From Candidatus Terraquivivens yellowstonensis (GTDB taxonomy: Archaea > Thermoproteota > Nitrososphaeria_A > Caldarchaeales > Wolframiiraptoraceae), in the NCBI GenBank assembly GCA_023539445.1, contig JAKCEW010000005.1:6123-70122 (forward strand): a DNA stretch of 64,000 nt, given 5' to 3'. This document shows, one piece after another, positions 1 through 64,000 of this stretch. The position numbers were made by a program, and so were the translations under genes. The notes below the pieces were generated by a model, which was not told the origin of the DNA, ran no database searches, and saw nothing but the letters and a program-made list of their open reading frames with translations. Every line of letters begins with the position of its first letter. Positions within the stretch are counted from its first letter, which is position 1.

Positions 1-509
1 TCTATGCCCCATCTTTCGATCAGGTCTGGCTTGTAGAGCCATTGCCATGCCGCCGGGCCTCCGACTATTACCTTGAGCCCCCGCCTCTTCGCCTCGGCGA
101 GGCTTAAGCCCTCCATAAGGTTCCGGAAGCTCTTGGCATTCACGGGCTCCTTCTTTGTGACGACCCACCATTCGCTGCTCGGAGGGCATAGCGCGAAGTA
201 GTCATGGTGACTGAGCATGAGTATCTTTGCATCCCCAAGATATCTGTTTACGTGATCCGGGTCTATCACCGCCGCATTGTACCCTTTGTCTTGGAGAAGG
301 GCTTCGAGCTTCCTAAGCGCGTAGGGTGCTTGCCATGGCCTCCCCGCAGAATCTGTCTTCATCTTCGGACACGCTATCCACATCCAGAGCCTCTCCGGCA
401 TGCCAATGGCAGGCCCGGTCGCCATGAAGCCCAGAAACTCCTTACCGTGATGCGTCGTCATCATACTCCGATCTGTCGTCAGGATTATGTCAGGCTTGCC
501 CTCAGACAA
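1..509 (-). CDS. B12-binding-domain radical SAM protein, N-terminal part (runs off window)
   Basis: An open frame without stops runs from a TTG at 509 leftwards through the window edge (169 codons seen). A strong Shine-Dalgarno AGGAGGTGG lies about 9 nt upstream of the TTG. The start reads [17 protein letters not shown], followed by HHGKEFLGF and later [14 protein letters not shown]. This matches the N-terminal cobalamin-binding-like half of archaeal B12/radical SAM proteins; the CxxxCxxC cluster would lie beyond the edge. The gene begins inside the 3' end of the 122-aa gene upstream (25-nt overlap), so the two are probably translationally coupled. Substrate unknown. Confidence 0.7.
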
Positions 510-853
510 CTTTTCTCCACCTCCTCGACCAATAGGCCGGTAATCCGCGAGGGCCTGAGAGCACCCCTGCCGAGCACGAGTAGTATCCCTTCGCCCGAAG
601 CTCTCTCAAGATCCTTCTTCAGTTCGGAGGCTGGCCTCTCCTCAACCACGATGCTTAGCGAGACACTGCTCAAAAGGATGTTTCGCAAAGCATCATAGTA
701 GGATTCGTGGGGGTTTTTATCCAAGTAGAATCTAATGAGGACTCTCCGTTCCCGGTGGGCTAGTGCCTCCGCAAGCTTCCTCTTTAGGTGCTCGACGGCC
801 TTCTCATCAAGCTCGCCCGCAAACCATACTTTGAGAAACTTTTGAGAGAGCAA
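485..853 (-). CDS. Conserved-looking small protein of unknown function (122 aa)
   Basis: 122-aa frame starting at a TTG (853). I do not recognise the family. The product has charged helical stretches (residues about 17-35) and a hydrophobic strand-rich middle ([11 protein letters not shown], then [11 protein letters not shown]), so a small alpha/beta fold is likely; no signal peptide or cysteine cluster is seen. It lies directly upstream of, and overlaps by 25 nt, the B12/radical SAM gene, whose Shine-Dalgarno is inside its last codons. This suggests one transcript and possibly a linked role. Confidence 0.5.
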
Positions 854-1012
854 GCGGCTAGCCCACCAATTTTTGGAGAAATTAGCGAAGAATTAAAGCT
901 TAAGTTTTTGCTGTACTGGCCACTAGCTTCTCGCGATTTCGAGTATGAAGTGCACTTAGCCGTGCCATTCCAAGCCAGCTAAACCTTTGAGCAAGTATTA
1001 CGATGTAAAGAC

Positions 1013-1020
1013 TTAATTAT
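1013..1020 (+). promoter_or_regulatory. TATA box (box A) for the pilin pair
   Basis: TTAATTAT is centred 27-28 nt before the ATG at 1045. That spacing puts the transcription start at the start codon, so the mRNA is probably leaderless. Confidence 0.6.
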
Positions 1021-1044
1021 CGGTAAGGTAACAGCCTAAATTAA

Positions 1045-1527
1045 ATGAGAGAGAAGAAAGGTATAAGCTATGTTGTTACAGTGGCTATCGTAACAGCTGT
1101 TACGATAACTTTGGGATTTTTTCTTTGGGGAGTTGTAAGTGGATGGACCGGGGCTTCTATGATGGACATCGTGTCAGAAACAAATAAGGGAATAGCCCAG
1201 CAAAGAAGCATACTCGTGGTTGAGTTTATTGATTGGGAAAGCGGAACCGTTTGGGTATCAAATCCAGGAAAAGTGGATCTTGTAATACTTTCATGTACGA
1301 TTTATCCAAAATCCAACCCTCAACCACAGGGAAACTATCGAGAGATAGCTAGAGTTAGTGCTTCTATGGACCGTGTTTATCCGCTGAAAATAGGATCGGA
1401 TTGTCAGCTTATTACAGGCCAGAAACCGTATGTTATCGATATACGTGCTATAGCCTCAACCATATACAATCCAAATAACCCGTTGGAGAATGCTCAATGG
1501 ATGATTATGGTGAGGCAAATTGTATAG
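1045..1527 (+). CDS. Type IV pilin-like secreted protein with class III signal peptide
   Basis: 160 aa. The N-terminus MREKKG/ISYVVTVAIV has the basic stretch, KKG cleavage site and following hydrophobic helix (residues about 7-32) used by archaeal prepilin peptidases (PibD/EppA). The mature part is beta-rich and polar, with only a few cysteines. Its likely role is a cell-surface pilus or adhesion filament subunit. The downstream gene overlaps it by 8 nt and has the same kind of signal, so the two form a transcription unit. No pilus ATPase or membrane platform gene is nearby. The TATA box at 1013-1020 supports the chosen start. Confidence 0.65.
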   Translation: MREKKGISYVVTVAIVTAVTITLGFFLWGVVSGWTGASMMDIVSETNKGIAQQRSILVVEFIDWESGTVWVSNPGKVDLVILSCTIYPKSNPQPQGNYREIARVSASMDRVYPLKIGSDCQLITGQKPYVIDIRAIASTIYNPNNPLENAQWMIMVRQIV

Positions 1528-2680
1528 GAAAGGTATTGGTCGTAAGAAGGGCATTTCAGCAGTCGTTGGAGGGGCAATAGTTCTAGCGTTGTTCTTCGTA
1601 ACGGTGGTGCCGCTAGTTATATTTATGCAGAATTCGTACGCATTATTTCTAAATGAGTCGAATTCGCGGAGGATCTTCGATACTGATAGAATGTCTGAAT
1701 CACTAATGGTTGGAATATCACAAGATGTGTTAACGAAAGATCTGACGCTATTATTATCAAACGATGGGCCTGTGAACGTTAGGATTGTTAGGGTTTGGGC
1801 TATAGATGCCGTTAGGCAGACTGCTATACCTGCGGCGGGGCCATGTTTGGAGGAAGACCTTCCAAGTCTACCTCCTGGTGCAAACGGCACAATCAATGTT
1901 CAAGCCTGTGTTAGTGGGTTTACGGGCAACGTGCAGTTCTTTGTCGTGACGGAGAGGGGCAGAATATTCTCCCCAAGTAAGGTTTACTTGAGTGGGGGTC
2001 GACCTGTTGACATAGTGTTCCCGTACACGTTGACTGTTAGCATAATTAACATGGATAAGGGGCGCTTGTATGAGGTTTATGTTACACCTATTGGAAATGG
2101 CAGAGTATCGCCTGAAAAGTTTACCCATAAAGCAACCGCGAGTAACGAGAACGTTACAGTAGCGTTCGGAGCATCTCCGGGAGAATACGTCATCGCATTA
2201 TATGAATCCGGCAAACTCGTTCAGGTACCTGAGGGAAATCCCCAGCGAATAGTGGTGCCAGAATCGACGGCGATCATTTTCACATTAGGTCATAAACCTT
2301 ATGAAATCGTGCCGCTCGAACCCATCATATCTGCCCCTTCTTCTGTTAAGAAAGATGCTACAGTATTAGCGGATATCTATGTTAGGCTACCGAAGGATGC
2401 TGATGAAAGCGTAGAAATAACTCAGATAGCAACGAACTGGATTACAGTCACCGGTGGCGCAACTATAGACAGTTGCGATACTTATATAGGAGTTGAGATT
2501 CAACCCGGACGAATCGGACTTGTCGGATCATGTACAATTGACACTGATGGTGTCACTGGTAGATCTTTCACAATAATTGTTAATGCGAACAGTATTTTTG
2601 GGGAAGGTGTGATTTCTTCGGCAACTTATACAAATATTGGGGCGAGTAAGAATATCAAAGTTACTGGGCCGCCTAGATAA
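1520..2680 (+). CDS. Large pilin-like surface protein with class III signal peptide
   Basis: 386 aa. MYRKGIGRKKG/ISAVVGG is a second class III signal (KKG before IS), followed by the hydrophobic helix VLALFFVTVVPLVIFM. The ectodomain is mostly beta-strand with several acidic segments and N-x-S/T sequons, consistent with one or two Ig-like modules. It overlaps the 160-aa pilin-like gene by 8 nt. Its length suggests a tip or minor pilin or adhesin rather than a bulk subunit; that is an inference. Confidence 0.6.
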   Translation: MYRKGIGRKKGISAVVGGAIVLALFFVTVVPLVIFMQNSYALFLNESNSRRIFDTDRMSESLMVGISQDVLTKDLTLLLSNDGPVNVRIVRVWAIDAVRQTAIPAAGPCLEEDLPSLPPGANGTINVQACVSGFTGNVQFFVVTERGRIFSPSKVYLSGGRPVDIVFPYTLTVSIINMDKGRLYEVYVTPIGNGRVSPEKFTHKATASNENVTVAFGASPGEYVIALYESGKLVQVPEGNPQRIVVPESTAIIFTLGHKPYEIVPLEPIISAPSSVKKDATVLADIYVRLPKDADESVEITQIATNWITVTGGATIDSCDTYIGVEIQPGRIGLVGSCTIDTDGVTGRSFTIIVNANSIFGEGVISSATYTNIGASKNIKVTGPPR

Positions 2681-2723
2681 TCGGATTGTTTCGGGGACGG
2701 CGCTTTTTCCAGTAGAGCCATCC

Positions 2724-3197
2724 TCAGGTATCGATAAATTCAACAGAGCCATCTTGTGGATTATATATTATGACGGAGTCCCAACCGGGGTTCAGCACGA
2801 GGGCTTTACCGATCGTTTCCATCCTTCTGCTATGTGTATGGCCGTGGATCACGACGTCGTACATGCCGCTCCTTGCAATCGCCTCAACAAGCTCAGCATA
2901 CTCTCCGTGAATGACCGCGACCTTTTTGCCGTTGAGGTCTATGGAAGCAAACCTGCCCTCGAGCCTACCGCCAACCTCGTTGATCACCTTGTTCAGAAGT
3001 AGTAGATCACCGTCGTTGTTCCCTAGAACCGTTACGAATCTCAGCCCTGCGAACTCCCTCACCGAGAATGGAGCAACCCAGTCACCGCAATGGATAACGA
3101 GCTCGACCCGCCTTTCCTTGAACACGCGTACCGCCTTTCTTATCCGATCCAGATTGTCATGGGTATCGGATATTATGCCAACGGGCAAGCCTGACAC
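2724..3197 (-). CDS. YfcE/MJ0936-type metallophosphoesterase
   Basis: 157 aa, the usual length of this small calcineurin-like family. The motifs appear in order: SDTHDN (DxH, residues 10-15), HCGDW (GDx), GNND (GNxx), IHGEYAE, and GHTHSRR (GHTH near residue 119). These supply the ligands of the two-metal centre. Relatives hydrolyse phosphodiesters such as bis-pNPP or cyclic nucleotides; the natural substrate is unknown. It is convergent with the pilin pair and has its own upstream region at 3198-3279. Confidence 0.85.
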   Translation of the reverse strand: MSGLPVGIISDTHDNLDRIRKAVRVFKERRVELVIHCGDWVAPFSVREFAGLRFVTVLGNNDGDLLLLNKVINEVGGRLEGRFASIDLNGKKVAVIHGEYAELVEAIARSGMYDVVIHGHTHSRRMETIGKALVLNPGWDSVIIYNPQDGSVEFIDT

Positions 3198-3248
3198 CGC
3201 ATGCGTACGTTATGCCCGTCCTTTTAGCTTTTTCAACGAACATTCAGC

Positions 3249-3256
3249 TTAAATAT
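3249..3256 (+). promoter_or_regulatory. TATA box for the 103-aa gene
   Basis: TTAAATAT is centred about 27 nt before the GTG at 3280, predicting a leaderless message and deciding that start over downstream candidates. Confidence 0.55.
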
Positions 3257-3279
3257 GGTGCCTAAAATTGTATGCGTAG

Positions 3280-3591
3280 GTGGTTGTGGTGGAGATAATC
3301 CTGAAGGTTAAGTCAGAGAACGTCGATAGGGTACGGAACACCCTATTAAGCGATGACGTGGTTTCGAGGGCAAACGTCCTCGTGAGGGATGCGAAGAGCT
3401 TGATCGGCGGCGAGGGCTTCGAGGGCTACTACGTCAGGATAATAGGAACCGATGAACAGTGCAGCAGAGCATCGGAACTCGTGAAGGATATCGTCGAGGA
3501 AGTGAAGGGCGAGGAGAAGGAAAGGATATCGGCGAAATTCGAGGAGGAAGGGGAGGCCGCGGTCGAAGGCTTCGGCAGGATATTCGGCTGA
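3280..3591 (+). CDS. Small acidic alpha/beta protein of unknown function (103 aa)
   Basis: GTG start supported by a TATA box 27 nt upstream. The first half alternates strand and helix (VVVEIILKVK..., then GYYVRIIGTDEQC), and the second half is a highly charged helix (VEEVKGEEKERISAKFEEE). The pattern suggests a ferredoxin-like small domain, loosely like KEOPS Pcc1/Cgi121-sized proteins, but I see no diagnostic motif and do not assign it. It ends about 50 nt before tRNA-Cys on the same strand. Confidence 0.6.
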   Translation: MVVVEIILKVKSENVDRVRNTLLSDDVVSRANVLVRDAKSLIGGEGFEGYYVRIIGTDEQCSRASELVKDIVEEVKGEEKERISAKFEEEGEAAVEGFGRIFG

Positions 3592-3640
3592 GGCGCAAAG
3601 TTCAATACCCTCCACGTTCTAAACAATTTTCGTCGGGACT

Positions 3641-3715
3641 GCCGGGGTGGCCGAGCAGCTAGGCGGCGGCCTGCAGAGCCGCTCTACTCGGGTGCAAATC
3701 CCGACCCCGGCTCCA
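3641..3715 (+). tRNA. tRNA-Cys (anticodon GCA)
   Basis: A complete cloverleaf can be drawn: acceptor GCCGGGG/CCCCGGC, D stem GCC/GGC, anticodon stem GCGGC/GCCGC with loop CTGCAGA giving anticodon GCA, T stem TCGGG/CCCGA with loop TGCAAAT. The discriminator is U73, as expected for Cys, and the CCA end is encoded. No intron is present. The CCA is directly followed by the stop codon of the convergent radical SAM gene with no spacer. Confidence 0.96.
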
Positions 3716-4789
3716 TTAAGGCATTATTTCCACGGTATTGTTGTATTCCGGATACAATAAATCTTCAAGCCTGAGTCGCGACCTTGATGTAGCGCTCATA
3801 ATCCTTTCTAGGTTGTTCTCGATGAGGTCGATGATGAATTTCGAGCACTCGCAAACGGCCTCGACCCCCTCAATTCCCCACAACCTTTCGAGATGCGTGT
3901 AAAGACATCTGGTCCCGCAGGTTCTTAGGCGCTCGCATGACTTGCATGGTTCCTCGACGATCGGCTTCCTTTTCTCGATATCAGATCTTGAGACATTTCC
4001 CAAGCGGCCCACAAAAGCCCATCTTTCCGAGACCGCTATCGGGCAGGATACAACCCTTCCGTCGGTCAGAATCGTGAAAGATTCAATCCCGGAGCCGCAT
4101 GGTGGAATCGGTCCGCCCCTCAGAACCCTCTTGAGTATTCCACGGAACGGGACTATTCCAAGAAGCTCGCCCCGCTCAAGTCTTGCAAGCCATTCCCCGA
4201 AAAGCCTCCTGAGCCCGGTCATGTAGGACTCGCGGATCCACTGCCAGAGATCAGGCCACGATTCGATCGGAACCCATACGAAGCTGAGTTGCCAATGGAC
4301 CGAGTCGAAGATGCCGATGTCTAGCAGGTGCATCACGTCGCTGAAAACGTCGGAGTGACAGGTCAGAGTCATCCTCGCGACAAGCTCCCCTTCGAACCCT
4401 TTTGCGCGCACGGCGCTCACAGAATTCAGCACTTTCCTGTAAACCCCCTTGCCTCTATACATGTCGGTTACCGCCTCCCGACCGTCTATGGATATGAGGA
4501 TTGTAGAGAGCGAATCAAGGAGTCTCGGACTCAGCCTATCGAGCAGGAGCCCGTTCGTCTGGACAACGAACCGCGCATCCGGAAACCTCTCGACGACATC
4601 TTTCATGAATGCTATGTTCAGTAGAGGCTCGCCCCCGTAAAATGCGACGACATCTCCGCTCTTTATCAGGTCATCCAATAACCCGATTCTATACTCCACC
4701 CTCCATGGGACGATGCTCGGGTCGAAGCTCCCTCCGCAGTATTTGCATGAAAGGTTGCAGCGCCCTGTAGTGTAAAGGATGAACTGCAT
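3716..4789 (-). CDS. SPASM-type radical SAM enzyme, putative peptide-modifying (AF0577-like)
   Basis: 357 aa. The N-terminal CNLSCKYC gives the radical SAM CxxxCxxC cluster, followed by FYGGEPLL (the GGE SAM-binding motif) and TNGLLL. The C-terminal cysteines (CGSG, CPIA, CKSCERLRTCGTRC) form a SPASM-like auxiliary cluster region. The overall pattern resembles the archaeal AF0577 family of presumed peptide-modifying radical SAM enzymes. I see no small precursor peptide gene next to it. Its TAA stop abuts the CCA end of the convergent tRNA-Cys gene. Confidence 0.75.
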   Translation of the reverse strand: MQFILYTTGRCNLSCKYCGGSFDPSIVPWRVEYRIGLLDDLIKSGDVVAFYGGEPLLNIAFMKDVVERFPDARFVVQTNGLLLDRLSPRLLDSLSTILISIDGREAVTDMYRGKGVYRKVLNSVSAVRAKGFEGELVARMTLTCHSDVFSDVMHLLDIGIFDSVHWQLSFVWVPIESWPDLWQWIRESYMTGLRRLFGEWLARLERGELLGIVPFRGILKRVLRGGPIPPCGSGIESFTILTDGRVVSCPIAVSERWAFVGRLGNVSRSDIEKRKPIVEEPCKSCERLRTCGTRCLYTHLERLWGIEGVEAVCECSKFIIDLIENNLERIMSATSRSRLRLEDLLYPEYNNTVEIMP

Positions 4790-4848
4790 CCGGAGATTAT
4801 GCTGAGCACGGCAACGGTATATTTACTTTACCGGGTTGGGAGCAAAAA

Positions 4849-4855
4849 CTTAAAG
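4849..4855 (+). promoter_or_regulatory. TATA box for the UDG gene
   Basis: CTTAAAG is centred about 28 nt before the TTG at 4881, again placing the transcript start at or next to the start codon. Confidence 0.45.
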
Positions 4856-4880
4856 CCCTAATAGAGCAATTTTCAACGAT

Positions 4881-5474
4881 TTGGATCCGAGTTCGAGACT
4901 CAAGGCCCTCCGAAATGAGGTCAAAACTTGTAGGAAGTGCTCCCTCTGGAAGACCCGAAAGAATGCGGTCTTTGACGAAGGACCGGTGGATGCTCGGATC
5001 ATGCTCGTTGGTCTCGGGCCCGGAAAGCAGGAGGACCTTCAAGGCAGACCTTTTGTCGGGGCAGCCGGGAAGCTTCTCGACGAGCTCATCAAGGAGGCCG
5101 GGCTTAATAGGGAGCGGCTGTACATAACCAACGTCCTCAAGTGCTTCCTTCCGGAGAATCGGGCAACAGAGGAGCAGATAAAGGCCTGTGCACCATACCT
5201 CGACGAGCAGATAGACCTAGTAAGCCCAGAAGTTCTGGTCCCCTTAGGGAACGTGGCGGCAAACTATCTTTTGAAGAAATTCGGAATGGAGCCGGCACCC
5301 ATGGAGGAGATTCATGGAAAGTTCTTCAGGGCATCGATGCTAACACAATCCATGTTGATCGTTCCTATGTACCATCCGGCCTCGGCCCTCAGGAATCCGC
5401 CCCTACGGAACGTCCTCTTCGAAGACTGGAGGGAGTTCGGTTCAAGGCTGAGATCTTTGGGAATAGTTCCCTAG
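4881..5474 (+). CDS. Family 4 (Fe-S) uracil-DNA glycosylase
   Basis: 197 aa, standard length. It removes uracil from DNA, an important repair step at high temperature. Seen: the N-terminal CRKCSLW cysteine pair (C17, C20), GPGKQEDLQGRPFVGAAG (motif 1 with the ED..GRPFVG water-activating loop), ITNVLKC and IKACAPYL for the other two cluster cysteines, and MYHPASALRNP (the HPxxxL motif 2). TTG start. The usual GEAPG of motif 1 is GLGPG here. It begins just beyond the divergent SPASM gene. Confidence 0.9.
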   Translation: MDPSSRLKALRNEVKTCRKCSLWKTRKNAVFDEGPVDARIMLVGLGPGKQEDLQGRPFVGAAGKLLDELIKEAGLNRERLYITNVLKCFLPENRATEEQIKACAPYLDEQIDLVSPEVLVPLGNVAANYLLKKFGMEPAPMEEIHGKFFRASMLTQSMLIVPMYHPASALRNPPLRNVLFEDWREFGSRLRSLGIVP

Positions 5475-5482
5475 CGCTACGA

Positions 5483-5490
5483 TTATATTT
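5483..5490 (+). promoter_or_regulatory. TATA box for the AmrS-like gene
   Basis: TTATATTT is centred about 27 nt before the ATG at 5514. It favours that ATG over the in-frame TTG (5502) and ATG (5505). Confidence 0.5.
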
Positions 5491-5513
5491 CATCCAAAGC
5501 CTTGATGATTCCG

Positions 5514-6566
5514 ATGGAATATCCACTCGCTAGGTTTCAAGAGGAACTTGGAGAAGGTAGGGCGAGGTGTAGGGCCTGCAGTAGGTTCTGTACAATAAGG
5601 GATGGTGGTTTTGGGATCTGCTGGAACTACGCGAACATCGGCGGGAAGATATTTCACGTCGGCTATGGCCTCTTAAGCTCGATCGAGAGCAGACCCATAG
5701 AGATAAAACCATTCTTCCACTACTGGCCTGGCTCTTCAGCGCTCACGTTCTCGAACTGGGGCTGTAACTTCTACTGCCCATGGTGCCAGAATCACAGAAT
5801 CAGCTTCAGCAGGCCTCCAGCAGACTCTGGTGTCAGGCATTCTCCGGAGGATTTGGTGGAGATGGCGAAGGCATTCGGCGATGAAGGTCTTTGTGCCAGC
5901 TTTAACGAGCCTGCTACCCAAGTTGACTTCCTTTTAGATGTGTTCTCGCTCGGCAAAAAGGAAGGACTCTACTCTACTGTGGTCACGAACGGGTACTTCA
6001 GCCACGCCTCGCTGGAGGCCCTAATCGAATCGGGATGCGATGGCTTTTCAATAGATATAAAAGGTTGCCCGAAGTCCCACACTAAGATTTTGAAGGGTGT
6101 GGACCCAAATGTTGTATTGAGTAACGCGAAACATGCAATAGAGCTTAATGCGCATGTAGAAATGGTCTTCCTCATAGTCCCGGGATTCAACGACGATGAT
6201 GATTGTATAAGATGGATAGTGGAAAAGCATGTCTCGATGCTCGGAGAGGACGTCCCTTTGCACATCAACAGGTACTATCCGGCGCACAGGTACGCCTCAC
6301 CACCTACGCCCCTCGAAAAGTTGCTGTTTGCGAAGAAAATAGCCCAAGAGGCCGGCGTGAAGTTCGTCTACATAGGAAACGTTGGTTTGCCGGAATTCGA
6401 GAGCACCTACTGTCCCACATGCGGAAAGCTGCTGATAGCTAGGAGTGGCTACGAGGTCACCGCCTACAATTTGGACAAAGAGAATAGGTGCCCTAGGTGC
6501 AATACCCGCATACCTTTAAGGGGCTGCAACATAAAGAAAGATAAGAGATGGCGCATTCTTTTGTAA
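5514..6566 (+). CDS. AmmeMemoRadiSam-type / PFL-activase-like radical SAM enzyme
   Basis: 350 aa from the preferred ATG. An N-terminal cysteine module (CRACSRFC...GICW) precedes the radical SAM cluster CNFYCPWCQN, then SFNEPATQ and TNGYFS. The C-terminus has two zinc-ribbon pairs (CPTCGK and CPRCNT). The order matches the archaeal COG1180 branch often called AmrS, found with AMMECR1 and Memo proteins; neither partner is in this window. The reaction of the family is not settled. It follows the UDG gene by about 40 nt but has its own TATA box. Confidence 0.8.
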   Translation: MEYPLARFQEELGEGRARCRACSRFCTIRDGGFGICWNYANIGGKIFHVGYGLLSSIESRPIEIKPFFHYWPGSSALTFSNWGCNFYCPWCQNHRISFSRPPADSGVRHSPEDLVEMAKAFGDEGLCASFNEPATQVDFLLDVFSLGKKEGLYSTVVTNGYFSHASLEALIESGCDGFSIDIKGCPKSHTKILKGVDPNVVLSNAKHAIELNAHVEMVFLIVPGFNDDDDCIRWIVEKHVSMLGEDVPLHINRYYPAHRYASPPTPLEKLLFAKKIAQEAGVKFVYIGNVGLPEFESTYCPTCGKLLIARSGYEVTAYNLDKENRCPRCNTRIPLRGCNIKKDKRWRILL

Positions 6567-6609
6567 TAAAATTTATTTAGAGACTTCTATTCCAAAAAGT
6601 TGATCGGGC

Positions 6610-7521
6610 ATGGGCCTAAAAACCTGGTTCCTAGCCACGAGACCATGGTCATTCGTAATGACTGCAGTATCGGTAGGGTTGGCCGGCTCTCTTGCTTGGA
6701 GGGTTGGCTCATTCGAGCCTTTACACTTTTTGCTCACGCTTTTTGGTCTAATAGCGTTCCATGCAGCGAGCAACATGCTAAACGACTACTATGATGTGAA
6801 GCATGCGGTCGATGTATACGGTGCGCCTACCACTAGATACAGGGTGCATCCTTTGCTTTCGGGTCAGATAAGTGTTAAGTCGTTCACTATTGCGATCGCA
6901 TTCCTCTATGCAGTGGTTCTAAGCATTGCGACGTATCTTTCGCTGGTAAGGGGTTTTGTCGTTTTGCTCTTTACTGTGGCTGGACTGTTCTTCAGCTATT
7001 TCTACACGGCCGACCCTGTTCCGCTAAAGCACAGGGCTTTGGGTGAAATATCAGCCCTCTTAACATGGGGCCCCCTCATGGTGGGCGGAACATACTTCGT
7101 ACTAACGGGAAGGTTAGACCTTCTGCCCGTGCTCGCGTCCTTGCCCATAGGTGTGCTTGTTATGACGGTTCTCTTTGCGAACAACATGCGCGATGTAGAT
7201 TACGACAAGACGGTCAACATTACTACCCTCCCGATGATCTTGGGAAAAGAGCGCTCCCTCAGCTTCTACAAATATTCGATAATTTCTGCCTACGTGGCGC
7301 TCTTTGCGCTAGTGGTCGCCGCTTTGCTTCCTCCAACGACACTTCTCGTAATTTTAACCATACCGAATGCGATAAGGCTGATCAAAATCTTTAAACATGG
7401 CGTACCTGACGCAGCAGACCCGCTGACAGCGCAGCTTACGCTCCGCTTCGGCCTACTAATGATAGCGGGCGTACTCATAGGAGACCTTTTAGAAATTTTC
7501 GGCATCAAACTTTCTCTTTAG
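6610..7521 (+). CDS. UbiA-family membrane prenyltransferase
   Basis: 303 aa with about eight or nine membrane helices. The first aspartate-rich motif is NMLNDYYDVKHAVD (NDxxD) and the second is NNMRDVDYDK, the two Mg-diphosphate binding sites of UbiA enzymes. Archaeal members make menaquinone-type quinones, geranylgeranylglyceryl lipids or heme side chains. The DVDYDK second motif and overall length are closest to MenA-like 1,4-dihydroxy-2-naphthoate prenyltransferases, but the substrate cannot be fixed from sequence alone. No quinone gene cluster is adjacent. Confidence 0.85.
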   Translation: MGLKTWFLATRPWSFVMTAVSVGLAGSLAWRVGSFEPLHFLLTLFGLIAFHAASNMLNDYYDVKHAVDVYGAPTTRYRVHPLLSGQISVKSFTIAIAFLYAVVLSIATYLSLVRGFVVLLFTVAGLFFSYFYTADPVPLKHRALGEISALLTWGPLMVGGTYFVLTGRLDLLPVLASLPIGVLVMTVLFANNMRDVDYDKTVNITTLPMILGKERSLSFYKYSIISAYVALFALVVAALLPPTTLLVILTIPNAIRLIKIFKHGVPDAADPLTAQLTLRFGLLMIAGVLIGDLLEIFGIKLSL

Positions 7522-7616
7522 GTTGAATATGTGGGGTCGGCTCGGCTCTTCCGACATCATAAGCTCAGTCTGGGACGGCAGCCTCATTCCCCGTAAAGTT
7601 TAACATACAAAATGAC

Positions 7617-7624
7617 TTTATATC
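7617..7624 (+). promoter_or_regulatory. TATA box for the HIT gene
   Basis: TTTATATC centred 28 nt upstream of the TTG start at 7649. The rest of 7522-7648 is noncoding; it contains a possible 5-bp hairpin (GTCGG/CCGAC) near 7535-7555 after the UbiA stop and nothing else I can support. Confidence 0.55.
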
Positions 7625-7648
7625 CTTTCAATCTTAGGTAAGGCGGCC

Positions 7649-8134
7649 TTGAAGTGGTTATGGGCTCCTTGGCGCATGGCTTACATAAGCTCCGGCGGGC
7701 CTAAGGAGTGCATTTTCTGCACAAAAGGCGTCTCTTCGAACGAAAAAGAGGACCTAGTCCTCTTCAAGGGCAAGAGGTGCTTTGTCCTGATGAACCTTTA
7801 TCCATACAACCCCGGTCACCTCATGGTGGCGCCGTATAGGCACGTGGGCAACTTAACGGAACTGGATGTGGATGAAAGGAATGAACTCATGGAGCTGATA
7901 GTGAAATCCATAGCAATTTTGCAGAAAGTCATGAATCCGGATGGTTTTAACGTTGGTGTAAACTTGGGGAGGGTCGCGGGCGCCGGTGTTGAGGGGCACG
8001 TCCATTTCCATGTTGTTCCACGATGGTCCGGTGACACAAACTTCATGACCGTCGTGGGCGACGTGAAGGTAATGCCTGAGCTTTTGAGCAGCACATACGA
8101 AAAACTCGTGGTACACTTCGTCGAAAAGAAGTAG
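7649..8134 (+). CDS. HIT-family nucleotide hydrolase/phosphorylase
   Basis: 161 aa. The histidine triad is GHVHFHVVPRW (HxHxH), with the upstream MNLYPYNPGHLMVAP strand typical of Fhit/Ap4A-phosphorylase-like HIT proteins. An ECIFC cysteine pair near residue 28 suggests a bound zinc, as in many prokaryotic HIT proteins. It probably cleaves adenylylated nucleotides such as Ap4A or AMP-lysine conjugates. TTG start, TATA box 28 nt upstream. The HAD gene follows 22 nt later, so the pair is probably cotranscribed. Confidence 0.9.
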   Translation: MKWLWAPWRMAYISSGGPKECIFCTKGVSSNEKEDLVLFKGKRCFVLMNLYPYNPGHLMVAPYRHVGNLTELDVDERNELMELIVKSIAILQKVMNPDGFNVGVNLGRVAGAGVEGHVHFHVVPRWSGDTNFMTVVGDVKVMPELLSSTYEKLVVHFVEKK

Positions 8135-8156
8135 TCTTCGAGTTAGGGACTTTGAC

Positions 8157-8807
8157 ATGGGTAAATTTAGAGCCATAATATTCGATATCGACGCGACGAT
8201 ATGCGATAACACGGAAAGGAGGAGGAGGGCGATTGAGCTAACATTAAACATAGCGGTGCCCGAAGAGCTTTACTCACGAATAAAGAAAAAGGGTTTTCCA
8301 CACATCATAAAGGCGCTTGGGTTTGAGCCTAACAACGAACTCGTCAAAAAGGTTGAAAGGTGCTTTCTCGAGAACGAGGAGCTTTATGTTCTTGACAGGC
8401 CGATAGAAGGCGCGGTCGAGACCCTTAACGCTTTAGCATCGATTTACAGGGTAGGCTATGTGACGGGTAGGCCTAAAGAACAGTTGGCGCTGGATTTTCT
8501 GAAAAGATATGGTTTTCCAATAGGTCCAGTAATGGCAAGGAGGATAGGCAGCGGTGAGGGTATGAAAAAGGTGGAAATATTCAAGGAAATGCTCAAAAGA
8601 CTTGAGGTAGAACCTTCGGAGGCGGTCTCCGTTGGCGACATGCCCGAAGATGGTCTTGCCTCAAGAGCTGCGGGGGTGCTATCCGTTGGTGTTGCAGAAT
8701 TTTCAACAGTTGATGTTGACCTCATGAGGAATAATTTCGACCACATAATAGAGAGAATAACTGACCTTCCTAAACTCCTTGCAGATTTAGAGGGAGGCTA
8801 TATTTGA
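8157..8807 (+). CDS. HAD-superfamily hydrolase
   Basis: 216 aa. Motif I is FDIDATICD (DxDxT), motif II GYVTGRP, motif III lysine in the GMKKVEIF segment, and motif IV GDMPEDGLAS. A helical cap lies between motifs I and II, as in phosphoglycolate-phosphatase-like subfamily IA enzymes. The substrate is unknown; a small phosphate ester is likely. The last 21 bp overlap the 3' end of the convergent taw1 gene. Confidence 0.8.
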   Translation: MGKFRAIIFDIDATICDNTERRRRAIELTLNIAVPEELYSRIKKKGFPHIIKALGFEPNNELVKKVERCFLENEELYVLDRPIEGAVETLNALASIYRVGYVTGRPKEQLALDFLKRYGFPIGPVMARRIGSGEGMKKVEIFKEMLKRLEVEPSEAVSVGDMPEDGLASRAAGVLSVGVAEFSTVDVDLMRNNFDHIIERITDLPKLLADLEGGYI

Positions 8808-9758
8808 TAGCTCCACATCAGGTCTTGCTAAGAGCACCACCCTGCTATCTGAATCCTTGGTAACGATTACGTAACCCAAAGACCTATTAAGCTCTTCAGC
8901 GAAATCGGAAACTTCCTCCATGCTTGGCATAGCCTCCCTCGGCAGCCTCTTTTGAGACTCGCCTACGTGCATGTACGCCTTACACTCGACAAACTCGGGC
9001 ATGGCAAGTTTTATTAAACTCGCATACTTCTCGGCATCTTTCATTGTGTAATTTTTCACCAACGTTAACCTCACAACTTTCCTACAGTCAAGCGAACTCA
9101 TAAGCTCCAGACTTTTTATCGTTCTCTGCCAACTGTCCGTTATGAGTGGCCTCGTAACTTGTTTGTGTGTCTCTTCGTCAGGCCCGTATAAGCTTATGTA
9201 AAGATTGGTTGGCAGGACCTCGAGCTCCTTTAACACCTCGGGCATTGTGCCATTGGTCACGAGGAACGCCGTCATGCCCCTTAGCTTTGCCTCCTTTATC
9301 AGGTCGGAAAGGTAGGGATAAAGCGTCGGCTCGCCATCTAACGATATTGCTACATGCTTCGGCTCCATAGCCTCGTTAAACCTTTGAGCGGTAACCTTAG
9401 GATTGCCCTTGAAGCCCGAGAGGAGTTCTCGTTGCGCAGCTATGCAACCATCAAGTATCGCCTTTGGCTCGTCCCAATCCCCGCTATACGGGCTAACCCT
9501 GTTTATGCTGTGGAAGCGCCAACAGAATATGCACATCATATTACAATATTGAAGCGTCGGCGTCATCTGAACGCATCTGTGACTTCTTATGCCGTACCAC
9601 CTCTTATAGCAGAACTTGCCGCCCCTTAGCGCGGTTTTCGTCCAGTGGCAAACTTTCACGGCGGAATGCCTGCCAACTATCCTATACCCTGCTTTCTTGA
9701 ACTTCTCTAACGCTTTAACCTCATCCCTAGATAGTCTATGAGCCGGGATTGTCGACAT
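8787..9758 (-). CDS. taw1: tRNA 4-demethylwyosine synthase (Taw1/TYW1)
   Basis: 323 aa. The radical SAM enzyme that condenses pyruvate carbons with N1-methylguanosine-37 of tRNA-Phe to form the tricyclic wyosine base. Seen: cysteines 37, 50 and 62 for the second cluster, then YCNMMCIFCWR (C72, C76, C79) for the SAM cluster, SLDGEPTLYP, and ISLYGPDEETHKQV. These are hallmark Taw1 segments. It stands alone, convergent with the HAD gene. Other wyosine genes (trm5, taw2) are not in the window. Confidence 0.94.
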   Translation of the reverse strand: MSTIPAHRLSRDEVKALEKFKKAGYRIVGRHSAVKVCHWTKTALRGGKFCYKRWYGIRSHRCVQMTPTLQYCNMMCIFCWRFHSINRVSPYSGDWDEPKAILDGCIAAQRELLSGFKGNPKVTAQRFNEAMEPKHVAISLDGEPTLYPYLSDLIKEAKLRGMTAFLVTNGTMPEVLKELEVLPTNLYISLYGPDEETHKQVTRPLITDSWQRTIKSLELMSSLDCRKVVRLTLVKNYTMKDAEKYASLIKLAMPEFVECKAYMHVGESQKRLPREAMPSMEEVSDFAEELNRSLGYVIVTKDSDSRVVLLARPDVELSNIASL

Positions 9759-9845
9759 CTGAATCCACTAAGGCTCGGTGGGATATATGTTTAACATAAT
9801 ATTTATACGGCTAATGATAAGGATGAAGATCGTGGTGTATGGTTT

Positions 9846-10958
9846 ATGAGGATAACCGATGTTAGACTTGTGTCGTTATACTCGCCTCTTAAAGAGCCCA
9901 TGAAGCTGTCCGTTGGAACGCTCGAGAAAAGACCTTTTGCGCTAATCGAGGTTCACACAGATGAGGGTATAATCGGTCTTGGGGAGACCTTCGTGAACTT
10001 CCCGCCATGGTCGATCGAGGAAAGGAAAGTAACGCTCGAGAACGTGAAGAAATTGCTTCTGGGTGAGGACCCCACGAATATCGAAGCACTATGGAAAAAG
10101 ATGCATACATCATTGGTGAAGATGGGGCTTCAAGGTGGTTGCAAGGGTGCTATAATCCAAGTGATTAGCGGGATAGACATAGCCCTTTGGGACATCCTTG
10201 GAAAAGTAAAGAACCAGCCCATATGTAAGCTCATATCAAATAGTCCAAAGCAAAAATTAAGACTTTACGCAACCGGACTCAGTGCAAGCGACCCGGTAGG
10301 ACATGCGAAGAGGTTGGTGTCAGAAGGATACGACACCCTGAAACTTAGGATAGGTTTTGACCCTGAGAAGGATGTCGAGCTTGTGAAGAGTGTAAGAGAG
10401 GCCGTGGGCAAAGATGTCAAACTGATAGCTGACGCAAACATGGCTTGGGACTACGAAAAGGCGTTAGAGATGGCTAAGAGATTAGAAAGGTATGAACTCT
10501 TCTGGCTCGAGGAGCCCATCATATGCGATGACCTAGACGGTATGTCGCGGCTTGCGGCCGAACTCGATACTTGGATCGGCGCCGGAGAGAATGCTTACGG
10601 TTTGGCCGAGTTTGAGAGGATGGTAAAGAAGAGGGCTGCCGACGTCCTAATGCCCGACGTCAGCAAGACAGGCGGCATAACTGAGGGTGTTAGAATAGCC
10701 AAGCTAATAAACTCGAGCGGGCTACCTTTCTCGCCGCACTTCTATGGCTCTGAGGTTGGCTTCGCAGCGACCTTGCATTTTGTTGCGGCAACTGAGGGGT
10801 GCTTGATAGTTCAAAGAGACATATCGGATGTACCTCTCTTCAAGGACATGCTAAAGGAACCAATAAGGATAGAAGATGGTTATGCTGAGGTGCCAAAAGG
10901 TCCTGGCTTAGGCATAGAGCTAAATTGGGAGAAGTTGGAGAAGTACCGCACAGGTTAA
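9846..10958 (+). CDS. Enolase-superfamily (mandelate racemase/muconate lactonizing-like) enzyme
   Basis: 370 aa, full length. Capping domain residues 1-125, then a barrel with LKLRIGFDPEKD (catalytic lysine strand), DANMAW, WLEEPI and GAGENA (metal ligands), MPDVSKTGG and SPHFYGS. The last two supply the Asp-His dyad typical of the mandelate racemase subgroup, which abstracts the alpha proton of carboxylates. Sugar-acid dehydratase or racemase is possible; the substrate is not readable. An upstream TTTATAC at about 9801-9807 is a likely TATA box. The neighbours are not sugar-catabolic. Confidence 0.82.
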   Translation: MRITDVRLVSLYSPLKEPMKLSVGTLEKRPFALIEVHTDEGIIGLGETFVNFPPWSIEERKVTLENVKKLLLGEDPTNIEALWKKMHTSLVKMGLQGGCKGAIIQVISGIDIALWDILGKVKNQPICKLISNSPKQKLRLYATGLSASDPVGHAKRLVSEGYDTLKLRIGFDPEKDVELVKSVREAVGKDVKLIADANMAWDYEKALEMAKRLERYELFWLEEPIICDDLDGMSRLAAELDTWIGAGENAYGLAEFERMVKKRAADVLMPDVSKTGGITEGVRIAKLINSSGLPFSPHFYGSEVGFAATLHFVAATEGCLIVQRDISDVPLFKDMLKEPIRIEDGYAEVPKGPGLGIELNWEKLEKYRTG

Positions 10959-10974
10959 TGGGTGGCACTCGATC

Positions 10975-11766
10975 TCAAGGCTCGCTAAAAATTTCTATGA
11001 GTTCTTTCAGTAGCTTATCGTTAGCGGCTGCCACGTATTTGACGTCACCTGTGTAGAGCAGGTTTAGGTTTTCCAACGACCCATCCAAACATTTTACAGC
11101 ACCGCCCGACCGTGTTACTATATATGCCGCGGCCGCCATATCGACGACCCTCACACCATTCAGAGCAAGGAAGCAGTCTAGCCTCCCGCAACCCACGTAC
11201 GCAGTCTCTAGGGCCGCAGAGCCCATGAATCTCGCATAACGGGCCTTTGAGGCTATTCGCTCAGCGAATTTAGATAGCTTTTCGCCATGCTTGAAAACCT
11301 TTAGGTCAAAGGAAATTACTGCATCGCTCAAAGAGCTTATGTTTGACGGCTTGGCCGGTTTACCGTTAATGTATACGCACTTCTCGTTCGCTATGATGAC
11401 CTCGCCATTAACTAAGTTGATTATACCAGCAGCGATTATGTCCGAAAACTTCTCACCCTTAGAGATTGCCACGGCCGCGGAGTAAAAGGGTAGGTCCTGT
11501 TTCAGGTTTACTGTTCCGTCCACCGGGTCCACGATAGCCAAGTATTCGGAGTTATCCGGGTCGCCGAGGAGTCCTGCCTCCTCACTGAGTATTGTTATTC
11601 CTGGTATGGCGTCCTTTAGGACGTCGATTATGGCTTTCTCGGAGGTGACGTCGGCCACCGTCGATATGTCGCCGAAGGCGCCGGCACCTAGCTCACGACC
11701 TTTGTCCTCTAGGCTGTCTAACGCTAGCTTTGCAGCTTCTAGCGCCCTCTTTATTATTAATTCCAA
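10975..11766 (-). CDS. Inositol monophosphatase / archaeal fructose-1,6-bisphosphatase family
   Basis: 263 aa. LSEEAG and DPVDGTVN are the metal-binding motifs of the lithium-sensitive phosphatase family, and NGVRVVDMAAAAYIV corresponds to the C-terminal metal/substrate region. Archaeal members are often dual inositol-phosphatase/FBPase enzymes. TTG start. It lies 15 nt behind the 2-hydroxyacid dehydrogenase on the same strand and is probably in the same transcript. Confidence 0.85.
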   Translation of the reverse strand: MELIIKRALEAAKLALDSLEDKGRELGAGAFGDISTVADVTSEKAIIDVLKDAIPGITILSEEAGLLGDPDNSEYLAIVDPVDGTVNLKQDLPFYSAAVAISKGEKFSDIIAAGIINLVNGEVIIANEKCVYINGKPAKPSNISSLSDAVISFDLKVFKHGEKLSKFAERIASKARYARFMGSAALETAYVGCGRLDCFLALNGVRVVDMAAAAYIVTRSGGAVKCLDGSLENLNLLYTGDVKYVAAANDKLLKELIEIFSEP

Positions 11767-11781
11767 CTCGGGGTCTCTTTC

Positions 11782-12786
11782 CTAAATCACTTTAACTTTG
11801 TCGAGGGGTCTGATTTTCATGACGTCCGTGTTAAACAGTGAGATCGGCGGCTCGCCCTTTAGGACCTTAACGATGTTCAATGCACCAGTCTCCGCCATCG
11901 CGTACCTTGCCTCATACGTTGCATTGCCTATATGCGGTGTCAAGACTACGTTTGGAAGCTTCAGCAACGGGCTGTCCATGGGTAGCGGCTCAACCTCGAA
12001 GACGTCGAGCGCCGCTCCAGCTATCCAGCCTTCTTGTAGAGCCTTTATCAGCGCTTTCTCATCCACTACGGGCCCCCTTGAAGTGTTTATCAGGAACGCG
12101 GTCTTCTTCATCATCCTAAGCCTTTCCTCATTTAGCAAATGGTATGTGTCCTTCGATAGGAACACGTGTATGGAGACGAAATCTGAGGTTCTTAGAAGCT
12201 CCTCAAGGCTAACGAACTTTATCCCGAGCTCCTGCTCAGCCTTCTGATTCCTGACGATATCATAATAGATTAAGTTCATGCCGAATGCCTTTGCTCTCAC
12301 AGCGGTTGCATAACCTATCTTGCCAAGCCCGATTATGCCTAGCGTCTTACCTTTAAGTTCTGTTCCCAACATCATGAAGGGCGTCCATGAAATTTTCCAC
12401 TTACCCTCTCTGATATACCTGTCACCTTCGACTATCCTTCTAGCGATTGCGAGCATAAGACCTATGGCAACCTCAGATACGGGCTCTGATGCTGCCGGGG
12501 AATTTGTGACGTATATACCCTTAGAAGTAGCATACTCAACATCTATGTGGTCAACACCCGCGGTCATTGTGCCTATGACCCTAAGGTTCGGTGCGGCATC
12601 TATTACCTCTTTGTCCACTCTAGCTGTTAGATGACAAAATATGGCATGGACATCTTTTACACTTCTAACAAACTCTTCATGCGGTATCGGCTCATCCTTC
12701 TCTCTGTAGATCACCTCGCACTCTTTTCTTAAAACCTCTATGCCCGACTCCGGCATCCTGTTCGTGACGAATACCTTTGGTTTCAT
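11782..12786 (-). CDS. D-isomer-specific 2-hydroxyacid dehydrogenase (glyoxylate/hydroxypyruvate reductase-like)
   Basis: 334 aa from the chosen ATG. NAD(P) Rossmann motif GIIGLGKIGYA, then the catalytic Arg in NTSRGPVV, Glu in DVFEVEP and His in LTPHIGNAT. Reduces 2-oxoacids such as glyoxylate or hydroxypyruvate; phosphoglycerate dehydrogenase is less likely because the C-terminal regulatory domain is absent. An upstream in-frame ATG at 12822 would add 12 residues and make an ATGA overlap with the 90-aa gene, but a TATA box inside that extension (12809-12816) points to transcription starting at 12786. Confidence 0.85.
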   Translation of the reverse strand: MKPKVFVTNRMPESGIEVLRKECEVIYREKDEPIPHEEFVRSVKDVHAIFCHLTARVDKEVIDAAPNLRVIGTMTAGVDHIDVEYATSKGIYVTNSPAASEPVSEVAIGLMLAIARRIVEGDRYIREGKWKISWTPFMMLGTELKGKTLGIIGLGKIGYATAVRAKAFGMNLIYYDIVRNQKAEQELGIKFVSLEELLRTSDFVSIHVFLSKDTYHLLNEERLRMMKKTAFLINTSRGPVVDEKALIKALQEGWIAGAALDVFEVEPLPMDSPLLKLPNVVLTPHIGNATYEARYAMAETGALNIVKVLKGEPPISLFNTDVMKIRPLDKVKVI

Positions 12787-12808
12787 GTGTTTTTCAAAAT
12801 TTTGGTTA

Positions 12809-12816
12809 GATATAAA
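12809..12816 (-). promoter_or_regulatory. TATA box of the 2-hydroxyacid dehydrogenase gene
   Basis: On the minus strand TTTATATC is centred 26-27 nt before the ATG at 12786. It falls within the would-be N-terminal extension starting at 12822, which is the reason for choosing the shorter protein. Confidence 0.55.
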
Positions 12817-12818
12817 TT

Positions 12819-13091
12819 TCATCTACGCCTTTGTTTCAAGAGCCGCTCCGCAATTTTCGAAAGTTCCGGCCATCTTCTTCGGACCTCCGTCTCGATTATC
12901 TTGGCTATTTCATCGCTTATGCTATAGCGCGGTAAAAGGCTTTTTCTGTAGTTAAATACTGCGGCTGAGAGTGGTGAGTAGAAGGTAAGCCTTGGTTGCT
13001 TCATGGCTAATTTTATCGCTTCTGCTAAGAACTTCTTGTTTAGCTTCTCCTGCTTTTTCTTCAACGGTGTTTTTTGCTTCATGTCATTCAT
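12819..13091 (-). CDS. Small very basic protein of unknown function (90 aa)
   Basis: 90 aa. The N-terminal 25 residues are lysine-rich (KQKTPLKKKQEKLNKKF); the rest is predicted helical with SPLSAAVFNYRKS and a C-terminal amphipathic helix ending LLKQRRR. I do not recognise the family. The charge suggests nucleic-acid binding. Its promoter region (TTATAAC at about 13106-13112 on the minus strand) directly abuts a GGTTTACC/GGTAAACC inverted repeat, so it may be controlled, possibly by itself, through that element. The start may be the ATG at 13082, which is 27 nt from the TATA box. Confidence 0.6.
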   Translation of the reverse strand: MNDMKQKTPLKKKQEKLNKKFLAEAIKLAMKQPRLTFYSPLSAAVFNYRKSLLPRYSISDEIAKIIETEVRRRWPELSKIAERLLKQRRR

Positions 13092-13111
13092 TAAATTTTT
13101 GAAAGTTATAA

Positions 13112-13140
13112 GGTTTACCTTAAAACGTAGATGGTAAACC
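13112..13140. repeat. Inverted repeat GGTTTACC-N13-GGTAAACC (operator-like)
   Basis: GGTTTACC at 13112-13119 and its exact complement at 13133-13140 lie next to the TATA box of the 90-aa gene. Two further GGTTTACC copies occur at 13399-13406 and 13420-13427. The arrangement suggests binding sites for a regulator. Confidence 0.6.
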
Positions 13141-13398
13141 CAATTAATTCAAAAATCATTGCAACTCAACGGCCGATGAATAGTACGAGGCGAATCAATT
13201 CAATTGATATCGAATTAATGTACCGTTTGGCACTGAATCGTTATGAGCCCTTGGGAAAAAACGCCATTTTTCGCGTTTTCCGCGGGCTTTTGGATGCGAA
13301 TCGGTTGGGGAATCGTGCATTTGTAAAAATAAAACGTCACATGATGAATTAGCAGATGGTTTCTGCTTTGCTACATTTCACACGTTATCTGATTTTAT
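13141..13398. other. Gene-less, inverted-repeat-rich island between purA and the 90-aa gene
   Basis: No convincing coding frame. It contains ATTAATTC (13143-13150) with its complement GAATTAAT (13212-13219), a perfect 15-bp palindrome ATCAATTCAATTGAT (13194-13208), and a hairpin GGAAAAAACGC/GCGTTTTCC (13254-13264 with 13273-13281; 9 bp plus a 2-nt bulge) followed by a T run. The composition is more AT-rich than the flanks. It could hold a terminator for purA, regulatory sites, or a decayed mobile element; none is proven. Confidence 0.5.
13254..13281. terminator. Hairpin in the purA downstream region, possible terminator
   Basis: Stem GGAAAA(AA)CGC with GCGTTTTCC, loop of 8 nt, near T-rich sequence on both strands. 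It lies about 140 bp after the purA stop. Confidence 0.3.
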
Positions 13399-13427
13399 GG
13401 TTTACCTAAAAAGGTAAAAGGTTTACC
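13399..13427. repeat. Two direct GGTTTACC copies at the purA 3' end
   Basis: GGTTTACC at 13399-13406 and 13420-13427, with an inverted partial copy GGTAAA at 13413-13418 between them. The purA stop codon (TAA, minus strand) is formed inside the second copy. Same octamer as at 13112-13140. Confidence 0.6.
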
Positions 13428-14703
13428 TTATAATAGTTTCATGCCTTTCTGCACCTATCGAAACGTACCTTATTGGACAAGCCAAGATTTTTTCTAGATA
13501 TTCGATGTAATCCCTCAATTGCTTTGGAAGAACATCGAACCCTCCCTTCAAGGCTTCGAGTTTTTCCCTTTCCGAAAGATCCCTCCAACCCTCCAACTCG
13601 ACATATACTGGCCTACACTTTTCCAGAACATGTAACGAGCTAGGAAAGTTCTTAATCTCTTGACCGTTGTACTCATAAGCCAAGCAGACCTTAACGGGAT
13701 CTATACCGGAAAGACAGTCCACCTTCGTCACAGCCACCGATGTAACACCGTTCAGCATTATCGAATACCTTACAGCAACCGCATCGAACCAGCCAACCCT
13801 TCTGGGCCTTCCAGTGGTGGTTCCGTATTCCTTGCCCTTTTCTCTTACCATCGATGCGATGGGTTCTTCCATCTCTGTCGGAAATGGGCCCTTACCAACC
13901 CTCGTGGTGTATGCCTTAGTGACACCTATGACCTCGTCAACCCTCTTCGGACCTATGCCCACGCTGTTACATGCGGCTCCTGCCGTCGTGTTGGAGGATG
14001 TGACAAAAGGATACGTTCCATGGTCGATGTCCAACAGCGTCCCTTGGGCTCCTTCCAGTATTACAACTCCTCCCCGGTCTAGTGTTTCGTTGACAAGAAG
14101 CGCCACGTCTCCGACGTGCTTTCCTAGCTTTAGGGCAACCTCGCGGAGAAACTGGGCAACACGCTCGACGTCCAGCTCCACATTCATGTTGTAAACATTA
14201 GATAAAAGGGCCTTACTCATGTCTAAAGCCTTCTTAAGCCTAGGTTTGATAGATTCTATGCCGATCAAATCGGAGAACCTTATGCCGACCCTTGCAGACT
14301 TGTAGGTATAAGCTGGGCCTATGCCCCTTTTGGTCGTTCCGACACCCTTACCGGACGACTCCTCTGCCTCATCCAGCATCTTATGGACGTCCAGTACTAT
14401 GTGCGCCTTGCCGTCGATCGTCAGCGTTGGTCGTATGCCCTCCCTGTTTAATGATTCCAGTTCCTCAAGGAGCTTTATGGGGTCTATCACCATGCCGGAT
14501 GCTAGGCAGACATGTTTGCCTCTAAGTGCGGCGACTGGTAGGTGATGGAACCTGTAAGTCTTACCGTTAAGGACAACGGTATGGCCTGCGTTAGCACCGC
14601 CCTGGTATCTTACCGCCAAATCCGCGTTTTCCGATATAAAGTCCACAATCTTGCCTTTTCCCTCATCGCCCCATTGGAGTCCGACGATCACTATGGCTGG
14701 CAT
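13423..14703 (-). CDS. purA: Adenylosuccinate synthetase
   Basis: 426 aa, normal length. Joins IMP and aspartate with GTP, first step from IMP to AMP. Seen: GLQWGDEGKGKIVD (P-loop-like glycine-rich start), GGANAGHTVV, EGAQGTLLDIDHGTYPFVTSS and TTGRPRRVGWFDAV, all family signatures. It is the last gene of the purP-purP-guaB-purA run, 3 nt behind guaB, so one transcript probably carries both branches from IMP. Confidence 0.98.
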   Translation of the reverse strand: MPAIVIVGLQWGDEGKGKIVDFISENADLAVRYQGGANAGHTVVLNGKTYRFHHLPVAALRGKHVCLASGMVIDPIKLLEELESLNREGIRPTLTIDGKAHIVLDVHKMLDEAEESSGKGVGTTKRGIGPAYTYKSARVGIRFSDLIGIESIKPRLKKALDMSKALLSNVYNMNVELDVERVAQFLREVALKLGKHVGDVALLVNETLDRGGVVILEGAQGTLLDIDHGTYPFVTSSNTTAGAACNSVGIGPKRVDEVIGVTKAYTTRVGKGPFPTEMEEPIASMVREKGKEYGTTTGRPRRVGWFDAVAVRYSIMLNGVTSVAVTKVDCLSGIDPVKVCLAYEYNGQEIKNFPSSLHVLEKCRPVYVELEGWRDLSEREKLEALKGGFDVLPKQLRDYIEYLEKILACPIRYVSIGAERHETIIR

Positions 14704-14706
14704 TTT

Positions 14707-16167
14707 TCACTCTATTACCTCCACGTCATGTGGGTAGCTCTCCTTTATGCCCGCCTCAGACAAGCTGATGAACTTGGCATTGCTCCAGAGCTCCCTAATG
14801 TTTCTCGCGCCGCAATAACTCATACCGGCTCTAAGAGCTGACACGAGTTGTCTAAGGAGCTCCGAGGCACTCCCCCTGTAGGGCACGTATGCCTCGACAC
14901 CCTCGGAGGTGTACGCGTAATCCACTATAGAGTCTAGGTCAAAATCTATCTGTCTACCCTCTTTGAGGTCTCTGGCTAGCATGGCATAAAACGATGCCAT
15001 GCCCCTGTAGACTTTGTATTTCCTGCCGCCCTTAGATATCGTTGCGCCCGGGCTTTCATCCGTACCGGCAAGGAGGCTACCTATCATCACGGTTGACGCT
15101 CCTGCAGCGATAGCTTTGACCAGATCTCCGCTGTTGCGTATGCCGCCGTCTGCTATCAACGGCACATCCATCTCAACGGACTTCTCAGCACAGCTGAGTA
15201 TGGCAGTAAGCTGTGGTACGCCGACCCCGGCCACAATCCTAGTTGTGCAAACAGCTCCTGGACCTATCCCGACCTTGACGGCATCAGCACCAGCAGAGGC
15301 AAGGTCCTCAAAACCCTCGGGCGTAGCTACATTACCGGCAACTACCTGAACGTCGCCAAAGACTTCTTTAAGTTTCCTAACCGCCCTTATGACCTCATCC
15401 GTGTGACCGTGGGCAACGTCGATGACTAAAGCATCTGCGCCAGCATCTAAGAGTGCTTTTGCCCTATCCAGATAGCCTTCCTTTATCCCTATCGCGGCGG
15501 CAACCAAAAGCCTGCCCTTCTGATCCCTTGCAGCGTTCGGGTACATGCTCTTAATCATTATGTCTTTTGCCGTGACGAGGCCGACGACCCTATCATTTTC
15601 GTCAACAAGCGGCAGTTTCTCGACTTTGTACTTCTTGAATATCTCTTTCGCCTCCTCGAGCGTTATCCTACGGGTTGAGACCACAAGCCTCTCCCTTGGC
15701 GTCATGACATCGGTTATGGGCCTCTCATTATTCTCCTCGAATAGTATGTCGCGCTTCGTAACTAAGCCTTTAAGCTTACCGTCCTCATCAACTACCAGAA
15801 GTCCTCCTACGCCATACTTTTCCATGAGCTCCCTTGCCTTTCCGACCGTGCTATTTAGGGGCAAAGTGTACGGCCTTTCTATTATGATGTTTTCAGCCCT
15901 CTTGACGCGCTGAACCTCTTGGGTTTGCCGCTCAATGGGCATGAACCTATGTATAACGCCTATCCCTCCATGTCTTGCCATCGTAATTGCCATCTCAGAC
16001 TCCGTAACAGTGTCCATCGCTGAAGAGACTATCGGTATGTTCAGCCGTATCTTTTTCGTGAAGAAGGTTTCCGTTGAAACTTCCTTCCTAGAACGTAGGG
16101 AGAACTTTTGGGGCACAAGAAGGACGTCATCGAAGGTTAAACCTTTCTCTATTTCTTTTATGACCAC
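14707..16167 (-). CDS. guaB: IMP dehydrogenase
   Basis: 486 aa. Oxidises IMP to XMP, the first step to GMP. The N-terminal [14 protein letters not shown] is the IMPDH signature; a CBS pair follows (about residues 95-210); the catalytic loop is [15 protein letters not shown] with the active-site Cys; the C-terminal flap region contains [10 protein letters not shown]. Fully intact. Sits between purP and purA with short gaps, consistent with a purine operon. Confidence 0.98.
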
Positions 16168-16212
16168 TTAATCCCTTAGCCCACTGGTTGAGCGGCTGAA
16201 TTTAAAGATTAA

Positions 16213-17232
16213 CTAGGTTACGACCTTCTCTAGCTCGGAAGTTTCGTATGCAAGCCTTATCTCCTTGGCTATCCTCCTACCCATACTCATACCCTCACCA
16301 TATAGCAGGTAGGAGTAGGGTGAGCCGTTTATGAAGAGGTTTGTACCGGCAACTATCCTAGCCGAGAATTCAAAGACGACTATGTCATCGGGCGTTCTAC
16401 AAATGGCCTCTATACAAAATGGCCCTATCATGCCTGGCGGTACGAGCCTTTTCGTAGCTTCGACAAACCTTTCAGCAATGTCGAAGAATTTTTCCAGCAT
16501 CGACTCCCTCAGGACTAGGGGTATGTTGCCTACTACCTCGTAGGTCGGTTGTACACCAAGGTTCAGCTGGTCCGACGCCGGTATCCTTCCCAAAGAGTCA
16601 ACGTTGGTTTCGTACCTCCTGTCGACACCAAGCAACTCCACCTCCCCTTTAAGGGGCGAGTAGAAGAAATGGGGATAAACAGTTACGCCTACTACGTACT
16701 CCTGTATGTAAAGCCCGCGATTCATCCGTACGCCCGTTTCCGTCAGTTTTTTTATCAAATCCTCCCTTCCGCTTGCTATGAAGTACCCTCTCCCTCCCTC
16801 TGCGCCAGGTAGCTTGACTATGACAGGACAGTCCACTTCATCCGGTGAACTGAAAGCCCTCGGTACCTCTATGCCTGCTTTCTTGAGGAGCATTTCTTTG
16901 AGCTCCCTGTCCGATTCCCAAATTAGAAGTTCCCTATTCCCGAATATTGGGACCTTGAAATCCTTAACGAACTTCTTAATATCAACGTCCGATATTATGG
17001 TTCCATGCGGTACCAATATGCTGCCCATGCTGTTTAGATTACTTTGCACATCCTCCCTTAGTAGGTCCTCCACACCCTCTACTAGGATTAACTCGTCCGC
17101 TAACCTGAACCTCTCGTAGAGTCTGTGGCGGCTCCTAGGGCATAAAAGTACGGCCTTAAGCCCCTCGTCCTTGGCGCCCCTTAGTATCTGAAGAGCCGAA
17201 TGCGAGCCATATGTGGCGACCGATACCTTCAT
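16213..17232 (-). CDS. purP: FAICAR synthetase (formate-dependent, PurP), canonical copy
   Basis: 339 aa. The archaeal ATP-grasp enzyme that makes FAICAR from AICAR, formate and ATP in place of the PurH transformylase. Seen: the TYGSHSALQILRGAKDEG N-terminal signature, PVIVKLPGAEGGRGYF, GLYIQEYVVG (ATP-grasp core) and VFEFSARIVAGTN near the C-terminus. It overlaps the neighbouring purP paralogue by 4 nt. Canonical residues at the C-terminal motif suggest this is the catalytic copy. Confidence 0.93.
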   Translation of the reverse strand: MKVSVATYGSHSALQILRGAKDEGLKAVLLCPRSRHRLYERFRLADELILVEGVEDLLREDVQSNLNSMGSILVPHGTIISDVDIKKFVKDFKVPIFGNRELLIWESDRELKEMLLKKAGIEVPRAFSSPDEVDCPVIVKLPGAEGGRGYFIASGREDLIKKLTETGVRMNRGLYIQEYVVGVTVYPHFFYSPLKGEVELLGVDRRYETNVDSLGRIPASDQLNLGVQPTYEVVGNIPLVLRESMLEKFFDIAERFVEATKRLVPPGMIGPFCIEAICRTPDDIVVFEFSARIVAGTNLFINGSPYSYLLYGEGMSMGRRIAKEIRLAYETSELEKVVT

Positions 17233-18335
17233 GTAACCACCTCTTTTAGCCTATTTTGCTCTGCCGCCTTCTTAATCTCCATCGCTATCCTCCTACCTAC
17301 GCCTACGACAAAACCATAATAGTACTTTGAGTAAGGGCTGGTCGTGGTCAGCATGGGGCTTCCCGGGACTCTCAACGACACGTCGAAAACCACGAATTCT
17401 AGATCCTTGTCTATTGCGCCCTGAAGGGCAAATGGCCCTATTATGCCTGGCGGGTATTCTTTTTTTACGGTCTCTACGAACCTTTCACCAACTTCAAAGA
17501 CTTTCTCCAGCAACGACTCCCTCACGGACGCTGGCTGATGTCCCACCTCTATGTTCTGGAGTAGGACGTCAACCTCTAGCTGTTCCCTGGCAGGAAGATT
17601 AACAAAGTCGTAGAGGTTCGTCTGGAGCCTCCTGTCCGCGCCAAGAAACTCAAGGCGATTATCGAGTGGCGAGTAGAAGTAGTTAAAGTTGAAAAGCGTA
17701 CCTATGACAAATTCCTCTATCACGGCTTTGGATAGCCCCTCCTCGGATATCAGACCCGCTTCAATCCTTTCCCGAGCCTTTCGCCTATATTCTGAGGGTG
17801 AGGAGGCGACAAAGAAGGCCCTCTCAGCCTTCCTCTTGGCTTCCTGCACCTTCACTATCACGGGCCTGTCTATTTCGTCCGGCGAGCTGTACCTAATGGG
17901 CGTCCTTATACCGGCCTTAGAGAGGAGGTAATACTGGTTCCTTTCTGCCCACCTCTCCTCTGCCTTCAACAAAGCCCTGTTGCCGAATATGGGCACGAAA
18001 AATTCATTTTCTATACCGTCGTATGGCACGTAGGTCGTAAAGGACCTGTTGGGAACGAAGATGGAATTTGCTGCCCTCAGATCAATCATCACGTCCTGTT
18101 TCAGAACGTCGCTAAACTTCTCAACCACGATTATTCTGTCCACTATCCTCTTGAAATGGACATAGGCCTTCATCCTGTCCCTTTGACAGACTGCTATAGT
18201 CGAGAGCTCCTCATCCTTCGCGCCATCAAAGACTTCTAAAGCCGAGTGGCTTCCTATGCAGCTGACAGACAGCGCTCTTGTGTTGTAGCTCTCTATAAGC
18301 CTTGCTATCTGGGACCTCTCGATCAAACCCAGCAC
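17229..18335 (-). CDS. Second PurP-family ATP-grasp protein, diverged
   Basis: 368 aa and clearly paralogous to the downstream gene: SCIGSHSALEVFDGAKDEE at the N-terminus, RPVIVKVQEAKRKAERAFF, and VFDVSLRVPGSPML where the canonical copy has VFEFSARIVAGTN. The glycine-rich loop is replaced by a charged insertion. Archaea with two PurP copies often lack a recognisable IMP cyclohydrolase, and it has been proposed that one copy takes another step in late purine synthesis; that role is inference here. First gene of the purine operon; 4-nt overlap with purP. Confidence 0.85.
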   Translation of the reverse strand: MLGLIERSQIARLIESYNTRALSVSCIGSHSALEVFDGAKDEELSTIAVCQRDRMKAYVHFKRIVDRIIVVEKFSDVLKQDVMIDLRAANSIFVPNRSFTTYVPYDGIENEFFVPIFGNRALLKAEERWAERNQYYLLSKAGIRTPIRYSSPDEIDRPVIVKVQEAKRKAERAFFVASSPSEYRRKARERIEAGLISEEGLSKAVIEEFVIGTLFNFNYFYSPLDNRLEFLGADRRLQTNLYDFVNLPAREQLEVDVLLQNIEVGHQPASVRESLLEKVFEVGERFVETVKKEYPPGIIGPFALQGAIDKDLEFVVFDVSLRVPGSPMLTTTSPYSKYYYGFVVGVGRRIAMEIKKAAEQNRLKEVVT

Positions 18336-18384
18336 CCAAGCTAGGCCTTGCTGTGTAGGATAAAAAATATAAAAAATTAAAGTT

Positions 18385-18813
18385 TTAGACCCCTTCCCGG
18401 ACCACTTCGGTCCTAACCATGACGGACGATCTATCTGCGAAGTGCTTTGTGTACTCCTTCGGTGCCAATCCTTTGACTATGTGCTCGAAAGCTTTCTCAG
18501 GCTGGCTTTCACGACCGCAAGTGTAGACATCAACCGTTGCGTATTGATAGCCGGGCCATGTATGCACCGCAACATGGCTCTCCGTGATTAGTGCTATGAC
18601 CGAGACACCGCCCTTCTTACTGAAGAACTTCCACGACTTAAGCTCCACTAGGTGCATATTCGCTATCTTAATAGCCTCTTTTACCAGCCTCCTCAGGTAC
18701 TTCTCGTCAGATATCAGTCGGACGTCGCATCCATAGAGATTGCCGTAGACGTGCTTGCCCACTATGTTGTCCTCGTCTCCCTTGAAAGTGGTCACCTTGT
18801 AGCTACTCAACAT
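18385..18813 (-). CDS. speD: S-adenosylmethionine decarboxylase family proenzyme (AdoMetDC or archaeal ArgDC)
   Basis: 142 aa from the chosen ATG. The self-cleavage motif ITESHVAVHTWPGY with the Glu-Ser pair that yields the pyruvoyl group is clear, followed by ATVDVYTCG. The family makes decarboxylated AdoMet for spermidine; in Crenarchaeota a close paralogue is an arginine decarboxylase, and I cannot separate them here. A longer frame starts at 18897, but a TATA box at 18841-18848 with spacing of about 30 nt supports the ATG at 18813. Confidence 0.88.
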   Translation of the reverse strand: MLSSYKVTTFKGDEDNIVGKHVYGNLYGCDVRLISDEKYLRRLVKEAIKIANMHLVELKSWKFFSKKGGVSVIALITESHVAVHTWPGYQYATVDVYTCGRESQPEKAFEHIVKGLAPKEYTKHFADRSSVMVRTEVVREGV

Positions 18814-18840
18814 TTTTTGTCTATTTGCTCTACAAACCAA

Positions 18841-18848
18841 ATTATAAA
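18841..18848 (-). promoter_or_regulatory. TATA box of the AdoMetDC-family gene
   Basis: Minus-strand TTTATAAT about 30 nt before the ATG at 18813; it lies inside the longer reading frame and argues against the upstream start. Confidence 0.55.
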
Positions 18849-19008
18849 TCTTCACCTTCACACGTACACTCAAGCACGTCTGACAACTCTTTTTCACATC
18901 GGTTGACCTTCGATGACAAGCATCCGCAAGTTATCATAAATTGCTAATTTGTTTGACTTCTTTTTTTGAAAATGAAACAAAATTTGCACATCGGCTAAGC
19001 ATCGGAAG

Positions 19009-19119
19009 TAAGAACGGTCTTGTGAGGGTGTCCCACCGGTTCGCGAGTCTTGGCCATAAACGCGCCGAACCGTCCCGATAGCACGAAGTGGCTAACCAAC
19101 CTGTAAGAGCCCGTTCACA
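19009..19119 (+). ncRNA. Candidate structured RNA with a cloverleaf-like fold, family unknown
   Basis: A GC-rich block in an AT-rich intergenic stretch (18814-19167). By eye it folds as a closing stem GAACGG(TCTT) 19012-19021 with (AAGA)..CCGTTC 19105-19116; hairpin A 19022-19036 (GGG/CCC core); hairpin B 19037-19045 with 19063-19072 (CGGTTCG/CGAACCG plus 2 bp after a bulge); hairpin C 19079-19084 with 19088-19094 (TAGCAC/GTG-CTA, GAA loop). A weak AAAATTT box about 27 nt upstream and GTTTTTT at 19125-19131 fit the plus strand. It lacks 5S, SRP, RNase P and tRNA signatures. Strand is less certain than the structure. Confidence 0.5.
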
Positions 19120-19167
19120 TTAAAGTTTTTTAAATGCCCCGTGCCCGACTAAAGCCGGTAGTCCTTC

Positions 19168-20238
19168 TTGCCAACAAAAGAAGAACTCATTCAAATTCTC
19201 AGAAGCGTTATCGACCCAGAGCTCGGCATTGACATAGTCTCTTTAGGGATGGTAAAGGATGTTAGCGTAGAAAATGGCACAATCAGAGTGACCCTAGAAT
19301 TGACGACACCGGCCTGCCCGTTCCGTAGCCAACTGAAGGAGAACGTCGAGAAGGTTCTAAAGACGGCACCAGGGGTCTCCGAGGTTAAGGTAGATGTGGT
19401 TGCCCGCGTCGCCTCCTCAAGGGTCAGCTATAATGTTCTTCCAGGTGTAAAAAACATAATCGCGATCGCCAGTGGTAAGGGTGGTGTCGGCAAGTCCACA
19501 GTCGCTGTGAACATAGGTTTGGCCTTAAGCGAATTTGGTGCAAGCGTAGGCATACTCGATGCTGACATATACGGACCCACAATACCCAAGATCTTAAACG
19601 TCAAAATTGGGCCTACCAACGCTGGTAATAAGATAGCGCCCGCAATAAGCTACAATGGTATGAAGGTGATGTCCATAGGTTTCCTCCTCCAAGAGGATGA
19701 GCCTGTAATATGGCGGGGGCCACTCGTCGCAAACGCCATCAAGCAGTTCTTGACTGAGGTGGAATGGGGCGAGTTGGACTATCTCATAGTGGACCTTCCG
19801 CCCGGAACCGGCGATGCCTCGTTAACGCTGGCACAGAGCATCCCCCTTACCGGTGTCGTCATAGTTAGCACGCCCCAGGATGCCGCGCTGAGGATAGCTA
19901 TGAAGGCCCTGAACATGTTCAGGAAGCTGAACGTCGAGATAATAGGTATAGTCGAGAACATGAGCTACTTCGTTTGTCCTAACTGCGGCCATGTGTCCGA
20001 GATATTCGGGAGGGGCAGTGTTAAGGCTGCCTGCGAGAGGCTTGGAATAAGGTTTTTGGGTGAAGTGCCGATAAGCCCGGATATAAGAATCAACGGCGAC
20101 CTCGGAAAGCCGGTCGTGATCGCGGCACCGAAATCCGAATCGGCGGAAGCCTTCAGGAGAATAGCTTATGCTATAGCGGGTAGTGTTTCGGTTATAGCCT
20201 ACAAGAAAAAAATGGGAGGAACGGGGAATGTCGCTTGA
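19168..20238 (+). CDS. Mrp/Nbp35-type Fe-S carrier ATPase with N-terminal MIP18 domain
   Basis: 356 aa. Residues 1-80 are a MIP18/DUF59 domain (VIDPELGIDIVSLGMV, TTPACPF). The ParA-like NTPase follows with ASGKGGVGKSTVAVNIG (deviant Walker A, about residue 98), DADIYGPTIP and DLPPGTGDASL. CPNC at residues 270/273 is the bridging cluster site. It is expected to assemble and deliver Fe-S clusters. TTG start. The moaE gene overlaps its end by 11 nt, so they are probably cotranscribed. Confidence 0.92.
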   Translation: MPTKEELIQILRSVIDPELGIDIVSLGMVKDVSVENGTIRVTLELTTPACPFRSQLKENVEKVLKTAPGVSEVKVDVVARVASSRVSYNVLPGVKNIIAIASGKGGVGKSTVAVNIGLALSEFGASVGILDADIYGPTIPKILNVKIGPTNAGNKIAPAISYNGMKVMSIGFLLQEDEPVIWRGPLVANAIKQFLTEVEWGELDYLIVDLPPGTGDASLTLAQSIPLTGVVIVSTPQDAALRIAMKALNMFRKLNVEIIGIVENMSYFVCPNCGHVSEIFGRGSVKAACERLGIRFLGEVPISPDIRINGDLGKPVVIAAPKSESAEAFRRIAYAIAGSVSVIAYKKKMGGTGNVA

Positions 20239-20686
20239 GAAAAAAGGCCTACCAGCGCCCGGAGTTTACGGAAAGGAAGAGCTCGACCTATGGAAATTAC
20301 TATCGAGGATGCAAGATGCTTTAGTTGGTGGAAGCTCTGGAGCGGTCGCCAGCTTCTTGGGCATCGTCAAATCTATCGGTAGCAACGGAAAAAGGGTCGA
20401 GCATTTGGAGATAGAGGCATACGACAGACACGCGAACCCCACGATACAGAGGATATGCGAAGAGACGAGGGAGAAGTTCGGCCTAGAATTCGTAGGGATA
20501 TGGCATCTAAAAGGCAGGTTTAAGGTCGGCGAACCTCTTGTACTGGTCGTCGTGGCAGGCAAAAGCAGGAAGGAAGTTTTTCAAGCTTTGGAGGAGGCTG
20601 TTAACAGGTACAAGACGGAGCCCGCGCTTTTCAAGAAAGAGGCATACGAGGATGGAACGTACGCGTGGCTTGATGCAGGGCATTGA
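20228..20686 (+). CDS. moaE: Molybdopterin synthase catalytic subunit
   Basis: 152 aa. Family features: GAVASFLGIVKSIG near the start, LEIEAYDRHA (the EAY..MA region), GIWHLKGRFKVGEPLVLVVV and FKKEAYEDGTYAWL, which contains the catalytic lysine of the KKE..DG..W motif. It transfers sulfur to cPMP with MoaD; moaD is not in the window. moaC and moaB lie at 38.4-39.4 kb, so Moco genes are scattered. It overlaps mrp by 11 nt, which fits a link to metal-cofactor assembly. Confidence 0.9.
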   Translation: MSLEKKGLPAPGVYGKEELDLWKLLSRMQDALVGGSSGAVASFLGIVKSIGSNGKRVEHLEIEAYDRHANPTIQRICEETREKFGLEFVGIWHLKGRFKVGEPLVLVVVAGKSRKEVFQALEEAVNRYKTEPALFKKEAYEDGTYAWLDAGH

Positions 20687-20713
20687 TGGACGTTACTAGC
20701 GGGCTACGGTGCC

Positions 20714-21205
20714 TTATTCTTGTTTAGCAAATTGGGGTAGCAAGACCCTGATGAGCCTCTCTTCACCGGCCATGACGTGATAGCTCGGCGACCTAACCTT
20801 CTTATCCCCTACGAATACGTGGCCGTGAACTATCAGTTGCCTTGCATGGTGTATCGAGTTAGCCAATCCGAGCTTGTAAACAACGGTTTGTAACCTTCTC
20901 TCCAAAAAGTCCCTAACCGTAAGCCTTAGTACGTCATCCAACGTCGCCGTGGAGGGCAGAACCCCGAACCTCGCCAGCTTTCCTATAAGCACCCCCTCTT
21001 TCTCTTTCCTCTCTTCGCCACTAAGAACGAAGAGGGACCTAGCTATTGCCCTATACTTCCTGAGGGTTGCTGCCGTCCTCCAAAGCTCTCTTTTGTTCCT
21101 TAACCCGTACTCGCCTACGAGCTTCAGCTCTTCCGCTAAGACATCCGCTCTCCAAGGATGCCTTGGCGTCTCATACTTCTTACGGTGCCTCTTAGGGTCT
21201 CCCAT
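20714..21205 (-). CDS. rps4: 30S ribosomal protein S4 (uS4)
   Basis: 163 aa. The MGDPKRHRKKYETPRHPW start is typical of archaeal/eukaryal S4/S9e, with an S4 RNA-binding domain at LERRLQTVVYKLGLANSIHHARQLIVHGHVFV. Primary 16S rRNA binder. In most archaea this gene is in the S13-S4-S11-rpoD cluster; here it is alone and convergent with moaE, about 21 kb from rps11. Confidence 0.97.
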   Translation of the reverse strand: MGDPKRHRKKYETPRHPWRADVLAEELKLVGEYGLRNKRELWRTAATLRKYRAIARSLFVLSGEERKEKEGVLIGKLARFGVLPSTATLDDVLRLTVRDFLERRLQTVVYKLGLANSIHHARQLIVHGHVFVGDKKVRSPSYHVMAGEERLIRVLLPQFAKQE

Positions 21206-21264
21206 GCCTGTAGGCTAGGCTTTATTGTCCTATTTTTAGCTTTCGGAGATTTTAAGAGAAAAAG

Positions 21265-21271
21265 TTTATAC
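21265..21271 (+). promoter_or_regulatory. TATA box of the MazG-like gene
   Basis: TTTATAC centred 25-26 nt before the ATG at 21293. It supports this start rather than the longer frame from 21158, which would run over the promoter and into rps4. Confidence 0.6.
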
Positions 21272-21292
21272 GAGCTTGTCCTATTACGCGCT

Positions 21293-21601
21293 ATGGATTG
21301 TAGTCAATTAAAGTCTCTCGCAAGTTTTCAGAACCTCTTCAAGGAACTCTACATGTCTAGGGATTTGAGTAGGGGTGCCGATAAGACCCTGCTTTGGTTG
21401 GTATCAGAGCTGGGCGAGCTGGCCGATGCGTATCTAAAGCAGGATGTAAATTCTATGAAAGAAGAGGCGGCCGATGTATTCGCATGGCTCTGCAGTTTTT
21501 GCAACTTGCTTAACATAGACCTTGAAGAGGCAGTCTTAAAAAAGTACGGCAACGGATGTCCTAGATGTTCCTCATCACCGTGCAAGTGCCCGGTGAGATA
21601 A
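21293..21601 (+). CDS. MazG-like nucleoside triphosphate pyrophosphohydrolase with C-terminal cysteine tail
   Basis: 102 aa. SELGELADAYLKQ and KEEAADVFAWLCSF give the ExxE...ExxD metal sites of the all-alpha NTP-PPase fold. It probably hydrolyses aberrant or damaged dNTPs/NTPs as a tetramer of half-size subunits. The C-terminus CPRCSSSPCKC holds four cysteines suited to a zinc site, as in archaeal relatives. Leaderless start at 21293. The nre DNA-repair gene follows 36 nt later. Confidence 0.82.
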   Translation: MDCSQLKSLASFQNLFKELYMSRDLSRGADKTLLWLVSELGELADAYLKQDVNSMKEEAADVFAWLCSFCNLLNIDLEEAVLKKYGNGCPRCSSSPCKCPVR

Positions 21602-21637
21602 GGAAATTAAAAACCCTTTTAATAGAATGTATCAGGC

Positions 21638-22876
21638 TTGCTACACGAGTACGAGATCGGTAAGCTTGAAGCAAAGGGCGAATTGAGAAACTTCTGTCCA
21701 GTTTGCAAGGGCAGGCTTTCTGAGTGCAGGCCGGCTGTGTGCCCATTTGTTAAGAAGCTATCTATGTGGATACCAATGGAAAGGTTCCAGGATAGGATAG
21801 TGTTCGGTGCGAGCCCACCAACAGTGTTCGTGGGTGAATGGGGGTATCCAAGGGTAAACGTCGGACCTGCCGTTTCTGCTATGGAAAAGGACTTCGCAGG
21901 TTTACTTGACTTGCATGAAAAATGGTTGGGTTTTTCCATAGATGAGCTCTTGCTCATGAGGCTCAGTCTACTTCACGGTAAGAAAAGGGTTGGTGTTACT
22001 GTAGCAAGGATGCCGAGCAGGTTTATCGAATCCTTCCAGGAGCTGGCAATGTCGTCTACACCAGTGGATACCGAAATGGAGTTAGAGAGCAGACCCGCGC
22101 TAAAGCCCCTATTTTACGTAAGGGAATCGCCAATAGGCCCTTCAGCGCCGCTTCTAAAAATAAGGCTTGCTGAGAATCCCAGCGTCCCAAGGATCGTCGA
22201 AAAGGCGGTATCGGATGCGGATTTGAGGGCAGAAAATGCTATCTTAACAATGTACCGCTCCGGCATTAGGCAAGAGCACATAACCCGGCTCCTCTCCATC
22301 GGCCTCCTTGGCTCAAAGAATGAGAGGAAGATGGTCCCTACAGAGTGGAGCATAACGGCCGTTGATGGGATAATCGGCAAGGCACTCAGGAAGGAAGTTA
22401 TAAAATATTCTTTAATAAACTGCTACGAGGTTTATGGGTTCGAGGCCTTACATAACAGAGTTTGCATCCTCTTGCTACCGTTGAGATGGATGTTCGAGGT
22501 CCTTGAATACTGGCACAGCATGCCCAGCAAGTTTCCTTACTCGGACCACGAGATCACGGGCTTCCCGGAAAGGTATCCTGAGAATATTGGCGGTGCCTAT
22601 CATGCAGTAAGGCTTCCGGTACTGGAGCATCTATCGGTTAGGAGAAGACAGGCGGCTGCTCTTGTCTTTATTGAGGTCTTCCCTGGCTGGTTACCGCTCG
22701 GCGTCTGGAGACTTAGGGAGATTAGCAGGAAGGCCCTTAGCATGCAACCTACCAAGGCGAATAGCTTAGATGAAGCCCTATCGCTCTTATCAACGAAGTT
22801 GAAACTTCCGATTGAAAAGTGGGTAAGAGCAAGCTGGTTGCTGGATTTCTTGAAAAATCAAACTAGGCTGGAATAA
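21638..22876 (+). CDS. nreA: Nre-family archaeal DNA repair protein
   Basis: 412 aa from a TTG. N-terminal zinc-finger-like CPVCKGRLSECRPAVCPF, then the Nre hallmark VPTEWSITAVDGIIG and NCYEVYGFEALHNR. Nre proteins are archaeal specific and, in haloarchaea, act in repair of DNA lesions in cooperation with PCNA. The usual C-terminal PIP box is not obvious; the end reads SWLLDFLKNQTRLE, at best a weak match. Neighbours MazG, Hjc and SSB fit a genome-maintenance region. Confidence 0.85.
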   Translation: MLHEYEIGKLEAKGELRNFCPVCKGRLSECRPAVCPFVKKLSMWIPMERFQDRIVFGASPPTVFVGEWGYPRVNVGPAVSAMEKDFAGLLDLHEKWLGFSIDELLLMRLSLLHGKKRVGVTVARMPSRFIESFQELAMSSTPVDTEMELESRPALKPLFYVRESPIGPSAPLLKIRLAENPSVPRIVEKAVSDADLRAENAILTMYRSGIRQEHITRLLSIGLLGSKNERKMVPTEWSITAVDGIIGKALRKEVIKYSLINCYEVYGFEALHNRVCILLLPLRWMFEVLEYWHSMPSKFPYSDHEITGFPERYPENIGGAYHAVRLPVLEHLSVRRRQAAALVFIEVFPGWLPLGVWRLREISRKALSMQPTKANSLDEALSLLSTKLKLPIEKWVRASWLLDFLKNQTRLE

Positions 22877-22966
22877 AAACGATCGTTTTACCCTGAGAAT
22901 GTCTGGCAGTAATGGGGAGGGAAGCGGCTTATATGAGCACAATTTTCTTAAAATCGGTGCATAAGG

Positions 22967-23398
22967 ATGCCCAAGAAACCTAAGAACACACTCTCACCAA
23001 GGTACAAGGCAAGGGTTGGTTACGAGAGCGAGTATGCTTTGGTCAAAAAGCTGGTCGGCAAGGGCTGGCCCGGATGGTACGCTCTGAGAACCCCTGGAAG
23101 CGGAAGCGGAAAGATGGCAAAGCCAGACATTATAGCGGTAGAGAACGGAGAACTGTATGCTATAGAAGTCAAGTCAAGCAGGAAACCTTACGTCATGCTA
23201 AACAGGGAACAGGTTAAGAGGCTCCTAGAATTTTGCAGGATGTTCCGCCTAAGGTGTCCACATTGTGGAAAGGAATTCGCGGCAAAACCCGTCTTGGCGG
23301 TCAGGTTCATGGGTTATGGATGGGAATTCATCGAAGTTCCGGAGAATACGGACCATCCAATTATAATAAAAAGAAGGCCTAAAGACTCAGGTTCATGA
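22967..23398 (+). CDS. hjc: Holliday junction resolvase Hjc with an extra CxxC insertion
   Basis: 143 aa. The nuclease core is YESEYALVKKL (catalytic Glu), KPDIIAV (Asp) and AIEVKSSRKP (ExK), followed by the structural segment KPVLAVRFMGYGWEFIEV. Cleaves four-way junctions in recombination. Compared with typical 120-130-aa Hjc, it has a basic N-terminal tail and an inserted RCPHCGKEFAAK between helix and strand, with a single CxxC. A TATA-like GCTTATATGAG lies about 35 nt upstream. Its end overlaps the convergent wHTH gene by 6 nt. Confidence 0.93.
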   Translation: MPKKPKNTLSPRYKARVGYESEYALVKKLVGKGWPGWYALRTPGSGSGKMAKPDIIAVENGELYAIEVKSSRKPYVMLNREQVKRLLEFCRMFRLRCPHCGKEFAAKPVLAVRFMGYGWEFIEVPENTDHPIIIKRRPKDSGS

Positions 23399-23809
23399 TG
23401 CATTCTTTCTTGTTTGTACCTGCTTATTTTGCTCCTTTTCTGGTGCCTGCTTAAGCTTTATCACCCTCTCCTCGACCGGTTTCTCGAAGACCTTTCTCTC
23501 AACTTCTCCAAGCTCAATGAGTAGAGGACTGAGGAAGTGGCTGAGCGACGGCGAGTTCTTAAGCCACTTTCTCTCGGAGGGTTTTGATAGATAACCTATT
23601 TGGACGAGGGCTTGTAGTAGATTCGATACGCTCCTTCTCTTCTTCTTATCCTTGGTGATCTCTGGTGGTAGGAGCTCTGCTATCTGTGTTAAAGTAAACG
23701 GTTGGACTCGTATGTTTGCTATAGCGGCTAAGATTGCCTCGACATCCTCTGGTTTCAACAACCTCGTTTTCCAACTAAGCATTGTGACTATCGGGTGAAT
23801 CTTACCCAT
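23393..23809 (-). CDS. Winged-helix-like protein, partner of the coiled-coil gene, function unknown
   Basis: 138 aa. The middle (residues about 20-80) looks like a winged helix: EDVEAILAAIANI, FTLTQIAELLPPEI, RRSVSNLLQALVQIGYLS. The C-terminus is a charged tail. No family recognised. It begins 9 nt after the stop of the coiled-coil gene, so the two are cotranscribed and probably act together. A structural comparison with kleisin/ScpB or RFC-like wHTH proteins might be informative, but nothing in the sequence alone assigns it. Confidence 0.65.
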   Translation of the reverse strand: MGKIHPIVTMLSWKTRLLKPEDVEAILAAIANIRVQPFTLTQIAELLPPEITKDKKKRRSVSNLLQALVQIGYLSKPSERKWLKNSPSLSHFLSPLLIELGEVERKVFEKPVEERVIKLKQAPEKEQNKQVQTRKNAS

Positions 23810-23818
23810 TGCGGTGCT

Positions 23819-25288
23819 CTACCTCTGGTAGAGCTTAAGTATGATATCAGGGTCTATGATGTTGGTTTTATTGCAAGAAGGACAGACAATCTTTAAGGTT
23901 TCTCCTTTGTTCTTTAATTCCGTCAGCTCTTCGGTGGTGGGTAGCCAGACAGAAGTCCCAGCCCTACAGTATCTACATATTATCTTTGCCTTTTTATCGC
24001 TCGGTACCTTAGGGATCTTTTCCCCTGTACTGGTTTTTAGTAAGAAGATTATCTGTTCACCTTCCTTCGGCGCCCCGGCGGTCGCCTCAGTTTGCATAGA
24101 TTTGAGGACGCTCTTTATTGACTGCAACTCTTCCTCCAGCTTTGCCCTTTTCTCCACTAGGCTTTCGAATTGTTTCTCCAACCTCTCGAAGACCCACTTC
24201 GGAACGAACTCTCCGGAGAGTGCTGGTATGACCAGCTCCACCAACCTTTTCCTCGCCTTCTCTAAAAGGTGTCCCTCCAACGGTTTCAGCATTGGAAGCT
24301 CACCGCGCTTTATCTTCAGTATGTTATTCATTTGCTGTATGATGGCCTCTATGTCCTCAGGTTGGGTGTTTTGGGGCTCGGAGAGTAGTGTAAGCAAGGA
24401 TCTAGCGGCGTTTAGCTCATCTTCCAGCTCCTTAAGCATTGTCTGCTTCTTTGAGACCTCCTCGTCCAACTTCTTGAGTTCCTCTTTTTTGTTCTCTATT
24501 GCCGAAAGCAAATCCTTTACTGTGCCCTTTACATCAAGCAATGAAGAGTACTCGACATAAAGGGTTTCGCGTAACCTTTTTAATTCCTCAACTTCCTGTT
24601 TTAGGCTATCCCGTTGAGCCTTCAACTCTTCTAGGGCAGACTTTATCGCGCTAACTTCCGACTCGACATTAAGTAGCTCGGCACACTCACGAAGAAGAGA
24701 GTCGTGTTTCGCGCTGGCTTCGTTTACGTTTGCCTCAACCTCTTTCAATTTCTGCTCAAGTTCCGCTATGTGCTTGTTTAGGTCGCCGGCCTTGATCACC
24801 TGATCGATCACTTCGTTTGGATCGCCCTTTGAACTTTTTATGGAGTTCAACACGGCAACAAGCCTTTCGATGTCATCCAAGCCTAGCTTGTATTGCTCTA
24901 AAACCGAGAGTAGTGAGTTGACCCTGTTCACTATTTCTAAAGTAAGCTTTCTCTGCTGCATGTAAATCTCTAAATCTTCCTCGAGCCTCGCTCTCTTCTT
25001 CTTCAAATCGTCTATCGCATACTCTATCGTTACGAGCTCCCTTGTCTTTTTCTCGTACTCCTTCAACAGGGCGCCTATGCTCTTTCCTGTCTCCTTTTCC
25101 AGCTTTCTTAACCTAGTCATGGCAGTGGCGTAATATCTGATTTTTGACGGCTCTTTCGAAGCACTTTCGATAGCGTCAAGAAAGTCTTCTAGCTTTTGTA
25201 GCGAAATGCCGGCTTTATCCAACCTACGCAATAGTTCCTCCGCTTTCTGGGCCGTTGCGCTTTCCTTAAAGACTCCTTCCTCTGCCAA
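23819..25288 (-). CDS. Long coiled-coil protein with C-terminal zinc ribbon, function unknown
   Basis: 489 aa from a TTG. Coiled coil dominates residues about 50-320 with breaks near 140-175, followed by a second coil near 370-405. The last 60 residues carry CRYC and CPSC, a four-cysteine zinc ribbon. No ATPase motif, signal peptide or membrane helix is seen, so it is not an SMC itself. With the wHTH gene 9 nt downstream and Hjc and SSB as neighbours, a chromosome-associated scaffold is a reasonable guess only. Confidence 0.7.
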   Translation of the reverse strand: MAEEGVFKESATAQKAEELLRRLDKAGISLQKLEDFLDAIESASKEPSKIRYYATAMTRLRKLEKETGKSIGALLKEYEKKTRELVTIEYAIDDLKKKRARLEEDLEIYMQQRKLTLEIVNRVNSLLSVLEQYKLGLDDIERLVAVLNSIKSSKGDPNEVIDQVIKAGDLNKHIAELEQKLKEVEANVNEASAKHDSLLRECAELLNVESEVSAIKSALEELKAQRDSLKQEVEELKRLRETLYVEYSSLLDVKGTVKDLLSAIENKKEELKKLDEEVSKKQTMLKELEDELNAARSLLTLLSEPQNTQPEDIEAIIQQMNNILKIKRGELPMLKPLEGHLLEKARKRLVELVIPALSGEFVPKWVFERLEKQFESLVEKRAKLEEELQSIKSVLKSMQTEATAGAPKEGEQIIFLLKTSTGEKIPKVPSDKKAKIICRYCRAGTSVWLPTTEELTELKNKGETLKIVCPSCNKTNIIDPDIILKLYQR

Positions 25289-25340
25289 GGGCTTTTCTCT
25301 CGAATTTATTCAACCATTAAATATAAAAATATTGTTTGTT

Positions 25341-25363
25341 AAGACGGGTTGGATGACCGTCTT
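25341..25363. terminator. Perfect 7-bp hairpin upstream of the coiled-coil gene
   Basis: AAGACGG (25341-25347) and CCGTCTT (25357-25363) with a 9-nt loop. On the minus strand it follows the candidate C/D sRNA and precedes a T-rich run and the coiled-coil gene's promoter, so it may be the sRNA's terminator. Confidence 0.4.
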
Positions 25364-25372
25364 AATACCCTA

Positions 25373-25440
25373 GTATCAGTTCCTGCTCGGATTCTTCATC
25401 GTTACGCAGTAACTCCGAAATACCCGCTGTCATCATCCGT
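25373..25440 (-). ncRNA. Candidate C/D box sRNA (weaker)
   Basis: Minus strand: box C ATGATGA (25430-25436), D'-like CTGC (25406-25409), C' ACGATGA (25396-25402), D CTGA (25376-25379). D guide of 16 nt is AGAATCCGAGCAGGAA. An AATTAG box is centred 26 nt upstream of 25440. There is no clear terminal stem, and the first guide space is long (20 nt), so this one is less sure than the others. Confidence 0.45.
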
Positions 25441-25514
25441 CATAAAGGTGCATAGTAGCCACTAATTAGCGTTTCAGTCTAAGATATCAGCTACCGTTAA
25501 TTTGTCCTCGTTTT

Positions 25515-25940
25515 CTACCTTTGCCTACCTCTTCTTCCTGACTGGAACTTTCTCCCTCGTGGTCCGCTAAAACCTTCTTCGCGAGGCATGGCTTTTGCTG
25601 AAAGGTTGTTTTCTATGTTTACGTTTGGCATTTCTTCATTGACGACCTCTATTGAACCGTACCTTCCAAGGTTTAGTTGCGCGAATCCTTTAAACGGCTT
25701 TACGAAAGCGTTGGTGATCATAACTACATCACCCTCGTTTATTTTGTCCACATTATCGTCCCAGAGAACCAACGTTATGGCACCGGTCTCATCAGCAATC
25801 AACGTCTCGCTAAGTTTATGCTCTCTTTGGTCAAACTTCGAGGCTACGAACTTCTCCTCGCCTTTTTTTACAACCTTCGCAAGAAGGTTTACCGAACGCG
25901 ACCAGGGGGTTAAGTTACCGATTTTTACTAACCCACTCAA
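25515..25940 (-). CDS. ssb: Crenarchaeal-type single-stranded DNA-binding protein (single OB fold)
   Basis: 141 aa. KIGNLTPWSRSVNLLAKVV, LIADETGAITLVLWDDNVD and GDVVMITNAFVKPFKGFAQLN follow the strands of Sulfolobus-type SSB. After residue about 110 there is a disordered, Gly/Arg-rich basic tail (SGRRGRQR), where the Sulfolobus tail ends acidic. Binds ssDNA in replication and repair. The gene stands alone between the lysS gene and the coiled-coil gene. Confidence 0.9.
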   Translation of the reverse strand: MSGLVKIGNLTPWSRSVNLLAKVVKKGEEKFVASKFDQREHKLSETLIADETGAITLVLWDDNVDKINEGDVVMITNAFVKPFKGFAQLNLGRYGSIEVVNEEMPNVNIENNLSAKAMPREEGFSGPRGRKFQSGRRGRQR

Positions 25941-26020
25941 CCTCTTTTACCACGCTTTTTTTAGCATTAGGTCTGGTGGGACGTATTTAAGTGTTTGTAT
26001 TTTTCGTAAGAACGTCTGAC

Positions 26021-27613
26021 TCAATCAGTATGCAAGTATGGTTCGAGCAACCTGAGAACTTCTTCTTTGCCTATGTCGAATAAATAGGGGCCCAATCTAG
26101 GACCTTTCGGTATGCCTAGGAATATTTCGTAAAGCTTCCTAAAGAATTGCTGAGGTTCTATTCCGTTGGAGCGGGCGAGCTCGAAGATACTGTGCTGTAG
26201 CTCCTCTGGGCTGTTAACCTCGAGTATCTTTGATGCCAATTGCCTGATCGCTATCCTTTCATTCTCACTCAACTCCACCAGACCCCTCTTCACCCTGCCG
26301 AACTTTTGTGCATAGTTTATCGCAAGTCTAACCCTCCTCAGTACTTCATCATCAATCTTATAACCGTACCTTGTGAGCCTAGAGATTACAAATTCCTCAA
26401 CCCTTCCTTTAGGGGCAAAACTGGCCAATTCAACAAGGAGATTGTAGGGGACGTGCGTCTTGGGTTGTTTGGGCGGTCTAAGGTGATGAATGTACTCGTA
26501 CAGACCCTTTAGGCGCATCTCAGCCGTTTTTGTAGCGGCTTTTTGCTTGCCGAAATAAACGTCTTCTATGTAATCGACCTCGTCCATTAGCTTAGGTATG
26601 CTTTTGTACGAGATTCTCCTGGTTCCAGCGTACCTTTTATACACAAGAAGGAGCAAACTCTCTGGCGTCCCATATTTCAACCATTCCTGTGGTGTTAAGA
26701 CATTACCCGTAGATTTGGATATCTTTCTTCCATGCTCATCCAAAAACATCTCATACCTGATATGATAAGGCGGCATGAAGCCAAGAATACGTTCAGCTAC
26801 TATGTCATTCACCTTAACAGAATCCGCTATATCTTTTCCATAAGCCTCGAATCTTATATCAAGCCTGGCCCATCTGGCGGCAAACTCTACCTTCCATGCC
26901 AGCTTTCCATCGCCCTTCCTTATGTCCGCCTCGCCTTCGTATCCGCACCCCTCTACCTTCCTACCCTTTATCTCGACACCTTCGCATCTGTATTTTACGA
27001 TGAACTTTTTCTGATCGTATTCGTATGCACTTGCCGTGTATATCCTACCGCAGTTTTTACATATAGGGAAGTACGGGAGGACCCTCAGGAATTTGTCCTG
27101 ACCCACCGTCTCGTATATTATCCGGCCTATGGTTGATGAATTTCTCAGAATCTTGTCTATCTCGTTGACTAGCATGCCATCCTCGTAAACCTTCTTGGCC
27201 GAGAAGAATCTGTACTCTACGCCGACAGCGTCAAGAGCATCCTTTAACATTCCGCTCATGTGCTCGCCATAGGAATTATGGCAACCAAACGGGTCTGGTA
27301 TGTTGGAGACGGGCTTTAGCAGGTACTCTTGGAGCCAAGACGGCATATCGGAGGGCACCCTTCTTAAGCCGTCCATGTCGTCTGCAAAGGCTATGGTTTC
27401 AGAATTGTAGCCCATGTTCCTGAGAGCCAGCATTACGCCATAAGCCCTTACAGCATCCGAGAGGCTTCCTACATGCGGTATTCCTGAAGCGCCAAGGCCA
27501 CTTTCAGTCCTTATCATGCTTGTGTCTCTTCCAGAAGATATTTCGCGCTCGATTATCCTGCTGGCTACTGTATCTAACCATGTTCCTTTTCCGATTATCT
27601 CGTCCTTTTTCAT
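26021..27613 (-). CDS. lysS: Lysyl-tRNA synthetase, class I
   Basis: 530 aa. Class I LysRS, the archaeal form unrelated to class II LysRS. Signature HIGH-like SGIPHVGSLSDA, KISKSTGNVL (KMSKS), and a CKNCGRIYTASAYEYD zinc-binding insertion with further cysteines near CEGVEIKGRKVEGCGYEG. C-terminal alpha-helix cage is intact. The methyltransferase gene on the same strand lies upstream with a 60-bp gap. Confidence 0.96.
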   Translation of the reverse strand: MKKDEIIGKGTWLDTVASRIIEREISSGRDTSMIRTESGLGASGIPHVGSLSDAVRAYGVMLALRNMGYNSETIAFADDMDGLRRVPSDMPSWLQEYLLKPVSNIPDPFGCHNSYGEHMSGMLKDALDAVGVEYRFFSAKKVYEDGMLVNEIDKILRNSSTIGRIIYETVGQDKFLRVLPYFPICKNCGRIYTASAYEYDQKKFIVKYRCEGVEIKGRKVEGCGYEGEADIRKGDGKLAWKVEFAARWARLDIRFEAYGKDIADSVKVNDIVAERILGFMPPYHIRYEMFLDEHGRKISKSTGNVLTPQEWLKYGTPESLLLLVYKRYAGTRRISYKSIPKLMDEVDYIEDVYFGKQKAATKTAEMRLKGLYEYIHHLRPPKQPKTHVPYNLLVELASFAPKGRVEEFVISRLTRYGYKIDDEVLRRVRLAINYAQKFGRVKRGLVELSENERIAIRQLASKILEVNSPEELQHSIFELARSNGIEPQQFFRKLYEIFLGIPKGPRLGPYLFDIGKEEVLRLLEPYLHTD

Positions 27614-27673
27614 CGGGCAAAGCCCCCATAGTGTGGCGTAGATTAAAAGTTTTAGCTTGGATAAGCAAGCCTA

Positions 27674-28537
27674 TCAAAAGCTGGAAAGTCGGGCGACCAC
27701 ACACATGGAAATTTCGTCAAAACGGACAGAGAAGCCGGCCTCTCTCAGCCTCTTCATCACGCCCACCCAAAGCCTTATGCCCCTTTTTATTCCAGGCTGG
27801 CCGACATAGTGAATCAAAATACCGTTTGGCTTTAAGACCGTGGCAAGCTTCTTATAAAATTCCAAACTGTAAAGGTGACCGGCGAGAGAAAGCCGTGGTG
27901 GATCATGTATTACAACGTTAAACTCTTTTCCAAAAGAATCTAAAACTTCATACACATCGCCAAGGATTACCTCAACGTTCTCGTTATCCAACCCCCTTGA
28001 CCAAGGATTGATCCTAGCAAGCTCCAGCACGTTCCTATCCACTTCCACTGTGACGACGGAGGCCGCACCCCTAGAGATAGCGCCTATGGCCGTGTAGCCT
28101 AAACCCATACAAGTATCTAGAACGCTCTTACCGCGAAAGCTTTCAACGTTCCTAAGCTTAAGCTTTGTATCTTCATCCGGTGTGATGTCCTTTACTCTAT
28201 GCATGTGTATCCCGTCAATCTCCAAAGTCGGTGGCCTTCCCCACTTCACCAATACGAGCTTGTAAAAGTGCTCGCCGACTATTGCCGCCGGCTCCACGGC
28301 TCCCGCCCTCAAAACATACACATCTCGCGGTCTTTTCGCGGACTCTTCTATTACCTTCCAGTCCACGAACCTACCTCTGACTTCTACGCCCGCCCTCGTC
28401 AATCTACACAACTCTTTCGATAGCGCGAGGTCGAAAGAGAGCGTGACTTCGGAAAGGTTACGCCTCTTAGCCTCGAGCAGCTCTTTCGCGACGGGCTCTG
28501 CAAGCAATGGTTCGTTAATCGGTTCAAACTTCATCAT
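27674..28537 (-). CDS. Archaeal SAM-dependent methyltransferase (COG2521-like)
   Basis: 287 aa. Rossmann MTase motifs: VLDTCMGLGYTAIGA (I), VVTVEVDRNVLELAR (II), GDVYEVLDSF (III) and VVIHDPPRLSLAG (IV, DPPR). The N-terminal 120 residues form a separate small domain. It resembles predicted archaeal RNA/protein methyltransferases of COG2521; substrate unknown. The frame stays open far upstream, but that part is antisense to dtdA; a minus-strand TTAAATAC about 25 nt upstream supports the ATG at 28534/28537. Confidence 0.78.
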   Translation of the reverse strand: MMKFEPINEPLLAEPVAKELLEAKRRNLSEVTLSFDLALSKELCRLTRAGVEVRGRFVDWKVIEESAKRPRDVYVLRAGAVEPAAIVGEHFYKLVLVKWGRPPTLEIDGIHMHRVKDITPDEDTKLKLRNVESFRGKSVLDTCMGLGYTAIGAISRGAASVVTVEVDRNVLELARINPWSRGLDNENVEVILGDVYEVLDSFGKEFNVVIHDPPRLSLAGHLYSLEFYKKLATVLKPNGILIHYVGQPGIKRGIRLWVGVMKRLREAGFSVRFDEISMCVVARLSSF

Positions 28538-28555
28538 GGAACGGTTAAAGCCCAG

Positions 28556-28563
28556 TGTATTTA
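28556..28563 (-). promoter_or_regulatory. TATA box of the methyltransferase gene, overlapping the divergent dtdA promoter
   Basis: Minus-strand TTAAATAC centred about 25 nt from the ATG pair at 28534/28537. The plus-strand start of dtdA (GTG 28575) is only 38 bp away, so the two promoters must overlap. Confidence 0.5.
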
Positions 28564-28574
28564 AGCAAAATCCT

Positions 28575-29390
28575 GTGATAAAGGCGAAGGCCGCAATATT
28601 GACATCAACGAGGGATGCCGCATCGATGCTTGTGAGGGGCATACTGTTAGAAAACTTTGGATTTAAGGAAACCGACTGGTACTTTAACGGTAACCCCGTC
28701 TTCATGAAAAATGACGTACTCCTTGTGACGCTCGATGTACTGTTAATACATGCGGAGGGTATAGATGAGAGGCTAGACGTACCCCTTCTCGTGGCCGTCT
28801 CGAAACACGTATCGGAGAAGGGCATAAAGGCGCTGCTCACGCATCCTGTCGGAAACTGGGGCTCAGATGCAAGCCAAGGTGGTATGGCATTCAAGGTTTC
28901 TAGAACGTCTTGTGCCGCACTCACAACATCTTTGATGACGCTTTACGAGGAGTCAAGCTCGCTACACGGCTGGTCGGTGGGTCTTGAGGTAACGCACCAT
29001 GGTCCATTTAGTACAAAGCCTCTAATATTCGTGGAATTCGGCGGTCCGGAGAACGAGCTAAACAACATTAAAGCGGCTGAGGTCGTGGCAGCCGCGGCAG
29101 TTGCCGCGATTGAAAGACCAAAGCTTTTGGAACCTGCTATAGGCTTTGGAGGCGGACATTATGCCCCGCTATTCACAAAACTCGTACTCTCTGGCGAATA
29201 CTCGTTTGGCCACATGATACCGAAGTATGCCTTCCCGATAACCAAGGAGGTCGTGTTACAGGCTTTTGAGATGACGGTCGAAAAGCCCGAGGTAGCCGTG
29301 ATGGATTGGAAAGGTATTCCTAGTGTAGACCGCCAGGCACTTCAATCAATGTTAGAGGAATTTGGAAAAAGGGTAGTAAAGAAAAGGTGA
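28575..29390 (+). CDS. dtdA: D-aminoacyl-tRNA deacylase (DtdA/GEK1 type)
   Basis: 271 aa from GTG. Hydrolyses D-amino acids mis-attached to tRNA. Seen: ILTSTRDAAS at the start, LTHPVGNWG, LEVTHHGPFS (metal/histidine motif) and FGGGHYAPLFTKL. The frame extends upstream to 28443, but that stretch is antisense to the methyltransferase gene and includes its promoter; the GTG places the family's first strand (AAILTS) six residues from the N-terminus, as expected. Confidence 0.9.
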   Translation: MIKAKAAILTSTRDAASMLVRGILLENFGFKETDWYFNGNPVFMKNDVLLVTLDVLLIHAEGIDERLDVPLLVAVSKHVSEKGIKALLTHPVGNWGSDASQGGMAFKVSRTSCAALTTSLMTLYEESSSLHGWSVGLEVTHHGPFSTKPLIFVEFGGPENELNNIKAAEVVAAAAVAAIERPKLLEPAIGFGGGHYAPLFTKLVLSGEYSFGHMIPKYAFPITKEVVLQAFEMTVEKPEVAVMDWKGIPSVDRQALQSMLEEFGKRVVKKR

Positions 29391-29413
29391 TTCCGTAAAG
29401 GGTACAGCAAATA

Positions 29414-29420
29414 TTTATTA
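29414..29420 (+). promoter_or_regulatory. TATA box of the MgtE-like operon
   Basis: TTTATTA about 30 nt before the ATG at 29447; favours this ATG over the GTG at 29435. Confidence 0.45.
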
Positions 29421-29446
29421 TCACATGCTCGTAAGTGCTCGTCGAT

Positions 29447-29998
29447 ATGAGTGAAGTTAAGAAAATAGTGAAAGAGTCCACGATTGCAGAAATACTATCC
29501 GTCAGCGGTGGTATTGTAGCGGGCATCATCCTCTCTTCGATGACTGGTGTTCTAGAAAAGGTTCCCGGCATGTTAGCGGCGATACCGGCTTTCCTGAACA
29601 TGAGGGGGGCCATATTCTCCTCGTTTGGTGCAAGGATTTCCACAAGGCTTCATATCGGTGAGCTGGAGCCTGTTTACAGGTTAAGGGGTCTTGCCCTTGA
29701 GGAAGTGCTCGCATCCTTCACCTTGGGTATATCCCAATCGGTACTTATCGGGATATTCGCGTATCTGGTATCTTTATGTATGGGCGTTAACCCTTCCTTG
29801 CTGTATTTATTGGGAATTTTTGCACTTGCAGGTTTTCTTTCTAACGTGATAATGATAACCATAACGTTCTTTTCAGACATATGGCTTTACAGGCGCGGGA
29901 TAGACCCGGATAACGTCATCGGACCATACATAACGACAGTCGGCGATACGATAGGTCTCCTAACAATTATAGCCTCAGCTAAGGTGTTGGGCCTATGA
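29447..29998 (+). CDS. MgtE-type divalent cation transporter, first half-molecule
   Basis: 183 aa, about five membrane helices. IPAFLNMRGAIFSSFGARIST is the substrate-path helix of the MgtE/SLC41 membrane domain, and DPDNVIGPYITTVGDTIGL matches its last helix with conserved Asp residues. There is no N-terminal Mg-sensing or CBS domain. The next gene encodes a second half-size membrane domain and overlaps by 4 nt, so the working transporter is presumably a heterodimer. Confidence 0.85.
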   Translation: MSEVKKIVKESTIAEILSVSGGIVAGIILSSMTGVLEKVPGMLAAIPAFLNMRGAIFSSFGARISTRLHIGELEPVYRLRGLALEEVLASFTLGISQSVLIGIFAYLVSLCMGVNPSLLYLLGIFALAGFLSNVIMITITFFSDIWLYRRGIDPDNVIGPYITTVGDTIGLLTIIASAKVLGL

Positions 29999-30555
29999 CC
30001 AAGATTTTCTGGAAGCTCTTGAAGGAAAGCCAAATACCTCTAACATTGGCTGCAGCTTTCGGAGTACTTTCGGGAGCTCTTTTGGAAATGCGATTGGAAA
30101 CCCTCATATCGTTACCCATATTGCTAGCCATAGTCCCGCCGCTTAATGATATGGCCGGCGATTTAGGGACGATCATCGTGGCAAGACTTACGACAGCCTT
30201 CTACCTTGGTTCGGTCGAGCCGAGGTTGCGCAGGAATAAGGGTTTGCGCATGAACCTATTTTCGCTCATGTTGGTTAGCGCAATAGTTGTGCTCTACATA
30301 GGCCTCATACTTTCTCCTGTTTACTCAGCAACGTTGAATACGGGTGGTATGCTGCTTACCGTGTTCGCTATGGTCGTGCTTGCCGGCATGATGGGTGTTT
30401 TCTTCACATTATTGTCTGGTATATTCCTATCAGTGTTAAGCTTCAAGAAGGGATACAACCCCGATACGGTAGTAATGCCCATAATAACGCTCATAGGGGA
30501 TTTCTTGAGTATCGTAAGCATCCTGTTCGTCGCAAAAATTTTTGGTTTGATCTAG
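29995..30555 (+). CDS. MgtE-type divalent cation transporter, second half-molecule
   Basis: 186 aa, about five membrane helices. VPPLNDMAGDLGTIIVARLTT corresponds to the NMRGAIFSSFGARIST helix of the first half, and NPDTVVMPIITLIGDFLS to its last helix. ATGA overlap with the preceding gene means coupled translation. Carries Mg or another divalent cation. The cytosolic PhoU/TrkA-C gene follows and is the likely regulator. Confidence 0.85.
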   Translation: MTKIFWKLLKESQIPLTLAAAFGVLSGALLEMRLETLISLPILLAIVPPLNDMAGDLGTIIVARLTTAFYLGSVEPRLRRNKGLRMNLFSLMLVSAIVVLYIGLILSPVYSATLNTGGMLLTVFAMVVLAGMMGVFFTLLSGIFLSVLSFKKGYNPDTVVMPIITLIGDFLSIVSILFVAKIFGLI

Positions 30556-30626
30556 CCTTTATAAAGGGTTGTGCTAAATTATATATCGAGCTTGCACAAT
30601 AAAAATAGCGAGGTTAGGAGGTACAG

Positions 30627-31850
30627 TTGTCTAAGACCTCCAAACAACGAAAGTTAAAACCTGCGAATTTGAAGGATATAATAACCCAGATGAAGGATAC
30701 GTCAGAATTGATGCTAGACCTTGCCTTCTCGACGATACTCTTTGAGGAGGACTATTTTGCGGAAGAAGTTCTCGAGCTTGAAGAGAAGATGACGGAGCTA
30801 TGCTTCAAAGCAAGAGAGGTCATAATACAGGCCTCGAAGGGTATAAAAGAAGTTGAGAGTCTCTCAGCGGTCCTTCAAATAATTCAGGCCGCAGAAAAAG
30901 TCAGCAACGCTGCTGTTGAGATAGCAACAATAGAGCTTAGGGACATAGGTCTTCCAAAAGCATTCTTCAAGACAATACATCTCATCGAAGAAACGATAAC
31001 GTCATTGATCGTGCCAGAGAATTCAGCCGCTATCGGGAAGAGGCTGGAATACATAGAGAAGGAGACCGGTATGCAGATAATTACGATGAAGAGGGACGGC
31101 CAGTGGTTGATAAAGCCTGATGGCAAAATAACCTTGAAGGCGGGCGATAGGTTGATAGCAAAAGGACCGTTCGAGGCTCTTTCCAATTTTGAGGTTTTCG
31201 TATTAGGCAAACATGTGATGATACCGAGCATATCGGAGTTGATGGAGCCAGATTCCCAAAGGAGGATTCGTGAAATGTTGGTCGAAATGATGAACCTTTC
31301 GCAACTTTCTGTGGACCTAGCGTATTCCTCGACGATATTTTATAATAAAGAGATAGCTGAGGAGGTGTTAAAAGTAGAAGAAAAGATGAACTGTATGCAG
31401 GAGACCGTAGAGCATGAAATCTTGCTTTTTGCAAAGGTGACTGATAACGTAAAGCTTCTAAGAGGGTTATTGAGACTTGCTTGGGCGTTAGAGACCATAA
31501 CGGATGCTAGCGTTGAGATGGCAAAGGTCGTCTTGAGCGGTGTAGCCCTGCATCCAATATTTGTGTCAGCGATGGGTGAAAGCGACGAGGTGATAAGTAA
31601 GATAGAAGTCAAGCCAAATAGCAAGCTGGACGGTCTGACCGTTGCGGAGTGCGGGCTTCAGTCTGACATGGGCATCCAGATAGTGACGATAAGGAAGGCG
31701 CTTACGGGTAAATGGGAGTATTATCCGAAGGGCGATACCAAGATAGAGGCCGGCGACGTCCTCATAATAAAGGGCAGTAAGGAGGCGATCGATTCTCTCA
31801 TCAGCTTAACCGCAACGGAGAGTGCTCCAAATGAGTCCGGAGAAGTTTAA
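30627..31850 (+). CDS. PhoU/TrkA-C tandem regulatory protein
   Basis: 407 aa with an internal duplication: PhoU-like helical bundle (residues 10-110), TrkA-C-like beta module (125-195, ending GDRLIAKGPFEAL), then a second PhoU (205-300) and TrkA-C (315-395, ending GDVLIIKGSKEAI). TrkA-C domains bind small ligands and gate cation transporters. Good Shine-Dalgarno AGGAGGT before the TTG start, and a TATA box TTATATAT near 30580. Placed right behind the split MgtE genes, so regulation of that transporter is likely. Confidence 0.82.
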   Translation: MSKTSKQRKLKPANLKDIITQMKDTSELMLDLAFSTILFEEDYFAEEVLELEEKMTELCFKAREVIIQASKGIKEVESLSAVLQIIQAAEKVSNAAVEIATIELRDIGLPKAFFKTIHLIEETITSLIVPENSAAIGKRLEYIEKETGMQIITMKRDGQWLIKPDGKITLKAGDRLIAKGPFEALSNFEVFVLGKHVMIPSISELMEPDSQRRIREMLVEMMNLSQLSVDLAYSSTIFYNKEIAEEVLKVEEKMNCMQETVEHEILLFAKVTDNVKLLRGLLRLAWALETITDASVEMAKVVLSGVALHPIFVSAMGESDEVISKIEVKPNSKLDGLTVAECGLQSDMGIQIVTIRKALTGKWEYYPKGDTKIEAGDVLIIKGSKEAIDSLISLTATESAPNESGEV

Positions 31851-32352
31851 TCTGATAGTGACGACGCCAAGGGGGATGGAGTCGATCTCAGCATCCGAGC
31901 TAACAGATATATTAAACCGCATGGGTGACCCGTCTCCTAAAGTCGAGCAGACCAGAATCTCGGGGCTTCTAACAGCTAAAACCTCTCTAAATCCTGTTGA
32001 GGTGGTTGAGAAGTTGAAGGAGATTGTTGAAAAGGAGCCGTGGTTTATCAGGAACATACAAAGGGTCATACCGATCGAAGAGGTCGTAGAAACAAATACA
32101 GAAAAGATAGCGGATGCCGCCTTTAGGCTTGCTCAAATAATACCTGAAGGACACACGTTCCGGGTCACAGTTGAGAAGAGACATACGCAACTCTCTAGTA
32201 GGGAGATAATAGAGGCTGTGGCCGCTAGAATCAACAGAAAGGTTAATTTGGAGAGACCGGACTGGGTTGTTCTCGTCGAGGTTCTGGGCGGCCTAACCGG
32301 TATCTCTGTAATCAAGCCGAACCAAATATTCAGCGCCTCAAAGCACGGTTGA
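31831..32352 (+). CDS. THUMP-domain RNA-binding protein (COG1818/Tan1-like)
   Basis: 173 aa from ATG 31831, overlapping the PhoU gene by 20 nt. NLIVTTPRGMESISASEL is the usual N-terminal strand-helix of THUMP proteins; PEGHTFRVTVEKRHTQLSS and WVVLVEVLGGLTGISVIKP make the THUMP core. No methyltransferase or thiouridylase domain is attached. The yeast homologue Tan1 assists tRNA N4-acetylcytidine formation, so an adaptor role in tRNA modification is plausible. Confidence 0.82.
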   Translation: MSPEKFNLIVTTPRGMESISASELTDILNRMGDPSPKVEQTRISGLLTAKTSLNPVEVVEKLKEIVEKEPWFIRNIQRVIPIEEVVETNTEKIADAAFRLAQIIPEGHTFRVTVEKRHTQLSSREIIEAVAARINRKVNLERPDWVVLVEVLGGLTGISVIKPNQIFSASKHG

Positions 32353-32357
32353 GTAAG

Positions 32358-33284
32358 CTAGCCAATATAGCCTCTTGCTATCCTTAACGCTTTTCTCACG
32401 ACATCAGTAGCCGACTTACCGAAGATGTAAGTCATAGGTTCCAAGCCAACACCTCCCTTATCGAATACAACGTCCAGATCGTTATACTTCCTGAAAGCGG
32501 CAGCAATTGCCTCTATTACGGCCTCCTCGCCACTCGCATCCCCCTTTTCCGTATAAGCTAAGTTCATACCAAGCTTCTTAACAGCAGCCTCGACCCCCTC
32601 ATCGTACTTCATGTTCATGACAGCTCTGACTTCATTCTTGACGCTCCTAACCCGCAGAAGCACCTTTGCCATGTGCTTCGAGGCACCAAACTCAGGCCTA
32701 CTCATGGATTTCGGCCGGTCCCTCAGAGCGACGATTCTTCCTGGTACAGCAGCAACATCCATCTCAGACTTGGCATCTTTTAACGACATGGCGATGTTGA
32801 CTGCCACCTCAGGTATCAGCTTGACGAAATAGCTCGACTCTTCGAGCATAGAGAGCGCATGCTCCATATCCTTCAGTATCTCCATATGTTCAACGGATGG
32901 ATGCTCTGGAGCTTTGAGGCACACGTCGCATTCACCCAACGATGGGTACAAGCTTTTATGGTAATCACAAAGTAATCCCCTCGAAAGCATTCCTTTCCAG
33001 AAGGCACAAAATGTCTCGTTTGCCTTTCCTACACTCTCTAACATGTCGTTGGAGACGAGCTTCACAAGCTTGTCAGCTTCATCTAAGGGTATGCCTATGG
33101 ATTGAAGCTTCTTCTTGTAGTAGTCGGGATCTTTTGATAAGTATAGGCTAACGGCTGCCTGTGTTATCCCGAGAAGGGTGGCTATCCTCGATTGACTCAA
33201 ACCGCTTTTCCTGAGCTCGAGCGCAACCAGACCCCTGATCGCTGGCAAAAAATCTCGAACCATTATCTCGCATGGAGGAAACAT
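32358..33284 (-). CDS. thiR: ThiR-like regulator: HTH domain fused to ThiN
   Basis: 308 aa. Residues about 12-55 form a helix-turn-helix (SGLSQSRIATLLGITQAAVS). A cysteine-containing linker follows (LLCDYHKS...CDVCLK), then a ThiN-like thiamine-phosphate-binding domain (SMSRPEFGASKHMAKVLL, AVMNMKYDEG, VVFDKGGVGLEPMTYIFG). HTH-ThiN fusions are the archaeal ThiR repressors of thiamine synthesis and uptake genes. No thiamine gene is adjacent; CGTAAC repeats around its own TATA box suggest autoregulation. Confidence 0.85.
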   Translation of the reverse strand: MFPPCEIMVRDFLPAIRGLVALELRKSGLSQSRIATLLGITQAAVSLYLSKDPDYYKKKLQSIGIPLDEADKLVKLVSNDMLESVGKANETFCAFWKGMLSRGLLCDYHKSLYPSLGECDVCLKAPEHPSVEHMEILKDMEHALSMLEESSYFVKLIPEVAVNIAMSLKDAKSEMDVAAVPGRIVALRDRPKSMSRPEFGASKHMAKVLLRVRSVKNEVRAVMNMKYDEGVEAAVKKLGMNLAYTEKGDASGEEAVIEAIAAAFRKYNDLDVVFDKGGVGLEPMTYIFGKSATDVVRKALRIARGYIG

Positions 33285-33304
33285 TCCGTTCTATTGCTGT
33301 GTTT

Positions 33305-33334
33305 GTTACGGTGGTTTTATAACTTTATGTTACG
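33305..33334 (-). promoter_or_regulatory. thiR promoter with two CGTAAC direct repeats around the TATA box
   Basis: Minus strand: CGTAAC (33329-33334), TATA box TTATAAAA (33315-33322), CGTAAC (33305-33310). The repeats are 24 bp apart start to start and flank the TATA box on the same strand, as expected for a repressor site. The predicted transcript start is about 33291, a few nt before the ATG. Confidence 0.4.
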
Positions 33335-33393
33335 TTAGGAGCAAAAATGTATTTGTCCGGCCGCTTTCTATACTTTGTAAAGGTTGAGGCGCT

Positions 33394-34437
33394 TTGGCCC
33401 ACGTCATGCAGCTTCCTAACATAGTGATCATCGGAAGAAACCTGAAGAACAGAGTCGCCGAGGTTGTGCTTACAGCATCGGGCGGTCAGCCAGTACTCAT
33501 AATTACGGGAAAGACTGCTTATAGCATATACGGGCGCTCGGTCTCCGAGGCGATAGCAGAAGGGGCCGATGTGGAGGTACACAGTATTGAAAACGAGATC
33601 TCTCAAGAGTTGGATATTATTCACAAAATTCTTTCTAAAAGAAGGTTCGGCGCGGTCGTTGGGATAGGTGGCGGTAGGGTAATAGACGTGGCTAAAGCAT
33701 CGGCTCATGAGGCGGGTGTGCGATTCGTCAGTGTTCCGACAGTTGCATCTCACGACGGTATAGCAAGCCCCATGGTCTCCGCGATGGATAACAATCAACC
33801 ATACTCTAGGATGGCGAGCATGCCGTTTGCCATAGTGGCAGACATAGACGTTATAGAAAAGGCTCCGCATAGATACGTGGCAAGCGGTTGTGGGGACCTT
33901 GTGGCTAAGTACACAGCAGTCAGGGATTGGAGGTTGAGTCATAAGGTTACTGGCGAGTACTTCGGTGATTATGCGGCAAGCCTCGCATACATGAGCGCAG
34001 AGATAATTTTCAGGAATGCAAAAAAGATAGGTGAAAGAAGACAGGACAGTGTCAGGACGGTCGTTGAGGCCTTGATAAGCGCGGGTGTGGCAATGGGCAT
34101 AGCCGGGAGTAGCAGACCGTGCAGCGGCTCCGAACATTTGATATGTCATGCACTGGGCCGTCTTATGGAAGACCCGCCATTGCACGGCGAAAGGTGTGGC
34201 GTCTCCACGATATTTGCGGCATTAGCGCATAAAGCCGCATGGAAAAAGGTCAAAGCCGCATTGTCCTCAATAGGCGCACCATCGAATTTATCGGAATTGG
34301 GAGTTGACGAGCAGACATTCGTTAAGGCAGTCATTATGGCACCGGATATAAGACCGGATAGATACACAATACTCCATAAACTAAGATTGGCAGAGTCGGA
34401 CGTAAGGCGGATGCTTAGGGAGGCCGAACTTAGCTAA
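33394..34437 (+). CDS. egsA: sn-glycerol-1-phosphate dehydrogenase
   Basis: 347 aa. Makes the archaeal-handed glycerol phosphate backbone from DHAP. GIGGGRVIDVAKASAHEAG is the NAD-binding loop, VPTVASHDGIASP the catalytic/zinc region, and HGERCGVSTIF supplies later ligands. TTG start; TTTCTATAC is centred 27 nt upstream, so the mRNA is probably leaderless. Ends in a 4-nt overlap with the convergent fumarase beta gene. Its presence places the organism firmly in the archaea. Confidence 0.96.
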   Translation: MAHVMQLPNIVIIGRNLKNRVAEVVLTASGGQPVLIITGKTAYSIYGRSVSEAIAEGADVEVHSIENEISQELDIIHKILSKRRFGAVVGIGGGRVIDVAKASAHEAGVRFVSVPTVASHDGIASPMVSAMDNNQPYSRMASMPFAIVADIDVIEKAPHRYVASGCGDLVAKYTAVRDWRLSHKVTGEYFGDYAASLAYMSAEIIFRNAKKIGERRQDSVRTVVEALISAGVAMGIAGSSRPCSGSEHLICHALGRLMEDPPLHGERCGVSTIFAALAHKAAWKKVKAALSSIGAPSNLSELGVDEQTFVKAVIMAPDIRPDRYTILHKLRLAESDVRRMLREAELS

Positions 34438-35033
34438 AGCTTCAGCTTTGCGTAAGCTTCCTTCAGGTTCTGCTCGACCTTCTCTTTTATCTGCTCGTAG
34501 TAGTTATTGCCCTTAGAATCTATGATGACGAACAGCGGCCCGAATTCCTTTACCTCCATGACCCAGATGGCCTCTGGAACGCCCAAATCTAGCCAGTGAA
34601 CGCCTGTGATCCTTTGGATAGCCTTAGCACCTAAGGCACCAGCACCGCCGGTGAATATCGTGTAAACCGCGCCGAACTTCTTACAAGCCTCCGCCGTGCG
34701 TTTTCCCATACCACCTTTTCCTATGATTATCCTCACCCCAGACTTCTCTATGAAGTCGTACTCGTATGCCTCTATCCTAGTACTGGTCGTAGGTCCTGCA
34801 GATACGATCTCCCACTCACCATCTTTTTTCTTGACTATTGGGCCCATGTGGTATATTGCCATGCCCCTGAAATCTACTGGGAGCTTCTCTCCTCTTGCTA
34901 TGAGTTCAAGCGCCCTTTTGTGACCTGCATCCCTCAACGTATATACAGTTCCCGTGAGGTACACTATATCGCCGATTGAAAGTTTTCTGACCTCTTCTTC
35001 ACTGACCGGTGTTCTCAAATTATATTCCGCCAT
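34434..35033 (-). CDS. Class I fumarate hydratase, beta subunit
   Basis: 199 aa. Corresponds to the C-terminal swivelling domain of class I fumarases (also L-tartrate dehydratase beta). Seen: GDIVYLTGTVYTLRDAGHKR, VSAGPTTSTR, IGKGGMG and FTGGAGALGA. Interconverts fumarate and malate with the alpha subunit encoded 2 nt upstream. Confidence 0.92.
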   Translation of the reverse strand: MAEYNLRTPVSEEEVRKLSIGDIVYLTGTVYTLRDAGHKRALELIARGEKLPVDFRGMAIYHMGPIVKKKDGEWEIVSAGPTTSTRIEAYEYDFIEKSGVRIIIGKGGMGKRTAEACKKFGAVYTIFTGGAGALGAKAIQRITGVHWLDLGVPEAIWVMEVKEFGPLFVIIDSKGNNYYEQIKEKVEQNLKEAYAKLKL

Positions 35034-35035
35034 GC

Positions 35036-35956
35036 TTACACCTCCTCTTCAAGAAAGCTGTGGCTTGGATAAGTAACTTTCCCGTCCGCCGTGATCTTCA
35101 TCGTCGCCCTCCTAGCCGCCCAGCAGAAAACCATGACAGAGATGGCATACGTGGCAGGATGTCTCTCAGCTATTTCGATATGCACGTCCAGTGCCGTGGG
35201 CCCGCTACCCGTGCCGTGAACGCCCCATCCCAATGAGTTCACGGCATCCAAAAGCTTCTTCTCAATCTCTGCAATTTTAGGGTCTGGATGCCTTTCACCT
35301 ACAGGTCTCAATAAACCCCTTTTAGCCATCTTGACGGCTATCTCGCCCGTAGCTCCTATGCCGAGTGCTATGATGTTTGGTGGACAGGTTCTGGGGCCCG
35401 CATCGAATGCCGTGTCTATCGCAGCCTTTAACGCTCCTTCCAAGCCTTCAGCTGGTGTAAGCACCTTCATCATGCTTACTGCCTCACTACCCCCGCCCTT
35501 AAGCATCACCGTTATCTCCGCCTCATCGCTGTTTGGAACGACCTCCCAGTCTATCCAAGGTAGGTAGTTGCCTACGTTGTTTCCCGTATTCTTGCCTGTT
35601 ATAACGTCCACGACATTCGGCCTAAGGGGTATGAGCTCCGTGGCTTTGGCTGTAGCTTCACGTAATATTCTCGGAAGAGAACCCATGTATGGGAACTTCT
35701 CACCAACCTTGACGTAGAAGAGAATGGCGCCTGTATCTTGGCATAAAGGTCTCTTCTCCTTTTCAGCTATTTCAAGGTTGTCAAGGATTGCGCGGAGCAT
35801 CTTCTTCTGCAGTTCACCCTTTTCTTTTTTGTATGCCTCCTCCAGCGCATTCTTAACATCCCTTGGAAGGTATACGGCAGCAGCCATCAGAAGTTTAATT
35901 GTAGCTTGCTTTATCTTCTCCTCAAACTCCTGAGGAGAAATGCTAGCACCAACCAA
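35036..35956 (-). CDS. Class I fumarate hydratase, alpha subunit (Fe-S)
   Basis: 306 aa. PLCQDTGAILFYVKVG, DAGPRTCPPNIIALGIGATG and MVFCWAARRATMKI hold the cysteines of the [4Fe-4S] cluster; VHGTGSGPTALDVHI is a further signature. Two-subunit class I fumarase or tartrate dehydratase; fumarase is likelier because it is a stand-alone pair in an organism with other central-carbon genes. Beta follows with a 2-nt gap. Confidence 0.92.
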   Translation of the reverse strand: MVGASISPQEFEEKIKQATIKLLMAAAVYLPRDVKNALEEAYKKEKGELQKKMLRAILDNLEIAEKEKRPLCQDTGAILFYVKVGEKFPYMGSLPRILREATAKATELIPLRPNVVDVITGKNTGNNVGNYLPWIDWEVVPNSDEAEITVMLKGGGSEAVSMMKVLTPAEGLEGALKAAIDTAFDAGPRTCPPNIIALGIGATGEIAVKMAKRGLLRPVGERHPDPKIAEIEKKLLDAVNSLGWGVHGTGSGPTALDVHIEIAERHPATYAISVMVFCWAARRATMKITADGKVTYPSHSFLEEEV

Positions 35957-36033
35957 GACCCATCGAGTTTATGTTGAAGACTTCTTATGTATATATTTTA
36001 TCGTGTAAAAAGTTGCATCGATGCGATGAGACT

Positions 36034-36042
36034 AAGCTTAAA
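36034..36042 (+). promoter_or_regulatory. TATA box of the cupin gene
   Basis: CTTAAATAT about 33 nt before the ATG at 36072, in the same AGCTTAAATATGGT context as the box at 3247-3260. Confidence 0.45.
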
Positions 36043-36071
36043 TATGGTACGGCGTTTTAAAGTAACGTAAG

Positions 36072-36413
36072 ATGGTGAATGGATTGAAAGATGTAAGGGT
36101 TTTAGATCCTGAAAAGATTGGATGGGAGCCAATTAAGCAGTACCCCAAGGGCGCTTGGAGCAAGACCCTTTATGTCGACGAAAAAACCGGGGCCACAGCA
36201 ATGATTGTTAAATTCGACAAAGGTTTTCGCGAACCACCCCATACTCATCCGTCGAACCTGCATATGATTTTTCTAAAAGGAAAGCTAGTCGATGCTAAGG
36301 GCAACGAAATAAAGGCAGGCATGTACGTCTTCGTGCCTGCAGGCGTAGAGCACGGCCCATTCGATGCACCCGAGGATTGCGTATTTTTCGCATACTTCGA
36401 TGGACCGCCGTAA
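36072..36413 (+). CDS. Cupin-domain protein
   Basis: 113 aa. PPHTHPSNLHMIFLKGKL is cupin motif 1 (two His, with Met replacing the usual Glu region) and MYVFVPAGVEHGPFDAPE is motif 2 with the third His. Resembles the small ChrR/DUF4437-like cupins that bind a metal and small ligands. Single gene with its own TATA box, convergent with pncB. No pathway can be assigned. Confidence 0.75.
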   Translation: MVNGLKDVRVLDPEKIGWEPIKQYPKGAWSKTLYVDEKTGATAMIVKFDKGFREPPHTHPSNLHMIFLKGKLVDAKGNEIKAGMYVFVPAGVEHGPFDAPEDCVFFAYFDGPP

Positions 36414-36426
36414 TTCAGTTCAAGGT

Positions 36427-37635
36427 CTAAAGGAAAACTGGCTCTGGCTCAAATGTTGGTAACTTAGATAATGCTTTGAGTTGCAGTATGACCTTCTCCC
36501 TTATTTCTCTGACGGTTGGCAAATCTGCGACGATCTTGCCTTGCTTTATTAAGGGCTTAAGCAAGGGCTTGACCGGTCGGTTACATTTGGGACATGCTTC
36601 CAGTTCTTTCGTCCACGGGACCACCGTGTCATGGAACATATCGCACCTGTAGACCTGTTTCCTTCCGGGAAGCTTGCCCTTTTTTGACCTCGGTTGTCCA
36701 TTTACCTCGACTATGTCAAGGGCAATGTCTACAGACGGGGGAAATGCTATCGAGGTCCCTACACCAAAACCATCCACGAGGTCCATCAATTCCTTAATAT
36801 CAGCCTCGTCAACCCCGCCGCTGACGAATATCTTAACGTTTTCATGTCCTAAAAGCTTGAGTGTCCATTTCGTCTCCATTACTATTTTCCTCATGTTCCC
36901 TCTTCTGGAGCTTGGTGTATCGAGCCTAACACCATACAGCCTATCTCCAAGGCTTTCTGCCGCGAGTAAAGCCTCCACCCTCTCATCAAACCACGTATCG
37001 CAAAGGGTAATCCTAGGGACTTCGGGGGGCATGAGTTCGTCGAAAGCTTTCCAAGCCTTTACTTGGTCGCCAAACGTTATTATCATGGCATGTGGCATCG
37101 TTCCTACGGGCTTTTCACCCATCATCTTCGCGCCCAAAACGTTTGAGACGGCATCGCAACCACCTATGAACGCTGACCTATCTACCATGGGCGCTATCGT
37201 TGGATGTACGCACCTTATGCCGAAGAATAATAACGTTTTATCGCCCGCCGCTAACTTACATCTGGCCGCCTTTGTTGCGATACTCGTACTGTGGCGCAGA
37301 ATCCCGAGAACTGACGACTCCATTTGGCCAAAGGATGCATAGTTCCCCTCCAATCTTACGATTGGTTCCATCATCCTAAATATCGTTCCTTCTTCCATGG
37401 CGTAAACGTCAATCGGTTTCCCATCGAGAATGTAAGCCATCTCTTCTATACCACCCAAGATTGCCCATTCGTAACCTGCAGGTAACGAGTATGCGTGCGC
37501 CTCCATGGCTACTGAAACTTTATCCAGACCGGACTTCTTTATGACCTCGGAGGCTCTTTCAAAGTATACATCGGTCACCCTTCCTTCCTTTATGTCAGAT
37601 TCGGAGGCTACGTAGAGCTTAGGCAACAAATTCAC
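36427..37635 (-). CDS. pncB: Nicotinate phosphoribosyltransferase
   Basis: 402 aa. Salvages nicotinate into NAD. MEAHAYSLPAGYEWAILGG, LGILRHSTSIATKAARCK, PHAMIITFGDQVKAW, FVSGGVDEADIKEL and VGTSIAFPPSVD form the NAPRTase barrel and phosphate-binding loops. C-terminal CPKCNR with an upstream Cys suggests a zinc knuckle, as in archaeal members. The nicotinamidase gene lies 2 nt upstream; the two steps follow each other. Confidence 0.93.
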   Translation of the reverse strand: MNLLPKLYVASESDIKEGRVTDVYFERASEVIKKSGLDKVSVAMEAHAYSLPAGYEWAILGGIEEMAYILDGKPIDVYAMEEGTIFRMMEPIVRLEGNYASFGQMESSVLGILRHSTSIATKAARCKLAAGDKTLLFFGIRCVHPTIAPMVDRSAFIGGCDAVSNVLGAKMMGEKPVGTMPHAMIITFGDQVKAWKAFDELMPPEVPRITLCDTWFDERVEALLAAESLGDRLYGVRLDTPSSRRGNMRKIVMETKWTLKLLGHENVKIFVSGGVDEADIKELMDLVDGFGVGTSIAFPPSVDIALDIVEVNGQPRSKKGKLPGRKQVYRCDMFHDTVVPWTKELEACPKCNRPVKPLLKPLIKQGKIVADLPTVREIREKVILQLKALSKLPTFEPEPVFL

Positions 37636-37637
37636 CC

Positions 37638-38240
37638 TTAAGGTACGAAATCTAGCAGCTCAGAGCTGGTTAATATGCCCTTGTACAGAAATGATATTTG
37701 ACGGAAGGCTGATAGCTGGTCGAACTCAGTAAGCGCGGATACGCAATCAACTGGCAAGTACACTCTGTAGAGGTTCAGGGCAGCAGAACCTGCTGTGTGT
37801 AAGACGCATATATTGGATACGGTCCCTGTGATGATCACGTTCTTTATTCCCCTTATCCTGAGTATGTGGTCCAACGGGGTCCCGAAGAATGCATCATACC
37901 TCAGCTTCTTTATGATCACCTCACCCTCAACGGGTTTCAATTCCTCTATTATCTCGGAGCCCCAAGTACCGGCTACCGCGTGCTTCCCCCATATCGGGAA
38001 CTCCGGGTCATCCTCCATGTGCCAGTCTTGCGTGAATACGACAGTAGCGCCGCTTTTTCTAGCCTTTTCCAGTAGGCGCTTTATGTTCGGAATAGTACGC
38101 TTCACTGCCTCGCCTACATACAGCTTGCCCTTTTCATTCGCAAAATCATTCTGCATATCCACGATTATTAATGCGGAAGTTTTTGCATCCAGACTAACCT
38201 TTTGCGGTTCAGGTATGCTTGGTACTTCAACCATTTTCAA
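37638..38240 (-). CDS. pncA: Nicotinamidase (isochorismatase family)
   Basis: 200 aa. Catalytic triad: VDMQNDF (Asp), KLRYDAFFG (Lys), GTVSNICVLHTA (Cys nucleophile). TQDWHMEDDPEF and GTWGSEI supply metal ligands. Converts nicotinamide to nicotinate, which PncB, encoded 2 nt downstream, uses next. Confidence 0.93.
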   Translation of the reverse strand: MKMVEVPSIPEPQKVSLDAKTSALIIVDMQNDFANEKGKLYVGEAVKRTIPNIKRLLEKARKSGATVVFTQDWHMEDDPEFPIWGKHAVAGTWGSEIIEELKPVEGEVIIKKLRYDAFFGTPLDHILRIRGIKNVIITGTVSNICVLHTAGSAALNLYRVYLPVDCVSALTEFDQLSAFRQISFLYKGILTSSELLDFVP

Positions 38241-38420
38241 AAACCATCACCATGCTACGCTCATAGTTGGTATGCGGCTTCTCTTTAACCGTTGTTTATA
38301 GGCAAAAAATTCATGGAATCATGCTGTATTATGCATGTTTTGCTAAATCTTTCGGGGAGAACAGGGCTCCATAAAGGATGTGCTTATTTAGCTCCAAGCA
38401 TAACAAATAAGAGATTAACT

Positions 38421-38873
38421 ATGGAAATAAAGCAGGTTGATATCTCAAATAAGACTCCTGAGAGGAGGGTTGCAATGGCAACAGGTCGCATAAAGCTTAG
38501 GCCTGAGACCGTGGAACGTATAAGGAAGGGTGAAGTGGAGAAAGGCGACCCGTTCCAAGTAGCAAGGCTCGCTGGGATACAGGCGGCTAAACTCACGCCC
38601 CTGCTTATGCCATTATGCCATCAGCTCAAGTTGGAACATGTTGAGTTAGAATTGAAGCTTACCGACTCGGCGGTGGAGGCAACGGCAAAGGTTGTTGCTA
38701 CAGAAAAAACCGGTGTGGAGATGGAAGCACTCACTGCCCTAACGATCGCACTTCTTAATATTTGGGATGTGCTTAAAGCGTACGAGAAAGATGAGAACGG
38801 GCAGTATCCTGTCACGGAAATATCGAACATCAGGGTTATCAGTAAGGTGAAGCAACGCGTTGATGTCCCATGA
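38421..38873 (+). CDS. moaC: Cyclic pyranopterin monophosphate synthase (MoaC)
   Basis: 150 aa from ATG 38421. Converts the MoaA product to cPMP in Moco synthesis. QVDISNKTPERRVAMATGRI, LMPLCHQLKLEHVEL (catalytic Lys/His region) and KTGVEMEALTALTIALLNIWD are family hallmarks. The frame is open upstream to 38292, but TTATTTA at 38384-38390 is a TATA box giving a transcript start just before the chosen ATG. moaB overlaps it by 11 nt. Confidence 0.94.
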   Translation: MEIKQVDISNKTPERRVAMATGRIKLRPETVERIRKGEVEKGDPFQVARLAGIQAAKLTPLLMPLCHQLKLEHVELELKLTDSAVEATAKVVATEKTGVEMEALTALTIALLNIWDVLKAYEKDENGQYPVTEISNIRVISKVKQRVDVP

Positions 38874-39384
38874 GCTTCATAGAAAAAGGGCACCAAAAAA
38901 GGTCAGCATAGCTATAGTAACCGTAAGCACTTCCAGATACGAGCAGAAGGTGAGGGGCGAGGATTATATTGATGACACTGGCGACATTTTGGCGAACGGC
39001 ATGCTTGCCAAGGGTCACAGCGTGGTATACCGTGAGCTCATTAGCGATGATATAGGACAAATAAGGTCAGTATTGCTCGCTTTGCTGAACAGGAATGATG
39101 TTGATGCGATATTGTTTTGTGGTGGAACGGGTATAACGAAGACTGACCTTACGATAGAGGCCGTGGAGCCGTACTTAGAAAAGAGGTTGGATGGCTTTGC
39201 TGAGATTTTCCGAATGTTAAGTTACCAGAGGATAGGTTCTGCTGCGATGCTCTCGAGGGCCATAGCTGGCATAGCAAGGGAGAAGCTAGTCGTCTGTATA
39301 CCGGGCTCGCCTGATGCTGCTAAAACTGCCATCGAGCTCCTCGCAGACGAGTTGCCGCATATAGTTTACATGGCAAAGAGTTAA
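38863..39384 (+). CDS. moaB: Molybdopterin adenylyltransferase-like protein (MoaB/Mog)
   Basis: 173 aa. VSIAIVTVSTSRYEQ, DDTGDILANGMLAKGH, FCGGTGITKTDLTIEAV and PGSPDAAKTAIELL match the MoaB/Mog fold, with GGTGI and PGSP as MPT-binding loops. Adenylylates molybdopterin before metal insertion. Starts inside the moaC stop region, so translation is coupled. Confidence 0.92.
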   Translation: MSHELHRKRAPKKVSIAIVTVSTSRYEQKVRGEDYIDDTGDILANGMLAKGHSVVYRELISDDIGQIRSVLLALLNRNDVDAILFCGGTGITKTDLTIEAVEPYLEKRLDGFAEIFRMLSYQRIGSAAMLSRAIAGIAREKLVVCIPGSPDAAKTAIELLADELPHIVYMAKS

Positions 39385-39390
39385 ACAAAC

Positions 39391-40173
39391 ATGAGGCTAA
39401 CTTTTCTTGGTACAGGTTCAATAGTACCGACGCATAACAGATTCTCTTCATCGATACTCGTCGAAATAAGAGATGAGAGAATGCTCTTGGACTGCGGCCC
39501 TGGAACCTTAGAAAAGCTCAGGAGGATCGGTGTAGATCCGAACGCTATACCAAGGGTATTCTTGACCCATTATCATATAGACCATGCGCTCGACCTTCTG
39601 GCCATGGTGAAGCTGAGGGCCTTCGACCAGTATGGTGGCCCTTCTCCTAACCCTTTGAATCTTAGGGTTTACGGCCCACCGGGTCTGAATACTTTGGTAA
39701 GTCATCTTTTTGAGAAGATACCCCAATTCAGGTATGTCTCGGAAAACTTGTCATGCTTCAAGTATCTTGAGTTGAAAGAGGTAACGGAGGGTCTTGTGGA
39801 GGATAGAGCTACATGGCGCGTAACATGTGCACCGGTTAAACATTACAACGGCGTAGCGTACAAGATAGAGGCTGAGGGGAAAAGCGTAGTCTACTCCGGA
39901 GATACAATCCCAGACGAAAACCTGATAGAACTTGCGAAGAATGCGGACGTCCTGATACATGAGTGCTCGTTTCCAGATGAGCAACTCTTGGGGCTTCATA
40001 CCTCAGAAAAGGGACTGGCTGAAGTGGCTGCTAAAGCGAGGCCGAGAGTTTTGATTCCCATCCACCTCTACCCAGCATGGGAAGGGAGAGAGGATGAACT
40101 CAAGATGTCGCTGACTAAAGCCTTCAGCGGGGACGTCATCGTGCCAAAGGACCTTGAGAGTTACGAAGTTTAA
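39391..40173 (+). CDS. Metallo-beta-lactamase-fold hydrolase (RNase Z-like)
   Basis: 260 aa. FLGTGSIVPTHNRFSSS, the LTHYHIDHALDL zinc motif, VKHYNGVAYKIE, VVYSGDTIPDE and IPIHLYPAW give all motifs of the RNase Z/ElaC branch. The long exosite arm of true RNase Z is shortened, so tRNA 3'-processing is possible but not certain; phosphodiesterase is the safer call. Follows moaB by 6 nt, convergent and abutting with the PAC2 gene. Confidence 0.85.
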   Translation: MRLTFLGTGSIVPTHNRFSSSILVEIRDERMLLDCGPGTLEKLRRIGVDPNAIPRVFLTHYHIDHALDLLAMVKLRAFDQYGGPSPNPLNLRVYGPPGLNTLVSHLFEKIPQFRYVSENLSCFKYLELKEVTEGLVEDRATWRVTCAPVKHYNGVAYKIEAEGKSVVYSGDTIPDENLIELAKNADVLIHECSFPDEQLLGLHTSEKGLAEVAAKARPRVLIPIHLYPAWEGREDELKMSLTKAFSGDVIVPKDLESYEV

Positions 40174-40902
40174 TCAGGCATACATCGGTTTTCTTTCAGC
40201 TGCTTGTGCAACCTCCCTTAACGAGTGTAACCTGTCCTGCATCGTCTTTGCCTCTCGGTATAGCGGTTCCAAGTCTATCTTTATCCTAGGAACAAGCTTC
40301 GTTAAAGTTTCTAGCAACATCGCAGCTGCGGCAAAAAGCGGGGTATCTTCTGTCACCTCTGCCAACAACACCACGACATCGAGGTTGTTCCATCTTCCTT
40401 CACAAAGCAGGACTCCGGGGACGCCCGGAACGACGCCTATATTCAGCTGTTCTATGCCAGCATTGGATAGCATTTCCCTTGCCTTCGCCGTACTGCCGAT
40501 GCCGTAAATCTTCGCTTCCCCGGATTCTTTAGGAACGCTTAAAGTCGAGACTATCATATCGCAACCATTCCTTAAAGACCATTCTACGATCATGTTCGCT
40601 ACAGCCCTCGAAAGCCATAGCGGCAGGTTGAACTCCGATAAGAATGTCGCTAGCTTTAGCTCTTCCTCAACATACACTCTTGCTGGATACCTTGGCTTGC
40701 CGCCATAAACAAAGGCAACGGGAGGGAAATGGACGGACTCTATGAAAGCCACTTGGTCCATTTTCAAGTGCGCCACGAGATAGCTGGCTACAAGCGACGT
40801 AACTAGGCTTGAGGATGGGAAACCATCTATTACAATGCCTCCCCTCAGGTCAGGTCTTTTGTATTCCTTAATTTTTATTATCTCGGAGGATTCGTACGCC
40901 AT
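40174..40902 (-). CDS. PAC2-family proteasome assembly chaperone-like protein with C-terminal HbYX
   Basis: 242 aa. GGIVIDGFPSSSLVTSLVASYL, FPPVAFVYGGKPRYPARVY, GIGSTAKAREM and LLAEVTEDTPLFAAAAML match the PAC2 family (archaeal PbaA/PbaB). The last three residues are M-Y-A, a hydrophobic-Tyr-X tail able to dock in the proteasome alpha-ring pockets. ATG supported by TTTATAAG at 40927-40934, centred 28 nt upstream. No proteasome gene is nearby. Confidence 0.88.
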   Translation of the reverse strand: MAYESSEIIKIKEYKRPDLRGGIVIDGFPSSSLVTSLVASYLVAHLKMDQVAFIESVHFPPVAFVYGGKPRYPARVYVEEELKLATFLSEFNLPLWLSRAVANMIVEWSLRNGCDMIVSTLSVPKESGEAKIYGIGSTAKAREMLSNAGIEQLNIGVVPGVPGVLLCEGRWNNLDVVVLLAEVTEDTPLFAAAAMLLETLTKLVPRIKIDLEPLYREAKTMQDRLHSLREVAQAAERKPMYA

Positions 40903-41037
40903 AAAGAAACCTTGTACAAATTAGTGCTTATAAAATTTATTTGTGAGTCAAGCTGGCTGATCGATTACTAAAAACAGCCGCTAGATAACAAACGTTTAAA
41001 AAGAGATGTTTAGAAAAACCCGAGCGGGGGAGGTTGC

Positions 41038-41559
41038 TTGGCTATACTGAGCGACTTGGACTTGTTGAACTACATCAGGAGCGGAAGGTTGTTAATAGAG
41101 CCCTTCGAGGAAAGCACTGTTAGGGAAAATGGTGTAGACCTCAGAATTGGCGGGGCTATAGCTAGGATGAAGAATATCGGGAGGCCCCTTGACACTAGAA
41201 ACGACAACGTCGAGGATTTTTACACGATTGAGAGCGGCAGTAGCTTCATCATAAACCCTAGGGAGCACGTACTCCTCCACACGAAGGAGTACATCAAGCT
41301 TCCGGTTGACCTGATGGGTTTCGTCAACCTTAGGAGTAGCTATGCGAGAGTGGGTTTGAGCATACCTCCGACAATAATAGATGCAAACTTCGAGGGGCAG
41401 TTAACGATAGAACTTGTTGGTGGAGATTTTCCGGTTAAGCTCTACGAGAATGACAGGTTCATACATGTTGTCTTTGCCAAGCTAACATCGCCCGTGGAGA
41501 GACCTTACAGGGGGAAATATCAGGGACAGAAGGGCATAAGGCTTCCTTCATTCAAATAA
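41038..41559 (+). CDS. dcd: dCTP deaminase
   Basis: 173 aa. NLRSSYARVGLSIPPTIIDA is the Dcd/Dut signature with catalytic Arg and Ser; GQLTIELVGGD carries the catalytic Glu. Makes dUTP from dCTP; a bifunctional dCTP deaminase/dUTPase is possible. TTG start with Shine-Dalgarno GGGGGAGGTT close upstream and a TATA box TTTAAAAA near 40990. rps11 follows 56 bp later with its own TATA box. Confidence 0.93.
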   Translation: MAILSDLDLLNYIRSGRLLIEPFEESTVRENGVDLRIGGAIARMKNIGRPLDTRNDNVEDFYTIESGSSFIINPREHVLLHTKEYIKLPVDLMGFVNLRSSYARVGLSIPPTIIDANFEGQLTIELVGGDFPVKLYENDRFIHVVFAKLTSPVERPYRGKYQGQKGIRLPSFK

Positions 41560-41615
41560 AGATGCGTTAGCTTGAAGCCTTAAATATTTCCCATCAGGTT
41601 GCTGAATCAACGGCA

Positions 41616-42044
41616 ATGAGCGAGACTAAACAACAAGTTGAGCAAAAGCAAAGTCAAAAGAAACCTCTATGGGGAATTGTCCACATCTACTCTAGCTACA
41701 ACAACATCATAGTTCATGTAACGGACTTGAGCGGCGCCGAGACGATCGCCAGAGCTTCTGGTGGAATGTTCGTTGATGCCGGAAGGCTTGAGCCAACACC
41801 GTATGCCGCCACAAGAGCGGCTAACTACGTTATGGAGATCGCAAAGCAGAAAGGCATATCAGCCGTCCACATTAGGGTTAGGGCTCCTGGTGGTGTTAAG
41901 GCGAGAACACCGGGTCCGGGCGCTCAAGCTGCAATTAGGGCCGTAGCTAGGTCTGGTGTCCAGATCGGCAGGATAGAGGACGTCACTCCCCTTCCCCACG
42001 ATAGTATAAGAAAGAAAGGCGGAAGAAGGGGAAGAAGGGTCTAG
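41616..42044 (+). CDS. rps11: 30S ribosomal protein S11 (uS11)
   Basis: 142 aa. [24 protein letters not shown]-type start, [32 protein letters not shown] and [21 protein letters not shown] leave no doubt. CTTAAATA (41581-41588) is a likely TATA box about 30 nt upstream. In most archaea rps11 sits between rps4 and rpoD; here neither is adjacent, and the next gene is not RpoD. Confidence 0.98.
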
Positions 42045-42049
42045 AAACA

Positions 42050-42601
42050 TTGAAGGTAGAGCGTAAGAATCTTGGCAAGATGTTAGGCTATGTTGTGGAT
42101 ATTGCGCCGAATATGAGATGGGGCAAATTCCTATACACCATTAAGCTAGCGGTGATGGACCTTCCTAATGTTGTGGCCCAGAACATGGAAGAACTGTTGG
42201 ACTGGATATGGTACGGCTCTGCCGTAAATGTAGAGATATCAAGCGTTCAGCAAGAAGACAAAGTAAAGTTAGTCGTGGATAACGTTTCACCAAATGAGTA
42301 CGAGTCTTCCATACAACCGGTGCCAGTAAACGTCTTAAACTTTGACGCTCAGACTGGAGAGTTGGTACTCAAAAGGGACGATGGCCGCATGTTAACTCTT
42401 AGGGTCTATGAAGAGCATGTAAGAGACGAGCTCTTAGCAACCTCCGAAAAGAACTTTTATGCACTATTTCTCGAGAAACCGATTGGGTTAAGGATAATCG
42501 GCCTTATACGCTCATCGAAGTACAAACTCTTTAGCAGGGCCAAAGAGTTGGCCAATTCATTCATCCCTTCGTTCTTAGAACATAATCTCTGTAAGATGTG
42601 A
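42050..42601 (+). CDS. Unknown protein encoded directly behind rps11 (183 aa)
   Basis: TTG start 5 nt after the rps11 stop, so probably cotranscribed. The product has an N-terminal beta region (MLGYVVDIAPNMRWGKFLYTIKL), a DWIWYG segment, and a C-terminal helical part (SKYKLFSRAKELANSFI). I expected RNA polymerase subunit D at this place, but the zinc/Fe-S cysteines and RpoD motifs are absent and I do not recognise the family. The last 41 bp overlap the 3' end of the convergent DUF1152 gene. Confidence 0.65.
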   Translation: MKVERKNLGKMLGYVVDIAPNMRWGKFLYTIKLAVMDLPNVVAQNMEELLDWIWYGSAVNVEISSVQQEDKVKLVVDNVSPNEYESSIQPVPVNVLNFDAQTGELVLKRDDGRMLTLRVYEEHVRDELLATSEKNFYALFLEKPIGLRIIGLIRSSKYKLFSRAKELANSFIPSFLEHNLCKM

Positions 42602-43532
42602 CACCAAGCCTCTCGACAGCCCTCTCAAAGTCCAGCTCCGTCTCTATTCCCAAACTATGCATGGCTTCGTTTGCTTCGTCTATCGTCTCTGAGTTTGCCA
42701 CAGCTTTTGCTAACTCGCTCGCTTCGTAAAGTATCTGAGCGTCGAGGAAAAACGTTATGCTTGAGAAGATAGACACATACGCAACCCTCGTTCCTTCCCT
42801 TATAGGTACATTACCCCTCACACCCTTGGCTGCCATAATGGCGAGCTTGCTTGCTTCAGTATCTAACCCCTCTAACAAGAACTCCATAAGCTTCACGTCA
42901 TCTTGCGTCATACCCAATGCACCAAGTAAACCGCCCATCGAGGCTATTTCGGACAGTCTCAACTCTAGCTCTTGCGGCTTAAGCTCACCATCGCATCCTA
43001 ACCCCACTACACCTACTATACTCTTAACGCCAGAGTTAACCAATGCTGCGAGCACCAAGGAATCGCATAGAGGGGACTTAAGACCCTCCTCCTTCCCAGT
43101 AGCTAAAACATCTCCTCCGACATCAATTCCGACGATGAAGCCTATACCAAGTCTCTCAGCCATTTCACGAATGCCGCTCGCAAGACCCTTGGCTCCCTTG
43201 GTTAGATCTAAAAGCAGAACTTTCTCGCCCAGCTTTGCGGAGAGTCTACAAGTTTGCGGTATAGCGCCACCCCTTATTCTAGTTTGACTACCGGCTAAGC
43301 ATACCGTTTTGCTTAAAACCTCTTCCACATTATCTAGCTCGTCCAAGGACCTCGGGCCGGGCTTTGGGTCTACGACGAACCTTTCCCATAAGGCTGAGCC
43401 TATCAACACTTCGAACCTATCTTTCCTCAAAGAGTTTCTCGTCGGTATCGTTCCCAGCGCATCGCCACCACCGCCTATACCTACGACCGCAGCCCTTCTA
43501 GTACCCTTTAAGTCGAAACGTTTCCAGTCCAT
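42561..43532 (-). CDS. DUF1152 family protein
   Basis: 323 aa from ATG 43532. AAVVGIGGGGDALGTIPT is a glycine-rich nucleotide-binding-like loop; IGFIVGIDVGGDVLATGKEEGLKSPLCD and VVGLGCDGELKPQEL are hallmark segments of this mainly archaeal family of unknown activity. Follows the geranylgeranyl reductase gene by 16 nt on the same strand. An upstream in-frame start (43568) would overlap that gene by 20 nt and is less likely. Confidence 0.78.
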   Translation of the reverse strand: MDWKRFDLKGTRRAAVVGIGGGGDALGTIPTRNSLRKDRFEVLIGSALWERFVVDPKPGPRSLDELDNVEEVLSKTVCLAGSQTRIRGGAIPQTCRLSAKLGEKVLLLDLTKGAKGLASGIREMAERLGIGFIVGIDVGGDVLATGKEEGLKSPLCDSLVLAALVNSGVKSIVGVVGLGCDGELKPQELELRLSEIASMGGLLGALGMTQDDVKLMEFLLEGLDTEASKLAIMAAKGVRGNVPIREGTRVAYVSIFSSITFFLDAQILYEASELAKAVANSETIDEANEAMHSLGIETELDFERAVERLGVTSYRDYVLRTKG

Positions 43533-43548
43533 GAACAGCACCGAACCT

Positions 43549-44688
43549 TTAAAGAAGCGCCTTTGCAAGCTTTATCGCAAAGATTGGATGAGTTAGTAAC
43601 TTCGTAGCAACCCTTTTAACGTTAAGTCCGTTTGCCAAATCGAGTATATCCGATGCATCAAGTAACGTCTGAAGAAGGTTCAGCTCATCATCCGTCATCT
43701 TTTCCAACGCGCGCATGACCTTTAAACTCTTATTTATTCTCGTTATCCATGGTTCGTATTTCTCATAGAATTCTGAAAGCCTCTTCTTTGACGTGTCACC
43801 TTCGTGGCATGCCTTCGCGGCAACTTCGCCTGCTGCCAAGCCTGCTGCTACCGATGAATGTATGCCCGCGCCTGTCAAGGGTATGACCATTCCAGCAGCA
43901 TCTCCTATGAGCATAGCGCCATCTAGTATGCACTCTTTTATCATTCCGCCGACTGGTACGGGAGCGCCTCGGTAATCGATTATCTTAGCATTTCCCAACT
44001 CCTTCTCGAACATCTTGACAAACTTGTCTAGGTAGAATTTTGCTGGAGCGCCCCTCACACCTATGCCGACCTCTGCGATCTTCTCGCTTTTGGGGAATAT
44101 CCATGCGTATCCGCCTGGGGCTATATCGTTGCCGAGGAAGAACCTTACAACATCTGTACATTCGAGCTTGCAGTTCACCATCACGTACTGGATAGTCGGT
44201 ATGGGTTCCGAGCGCTCATTTATACCAAGAGACCTCGCCACAGTTGAATTGTATCCGTCAGCACCTATGACGACCTTTGCCGAGTACTCATCACGATTCG
44301 TCTTGACCCTCATAACATCTCCATCTCTCCAAACCGATACAACCTCCTCCCTTACGTGTATGTCAGCACCAGCCTCAGCGGCTTGAGCAGCTATCTCCTG
44401 TATGAAGAGCGATTTGTTTATCAAAAATCCTATGTCCTTTATCTCCACAAACTTCATGTTTGGCGCATAAACCCTTGCGTATGCCCTATTGAGGACTATG
44501 CTGGGTTTCGGCTCCACACCGGCTGTTTTGAAAGTTGTTTGACTCGTTGCCTCACCGCACGGTTTGTTTGCCATGATCGTCGGACACTTCTCCAACAACA
44601 GGGTCTTAGCATCGCCCAGAGCTGCCGCTTTCGCTGCCGAGACGCCGGCCGGTCCGGCGCCAACAACTATGACATCGTAGCTACCCAT
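43549..44688 (-). CDS. Geranylgeranyl reductase family FAD enzyme (archaeal lipid saturation)
   Basis: 379 aa. VVGAGPAGVSAAKAAALG (FAD Rossmann), CGEATSQTTF, VIGADGYNSTVARSLG, GGYAWIFPKSE (the PxxYxWxFP-like motif) and GDAAGMVIPLTGAGIHSSV identify the family. It saturates the isoprenoid chains of archaeal membrane lipids. With egsA at 33.4 kb and UbiA at 6.6 kb, the window holds several lipid genes. Paired with DUF1152. Confidence 0.88.
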   Translation of the reverse strand: MGSYDVIVVGAGPAGVSAAKAAALGDAKTLLLEKCPTIMANKPCGEATSQTTFKTAGVEPKPSIVLNRAYARVYAPNMKFVEIKDIGFLINKSLFIQEIAAQAAEAGADIHVREEVVSVWRDGDVMRVKTNRDEYSAKVVIGADGYNSTVARSLGINERSEPIPTIQYVMVNCKLECTDVVRFFLGNDIAPGGYAWIFPKSEKIAEVGIGVRGAPAKFYLDKFVKMFEKELGNAKIIDYRGAPVPVGGMIKECILDGAMLIGDAAGMVIPLTGAGIHSSVAAGLAAGEVAAKACHEGDTSKKRLSEFYEKYEPWITRINKSLKVMRALEKMTDDELNLLQTLLDASDILDLANGLNVKRVATKLLTHPIFAIKLAKALL

Positions 44689-44792
44689 AGCCGAGCACCC
44701 TATCTGAATTTCAAGAGCATGTATTTATCCTTGCCACACCCTTCCATACTGAGTCTCGTGGTGTGGGCTTTGTTAAAGATGAGGACCGACAG

Positions 44793-45915
44793 TTATGGTT
44801 TTTCCATATAGACGATGCTTTCTTTTGCCTCGCCGATCTTTATAACTCTTTTCGTCGTTGCAACCCTTCTGTTTACTATGCGTATCTTTTCAACGTTAAA
44901 GCCTATGCTCTCAGCCAGTCTTGCGATCAGTATATCGGATTCAACGACCCTGTCAGGAAAGACCCCGCCTGCGACTACTAGGGCTACCTTGCCTTTGGGC
45001 TTCAGAACTCTGAACATCTCCGAGAGAGCCTTTTTCATGTCTGAGAAGTAGGCTTTTGCGATTATTGGGAGGTCCATTTCGGGAAACGGGTCTTCAACGT
45101 TTTTTGGGTTCAGGCCCAAGTAAGAACGAACCGCATCTACCTTGACGCCGGGAAGGAAGAGCTCGTATTCTATCCTATAGACTGTTGTGTACTCTATCTT
45201 GTTCAGATATGGTGGCGATGTTATTATTGCGTCGAACGTATCGTCGGGTAGCTGGAGCATCCTCGCATCGCCGAGCATTATCCTAACCTCACAATCCTCG
45301 AGCTTTATCGACCTAACATCTTTGATCATCCTCTTAACAATCCTCTTGAAGAATTTCCTAAATGGCGGTGTCGGCTTCTTCACTATCTTTATTACACCAC
45401 CGTTTTTGTAAGCGTAAGAGGCTTTCATGGCGCTCCTCATAAGAGCTAGCATGAAAAAGCCCTTGATGTTTTCCTCCATCTCGGCGATCCTGTCCCTGAA
45501 GAACACAACATCCTCAAGGACCGGTCTGCTGAAGGCCCTCTTTACGAGCGGGTCAAGACCTTCCAGCGAAGGCTTGGAGTAAGGAATCGAAAATAATGAA
45601 TCCGCTTCCTTCTCCAGCAAATCTGCATCGTATCTGGTAGTCTTGGTTTGCGATACAAACACGGCCAATGGTGACGAATCAACACCACAGGAGTTTACAC
45701 CTACCTCCATACAGGCAAGCGCCGTCGTACCGGAGCCGAGAAACGGGTCAAGCACCCAACTCCCTTTACCTAAGTTGAACTCCTTAAGCATCAGCCAAAC
45801 GAAATCTCTCGAGAATCCTTCCTTAAAGAAAAAACCAGTTATGCACAGGTATGTTCTTATTCGGGACGAAGGTCACAAGCTTTCCGAGGTCGTACCTCTC
45901 CTCGATCACGAACAT
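44793..45915 (-). pseudogene. Archaeal SPPY-type DNA methylase gene with a one-base frameshift
   Basis: From ATG 45915 one frame encodes LVTFVPNKNIPVHNWFF and stops at a TAA. The next frame continues FKEGFSRDFVWLML, then WVLDPFLGSGTTALA (SAM-binding motif I) and AIITSPPYLNKIEY (catalytic SPPY) to the stop at 44793. The switch is at a run of six T (minus strand; 45829-45834); one T fewer gives ...WFFFKEGFSRDF... with no gap. The whole looks like the archaeal orphan N4/N6 DNA methylase family. It could be a sequencing error, a real mutation or programmed slippage. It starts 3 nt after the PfpI gene stop. Confidence 0.8.
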
Positions 45916-45918
45916 ATG

Positions 45919-46458
45919 CTACTTCCCCCTAAGCTTAGTGGCCTCTGCTATTATTGTCTTACAGAAGCTTGGGAGATCGTCAGGAACTCTGGACGTTATT
46001 ATGTTTCCGTCCACAACTACTGGAGCGTCTATGAATGTAGCGCCGGCATTTATCACATCATCCTTAATCCCGCTGACACAGGTTACCTTCTTCCCATTCA
46101 GTAACTTAGCTGATATTAGAAGCTGTGGCCCATGGCATATGGCACCTATTATCGCTCCTTTCTGCCCATGTTTCCTGACAAACTCCACAACCCTGCTATC
46201 CCTCCTCAGCCTATCAGGAGACCAACCGCCGGGAATTATGACTATGTCAAAGTCCATGCTAAGGGCTTCATCTATCGTTAGGTCTGGAACTATCGACAGG
46301 CCATGCTTACCTCTGTACACATCCCTTGTCGGCGCCACAACCTTCACATCAGCACCTTCCTCTATGAACCTGAGCAACGGGTAGTGGAGCTCCAAGTCCT
46401 CATAATCAGGGCCAGCAAGTATTGCAACCCTTTTACCTGAAAGGCTCAAGCCGAGCAC
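45919..46458 (-). CDS. DJ-1/PfpI-family protein
   Basis: 179 aa. YEDLELHYPLLRFIEEGADV, IPGGWSPDRLRRD and AICHGPQLLISAKLL (nucleophile-elbow Cys followed by His) are the family motifs. Archaeal PfpI members act as intracellular proteases or glyoxalase III/deglycases. Upstream of, and nearly abutting, the frameshifted methylase gene; probably one transcript. Confidence 0.9.
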   Translation of the reverse strand: MLGLSLSGKRVAILAGPDYEDLELHYPLLRFIEEGADVKVVAPTRDVYRGKHGLSIVPDLTIDEALSMDFDIVIIPGGWSPDRLRRDSRVVEFVRKHGQKGAIIGAICHGPQLLISAKLLNGKKVTCVSGIKDDVINAGATFIDAPVVVDGNIITSRVPDDLPSFCKTIIAEATKLRGK

Positions 46459-46565
46459 CTTTTTAGCGTGGGCGCTTATCGTATAAAAAAATAGCGCACG
46501 TATTAAGTCCTTATATAGAGCTACGGTTAAAATTGATTTTGAGGGAAGGGCTTTTGCAAAAGGAT

Positions 46566-46871
46566 ATGCCCACCGTGAAGCAGGTTATTGAGGCTCTAAA
46601 GAACTGCTACGACCCAGAGATTCCGATAAACATAGTAGACCTTGGTCTTATCTATGACGTTCAGGTGAGGGATGATGGTAGCGTGTACGTTAAGATGACC
46701 CTTACGGCTCCGGGTTGTCCTATAGGGTATTTTCTTGTTGAGCAAGTAAAGGAGACTATAATGCGTGATGTGAAGGGCGTGCGGAGGGTTGACGTGGACC
46801 TAGTATTTGATCCGCCATGGAATCCGGGAATGATGAGTGAAGAAGCCAAGAAGATGCTTGGCATCGAATGA
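46566..46871 (+). CDS. MIP18/SufT-like Fe-S assembly protein
   Basis: 101 aa from ATG 46566; in-frame TTGs at 46533 and 46554 are alternatives, the latter with a Shine-Dalgarno GGGAAGGG. CYDPEIPINIVDLGLIYDV, MTLTAPGCPIGYFL and VFDPPWNPGMMSEEAKKMLG are the MIP18 hallmarks including the reactive Cys. Helps Fe-S cluster maturation. It is the stand-alone counterpart of the N-terminal domain of the Mrp protein at 19.2 kb. TATA box TTATATA at 46511-46517. Confidence 0.88.
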   Translation: MPTVKQVIEALKNCYDPEIPINIVDLGLIYDVQVRDDGSVYVKMTLTAPGCPIGYFLVEQVKETIMRDVKGVRRVDVDLVFDPPWNPGMMSEEAKKMLGIE

Positions 46872-46977
46872 GTTAAACCTCAATCCCTAAACTACGACTT
46901 GAGTGCAACAGCCGTCCAGATATTATAGGAAAGCTTAAGCGAAGGCTTTATCGAACACCTAAAGGGTTAACTGGCAC

Positions 46978-49311
46978 ATGGAGCTGGTACCGAGAATACA
47001 GGAAAAAGCATGGAACCCGTCAATTGAAAAGAAGATGCTCGAGCTTTGGGAATCGGAAAACCTTTACGTCTTTAACATAAGGAGCAAGAAGAAAAAATTC
47101 GTTATAGACACGCCACCACCGTACCCTTCAGGAAGGCCATGGCACATAGGAGCGGCAGCCCAATACTCCCAGATCGACATGATAGCAAGGACGGCTAGGA
47201 TGCTGGGTTATGAGGTATTGTTCCCCATAGGTATCGATAGGAATGGCATACCCGTCGAGCTTTACGTCGAGAGAACGTACAAGGTCTCCATGAGGTCGGT
47301 ACCAAGAAAGGAGTTCATCGAACTCTGTAGTAAAGCTCTCGACGAGTTGGAGGCAGAAATGCTGTCCATAATGCGAAGGATGGGCTTAAGCGCTGACTTC
47401 GAGAATCATTATAGGACCGATTCTCCGGAGTATAGAGCCCTAACCCAGAAGACCTTCATCAAGCTTTGGAACGAGGGTTTGATCTATGAAGCAACAAGAC
47501 CGAACAACTACTGCTGGGAATGCGGAACGACGATAGCGGACGCTGAGGTCGAGTATGAGGAACTTCCGACGAAACTCGTTTACATGAAATTCAAGGTCAA
47601 AGAAACAGGCGAGGATTTGGTCGTGGCGTCAACAAGACCGGAGCTCCTGTGCTCCTGTAAGGCTATCATCGTAAATCCAAACGACGAGAGGTATGTTCAC
47701 ATTCATGGGTTGCATGCAATAGTCCCGATTTACTCAACGGAAGTGCCAATAATACCGCACCCGGCAGCCAAGCCTGAGTTTGGCACTGGTGTTATGATGG
47801 TCTGTAGCTACGGTGACTACACGGATGTCCAGCTATTCAGGGAGCTTGGTTTGGAAGAGGTCGTGGCAATAGGCGAGGATGGAAAGATGACGGAAAGGGC
47901 GGGTAAGTATGCAGGCCTCAAGGTCGAGGATGCAAGAAAGAAGATCATCGAGGACATGGAGCGCGAGGGGCTTCTCGTAAAGGTCGAGGATATAGTCCAT
48001 AGGACCCCAATCTGCGAGAGGAGCAAGACACCGATAGAAATAATCCCGATGAAGGAGTATTATCTCAAGCAGCTTTATGCCGTGAAGGACCTGGATAGGT
48101 TAGCAAGGAAGATGAAGTTCCATCCGGAGATGCATAGACAACTCTTACTGGACTGGATAAACTCCCTTAAGATAGACTACCCCATCTCGAGACGCAGGTA
48201 CTACGCTACCGAAATACCGATCTGGTACTGTAAACGTTGTGGCACGCCCATTGTACCGCCGCCAAACAGGTACTACAGACCTTGGTGCGAACCCCCTCCA
48301 TTTGAAGCATGTGAAAAGTGCGGATGTACGGAATTCATCGGCGAGGAAAGGACTTTTGATACATGGATGGATTCTAGTATCTCACCACTTTTCATCACAA
48401 AATACAATACCGATGAAAAATTCCACAAGGCTCTCTATCCCGCTAGCATAAGACCACAAGGCAAGGACATTGTCAGGACTTGGCTCTACTACACCCTACT
48501 CAGATGCTATCAGCTCACAGGGAAGGAACCATTCAAGCACGTCTGGATATCTGGATTAGGTCTTGACGAGAAGGGAGAGAAGATGAGTAAAAGCAAGGGC
48601 AACGTCATAGACCCTGTCCCCATACTGGAGAAGTACGGCGCCGATGCATTTAGGTTCTGGAATGCGCAGGAAGCCAGTTTAGGTTACGACTTTAGAATAT
48701 CCGAGGCAAGGATTGCGAGCGCTACGAAGTTCCTGACGAAGCTCTGGAACTTATCGAGATTCGTATCCTCCTTCCCAATACCGAGAAGGGCGAAACTCAT
48801 GCCGACGGATAAATGGATACTCGCGGAGCTTTCGGTCCTTATACGTGAGTCTTTAAAGCATTACAAGGATTTCAACTTCTTCTATCCTGCTAGATTGATT
48901 AGGGACTTCGTCTGGAATGTGTTCGCCGACCATTACGTGGAGATGGTCAAGACTAGGGCTTATGGTGTAGGGTTCACGAAAAGTGAGCAAAAAGCTGCTT
49001 GGTTTACTTTGCACACTGTTCTCAAGAGCGTGCTCCTCCTCTTGGCACCCATAGTACCCTTCATAACGGATGCGCTGTGGAGACAACTGTATGGCAAACA
49101 TAGCATACATCTAGAAACCTTCCCGAAGGCCATTTGGTCCACCGCTTACAGGAAGTTTACTGAACCCCTCATCGAGTTTAATTCTAGCATATGGGCAAAA
49201 AAGAAGAGCTTGGGCCTTTCTTTGAAGGACCCGATAGAATGCGAGATACCAAGAAAACTCAGGGTATTCGAAAAGGACCTTAAGGCCATGCACAACATAA
49301 AAAATGGGTGA
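46978..49311 (+). CDS. valS: Valyl-tRNA synthetase
   Basis: 777 aa. TPPPYPSGRPWHIGAA (HIGH), the editing CP1 domain with STRPELLCSCKAI, zinc cysteines at CWECGTTIADAEVEYEELPT and CKRCGTPI...CEKCGC, and KMSKSKGNVIDP. RTFDTWMDSSISP is typical of ValRS. Shorter than many bacterial ValRS because the C-terminal coiled coil is lacking, which is normal for archaea. GGCTTTATC about 29 nt upstream is the likely TATA box. Confidence 0.95.
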   Translation: MELVPRIQEKAWNPSIEKKMLELWESENLYVFNIRSKKKKFVIDTPPPYPSGRPWHIGAAAQYSQIDMIARTARMLGYEVLFPIGIDRNGIPVELYVERTYKVSMRSVPRKEFIELCSKALDELEAEMLSIMRRMGLSADFENHYRTDSPEYRALTQKTFIKLWNEGLIYEATRPNNYCWECGTTIADAEVEYEELPTKLVYMKFKVKETGEDLVVASTRPELLCSCKAIIVNPNDERYVHIHGLHAIVPIYSTEVPIIPHPAAKPEFGTGVMMVCSYGDYTDVQLFRELGLEEVVAIGEDGKMTERAGKYAGLKVEDARKKIIEDMEREGLLVKVEDIVHRTPICERSKTPIEIIPMKEYYLKQLYAVKDLDRLARKMKFHPEMHRQLLLDWINSLKIDYPISRRRYYATEIPIWYCKRCGTPIVPPPNRYYRPWCEPPPFEACEKCGCTEFIGEERTFDTWMDSSISPLFITKYNTDEKFHKALYPASIRPQGKDIVRTWLYYTLLRCYQLTGKEPFKHVWISGLGLDEKGEKMSKSKGNVIDPVPILEKYGADAFRFWNAQEASLGYDFRISEARIASATKFLTKLWNLSRFVSSFPIPRRAKLMPTDKWILAELSVLIRESLKHYKDFNFFYPARLIRDFVWNVFADHYVEMVKTRAYGVGFTKSEQKAAWFTLHTVLKSVLLLLAPIVPFITDALWRQLYGKHSIHLETFPKAIWSTAYRKFTEPLIEFNSSIWAKKKSLGLSLKDPIECEIPRKLRVFEKDLKAMHNIKNG

Positions 49312-49318
49312 ACTAAAC

Positions 49319-50248
49319 TTAGTGCTCCACCTTGCTCCAGTACTCATCGACTTGCTTCTGTATCTCGGCAATAATGCTCTCATTCTTTACCGGTTTGAAT
49401 AGGTGAGCGAACCTTCTCTGGACCTTTAGGTAATCCTCGACCGGTTTTCTTTTTGACGGAATGTATGTATGCGTAACCTCGCCATATACTGCCTCCTTAA
49501 GCGGCCATATTCCAGTCTCGACGGCAAGCTTAGCCAATTTCACGGATTCTGAAGTTTCTGCGCCCCAGCCTGTAGGACATGGAGAGAGCGCTAGGAAGAG
49601 CTTCGGTCCCTTGAAGCTAAGCGATTTCTCTACCTTCCTAAGCATATCAATAACATGCGACGGTGATATCGTCGCAACGTAAGGCGGTCTATGGCTTCGC
49701 CATATCTCGAAAAGGTCTTTCTTGGGAAGGACGTTTCCAGCGGGATACAGATGCGTGGGTTTTGTGGTCGCTGTTCCGCTACCCATCGGCGATGAAGAAG
49801 AGGCTTGAAAACCAGTGTTACCGTATGCCTCGTTATCAACACATAGGTAGAAGAAGTCTAGGCCCCTATGTATGGCCCCCGACGTTGCTTGCAGACCTAT
49901 ATCTGAGGCGGCCCCATCTCCTGTTACGACTACGACCTTAAGATTTTCTGTTGGGTCCAGTTTGCCCTTTTTGATGAGTATGTCTAACGCGTCCCTTATA
50001 CCCTGCGCACCGGCCGGTGCGGATGGCATTGCTATGTAAAACCACGAAGACTTGAGCGGTGTGTACGGAAACGTTGCCATTAAAGTTACACAACCGGCAG
50101 CATTCACCCACACAACATCACCACCTAGCGCTTTGTGGAAAAGCCTCATGACCTGTAGAGCTCCGCATCCAGCACAGAGGGGCGTCCCTGGTACAAGGAA
50201 TTCTTCCTTGGGCACGTCCTTTAACGTTTTATACTTTATGATGCTCAT
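49319..50248 (-). CDS. porB: 2-oxoacid:ferredoxin oxidoreductase (Por type), beta subunit
   Basis: 309 aa. The TPP-binding subunit: PLCAGCGALQVMRLF and NAAGCVTLMA hold cysteines of the first [4Fe-4S], VVVTGDGAASDIGLQATSGA is the GDG..(N) TPP motif, DNEAYGNTGFQASSSSP the metal/pyrophosphate loop, and SPCPTGWG the last Cys. Decarboxylates pyruvate or a similar 2-oxoacid with ferredoxin reduction. Last gene of the gamma/delta-alpha-beta run. Confidence 0.93.
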   Translation of the reverse strand: MSIIKYKTLKDVPKEEFLVPGTPLCAGCGALQVMRLFHKALGGDVVWVNAAGCVTLMATFPYTPLKSSWFYIAMPSAPAGAQGIRDALDILIKKGKLDPTENLKVVVVTGDGAASDIGLQATSGAIHRGLDFFYLCVDNEAYGNTGFQASSSSPMGSGTATTKPTHLYPAGNVLPKKDLFEIWRSHRPPYVATISPSHVIDMLRKVEKSLSFKGPKLFLALSPCPTGWGAETSESVKLAKLAVETGIWPLKEAVYGEVTHTYIPSKRKPVEDYLKVQRRFAHLFKPVKNESIIAEIQKQVDEYWSKVEH

Positions 50249-50249
50249 C

Positions 50250-51476
50250 TTACTGACCTCCTGAGGCCAACTTCAACAGGGATTCAACAAGCACAGCCTC
50301 GTCCTCACGGAATAACAACAAGGGCCCATCCGGTCCTGCCCTAAGCGACGCCAACCTGTTGGCAACTCTTACGGCATGCTTGAACTCCTCTAGGCTTATG
50401 GACTTTCCTCCTAGACCTGCAATTACCGGTAGTATAACCTTGGGTCTGTCTTCTAAGTGGTAGAGGGCCTCGGCGATCTCTGGACAGGTTATTCCGCCTT
50501 TACCTACGGATATGTTCTGATCGATGACTACCACGCACCTTTTACCCCTGAGGCTCTTGATGATGTCATCCGTCGGGAATGGTCTGAACAACCTTATCTT
50601 AAGCAGTCCTACTTTATGCCCTTCTTCCCTCATAGCATTTACGGCCTGCTTACCGATGGATGTAAAGGAATTGGACATGACGATGACAGTATCCGCATCA
50701 TCTAACATATACTCTTCTACTGGTGCATAGGTTCTGGAGAATAACCTTTCAAACTCTTTTGCCGCATCCATGAACACGTTGAGAGCGTTACGCGAAGCCA
50801 TATGCATTTGGTACTTGAAAAACGAATACAATGGCGGTATAAGGACTGGTGTACCCTTTGCGACAGGTGCTGAAGCCCTAATAGGGTTAACAGGTTTGTA
50901 CTCTGGAAGGAACTCATCTACTGCACTTTGCTCAGGTAAATCGACACTCTCTCTCGTGTAAGAAAGGTGAAAACCATCTATGTTAACGATGGCGGGTAGC
51001 AAAACCCTGTGATCCTCAGCCACCCTATATGCGAGGAGTACAAGGTCCAGCGCTTCTTGCACATTTTCGGTATGAAACTGTAGGAAGCCGGAGTCTCTTG
51101 CCGCAAGTACATCGTTGTGGTCAGGCTCGAGCGTTATCGGAGCTGCAAGCGCCCTTGCGACGTTTACAAGAACTAATGGAGCTCTCCAACCAGCTATGTT
51201 GTACAACATCTCAAAACCGTACAAAAGACCTTGGCTCGACGTCGCTGTGAAAACTCTAGCACCGGTCGCTGCGGCGGTGCCTGCTGCTGTTAGTAGGGAG
51301 TGCTCGGACTCCATCTGCACAAACATGGCATCCATCTCTCCCTTCCTTACCCACTCGCTTAGTATCTCGATGATCTCTGTTTGAGGCGTGATTGGATAGG
51401 CGGGGATGTAATCGACCCTTGCCAGCCTCGCAGCCCACGCGACGGCTTGTGATCCTGTAAGCATCTTCAGGACCAT
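50250..51476 (-). CDS. porA: 2-oxoacid:ferredoxin oxidoreductase (Por type), alpha subunit
   Basis: 408 aa from ATG 51476. LTGSQAVAWAARLARVDYIP, AYPITPQTEIIEILSEWV, ESEHSLLTAAGTAAATGARV and TSSQGLLYGFEMLYNIAGWR are hallmark pyruvate-binding segments. The frame is open to 51545, but those codons overlie the end of the gamma/delta gene; the chosen ATG leaves a 10-nt overlap. Beta begins 1 nt after its stop. Confidence 0.93.
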   Translation of the reverse strand: MVLKMLTGSQAVAWAARLARVDYIPAYPITPQTEIIEILSEWVRKGEMDAMFVQMESEHSLLTAAGTAAATGARVFTATSSQGLLYGFEMLYNIAGWRAPLVLVNVARALAAPITLEPDHNDVLAARDSGFLQFHTENVQEALDLVLLAYRVAEDHRVLLPAIVNIDGFHLSYTRESVDLPEQSAVDEFLPEYKPVNPIRASAPVAKGTPVLIPPLYSFFKYQMHMASRNALNVFMDAAKEFERLFSRTYAPVEEYMLDDADTVIVMSNSFTSIGKQAVNAMREEGHKVGLLKIRLFRPFPTDDIIKSLRGKRCVVVIDQNISVGKGGITCPEIAEALYHLEDRPKVILPVIAGLGGKSISLEEFKHAVRVANRLASLRAGPDGPLLLFREDEAVLVESLLKLASGGQ

Positions 51477-52348
51477 GCCGTCTCCCTCTCCACTCTTATC
51501 GCATTCCTTGGACATTCCGTCGTGCACACTAGGCAGCCTTTGCAATGGTCGTAGTTTATGACAGGGTAACCCCGCTCATCCAAGGAGATGCACGCCTCAG
51601 GACAGTAGATGTAGCAGATGCTGCATGCTGTACAAAGATTCTTATCTACGATCGGTTTGAATACCCTCCAACTACCCGTTTTCCTTAATGCTGTGTTTCC
51701 TACAGAGAGTAAGTCCGGAATACCCTTCTCACCTAAGTACCGAACCTCTACCACTTTGTGTAACGGCTTGTGGTTTAACCCACGCAATCCTACAGACTCT
51801 GTACTTAGATAGCATTCTTTGGCCAATTGGACATTCTTCTCTATTATATCGGTTTCGAGTCCTAGCTCTGCGAGCTCTTCTTCCACAGCGCCGAGCGTTG
51901 ATTGGAGGCTTATCAATCCAGAGAGTTTGCAGGCAACGGCACCCATGGCGGCGCTTAGTATGTCCTTACCTACGTACTTCAACGCTAGGCCTGTTAAGTC
52001 GCCGTAGATTACGCGTATCTTCTTCAACTGTTCAATCGATACTTCTTTCGGCGAGTTGACGAAAAGAACAGAATCCTCCGCCATGCCCTCAAGCGGTTTG
52101 ACAGTCATGTCAAATAATAACGAAGGCGTCGTGACAAGCACGTAACTTGGATTAAATATATGCCCGCGCTCCATTATCGGAGCGTCGGATAACCTGACGA
52201 AGGTTGTTATAGGCGCCCCACGCCTTTCAGCACCATATATCGCAAAGTCTTGGGCAAAAAACCCCTCAAAGAAGGCGGCCTTACTGAGAATACGGCCAGC
52301 AGTTTTTATCCCTTGACCGCCCCTTCCATGAAACCTAAACCTTACGAT
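51467..52348 (-). CDS. porG: 2-oxoacid:ferredoxin oxidoreductase, fused gamma-delta subunit; no canonical start codon
   Basis: About 293 aa. The gamma part begins VRFRFHGRGGQGIKTAGR and continues FFAQDFAIYGAERRGAP without a break; the C-terminal delta part has two [4Fe-4S] motifs (CTACSICYIYCPEAC and CKGCLVCTTECP). The frame is closed by TGA just 5' of the gamma start, and no ATG, GTG or TTG occurs before the conserved segment. An ATC at 52348 is 9 nt behind a perfect GAGGTGA and would give the usual N-terminal length. A GTG at 52361 is in another frame. TATA box TTTATATC near 52388. Confidence 0.85.
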   Translation of the reverse strand: MVRFRFHGRGGQGIKTAGRILSKAAFFEGFFAQDFAIYGAERRGAPITTFVRLSDAPIMERGHIFNPSYVLVTTPSLLFDMTVKPLEGMAEDSVLFVNSPKEVSIEQLKKIRVIYGDLTGLALKYVGKDILSAAMGAVACKLSGLISLQSTLGAVEEELAELGLETDIIEKNVQLAKECYLSTESVGLRGLNHKPLHKVVEVRYLGEKGIPDLLSVGNTALRKTGSWRVFKPIVDKNLCTACSICYIYCPEACISLDERGYPVINYDHCKGCLVCTTECPRNAIRVERETAWS

Positions 52349-52385
52349 AAAGGGGCTTCACCTCGTCATAAATTATGATGACCGA

Positions 52386-52394
52386 CGATATAAA
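52386..52394 (-). promoter_or_regulatory. TATA box of the Por operon
   Basis: Minus-strand CTTTATATC, predicting a transcript start at about 52361-52365, directly before the GAGGTGA ribosome-binding site. Confidence 0.5.
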
Positions 52395-52451
52395 GTTGCA
52401 CGAATTTGGCGCTTGGTAAACTTTTTAACGTCCTACCAACGTTCCAAGTAT

Positions 52452-52512
52452 GGGGCGCTGATGAGCACCGCCTTTCTGAGTCGTGATGACGCGGGAGTAC
52501 CACTGAAGCCCC
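52452..52512 (+). ncRNA. C/D box sRNA 1
   Basis: Box C TGATGA (52459-52464), guide GCACCGCCTTT, D' CTGA (52476-52479), spacer GTC, C' GTGATGA (52483-52489), guide CGCGGGAGTACCA, D CTGA (52503-52506). Terminal stem GGGGC (52452-52456)/GCCCC (52508-52512). A box A-like CTTTTTAA (52421-52428) is centred 26-27 nt upstream of the 5' end. By the N+5 rule the targets would be A in UGGUACUCCCGCG (D) and G in AAAGGCGGUGC (D'). Confidence 0.88.
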
Positions 52513-52570
52513 CAAACATCTAAGGTAAGAAAGAAACTGTTAAATTCCCCAAAGCTGCAAGCACTTCATA

Positions 52571-52624
52571 GCGATGATGAGTCTGACCAGTCTGAAGTGA
52601 TGATCTGGATCTTGAGCTCTGAGC
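52571..52624 (+). ncRNA. C/D box sRNA 2
   Basis: Box C ATGATGA (52574-52580), guide GTCTGACCAGT, D' CTGA (52592-52595), a single-nt spacer, C' GTGATGA (52597-52603), guide TCTGGATCTTGAGCT, D CTGA (52619-52622). GC/GC ends pair. TGTTAAATT (52539-52546) is centred about 27 nt upstream. The very short D'-C' spacer is unusual. N+5 targets would be C in AGCUCAAGAUCCAGA and G in ACUGGUCAGAC. Confidence 0.82.
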
Positions 52625-52723
52625 ATCAACATGAGTTCTTTAATGACTCCTTTTTGACATGCCGCCACCTATTCTAACAAACACTTTGTATTCGGCGAAA
52701 CGCATAAAATGCCGGTCGGTAAG

Positions 52724-52731
52724 CTTTTATA
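52724..52731 (+). promoter_or_regulatory. TATA box of the alcohol dehydrogenase gene
   Basis: TTTTATAC centred 27-28 nt before the ATG at 52755; it lies inside the longer reading frame from 52659 and rules that start out. Confidence 0.6.
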
Positions 52732-52754
52732 CAGAGGAGGAAGGTCTCCTTTCC

Positions 52755-53960
52755 ATGAAGGAAAAGGTCCCTCCATACTTTGAAGGCGTATATGAATACA
52801 TCTCGATGCCAAGAAGGCTTCTCTTCGGACCGGACTCTGTAAAGAATGTAGGCAAGGAAGTGAAGCGGTTCGGTAACAGGGCACTCATAGTGACTGACGA
52901 GGGCGTTCAGAGGGCAGGCCTAGTAAGCAAGGTAACGGATGCTCTACTTACTGAGGGCGTAGAGTTTTACGTGTTCAACGGTGTGAAGATGGAGCCCGAT
53001 TTGGAAAACGCAAGAGTCGTAGCAAAGACTTCTAGGGAGAGGGATTACGATGTTGTGATCGGCGTCGGTGGTGGAAGCTGTCTGGACATGGCAAAGGTCG
53101 CGACCGTCATGGCTACAAACGAAGGCGATGTTGAGGAGTACTTTGGGGACGAACTCGTCAAGCGACCCGGCCTTCCCCTGATATTGATACCCACGACGTC
53201 AGGCTCGGGTAGTGAGGCTACAAGGGGGTCCGTTATATCTGTAGGAGATATCAAGAAGGTAATCTTCAGCAGGTGGATGATAGCTGAGGTGGCGATAGTC
53301 GATCCCATGATGACCCTGACCATGCCTCCAAAGCTCACGGCGATTACGGGCATAGATGCGCTGAGCCACGCGGTCGAGAGCACCCTCTCGAAGAGGTCGA
53401 ACATAGTATCATCGGCGCTCGCTAGGGAGAGCATAAAGCTAGTATCCGAAGGTCTGGAGGCAGCGTACAGGAATGGGAAGGATGTGAACGCGAGATACAG
53501 GATGGCAATTGCCGCAACGCTTGCCGGAGCTTCCTTTGCCAACTCGAGCGTCATCCTCGGCCATGGAATATCCTATGCACTTGGCACGCTCTTCCATGTA
53601 CCGCATGGTCTAGGTTGCGGCATTGCCCTGCCCTACGTTATGGAGTATAACATGCAGGTACGTGCCGATGCGTTGAGGGATGTGGCGGCCTCGTTTGGCC
53701 TGAACGTCTGGGGTCTTGATGATTTGGAGGCGGCCAAGATGGCAGTAAGGGCTACGGCGAATCTGATAAAAAATGTTGAGCTTCCTATCAGCCTAAAGGA
53801 GATGGGGATTCCTAGGGAAGCTGTGCCGGAGCTTGCGAACGTCCTAGTGTCCAAGTACCAGAGGTTGCTTAACAACAACCCCTGCGAGGTCACTTACGAA
53901 GATGCCAACAGAATCTTCATGAGGATGTGGGAAGGTAGGCTAGAAAGCCTAGGTGGCTGA
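52755..53960 (+). CDS. Iron-containing (group III) alcohol dehydrogenase
   Basis: 401 aa from ATG 52755. GVGGGSCLDMAKVA is the NAD(P)-binding loop, IPTTSGSGSEATRG follows, and AITGIDALSHAVES, VILGHGISYALGTLFHVPHGLGCG carry the Asp and three His iron ligands. Oxidises alcohols or reduces aldehydes; substrate unknown. Leaderless start indicated by the TATA box. Flanked on both sides by C/D sRNA genes. Confidence 0.9.
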   Translation: MKEKVPPYFEGVYEYISMPRRLLFGPDSVKNVGKEVKRFGNRALIVTDEGVQRAGLVSKVTDALLTEGVEFYVFNGVKMEPDLENARVVAKTSRERDYDVVIGVGGGSCLDMAKVATVMATNEGDVEEYFGDELVKRPGLPLILIPTTSGSGSEATRGSVISVGDIKKVIFSRWMIAEVAIVDPMMTLTMPPKLTAITGIDALSHAVESTLSKRSNIVSSALARESIKLVSEGLEAAYRNGKDVNARYRMAIAATLAGASFANSSVILGHGISYALGTLFHVPHGLGCGIALPYVMEYNMQVRADALRDVAASFGLNVWGLDDLEAAKMAVRATANLIKNVELPISLKEMGIPREAVPELANVLVSKYQRLLNNNPCEVTYEDANRIFMRMWEGRLESLGG

Positions 53961-54066
53961 GTCGGCCCATCGGCGTATGGTACGTTCTCCCCAATCATTA
54001 GAGTATGAAGAGTATTTATCCAAGCATCCGGGAAAAATTTTTCCACGGGTGCTGAGCTTTTGGTTA

Positions 54067-54124
54067 CGGGGATGATGAGCTCGGGAAGCATGACCGGATG
54101 ATATTGGTCTTAAGTTCTGACCCT
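54067..54124 (+). ncRNA. C/D box sRNA 3
   Basis: Box C ATGATGA (54072-54078), guide GCTCGGGAAGC, D'-like ATGA (54090-54093), spacer CCG, C' GATGATA (54097-54103), guide TTGGTCTTAAGTT, D CTGA (54117-54120), terminal GGG/CCC. An AT-rich box AAAAATTTTT (54033-54042) is centred 27-29 nt upstream. Its 3' end touches the stop codon of the convergent dehydrogenase-like gene. Intergenic 53961-54066 shows nothing else. Confidence 0.75.
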
Positions 54125-54962
54125 AAAGCCTGTAGTAGGACTTCGGTGCGTGCCTTAACCATATCCTCTTGAGCTTTTCTATGTCCTCTAGCACCTTGCT
54201 GTTCGCGACCTCCTCGGCCCTTTTTCTGTTCGATTCCAAAACAAGCTCCAGCAACCTCGAGCCTGTCTGCTTGAAGAGAATCTCGGTATTCTGAATCAGG
54301 CAGTGGCCCCCTATGACGTCCGGATAGTATATCGGCCTATCCTTCAGGACCTCATGCACCTCAGAAACGAACTCTGCTACGACGTCCAACTCGGCTCCGA
54401 ACCTCATCGCTATTCGGTGTGCCTCGTGCCACGACGTTATCATGATGGCCCTGTACACGGTCTCCCAGAGCTTTGCCAACTCCAACGATTCGGGCTCTTG
54501 AGCTACCCTTACCTTAAACCCTGCCATCTCTAGATGCTCCTTCGCATGGTTTAGGGCGGAATGATTAACCGCGGCAACCCATTTCGTCCAGAAAGTCATG
54601 TGCTCTTTCATCAAAGGATGCTTGCCCCTTACCGGTGAGTAGGCGACCTTTGCGCTCGTTCTCGACTGTAATGCCCTAGTGGCTCCGAGCGCGACCGTCG
54701 AGTGAACTATTACCAAGGACGGGCTTAGCATGTTGATATAGCCCAGCGTAGCGTCTATGAACTGGTTGAGCTCCTTGAACGGATATGCCACGTGGAGTAT
54801 GCCGATTGGTGGCTTGAGGTCGTCGATGCTGTCAACAGTCTTGCTACTATCTAGGTCGTAGCCGTATACGTTCGAGAACTTCTCGGAGAGGATATCGTAC
54901 AGCGGCCTTCCAACCTCGCCAAGCCCTACCACGAGTATTTCATCTGCGCTTTTCGCTTTCAC
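54123..54962 (-). CDS. Truncated nucleotide-sugar (UDP-glucose/ManNAc) dehydrogenase-like protein
   Basis: 279 aa. N-terminal NAD Rossmann LVVGLGEVGRPLYDIL, VIVHSTVALGATRAL and YSPVRGKHPLM follow the UDPGDH N-terminal domain; ELAKLWETVYRAIMITSWHE is the central helix. YYPDVIGGHCLIQN matches the GGHC catalytic-Cys loop, but the second nucleotide-binding domain of 400-430-aa family members is missing. May be a specialised oxidoreductase rather than a sugar-nucleotide enzyme. No sugar gene is nearby. Confidence 0.7.
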   Translation of the reverse strand: MKAKSADEILVVGLGEVGRPLYDILSEKFSNVYGYDLDSSKTVDSIDDLKPPIGILHVAYPFKELNQFIDATLGYINMLSPSLVIVHSTVALGATRALQSRTSAKVAYSPVRGKHPLMKEHMTFWTKWVAAVNHSALNHAKEHLEMAGFKVRVAQEPESLELAKLWETVYRAIMITSWHEAHRIAMRFGAELDVVAEFVSEVHEVLKDRPIYYPDVIGGHCLIQNTEILFKQTGSRLLELVLESNRKRAEEVANSKVLEDIEKLKRIWLRHAPKSYYRL

Positions 54963-55043
54963 GCCCTTCGATGAATTTGTGTCGAATTTAAGTTTTGATT
55001 AACTTCAGAAACACAGTGTGCTACCAGCGGAATCAAATGGTGA

Positions 55044-55065
55044 CGAGAATACGCAGAGATTCTCG
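55044..55065. other. Perfect 7-bp hairpin in the KaiC-like upstream region
   Basis: CGAGAAT (55044-55050) with ATTCTCG (55059-55065), 8-nt loop, about 20 bp upstream of the predicted TATA box. Confidence 0.4.
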
Positions 55066-55085
55066 CTTTCAATATGCGCACGAAT

Positions 55086-55094
55086 GTTTAAATA
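55086..55094 (+). promoter_or_regulatory. TATA box of the KaiC-like gene
   Basis: TGTTTAAAT-type box centred about 27 nt before position 55117, which falls at the left edge of the perfect palindrome. Confidence 0.45.
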
Positions 55095-55115
55095 CCATGC
55101 GCGTCATCACTTCTA

Positions 55116-55132
55116 CACTTTAAATTAAAGTG
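55116..55132. promoter_or_regulatory. 17-bp perfect palindrome, likely operator
   Basis: CACTTTAA-A-TTAAAGTG, each arm 8 bp. It spans the predicted transcription start and ends 7 nt before the ATG, the place where an archaeal repressor would block the polymerase. Confidence 0.55.
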
Positions 55133-55139
55133 ATAAAGG

Positions 55140-55844
55140 ATGTTGAAACTGCACAAAAGGCCAGAGTTGATTAAGAGGCTTATACACGAAGACTACCCGA
55201 ACGCTACCTTTCTCCATATAGGCCCAGTAGGCTCTGGTAAGACTATCTTTTTGATGCACATTTTGTATGAAAGGTTGAAAGAAGGTTATAAGTGCGTTTA
55301 CGTCTCCGTAAAGAACTCGCCGAAAACGTTTATGTGGATAATGAAGAAAAGGAACATGGACGTCGAACCCTACGTCAAGGATGGTCGTTTAATAATCGTC
55401 GATTACCTCTCTGAAAAAGCAGGCATCCCACCAGATCCAAGCGAGTGGTACTCAAAAGTTATTCGGCTAAAGAATCCAACCCCAACAGAGTTTAGCATAA
55501 TGTCTAGCAAGCTTAGAGAAAGTTCCATAGAGTTCATTTTCGTAGACAGTCTGGCCGACATTTTTATGGATTTTGGATTCACGGAGACGAGGAAGCTTCT
55601 CGATGTGGTGATACCTAGAATAAGAGAGGCGTGCATCGGTGCTTTTGTTCTAGATAAAGGGGTGCTTGATGAAATGACGGAGAACTACATCAGGTCGAGG
55701 TTTGACGGCATAGTTGAGTATAAGGTCGAGGAAAGCCCGTTCGGTATTGAGAGATACATAAGGATGTTCCGTTTTACTCTTGCAAAAATAGATACTAGAT
55801 GGCACAAGCTGATAATAGATCCTTACGGGATAAGGATCGAATAA
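55140..55844 (+). CDS. KaiC/RecA-superfamily ATPase (single domain)
   Basis: 234 aa. Walker A is GPVGSGKTIF (about residue 28), with CVYVSVKNSPKTF as the KaiC 'SxE' strand and IEFIFVDSLADIF as Walker B. The family of small archaeal KaiC/GvpD-like ATPases acts in signalling or motility regulation; a specific role is not readable. The glutamate usual after the strand is replaced by Lys-Asn. AAAGGA precedes the ATG. The perfect palindrome just upstream indicates regulated expression. Confidence 0.72.
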   Translation: MLKLHKRPELIKRLIHEDYPNATFLHIGPVGSGKTIFLMHILYERLKEGYKCVYVSVKNSPKTFMWIMKKRNMDVEPYVKDGRLIIVDYLSEKAGIPPDPSEWYSKVIRLKNPTPTEFSIMSSKLRESSIEFIFVDSLADIFMDFGFTETRKLLDVVIPRIREACIGAFVLDKGVLDEMTENYIRSRFDGIVEYKVEESPFGIERYIRMFRFTLAKIDTRWHKLIIDPYGIRIE

Positions 55845-55904
55845 TTTTTCTGTATTGCATGCATTTAAAGCGCGCCTACACAACCGTTTTAAACTCCAAG
55901 ATGT

Positions 55905-55963
55905 GGCTCAGACCCCGCTCCTAGTAAGCATCCTGTAAGTCGCGACGTTCTCTCATCATCGCC
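55905..55963 (-). ncRNA. C/D box sRNA 4
   Basis: Minus strand: box C ATGATGA (55953-55959), guide GAGAACGTCGCGA, D'-like CTTA (55936-55939), C'-like AGGATGC (55928-55934), guide TTACTAGGAGCGGGGT, D CTGA (55908-55911), terminal GGC/GCC. A clear TATA box TTATAAAT is centred 26-27 nt upstream. The D' guide is complementary to UCGCGACGUUCU, which resembles the conserved 23S rRNA stretch CGACGUUCUGAACCCAGCUC; the D' and C' boxes are degenerate. Confidence 0.78.
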
Positions 55964-55985
55964 AAGGTTCACGAATGCTTGCACG

Positions 55986-55993
55986 ATTTATAA
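55986..55993 (-). promoter_or_regulatory. TATA box of C/D sRNA 4
   Basis: Minus-strand TTATAAAT in CCTTATAAATCG, centred 26-27 nt before the sRNA 5' end at 55963. Confidence 0.6.
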
Positions 55994-56023
55994 GGTTTCT
56001 TTACATTTCCGTCAAGAGCTTTT

Positions 56024-56080
56024 CGGCTCAGCTACCCCAGAGGATATCATGAATCAACCTTTAGGGCATCATCATAGCCG
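56024..56080 (-). ncRNA. C/D box sRNA 5
   Basis: Minus strand: box C ATGATGA (56069-56075), guide TGCCCTAAAGG, D' TTGA (56054-56057), spacer TTC, C' ATGATAT (56044-56050), guide CCTCTGGGGTAG, D CTGA (56028-56031), terminal stem CGGC/GCCG. GCTTATCC about 27 nt upstream, overlapping the pyrC stop codon, can serve as TATA box. It lies tail to head with sRNA 4 on the same strand. Confidence 0.82.
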
Positions 56081-56112
56081 TCAGGATTTTCAAGCAAGGC
56101 CACGGATAAGCT

Positions 56113-57345
56113 TTACCCATGCTTCAGCTCGCGGACGTGCATCCCGCCGCCCTTCACGAGGAGACAACCATTGTACACAAGCTCGCCCCTCCTGAAGACC
56201 GATACGACCTTTGCGGACAGCTTCCTACCCTCGAATGGTGTGTATTTCGCTTTGCTCAAGAAATCCCTAGCGCTTATGCTCCACCGAACGCTGGTGTCAA
56301 AAACGACGAGGTCTGCGTAGAATCCCTTTCTGATGTCGCCCTTCGGTATGCCCAAGTACTCGGCCGGAGCTTTGCAGAGCTTTTTGAGAAGCGTGCTTAT
56401 CTTAAGCCTCCCTTCGAGCCACTCGGTCAGCATCAGAGGGTACATTATCTCTAGGCCGGGAAAGCCCGGTGCGCGTCGTTCTGAAACTTTTTCTTCTAAA
56501 GTATGTGGTGCGTGGTCGGAAGCTATGAAATCCACTGAGCACCTCTCAAGTCCTGAAAAGATATACTGCTTATCAGCCATCGAGGCGAGCGGAGGCCTCA
56601 CCGCCGATATCCTCCTAGAATTTTCGTCGAGCTCTTCTTCCGAAAGAAGTAGATGATGTGGTGTCGCCTCGACCTTTATCCTAGCACCAAGCCCTTCCTT
56701 CGCCAACTCTATCATCCTCAACGACTCTGCTCTCGATATATGCGCGAACCTTATGTCGTCGTCTGCTCTTATGCGTGATAGCAACATCTTTACGGCCTTC
56801 GCCTCATCATCCCCTTCTAGCTCCGCGTGGACGACGAGTCTCATACCGCTCTCCCTCGACACTTTTAGGTAGTCTTCTAGCCTTTCCAAATCTTCGGGGT
56901 AGAGCTTCATGCCACAAGCTCCCAACTCCAGCGCCCTTTTTGCATCCTCGACCTTTTCGAGGGCTCCCACATGGACTGAGTAATCCACGACAGCACGCGC
57001 GGCAAGCAGACTTAGCCTTTCCCTAAGGGCTTCAGGGCTTCTTATCGGCGGCGAGGTGTTTGGCATCTCCGCAACCGTCGTGACGCCGCCGGCCGCCGCC
57101 GCGGACGTCCCAGTGAAAACGTCCTCTTTGTATGCTTGGTTCCAATCCCTGAGATGGACGTGAAGGTCTGTGGCAGATGGCAGAAGCAATTGACCTTTGC
57201 CCAACAATAGCCTAGGACCTGAACCGACCTCGCCGACGTTCACGGAAGATATCCGCTCACCATCTATCTCGACGGTAACTTCGTCTATTAGCCTGCCGTC
57301 TACGACCGCCCTGCCGACTATCCTCAGGTCTGCCATGACCTTCAC
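56113..57345 (-). CDS. pyrC: Dihydroorotase
   Basis: 410 aa. LPSATDLHVHLRDWNQAYKE carries the HxH metal motif, TTVAEMPNTSPP follows, VHAELEGD, FAHISRAES and FIASDHAPHTLEEK supply further ligands (His, His, Asp). Ring-closes carbamoyl aspartate to dihydroorotate. Last gene of pyrB-pyrI-pyrC, sharing 1 nt with pyrI. The ATG at 57336 (MADLRIVG) is an alternative start. Confidence 0.94.
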   Translation of the reverse strand: MKVMADLRIVGRAVVDGRLIDEVTVEIDGERISSVNVGEVGSGPRLLLGKGQLLLPSATDLHVHLRDWNQAYKEDVFTGTSAAAAGGVTTVAEMPNTSPPIRSPEALRERLSLLAARAVVDYSVHVGALEKVEDAKRALELGACGMKLYPEDLERLEDYLKVSRESGMRLVVHAELEGDDEAKAVKMLLSRIRADDDIRFAHISRAESLRMIELAKEGLGARIKVEATPHHLLLSEEELDENSRRISAVRPPLASMADKQYIFSGLERCSVDFIASDHAPHTLEEKVSERRAPGFPGLEIMYPLMLTEWLEGRLKISTLLKKLCKAPAEYLGIPKGDIRKGFYADLVVFDTSVRWSISARDFLSKAKYTPFEGRKLSAKVVSVFRRGELVYNGCLLVKGGGMHVRELKHG

Positions 57346-57830
57346 TACTGCGTCAGCTGCTTCAGCACTTCTTCCTCCTCGAGGTATCTACCGCAGTATT
57401 CGCACTCGAGCCTCAGAGGACTCTTCGAGACAACGACAAACTTGGAGCTCACGTGCTCCATTGGCTGCCTCGTTATGCAACCTGGGTTCGTGCACCTGAG
57501 AATGCCGACTATCCTATCGGGCAGCTTGACTGACCTCTTCTCAACAACCTCGTAATTCCGTATTATGTTTATCGTGGCCGTTGGCGCTATAAGCGTCAAC
57601 TTGTTGACCTGATCTGTCATGAGTTCTAGGTCCTCGACCTTCACTAGGTCCTTCTTACCAAGCTTCCCGCTCCTGACGTTCATCGTTACTGTTACGACGT
57701 GCCCCTCGCTTCCGGTTATTCCTAGCAACCTTAGGACCGCTAGGGCCCTTCCTGCGGGTATGTGGTCTATGACCGTTCCATTCTTTATCTTGCTTACCCG
57801 TAAAGTTTCTTGGTCGTTCATAGAGGACAC
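57345..57830 (-). CDS. pyrI: Aspartate carbamoyltransferase regulatory chain
   Basis: 161 aa. KIKNGTVIDHIPAGRALAVLRLLGI is the allosteric N-terminal domain, and the C-terminal zinc site is CTNPGCITR ... CEYCG (four Cys). Binds CTP/ATP and the catalytic chain. Sits directly behind pyrB in the transcript, with no gap. Confidence 0.96.
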   Translation of the reverse strand: MSSMNDQETLRVSKIKNGTVIDHIPAGRALAVLRLLGITGSEGHVVTVTMNVRSGKLGKKDLVKVEDLELMTDQVNKLTLIAPTATINIIRNYEVVEKRSVKLPDRIVGILRCTNPGCITRQPMEHVSSKFVVVSKSPLRLECEYCGRYLEEEEVLKQLTQ

Positions 57831-58748
57831 CTAAAACACTCCGAGAACTAAACCTATCAAGGCCATTCTCACGGGAACGCCGAGCTTAGCTTGGATGAAG
57901 TATGCTTGGTGCGGCGTATCATCCACATCGTTGGAGAGCTCATCGACCCTCGGAAGCGGATGTAGGACCTTTAGGTCCTCGCGCGCCCTTGATAGAAGCT
58001 TCCTCGTTATCACGTAGCTACCCCTAAGTTTTTCGTATTCTGCGGGGTCTGGGAACCTTTCCTTCTGTATCCTCGTTACATAGAGTATGTCAACGTTCTC
58101 CACGGCACTCTCCAAGTTCTCAGTCTTCACGATCTCTACGTTCATGCGCTTCAGCCTATCCATGAGCTCTGGCCTTGGCGAAAGGGGCTCCGGCGATACT
58201 AGCCATATTTTCTTAACGTTGAACTTCGTGAGACCATATATGAAGGATGCGGCAGCCCTTCCATACTTCAGGTCACCAACCACGCCAACCTCCAACCCAT
58301 CTATCCTGCCCTTCAACCTCCTTATGGTGTACAGGTCTATCATCGCCTGCGTAGGATGATGCTGTGTCCCGTCGCCGCCATTTATCACAGGATTCTCGCA
58401 GACGTCAGCCGCATGCTTTGCCGAGCCCTCGTAAGGGCTCCTTATCACTATGAGGTTGGCATAATCATCCAGCATCCTCATCGTGTCGGTCAGGCTCTCG
58501 CCCTTAGCCATAGACGAAAGATGAGGCTCAAGGTTTATGACCTCTGCTCCAAGCCTCTTGGCGGCCGTCTCAAAGCTCAGCCTCGTTCTGGTGCTCGGTT
58601 CTATGAAAGCCGTAGCGACTATCTTTCCATCCAGCGGCTTTCCGATGTCCAGCGGGCGCTCGATTATCCTATCGGTCACGGAGAACAGGTGCTCAAGGTC
58701 ATCCCTTGTGAAGTCCAGTATCGATATTACGTCCCTAAACTTCCACAA
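57831..58748 (-). CDS. pyrB: Aspartate carbamoyltransferase catalytic chain
   Basis: 305 aa. [20 protein letters not shown] is the carbamoyl-phosphate site (STRTR), with [20 protein letters not shown] and [20 protein letters not shown]. Commits carbamoyl phosphate to pyrimidines. TTG start. Divergent from pyrD across a 120-bp region; CTTATATAC near 58776-58785 is the likely TATA box. Confidence 0.96.
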
Positions 58749-58870
58749 TAATGACCCTTACAAAATTTCCTCATTCCTGTATATAAGGAACGCACGGTTT
58801 TTGGCCAACGATAAGACCGACAAAACTCCGCAAAGGATAATATTGTAGTTTATTGTAGGGGAAATGGCAC

Positions 58871-59836
58871 TTGTCGTTTAGGATAAACCCTGCCGTAAAG
58901 TTCTTGGCGCGCATTTTAGGGCCAGAGCTCCTTCATAGCGCTTGGCTCGAGCTCTTGGAATACTTGCCGCTGAAGTTTGAGCCCCCGGAAAGCTTAGAGG
59001 TTGAGACGAAGATGGGAAGGCTGAGGTGTCCAGTAGGGCTTGCAGCAGGCTACGATAAGAGCGGAAAGCACGTCGGAGCACTTTCTAAGCTCGGCTTCGG
59101 TTACATAGTGGCAGGCAGCTTCACGCTAAAGCCGAGGAAGGGACACCCTAAGCCAAGGATAGCTTACAGGGATTCGGAGCAGGCTGTCGTGAACGCCATG
59201 GGCCTTCCGAATCCTGGCGTGATGGAATTCGTGAAGAACTTCAAGAGGGTCGAGGGTTGCAGGGTTGTTGCCAGCATAACAGGAGACACGATAGGTGAAT
59301 TCGTCGAGTGCTTTAAAATCGTGCAGAAGGTCGTCGATGCCGTCGAGGTCAACATATCGTGCCCTACGCATGAGGCGAGCATGTCTATGAAGGATCCTAA
59401 AAACATACGCGAGCTTGCCGAGAGGTTAAGGGAGGTCAAGTCAAAGCCCGCATACATCAAGATTCCGCCGCCAGTGACATCCGATGAGATGGACGATGTT
59501 TGTAAGTTGCTAAACGTATGGATGGACTGCGGGATGGATGGTGTAACTGCCGTGAACACGCTCTTGGTTGATGCGCCAGAGCTAGCGCTTGGAAGGGGCG
59601 GCTTGAGCGGCAGACCATTAAGACCGATCATGCTGAAGACCGTGAGTAGGATTAGAAAGGAACTGGGTGAGGGGATAGAGATAAACGCGGTCGGCGGCAT
59701 AATGACAGGAACGGATGTGCTGGAGGCATTAAGGGCTGGCGCGAACACTGTTCAGATAATGACAGCCATGCTGTTTAGGGGGCCGAACACTCTGAGGCGC
59801 ATCATAGAGGAGCTGATTTCTGTTAAGGCCCGCTAA
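58871..59836 (+). CDS. pyrD: Dihydroorotate dehydrogenase
   Basis: 321 aa from a TTG. FMN barrel: VGLAAGYDKSGKHVGALSKLGFGYIVAGS, EVNISCPTHEASM, AVGGIMTGTDVLEAL. The catalytic base is Cys (NISCP), as in class 1 enzymes, yet the first 40 residues (INPAVKFLARILGPELLH and following helix) look like the membrane-associating N-terminal extension of class 2. Divergent from pyrBIC, so the window carries four de novo UMP genes. Confidence 0.92.
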   Translation: MSFRINPAVKFLARILGPELLHSAWLELLEYLPLKFEPPESLEVETKMGRLRCPVGLAAGYDKSGKHVGALSKLGFGYIVAGSFTLKPRKGHPKPRIAYRDSEQAVVNAMGLPNPGVMEFVKNFKRVEGCRVVASITGDTIGEFVECFKIVQKVVDAVEVNISCPTHEASMSMKDPKNIRELAERLREVKSKPAYIKIPPPVTSDEMDDVCKLLNVWMDCGMDGVTAVNTLLVDAPELALGRGGLSGRPLRPIMLKTVSRIRKELGEGIEINAVGGIMTGTDVLEALRAGANTVQIMTAMLFRGPNTLRRIIEELISVKAR

Positions 59837-59923
59837 AACCCACTTTCACTTTCGGCAAACCCTCCCGAGGCTGCGCACAAATAACCTTTTAACGAAAAGC
59901 CCCGCTCTGAAACTTGACTGATT

Positions 59924-60589
59924 TTGGTACCGAGGGATGTGCTCGAAAGGGACATAATCAAACACATGTCAAGGCAAGGCCTGAAGTTCGAGGGGAATGG
60001 CGAGGATGGCGTACTGAGGTTTGTCGGGAACGGCTCCACATACATCGTCAAGGTTCTGGATGAGACGGACGGAAGGCTGGAGCTGATTTCCGCCGCGTTG
60101 CAGTCAGCATTTTGGGCGGCCAAGGGCGAGAAGGCATACATCTTAGCCCCCAAGAGCATGGCCTCCACGGACGAGCTCATGGTTATCAGGCTGCACGGCA
60201 TAGGCCTTCTACTTTATGGGCCTCATGGGATAGAGGAGTTGCCACCCATCATAAAACATGTAAGGCACGATGAGAGAAAAGATGATGATAAAACTCCCAT
60301 AGAACTGGAAAGCATGCAGCGGGTGCTAGAAAAGGTAGAAAGGCTTGAGAGGTTCATCCACAGGATAAATGACGTGGACGCTCTGGCGTCGAGGCTTGAG
60401 AGGCTCGAGGCAATGTACCGCGAGCTCTCCAACAAGTTGTTGGTTTTTGAAGGTATGAGAGGCTCGCATGCCGGGATAGCAGTACCGGAAATGCCCAGCA
60501 GTAAAAGCAACGACATAAGCCCCGGAATCGAGCTACCGTCGTTCATGAAGGACAACCCATGGCTCAACATACTCTCGGGCAAAGGTTAG
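59924..60589 (+). CDS. Arcadin-2-like partner of crenactin (predicted)
   Basis: 221 aa, TTG start, CTTTTAAC TATA box about 35 nt upstream. Residues 1-115 form a small globular domain; 128-178 a coiled coil (LESMQRVLEKVERLERFIHR, LASRLERLEAMYREL); then a Ser/Pro-rich linker and a short hydrophobic C-terminus (SFMKDNPWLNILSGKG). This layout, length and position just before the actin gene match arcadin-2, whose C-terminal helix binds crenactin filaments. Identity is inferred from layout, not from a clear sequence signature. Confidence 0.6.
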   Translation: MVPRDVLERDIIKHMSRQGLKFEGNGEDGVLRFVGNGSTYIVKVLDETDGRLELISAALQSAFWAAKGEKAYILAPKSMASTDELMVIRLHGIGLLLYGPHGIEELPPIIKHVRHDERKDDDKTPIELESMQRVLEKVERLERFIHRINDVDALASRLERLEAMYRELSNKLLVFEGMRGSHAGIAVPEMPSSKSNDISPGIELPSFMKDNPWLNILSGKG

Positions 60590-60611
60590 TTTAACGCTTA
60601 AATCGCAAGCT

Positions 60612-61895
60612 ATGAACCTGTTGATAGGGATGTACGACGAAGATTATAAGAAGCGTTACGTGTTCGGAGCGGATTATGGAACCAGCGAGTTCAAGTACGG
60701 GCCGATAACCCAAGGCGAGAGACCCCTTACCGTGGAGAGCAGGGGCTACTTTCCTGAAAGGTCCGTCATATCCCAGATAATGGGGGTTGACCGCGAAGTA
60801 GTGGTCGGCAAAGACGTGACGCTCTTCTTGGAAAGCGGTGCAGAGCTTGCCACCAGACTGGTTTACCCAATGAGAGAAGGGATCATCATGAAGGATGATG
60901 CGAGGGCATGGAAGGTTGTGAGGGAGCTGACGCGCTATGCTTTGGAGGAGTTTAAACCAAAGGGCTGGGGCTTCAACGGCTTCTACGTCGTGGCAGCCCT
61001 CTCGGCGGTCGCGCCTAGGTACATGTATGAGAAGTTTTTTGAGATTTTTGAGAGCATGGCTAAAGAGGCAGGCCTCGTGCGCTCAGCGACGATAATCCCG
61101 CAGCCCTTGGCCGTTGCCATAGCCCACAAGAAGACTTCCTGCGTCGTTGTGGAGAGCGGGCACGGGAATACACAGTTCGCGCCCATCTCAAGAGCACCAA
61201 TCAGGGGCGCCGTCATAGCTTTGAATAGGGGAGGGAGCGACGCTAACGCAATCATGGCAGAAATTCTCAAAGATGCCGGCTATGGCGACTTGGCTGCCGA
61301 GGAAACCCTTGTGAGAAAGGTTAAGGAAAACTTGGGCTTGTTACCCGCTGATTTGGACTCCGCAATATCCTTCGCCAAGAACAACCCGGAGGCGGTCAGG
61401 GCAGTTTATGCGGTTCCCGGAACGAGGCTCAAGATAGACCTTGCCGAGAACTCTTGGGCAAGATTCTTGGTCGGCGAGTATGTCTTCAACCCGAACCATG
61501 AAATATTCCAGAGCTACTTCAAGAGGGGGATGCCAAGACCGAGGGATACAAAGGTTGGTGACGTCGTATTTTACGGGATGCTGGACATGGCCGAAGCCAT
61601 AACGACTGCCGTGGAGAAATGTCCTGTCGAGCTCCAGCCACTCCTCTACAGCCAGATACTCCTATCTGGTGGGAACTTCTCTTGGAATGTTCCAGAGAGG
61701 CTAAAGGGCATCTGTGTGGATTCCGCGACGAAGATTAAGCGCATGATGAGCGGGAAGGGCATAGAAAATGTGAACGTGATCATGGCTTCGGAACCACAGT
61801 ATTCAGTTTGGCGCGGTTGCATAGTTTACGGATACGCTGTTCCTGCAAGTTACAGTTGGTCTTGGGAGAAGATGGAGGGCTGGATGAACTTTTAA
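60612..61895 (+). CDS. Crenactin-type archaeal actin homologue
   Basis: 427 aa. Actin-fold motifs in order: phosphate 1 FGADYGTSEFKYGP (about residues 19-31), phosphate 2 VVVESGHGNTQFAPI (about 170-185; actin has IDSGDGVT), the adenosine loop LLSGGNFSWNVPERL (about 350-364) and ASEPQYSVWRGCIVYGYA (about 392-408; actin has ERKYSVWIGGSIL). Expected to form ATP-dependent double-helical filaments in cell-shape or division roles. ATG 60630 is an alternative start, better placed for a CTTAAAT box at 60597-60603. Follows the arcadin-2-like gene by 22 nt. Confidence 0.85.
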   Translation: MNLLIGMYDEDYKKRYVFGADYGTSEFKYGPITQGERPLTVESRGYFPERSVISQIMGVDREVVVGKDVTLFLESGAELATRLVYPMREGIIMKDDARAWKVVRELTRYALEEFKPKGWGFNGFYVVAALSAVAPRYMYEKFFEIFESMAKEAGLVRSATIIPQPLAVAIAHKKTSCVVVESGHGNTQFAPISRAPIRGAVIALNRGGSDANAIMAEILKDAGYGDLAAEETLVRKVKENLGLLPADLDSAISFAKNNPEAVRAVYAVPGTRLKIDLAENSWARFLVGEYVFNPNHEIFQSYFKRGMPRPRDTKVGDVVFYGMLDMAEAITTAVEKCPVELQPLLYSQILLSGGNFSWNVPERLKGICVDSATKIKRMMSGKGIENVNVIMASEPQYSVWRGCIVYGYAVPASYSWSWEKMEGWMNF

Positions 61896-61953
61896 AAACG
61901 TTGCATGGGTTAAAAAATTTTATAAGACCAAAAATCATTTTTTACAACAAAAA

Positions 61954-62286
61954 GTGGTTAGTTTGAGTAAAAAATATTTTAGGAGAGACGAGATCGTAGG
62001 CAAAGAGATAATCTCGGATGCGGCATTAAGACTGGGAAAGGTCAAAGACATCGGCTACGACTCTGAGGGGAAAATAGTCCTAATATATGACAAACCGGAT
62101 GGAGAGGAAGATGCTATACACTCATCACAGATAATGGCACTCGGAGATGTCGTGCTCATAAAGTCAGCGCCAGAGCCAACACCTCAGAAAAGCGCGACAT
62201 TGTTAAAGCACTGCCCAAACTGCGGAAAGGCAAACCCGCCGGAAATGCTTTTCTGCACATCCTGCGGAGCGAGGCTGGAGGCGTGA
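61954..62286 (+). CDS. PRC-barrel protein with C-terminal zinc ribbon
   Basis: 110 aa, GTG start, TATA box TTTTATAAG (61917-61925) about 33 nt upstream. Residues 10-75 fit a PRC barrel (VGKEIISDAALRLGKVKDIGYD, SSQIMALGDVVLIKS); residues 86-108 are a zinc ribbon (CPNCGKANPPEMLFCTSCG). PRC barrels occur in CdvA of archaeal division and in RNA-maturation proteins. Placed behind crenactin and 7 nt before a membrane protein with a similar ribbon, so an envelope or cytoskeletal adaptor is possible. Confidence 0.72.
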   Translation: MVSLSKKYFRRDEIVGKEIISDAALRLGKVKDIGYDSEGKIVLIYDKPDGEEDAIHSSQIMALGDVVLIKSAPEPTPQKSATLLKHCPNCGKANPPEMLFCTSCGARLEA

Positions 62287-62293
62287 GTGTATC

Positions 62294-63049
62294 ATGAAAT
62301 TAGAGGATAACCTGAGAGATTCGTACAATTACACCATAAAACTATTCAAAGACATAGGAAGGTTAATCATACTCATAATACTGAACATAATACCGATAGT
62401 CAACTTCATCGTATCAGGGTACTTCGCGAGGGTGGTGAGAGAATCTCCGAGGTCGGACGCACCGCCACCGCTAGAGAACTACGGAGAACTTTGGATAAAC
62501 GGTGCTAAGATCTTCGTCGCCATGCTCGTCTACATGATAGTACCCATAGGACTGATGGCAGCGGGTGCAGTCTCGTCGGTACTCGGAGCGTTCATGCCCT
62601 TAAGAGGCCTGGGTGTCTTGGGTACAATTATGACGGTCGCAGGAATCATATTGGCCTTCATAATTCTGATAATAGCAATCATGGCAATCACGCACATGGC
62701 TAAGACAGGGAAATTAGGGGATGCTTTCGACTTCAACAGGATACTCTCGGTAATCAAGAACGTCGGATGGTCAAACTACATACTCTGGGTAATCGTGATA
62801 TTCGTCATAGGGTTAGTCCTAACAGGTATATCGTACATACCTTACGTGGGCTGGATCTTGGCCTTGATAATCTCTCCAGTCTTCATGGTGTTCGTTGGAA
62901 GGTCAGCCTCGATAGTGTACGAGTCGGGAACAACACAGGCACCGGTAGCACCAACGACGGTGGCTGGTGTCCGATACTGCGGCTACTGTGGAAACCCACT
63001 AGGCCCAGAAGACAAATTCTGTGGCAAGTGTGGAAGGCCAGTCAAATAA
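62294..63049 (+). CDS. DUF4013-like multi-pass membrane protein with C-terminal zinc ribbon
   Basis: 251 aa, about five membrane helices (starting near residues 20, 73, 100, 152 and 178), then a cytosolic tail with YCGYCGNPLGPEDKFCGKCG. The membrane part resembles DUF4013 proteins: IIPIVNFIVSGYFARVVRE, an LGDAFDF segment and a WILALIISPVF end. Function unknown. It starts 7 nt after the PRC/zinc-ribbon gene, and the matching ribbons suggest the products meet. Confidence 0.72.
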   Translation: MKLEDNLRDSYNYTIKLFKDIGRLIILIILNIIPIVNFIVSGYFARVVRESPRSDAPPPLENYGELWINGAKIFVAMLVYMIVPIGLMAAGAVSSVLGAFMPLRGLGVLGTIMTVAGIILAFIILIIAIMAITHMAKTGKLGDAFDFNRILSVIKNVGWSNYILWVIVIFVIGLVLTGISYIPYVGWILALIISPVFMVFVGRSASIVYESGTTQAPVAPTTVAGVRYCGYCGNPLGPEDKFCGKCGRPVK

Positions 63050-63112
63050 AAACAAAATTAGGTAATGGAAGATACGCGAGTCCGTTTGCTAGGAGCAGGC
63101 ATGTGACATCTT

Positions 63113-63931
63113 CTACAAATTCTGAAACTTTACCCTAATACTGTCGCCTTCTTTAAGAGAAAAATACTTTGAAGCATTACCTTTGTTTACGGAAATTTCT
63201 AGTAATCCAAAGCTGTCAAAAAGTGCTAAAGGCGAATTCTCTTCGACTTCAGAATAACATTTAACCAACTTAACCTTATGGACATTCGAACCCGCCTCTA
63301 ATAAAATCGTTGGAGACTCAATAAAACCTTCTCTTGATATAAGCTCAGTGAAATATTTTTCATTCAAGTTTGTTATAACATTTCCAAAGTCGTCAACGTA
63401 CATTACCTTGAGAACAAGGTAACCTTCGCTATCTAATTTTGGCTCCTCAATAGAAAGCTCTTTTATGGAATTTACTTTAGGCCCAAAATCTTCAATCGCA
63501 ACCCCCTTTGAAATGTGGGCGGCGACCGGTGCAAAAACATCTCTACCATGGAATGTTGAAGAAACTCTTTCGAGGAAATATTTTCTATTTTCCAGTAAAA
63601 CAGCGCAAATGATTCCATCTTCAGATGCTGCGGGATACATGAGACCATTATCTGGTCCAACGAAAAAGTAATTTTTTGTCCTTATAGCTATAGGACGCCT
63701 TTTTGAACCAACTTCGGGGTCTACGACGCACAAGAAGATAGAATTTTCTGGAAAGTATCTGAAAGAATACTTTAGCAGGAAGGCAGCTTGGGATATGTCG
63801 TGAGGGCGAATTCTGTTAGTTAAATCTACGATGGTTGCTTCAGGATTTATTTTCAATATAGAGCCCTTCATTTCACCAACGAATATGCTCCCCTCGCCAA
63901 AGTCTGTGAGAAGAACTATTGGGCGTTTCAT
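63113..63931 (-). CDS. SAM hydrolase/adenosyl-fluoride-synthase-like DUF62 protein
   Basis: 272 aa from ATG 63931 (a TTG at 63949 is the alternative). PIVLLTDFGEGSIFVGEMKG, VVDPEVGSKRRPIAI, GPDNGLMYPA, FHGRDVFAPVAAHI and VMYVDDFGNVITNL are the DUF62 hallmarks. Members hydrolyse SAM to adenosine and methionine using the Asp-Arg-His water site; fluorinase activity is not implied. TATA-like ATATATTATA at about 63966-63976. Convergent with the membrane-protein gene. Confidence 0.92.
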   Translation of the reverse strand: MKRPIVLLTDFGEGSIFVGEMKGSILKINPEATIVDLTNRIRPHDISQAAFLLKYSFRYFPENSIFLCVVDPEVGSKRRPIAIRTKNYFFVGPDNGLMYPAASEDGIICAVLLENRKYFLERVSSTFHGRDVFAPVAAHISKGVAIEDFGPKVNSIKELSIEEPKLDSEGYLVLKVMYVDDFGNVITNLNEKYFTELISREGFIESPTILLEAGSNVHKVKLVKCYSEVEENSPLALFDSFGLLEISVNKGNASKYFSLKEGDSIRVKFQNL

Positions 63932-64000
63932 ATTCCTATTAAAAACCAACTCTATTATCTTAGCCTATAATATATCCTTTTCCGACCTTTACCCTTATTT

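Follow-up and report, generated by a model that had tools for sequence, protein, structure and literature searches.

Two neighbouring C/D box sRNA genes of Candidatus Terraquivivens yellowstonensis and a possible two-part recognition of pre-tRNAs by one of them

Introduction

Position 34 of tRNA-Leu(CAA), Leu(UAA), Met and Trp is served by C/D box sRNAs in Pyrococcus (PMC7994747). At position 34, 2'-O-methylation has been measured in tRNA-Gln(UUG) of S. acidocaldarius, in tRNA-Gln(CUG) of P. furiosus and in one archaeal tRNA-Leu, and tRNAs with introns are frequently targeted by the C/D machinery (PMC7668247). In archaeal pre-tRNA-Trp the C/D RNA is encoded by the intron, according to the accounts of D'Orval 2001 given in PMC4090602 and PMC7994747. 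When an archaeal sRNA is a double guide, its two targets usually lie less than 100 nt apart (PMC4644070, PMC7994747). In yeast, methylation by box C/D snoRNAs is aided by extra base-pairing through accessory guides (PMC5389607).

The sRNA at the centre of this study, sR2, is like the Pyrococcus position-34 sRNAs in being a C/D sRNA with one guide that places N+5 on the wobble base of tRNA-Leu. It differs from them in that it fits up to five isoacceptors, that its duplex can enter the intron and that the complement of its second guide is a motif in introns. With the pre-tRNA-Trp system, as described in the sources above, it shares a link between a tRNA intron, a C/D RNP and a methylated position 34; there, however, the guide RNA is the intron, whereas sR2 would be a separate sRNA that docks on the intron. 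sR2 does not reside in an intron but is intergenic with its own promoter-like box, and it also departs from the Pyrobaculum type with an orphan second guide (PMC7994747), in that its D' guide complements intron motifs. Like the yeast accessory guides, it has a second pairing stretch apart from the active guide, but in yeast the targets are rRNA and the accessory element lies beside the guide, while in archaeal sR2 the targets would be pre-tRNA introns and the element is the D' guide itself.

Two probably separate sRNA genes in one intergenic region

The window, by which is meant the whole 64-kb stretch of DNA analysed (C35:6123-70122), belongs to an archaeal genome of 1.16 Mb. A first-pass annotation had placed two tandem C/D box sRNA genes in it, each with its own TATA box, and this was borne out: the C, D', C' and D boxes follow each other in order with guides of 11-15 nt, all at the positions then given, and an AT-rich box A precedes each RNA (Table 1). 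When both strands of the window were scanned with a strict C-D'-C'-D pattern, exactly two matches were obtained, sR1 and sR2, while 60 Markov-shuffled windows gave 0. The locus is intergenic, with a 2-oxoacid:ferredoxin oxidoreductase operon (minus strand) on one side and an iron alcohol dehydrogenase gene (plus strand) on the other.

Table 1. Features of the sR1 and sR2 genes (window coordinates)
Feature	Position	Strand	Remarks
TATA-like box A of sR1, CTTTTTAA	52421..52428	+	~27 nt before RNA start; conserved in congeners
sR1, C/D box sRNA	52452..52512	+	5-bp terminal stem GGGGC/GCCCC (52452-52456 / 52508-52512); stem and boxes conserved in G001, G002, G005
sR1 C box CTGATGA	52458-52464	+	
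sR1 D' guide GCACCGCCTTT, 11 nt	52465..52475	+	16S target GAAGGCGGT; N+5 = G731 (E. coli numbering)
sR1 D' box CTGA	52476-52479	+	followed by spacer GTC
sR1 C' box GTGATGA	52483-52489	+	
sR1 D guide CGCGGGAGTACCA, 13 nt	52490..52502	+	16S target GGTACTCCCG; N+5 = A676 (E. coli numbering)
sR1 D box CTGA	52503-52506	+	
TATA-like box A of sR2, TTAAATT	52540..52546	+	~27 nt upstream of RNA
sR2, C/D box sRNA	52571..52624	+	conserved across Caldarchaeales
sR2 C box ATGATGA	52574-52580	+	
sR2 D' guide GTCTGACCAGT, 11 nt	52581..52591	+	complementary to intronic CTGGTCAGA of pre-tRNA-Gln(UUG), Gln(CUG), Ser(CGA)
sR2 D' box CTGA	52592-52595	+	
sR2 D'-C' spacer, 1 nt (A)	52596..52596	+	
sR2 C' box GTGATGA	52597-52603	+	
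sR2 D guide TCTGGATCTTGAGCT, 15 nt	52604..52618	+	N+5 opposite position 34 of Leu(CAA), Leu(UAA), Ser(CGA); of Gln with a mismatch
sR2 D box CTGA	52619-52622	+	

Among congeners, the conserved blocks are the two RNAs and their TATA boxes (for sR2, box A reads GTTAAAT in 4/6 and GTTTAT in 2/6), and the distance between the RNAs varies from 114 to 382 nt across the four genomes that have both. From this follows that sR1 and sR2 are most likely separate genes. In G003 and G004 no sR1 was found adjoining sR2.

At gathering score no Rfam family matches the sR1/sR2 locus, and the sole Rfam match in the window is a tRNA-Cys. Archaeal C/D families are patchily covered by Rfam, and an Rfam match is not a defining feature of them. 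The sequence features that do define the class are seen in both RNAs: ordered boxes with guides of about 10-15 nt, a terminal stem closing the C/D kink-turn (the 5 bp earlier noted for sR1, and 2 bp with compensatory changes in sR2), complementarity across N+5 to 16S rRNA for sR1 and to C34 of tRNA-Leu for the D guide of sR2, and conservation in relatives. By every sequence criterion tested, sR2 is thus a C/D box sRNA. The first-pass annotation had proposed a search of guide complements with the N+5 rule, and had named guides lacking any rRNA or tRNA complement, together with a lack of conservation, as grounds for giving it up; matches were found for guides of both RNAs, and both RNAs are conserved.

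sR1 as a double guide of 16S rRNA

The D guide of sR1 forms 10 contiguous Watson-Crick pairs with its 16S site, and the D' guide pairs with a site 55 nt further downstream through AAGGCGGT plus one G-U pair, i.e., 8 Watson-Crick pairs and one G-U. Judged by these matches, sR1 is an ordinary archaeal double guide with two nearby 16S sites and predicted methylation at A676 and G731; it resembles the described double-guide 16S C/D sRNAs, with two targets within 100 nt, and shows no substantive difference from them (PMC4644070). The first base of its C box is a C and no purine. The D' guide ends in TTT at 52473-52475, where three congeners have TT. With the extra T, which may be an assembly error, the predicted 16S target would be G731 instead of C732.

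Architecture and conservation of sR2

A search of 61 genomes showed sR2 to be present across the order Caldarchaeales, and a pattern scan of species genomes returned 34 stretches; together they gave 40 distinct sequences, in which guides and boxes are conserved. Beyond the genus of the window, loci with sR2 occur in Wolframiiraptor, Geocrenenecus, Caldarchaeum, Pelearchaeum and Calditenuaceae (Caldarchaeales/Aigarchaeota). The D' guide is among the best-conserved parts. In the window the terminal stem has 2 bp only (GC/GC); pair 1 is formed in 37, and pair 2 in 35, of the 38 distinct sequences that could be scored, and the pair types include C-G, G-C and A-T, i.e., the changes are compensatory.

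The spacer of 1 nt between D' and C' had been pointed out as shorter than usual. Its length stands, but it is no oddity of the window's copy, since spacers of about 0-3 nt are found in most relatives. One genus has about 10 nt: in Geocrenenecus-like genomes (L025, L028, L029, L105, L128) a small hairpin is possible in the spacer, e.g., CCGCTAACGG. An sR2-like RNA with an unusual D box region was seen in the Bathyarchaeota-labelled MAG RSWS8 and in another archaeal MAG (L134, L119), which could reflect mis-binning or a wider spread.

The D guide of sR2 and tRNA position 34

The D guide GGGATCTTGAGC is complementary to GCTCAAG followed directly by ATCCC. The first of these covers the anticodon loop of tRNA-Leu(CAA) together with its flank, and the second is how the intron of this tRNA begins in many relatives. 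With an intron-bearing pre-tRNA-Leu(CAA) the duplex has 12 bp and N+5 falls on C34. tRNA-Leu(CAA) and Leu(UAA) are intronless in the genus of the window, where the D guide pairs over 9 bp, a mismatch and 2 bp. The window genome holds no perfect complement of the D guide other than sR2 itself. As a candidate rRNA target, the best 23S match (9 bp, with a mismatch near D') was unconvincing.

The matches of the D guide to other tRNAs are weaker than that to Leu(CAA). In Leu(UAA) there is a G-U pair at position 34. Ser(CGA) is matched through CTCGAGATC with one G-U pair and the last three bases intronic; this longer match is due to the junction of anticodon loop and intron, which reads CTCGAG followed by ATC in 33/33 of the Ser(CGA) precursors listed for the order. 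For Gln(UUG) and Gln(CUG) the match covers 11 positions, with a single mismatch, U-U at position 35, beside a G-U pair at position 36, which makes Gln the weakest of the D targets.

The D' guide of sR2 and an intron motif

The D' guide GTCTGACCAG complements CTGGTCAGA. This motif is intronic in the precursors of tRNA-Ser(CGA), Gln(UUG) and Gln(CUG), and some lineages also have it in a Leu(UAA) intron. The introns concerned occupy two different arms of the tRNA, and that of Gln places the motif on the 5' side of the anticodon. When tRNA genes were first searched for CTGGYYAGA, many of the matches in close relatives were intronic (Ser(CGA), Leu(UAA) and the D-loop of Gln). Since that search selected for the motif, it was repeated with patterns built on exon sequence only, e.g., anticodon and T-arm, and the motif or a close variant was then found in 28/33 Ser(CGA) introns and in 45/46 Gln D-loop introns; the Leu(UAA) rows are partly motif-selected and are excluded as a frequency. 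Some Leu(UAA) introns that do not start with ATCC carry the motif, whereas those starting with ATC(C) are without it, and so is the intron of Leu(CAA), the tRNA with the best D pairing. In L154 (G018) and L155 (G014), tRNA-Leu(UAA) has no anticodon-loop intron but a D-loop intron with CTGGTCAGA.

The own D' guide has a mean pairing score of 8.0 over 71 pairs, compared with 5.2 for shuffled guides (highest mean 6.6); in one or more of the shuffled sets a score of 8 was reached in up to 23/71 pairs (mean 1.4). In the window genome, with intron limits set by eye, the introns of Gln(UUG), Gln(CUG) and Ser(CGA) alone score at least 7.5, and the next of the 16 introns scores 5.5. The pairing there amounts to 11 bp in Gln(UUG) (9 Watson-Crick and 2 G-U), 8 in Ser(CGA) and 8 in Gln(CUG). 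Both tRNA-Gln genes of this genome (L160, L161; G000 C26, C14), which the Rfam tRNA model missed, have two introns each, in the D-loop and in the anticodon loop. The D-loop of elongator tRNA-Met was rejected as a D' target; a good match was confined to G003/G004, and in the window genome there is an A-C mismatch.

Outside the order, the exon-based patterns return Ser(CGA) and Gln precursors that have no CTGGTCAGA; one of them, in G049, carries CTGGCCTGA and resembles family f2, which is considered below. In unconstrained folding the motif is not clearly more exposed than average.

Guide and intron bases in different families

The fifth base of the motif is T in 69/69 scored introns outside family f2, and the guide position that matches it is A in every sR2 read from families f1 and f4. 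In f2, where all guides read have G, the intron base is C in 12/14 cases across Ser, Gln(UUG) and Gln(CUG). For about half of these introns the guide base was taken from the family and not from a guide read in that genome. A G-U pair remains available to the two exceptions. The association between guide base and intron base has a Fisher p of 1e-12, which overstates independence, because the change from A to G in the guide was probably a single event in one family.

These changes bear on the possibility that the motif serves an internal structure of the intron, for example as part of the inner helix at the bulge-helix-bulge splice site (in Ser, GATC/GGTC), its match to the guide being fortuitous. 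Indeed, GAUCA pairs with UGGUC in the folds of some Ser precursors (intron start GATCA), and in the Gln D-loop GGCC is a potential partner of GGTC. In f2, however, GATC is kept while GGTC has become GGCC, a change that breaks an A-U pair but preserves the match to the guide; the Leu(UAA) introns of G011 and G019 retain the motif with no evident partner, and the flanks CT..AGA are left unexplained by such a helix. A purely structural origin is therefore highly improbable.

In Thermoproteales, introns are known to transpose from tRNA gene to tRNA gene. This counts for another explanation, in which sR2 is a plain single guide that acts on position 34 of tRNA-Leu, with an orphan D' guide, and the motif is common because introns have spread. 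A precedent is given by tRNA-targeting Pyrobaculum sRNAs, whose second guide is reported to have no target (PMC7994747). This explanation is unlikely in view of three observations: few parts of sR2 are as well conserved as the D' guide, the similarity between introns appears, by eye, to be limited to the motif, and guide and intron bases have changed together in one family.

Family f3 has a divergent D' guide, CTCTAGCCAG, and a degenerate D' box, AATGA. The compensatory sequence that this guide predicts, CTGGCTAGA, was not found in f3 introns and occurs only in sR2, and the motif is missing from Ser(CGA). The pattern of a degenerate box and an absent Ser(CGA) motif looks like loss.

A model for two-part recognition of pre-tRNAs

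The reading that we consider quite likely is that sR2 works on pre-tRNAs, the D guide directing methylation of N34 and the D' guide docking on the intron before splicing. In tRNA-Leu(CAA) the D guide would base-pair with the anticodon loop and, where there is an intron, with its first bases, and fibrillarin would then methylate position 34 at its 2'-OH. With poorer pairing, the D guide would also serve Leu(UAA), Ser(CGA) and, probably, the two Gln tRNAs, and the methylated position 34 measured in tRNA-Gln of S. acidocaldarius and P. furiosus (PMC7668247) speaks for the model. In precursors of Ser(CGA), of both Gln and of some Leu(UAA), the D' guide would pair with CTGGTCAGA in the intron and act as an anchor, which holds the D guide at position 34 as long as splicing has not occurred. 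Architecture, conservation, complementarity and covariation are seen in the sequences, as is the specificity among window-genome introns; that sR2 is transcribed and assembled into an RNP, that the pairings actually form, and that N34 is methylated, before splicing, are inferences.

For the D' duplex, N+5 would be a G inside the intron. Methylation of a base in an intron that is to be discarded would be pointless, and anchoring fits better. Anchoring is also consistent with the absence of the motif where D pairing is best, as in the intron of Leu(CAA), and in those Leu(UAA) introns that begin with ATC(C). The position of the motif in Gln counts against the model, since the RNP would have to accept its two sites in either order. 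The poor D pairing of Gln, the failure to find CTGGCTAGA in f3 introns, the intronless tRNA-Leu(CAA) and Leu(UAA) of the window's genus, the folds in which the motif is not clearly more open than average and the high scores of some shuffled guides are likewise less favourable to it. The short spacer between D' and C' might make the D' half weak in catalysis, so that it docks rather than methylates.

It may also be considered whether sR2 is mainly a chaperone of pre-tRNAs, whose guides open the pairing between anticodon loop and intron and delay or order splicing, with methylation as a secondary matter. Anticodon loop and 5' splice site are both covered by the D-guide duplex, which should exclude the bulge-helix-bulge form and speaks for such a role, but intact C/D and C'/D' boxes and an N+5 exactly on wobble position 34 favour methylation and make a predominant chaperone role very unlikely.

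To our knowledge, archaeal tRNA introns are mostly without a known role. The name orphan is given to many sRNA guides for want of a match in mature rRNA or tRNA. If docking by sR2 is true, the introns of several immature tRNAs gain a job, and it is explained how one guide can serve several tRNAs with differing anticodon loops; the locus also suggests that partners of orphan guides be sought in the introns of precursors. More generally, it is reasonably probable that a single sRNA can recognize its substrate in two parts, that introns are kept for the sake of wobble-base methylation, and that some orphan guides are intron anchors. What is plausibly new, as far as sequences can tell, is a second guide with a credible partner in the introns of its own substrates; we have not found such a partner described, and the open-access literature searched gave no report of an sRNA docking on an intron.

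The start of the neighbouring oxidoreductase gene

The adjacent oxidoreductase gamma/delta gene (51467 to ~52355, minus strand) has no in-frame ATG, GTG or TTG upstream of its conserved N-terminus. At 52340-52384 of the window, on the minus strand, a Shine-Dalgarno-like GAGGTGA, with an in-frame TGA inside it, is followed by AGC CCC TTT ATC GTA, and G005 (L003) shows this arrangement too. A non-standard start codon or a frameshift is possible.

Follow-up and report, generated by a model that had tools for sequence, protein, structure and literature searches.

A chromosomal crenactin and arcadin-2 gene pair in the hot-spring archaeon Candidatus Terraquivivens yellowstonensis

The window analysed here, a stretch of 64,000 nucleotides, comes from the hot-spring archaeon Candidatus Terraquivivens yellowstonensis, which belongs to Caldarchaeales (formerly Aigarchaeota) and has a genome of 1.16 Mb in 35 contigs that is 95.8% complete. 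On the forward strand of the window, a gene for arcadin-2 (59924..60589, 221 aa, TTG start) is followed by a gene for crenactin (60630..61895, 421 aa). Both open reading frames lie where a preliminary description of the window had placed them, with one correction: crenactin likely starts at the ATG at 60630, which is invariant across the genus, rather than at 60612, where the longest reading frame begins. The TTG start of arcadin-2 is conserved in the genus as well, and an in-frame TGA stands just 5' of it in the window and at locus L092. Each of the two genes probably has its own promoter, as judged from two conserved AT-rich boxes on the forward strand. The first, AAATAACCTTTTAACG (59879..59894), is nearly invariant in six members of the genus within a variable spacer and is a probable TATA-type element for arcadin-2; the second, TTAACGCTTAAAT (60591..60603), is nearly invariant in six members of the genus and is a probable separate element for crenactin. 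In the genus members compared, the pair always comes after pyrD and faces pyrB-pyrI-pyrC on the opposite side. A gene for a protein with a PRC-barrel and a zinc ribbon (61954-62286) begins 58 bases 3' of crenactin, and PRC-barrel proteins have a role in archaeal division in other systems (PMC10936438). The adjacency of this gene and of a DUF4013 gene to crenactin is not kept in other members of the genus, and both are therefore excluded from the crenactin system.

The actin homologue matches the crenactin model NF053560 over its whole length (positions 1-422 of 422) with 564 bits, against 44 bits for MamK and 17.5 bits for MreBH, which confirms the crenactin identity given in the preliminary description and excludes a grouping with MreB. 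It is 46-47% identical to the crenactin of Pyrobaculum calidifontis (4cj7, phmmer E 1e-111), with homology to the crystallized protein (4CJ7, 5LY3, 5LY4) along the full length, and the predicted fold of a close relative's crenactin superposes on 4CJ7 with Z 48.1 and an rmsd of 1.8 over 416 residues. Three nucleotide-binding motifs, phosphate-1 (VFGADYGTS), phosphate-2 (VVVESGHGNTQ) and adenosine (LLSGGNFSW), are kept, and so is the catalytic Gln. The nucleotide-site Gln and the polymerization residues are common to both proteins, Q164 of P. calidifontis corresponding to Q158 here and V339/E340 to V333/E334, whereas the D-loop/hydrophobic-plug region is shorter here, as seen from alignment gaps. 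The score of 564 bits lies below the NCBIfam equivalog cut-off of 630 bits, an annotation threshold that is reached in none of the 41 genomes of the order. In a sample of the phylum, only a Thermoproteales-type group exceeds it and other non-Thermoproteales crenactins also fall below, so that this cut-off seems to delimit a subgroup. Given that the whole order misses the cut-off and that the fold matches 4cj7 with a Z of 48, the gene is filed as crenactin in the broad sense, following the usage of the literature for this lineage (PMC9723716). The protein is 90-93% identical to its homologues in Candidatus Terraquivivens tengchongensis, tikiterensis and ruidianensis, which is also the range within the genus, compared with 60-71% for arcadin-2. 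One genome of the same family (G020) encodes two full-length crenactins (C27:6943-8181 and C32:7360-8604), for which paralogues or mixed binning are possible explanations.

The 221-aa protein has no Pfam or NCBIfam match by itself, and a search of the order's loci with the single sequence of P. calidifontis arcadin-2 gave no matches, so that profiles are required to find arcadin-2. A profile built solely from the order retrieved Thermoproteales arcadin-2 genes with E-values of 1.8e-26, 2.4e-26, 5.8e-8 (L059) and 0.0034 (L061, which is the P. calidifontis locus, its crenactin being 100% identical). The reverse search, with a profile of five Pyrobaculum-type arcadin-2s against the proteins of the order, had a best E-value of 4.7e-9, and profile-profile alignment with hhalign gave a probability of 95.6% over residues 10-112, with the coiled coil outside the match. 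These matches in both directions bear out the arcadin-2 identity that the preliminary description had proposed from size and layout. The P. calidifontis protein (WP_011850311; 203 aa) is laid out alike, from the N-domain through the helical region and the linker to the groove helix at the C-terminus, and is encoded next to crenactin as well, on the 3' side, whereas arcadin-2 lies 5' of crenactin in Terraquivivens. The P. calidifontis cluster runs arcadin-1, crenactin, arcadin-2, a 56-aa open reading frame and a 795-aa Rad50-like protein; the 56-aa frame, between arcadin-2 and arcadin-4, is a candidate for arcadin-3. According to PMC9723716, crenactin, arcadin-1 and arcadin-2 have already been reported from Caldarchaeales (Aigarchaeota). 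That set, from the same lineage and with the same genes, shows essentially no difference from the one described here, in which arcadin-1 is unlinked from the pair; on this account, the pair is not new in kind.

AlphaFold2 predicts for arcadin-2 an alpha/beta domain (residues 4-106), a helix of 52 residues (127-178), a disordered linker (179-201) and a C-terminal helix (206-217), an architecture that matches the coiled coil, flexible linker and C-terminal peptide first noted in the sequence. All of these parts are encoded on the forward strand. The N-terminal domain (59933..60241) is modelled with a pLDDT of about 81-91, and its predicted fold is of the PD-(D/E)XK, or restriction-endonuclease-like, type but without catalytic residues. 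Its closest structures by VIA Z-score are XisH 2okf (10.7), PaqCI (10.0), AF1548 (9.5), AF2093 (9.2) and EndoMS (9.0), the best Foldseek match is a splicing endonuclease (E 1.7e-4), and the list of structure matches also includes users of the fold for protein contacts, such as RPB5-type polymerase subunits. In an alignment with the predicted strands, the D and (D/E)xK residues on which catalysis by active nucleases depends are absent from the expected strands. A sequence profile of the domain found no nuclease in the PDB (best match ferritin, E 0.35), and a profile of the full-length protein found mainly coiled coils; support for the nuclease-like fold thus comes from structure prediction alone. 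The net charge of the domain is acidic in every sampled member (-1 to -7), which does not favour binding to DNA, and a dead nuclease fold serving as a binding scaffold is plausible. Among the papers searched, none mentions both arcadin-2 and a restriction endonuclease. The helix at 60302..60457, which gives profile matches to coiled coils, is followed by the linker at 60458..60526 (pLDDT below 50).

The best-conserved portion of arcadin-2 is its C-terminal tail, LPS[FY]..[DN]NPW[VIL].[IVL]L. The motif LPSFMKDNPWLNILSGKG (60533..60586, forward strand) is kept in about 55 arcadin-2s, among which the form LPSF.KDNPW..IL is nearly invariant, with five more distant tails left out of the alignment after being misaligned at first; the window has DNPWLNIL, with the conserved Trp and hydrophobic residues. 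The motif is the counterpart of the groove-binding peptide of 5LY3, in which the NEWVKIL tail of P. calidifontis was crystallized in the crenactin groove (PMC5173319). The tail of T. tengchongensis arcadin-2 was also predicted fused to its own crenactin, as one chain joined through the intergenic sequence, which is naturally in frame and in which two stop codons were treated as residues. The segment LPSFMKDNPW then has a mean pLDDT of 85, compared with 58-64 in arcadin-2 alone, and the linker stays below 50. This indirectly supports an ordered contact between the tail and crenactin in the model; a rise in pLDDT does not locate the contact site. A search of the genus for other proteins with the motif found none besides a conserved 274-aa protein with NNPWLPVL, which has the look of a TIM-barrel enzyme and whose resemblance was judged coincidental.

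Arcadin-2 follows crenactin across the order. Crenactin is present in 37 of the 41 genomes and arcadin-2 in 35 of these 37, and none of the four crenactin-less genomes (G019, G031, G036 and G039, two of them quite incomplete) has arcadin-2, a co-occurrence with p = 1.5e-4 when the 41 genomes are counted as independent and kinship and linkage are ignored. In family f2 the two genes reside on different contigs (C8 and C11 in G022) and still occur together. Arcadin-2 is located 5' of crenactin in this genus and in family f4, and 3' of it in f3 and the other examined genera of the same family.

The homology of the pair, its architecture, the conservation of its tail motif and its co-occurrence are direct results of these comparisons. 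For the Pyrobaculum pair, filament formation, groove binding by arcadin-2 and depolymerization were shown biochemically (PMC5173319), and by analogy we infer the same biochemistry in this lineage, together with a role for the N-domain. The reading that accounts best for the locus, with a probability of roughly 0.88, is a chromosomal crenactin and arcadin-2 pair in which arcadin-2 sequesters crenactin monomers through its C-terminal helix. Crenactin would form actin-like filaments with ATP, and the helix (PSFMKDNPWLNIL) would enter the groove between subdomains 1 and 3. As this groove is the binding place of the D-loop of the next subunit, monomers would be held and filaments would fall apart. 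The body of arcadin-2, an inactive nuclease-like domain with a coiled coil, may oligomerize the protein, tether it to a cellular partner, or both. Two points weigh against sequestration: the motif reads NPW here instead of the NEW of P. calidifontis, and nucleation or tethering would occupy the same groove.

Instead of sequestering crenactin in bulk, arcadin-2 could mainly be an adaptor whose nuclease-like N-domain connects crenactin with DNA or with some other partner, in the style of ParR and ParM. The predicted PD-(D/E)XK-like domain and a coiled coil available for oligomerization would suit such a role; moreover, published work places the Pyrobaculum protein between nucleoids that have segregated and describes a comparable binding of ParR in the groove of ParM (PMC9723716, PMC5173319). 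In both actin-thymosin beta4 and ParM-ParR, a short segment fits the groove between subdomains 1 and 3 (PMC5173319). The placement of the arcadin-2 helix in the groove would be alike. Arcadin-2 has no known sequence relation to thymosin beta4 or ParR. The DNA-binding domain of ParR is a ribbon-helix-helix, in contrast to the predicted nuclease-like domain of arcadin-2. The adaptor role is nevertheless unlikely, since the N-domain is acidic in all sampled members, which disfavours DNA binding, the catalytic residues are missing from a fold that also serves protein contacts, and Pyrobaculum arcadin-2 depolymerizes filaments in bulk.

The preliminary description further regarded the pair as a reduced, minimal cluster. 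Its identification of crenactin and arcadin-2 stands, and arcadin-1, -3 and -4 are indeed absent beside the pair; the reduction does not hold, as contig C14 of this genome encodes a 110-aa homologue of arcadin-1, unlinked to the pair (G000:C14:120690-121013; L126:9191-9523). This gene was found by an arcadin-1 profile made from Thermoproteales only (E 1.5e-6), and the sole PDB match of the Caldarchaeales arcadin-1 family is arcadin-1 itself (5LY5, E 2e-6). Arcadin-1 is present in 32 of the 41 relatives, including all four crenactin-less genomes, and its persistence there means that it probably has work apart from crenactin. For arcadin-4 the genome has no clear counterpart, only weak matches to Rad50/SMC-head-like ATPases (E 5e-5 and 1e-4), and FtsZ (341 bits) and two CdvB/Snf7-like proteins are also encoded. 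With arcadin-1 on a separate contig, the crenactin system is dispersed over the genome and not reduced; a two-gene actin system that has lost the other arcadins, for which the absence of other arcadin genes beside the pair and the lack of a clear arcadin-4 could be adduced, is very improbable. Another alternative, in which the 221-aa product is a coiled-coil protein of unrelated origin that stands next to crenactin by chance, might be suggested by its lack of domain matches and its low identity to Pyrobaculum arcadin-2, and is effectively refuted by significant reciprocal profile matches, by a profile-profile match in the N-domain and not in the coiled coil, and by co-occurrence that holds where the genes are unlinked.

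The same tail is found in a different type of protein. Neighbours of crenactin with several hydrophobic segments and DNPWA.IL were identified at L110 and in the genomes G125 and G190, both from another class; in other members of the class of G190 (L161-L163), an ordinary arcadin-2 lies near crenactin. These crenactin-adjacent membrane proteins carry the motif DNPWA.ILS without the N-domain of arcadin-2: L110:2275-3540 on the forward strand of a Nitrososphaerales contig, and L159:2583-3764 and L160:80-1261, both on the reverse strand with VWA-domain genes alongside. By a rough estimate with assumed residue frequencies, chance alone would place the motif in about 1 in 8000 proteins of 400 residues. 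A tentative reading, possible rather than probable, is that the groove-binding helix is a portable module, borne in most archaea by arcadin-2, in which a coiled coil accompanies a dead nuclease-like domain, and in some lineages by multi-pass membrane proteins encoded beside crenactin. One and the same tail would then couple actin to the membrane in the latter and, in the former, to a soluble partner, perhaps the nucleoid. Such reuse would be comparable to that of WH2 motifs in eukaryotes.

The nuclease-like prediction for the N-domain and the membrane proteins with the crenactin-binding motif seem to be new additions. Arcadin-2 accompanies crenactin even when the two genes are not linked, and arcadin-1 persists without crenactin, which argues that arcadin-2 is the core partner and that arcadin-1 has a separate role. 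Arcadin-2 is the only crenactin regulator shown to dismantle filaments, and it is conserved well beyond Thermoproteales. The predicted fold of its N-domain is the first lead on the nature of the body of this protein, and the membrane proteins with an arcadin-2-type tail suggest a possible way of anchoring archaeal actin.
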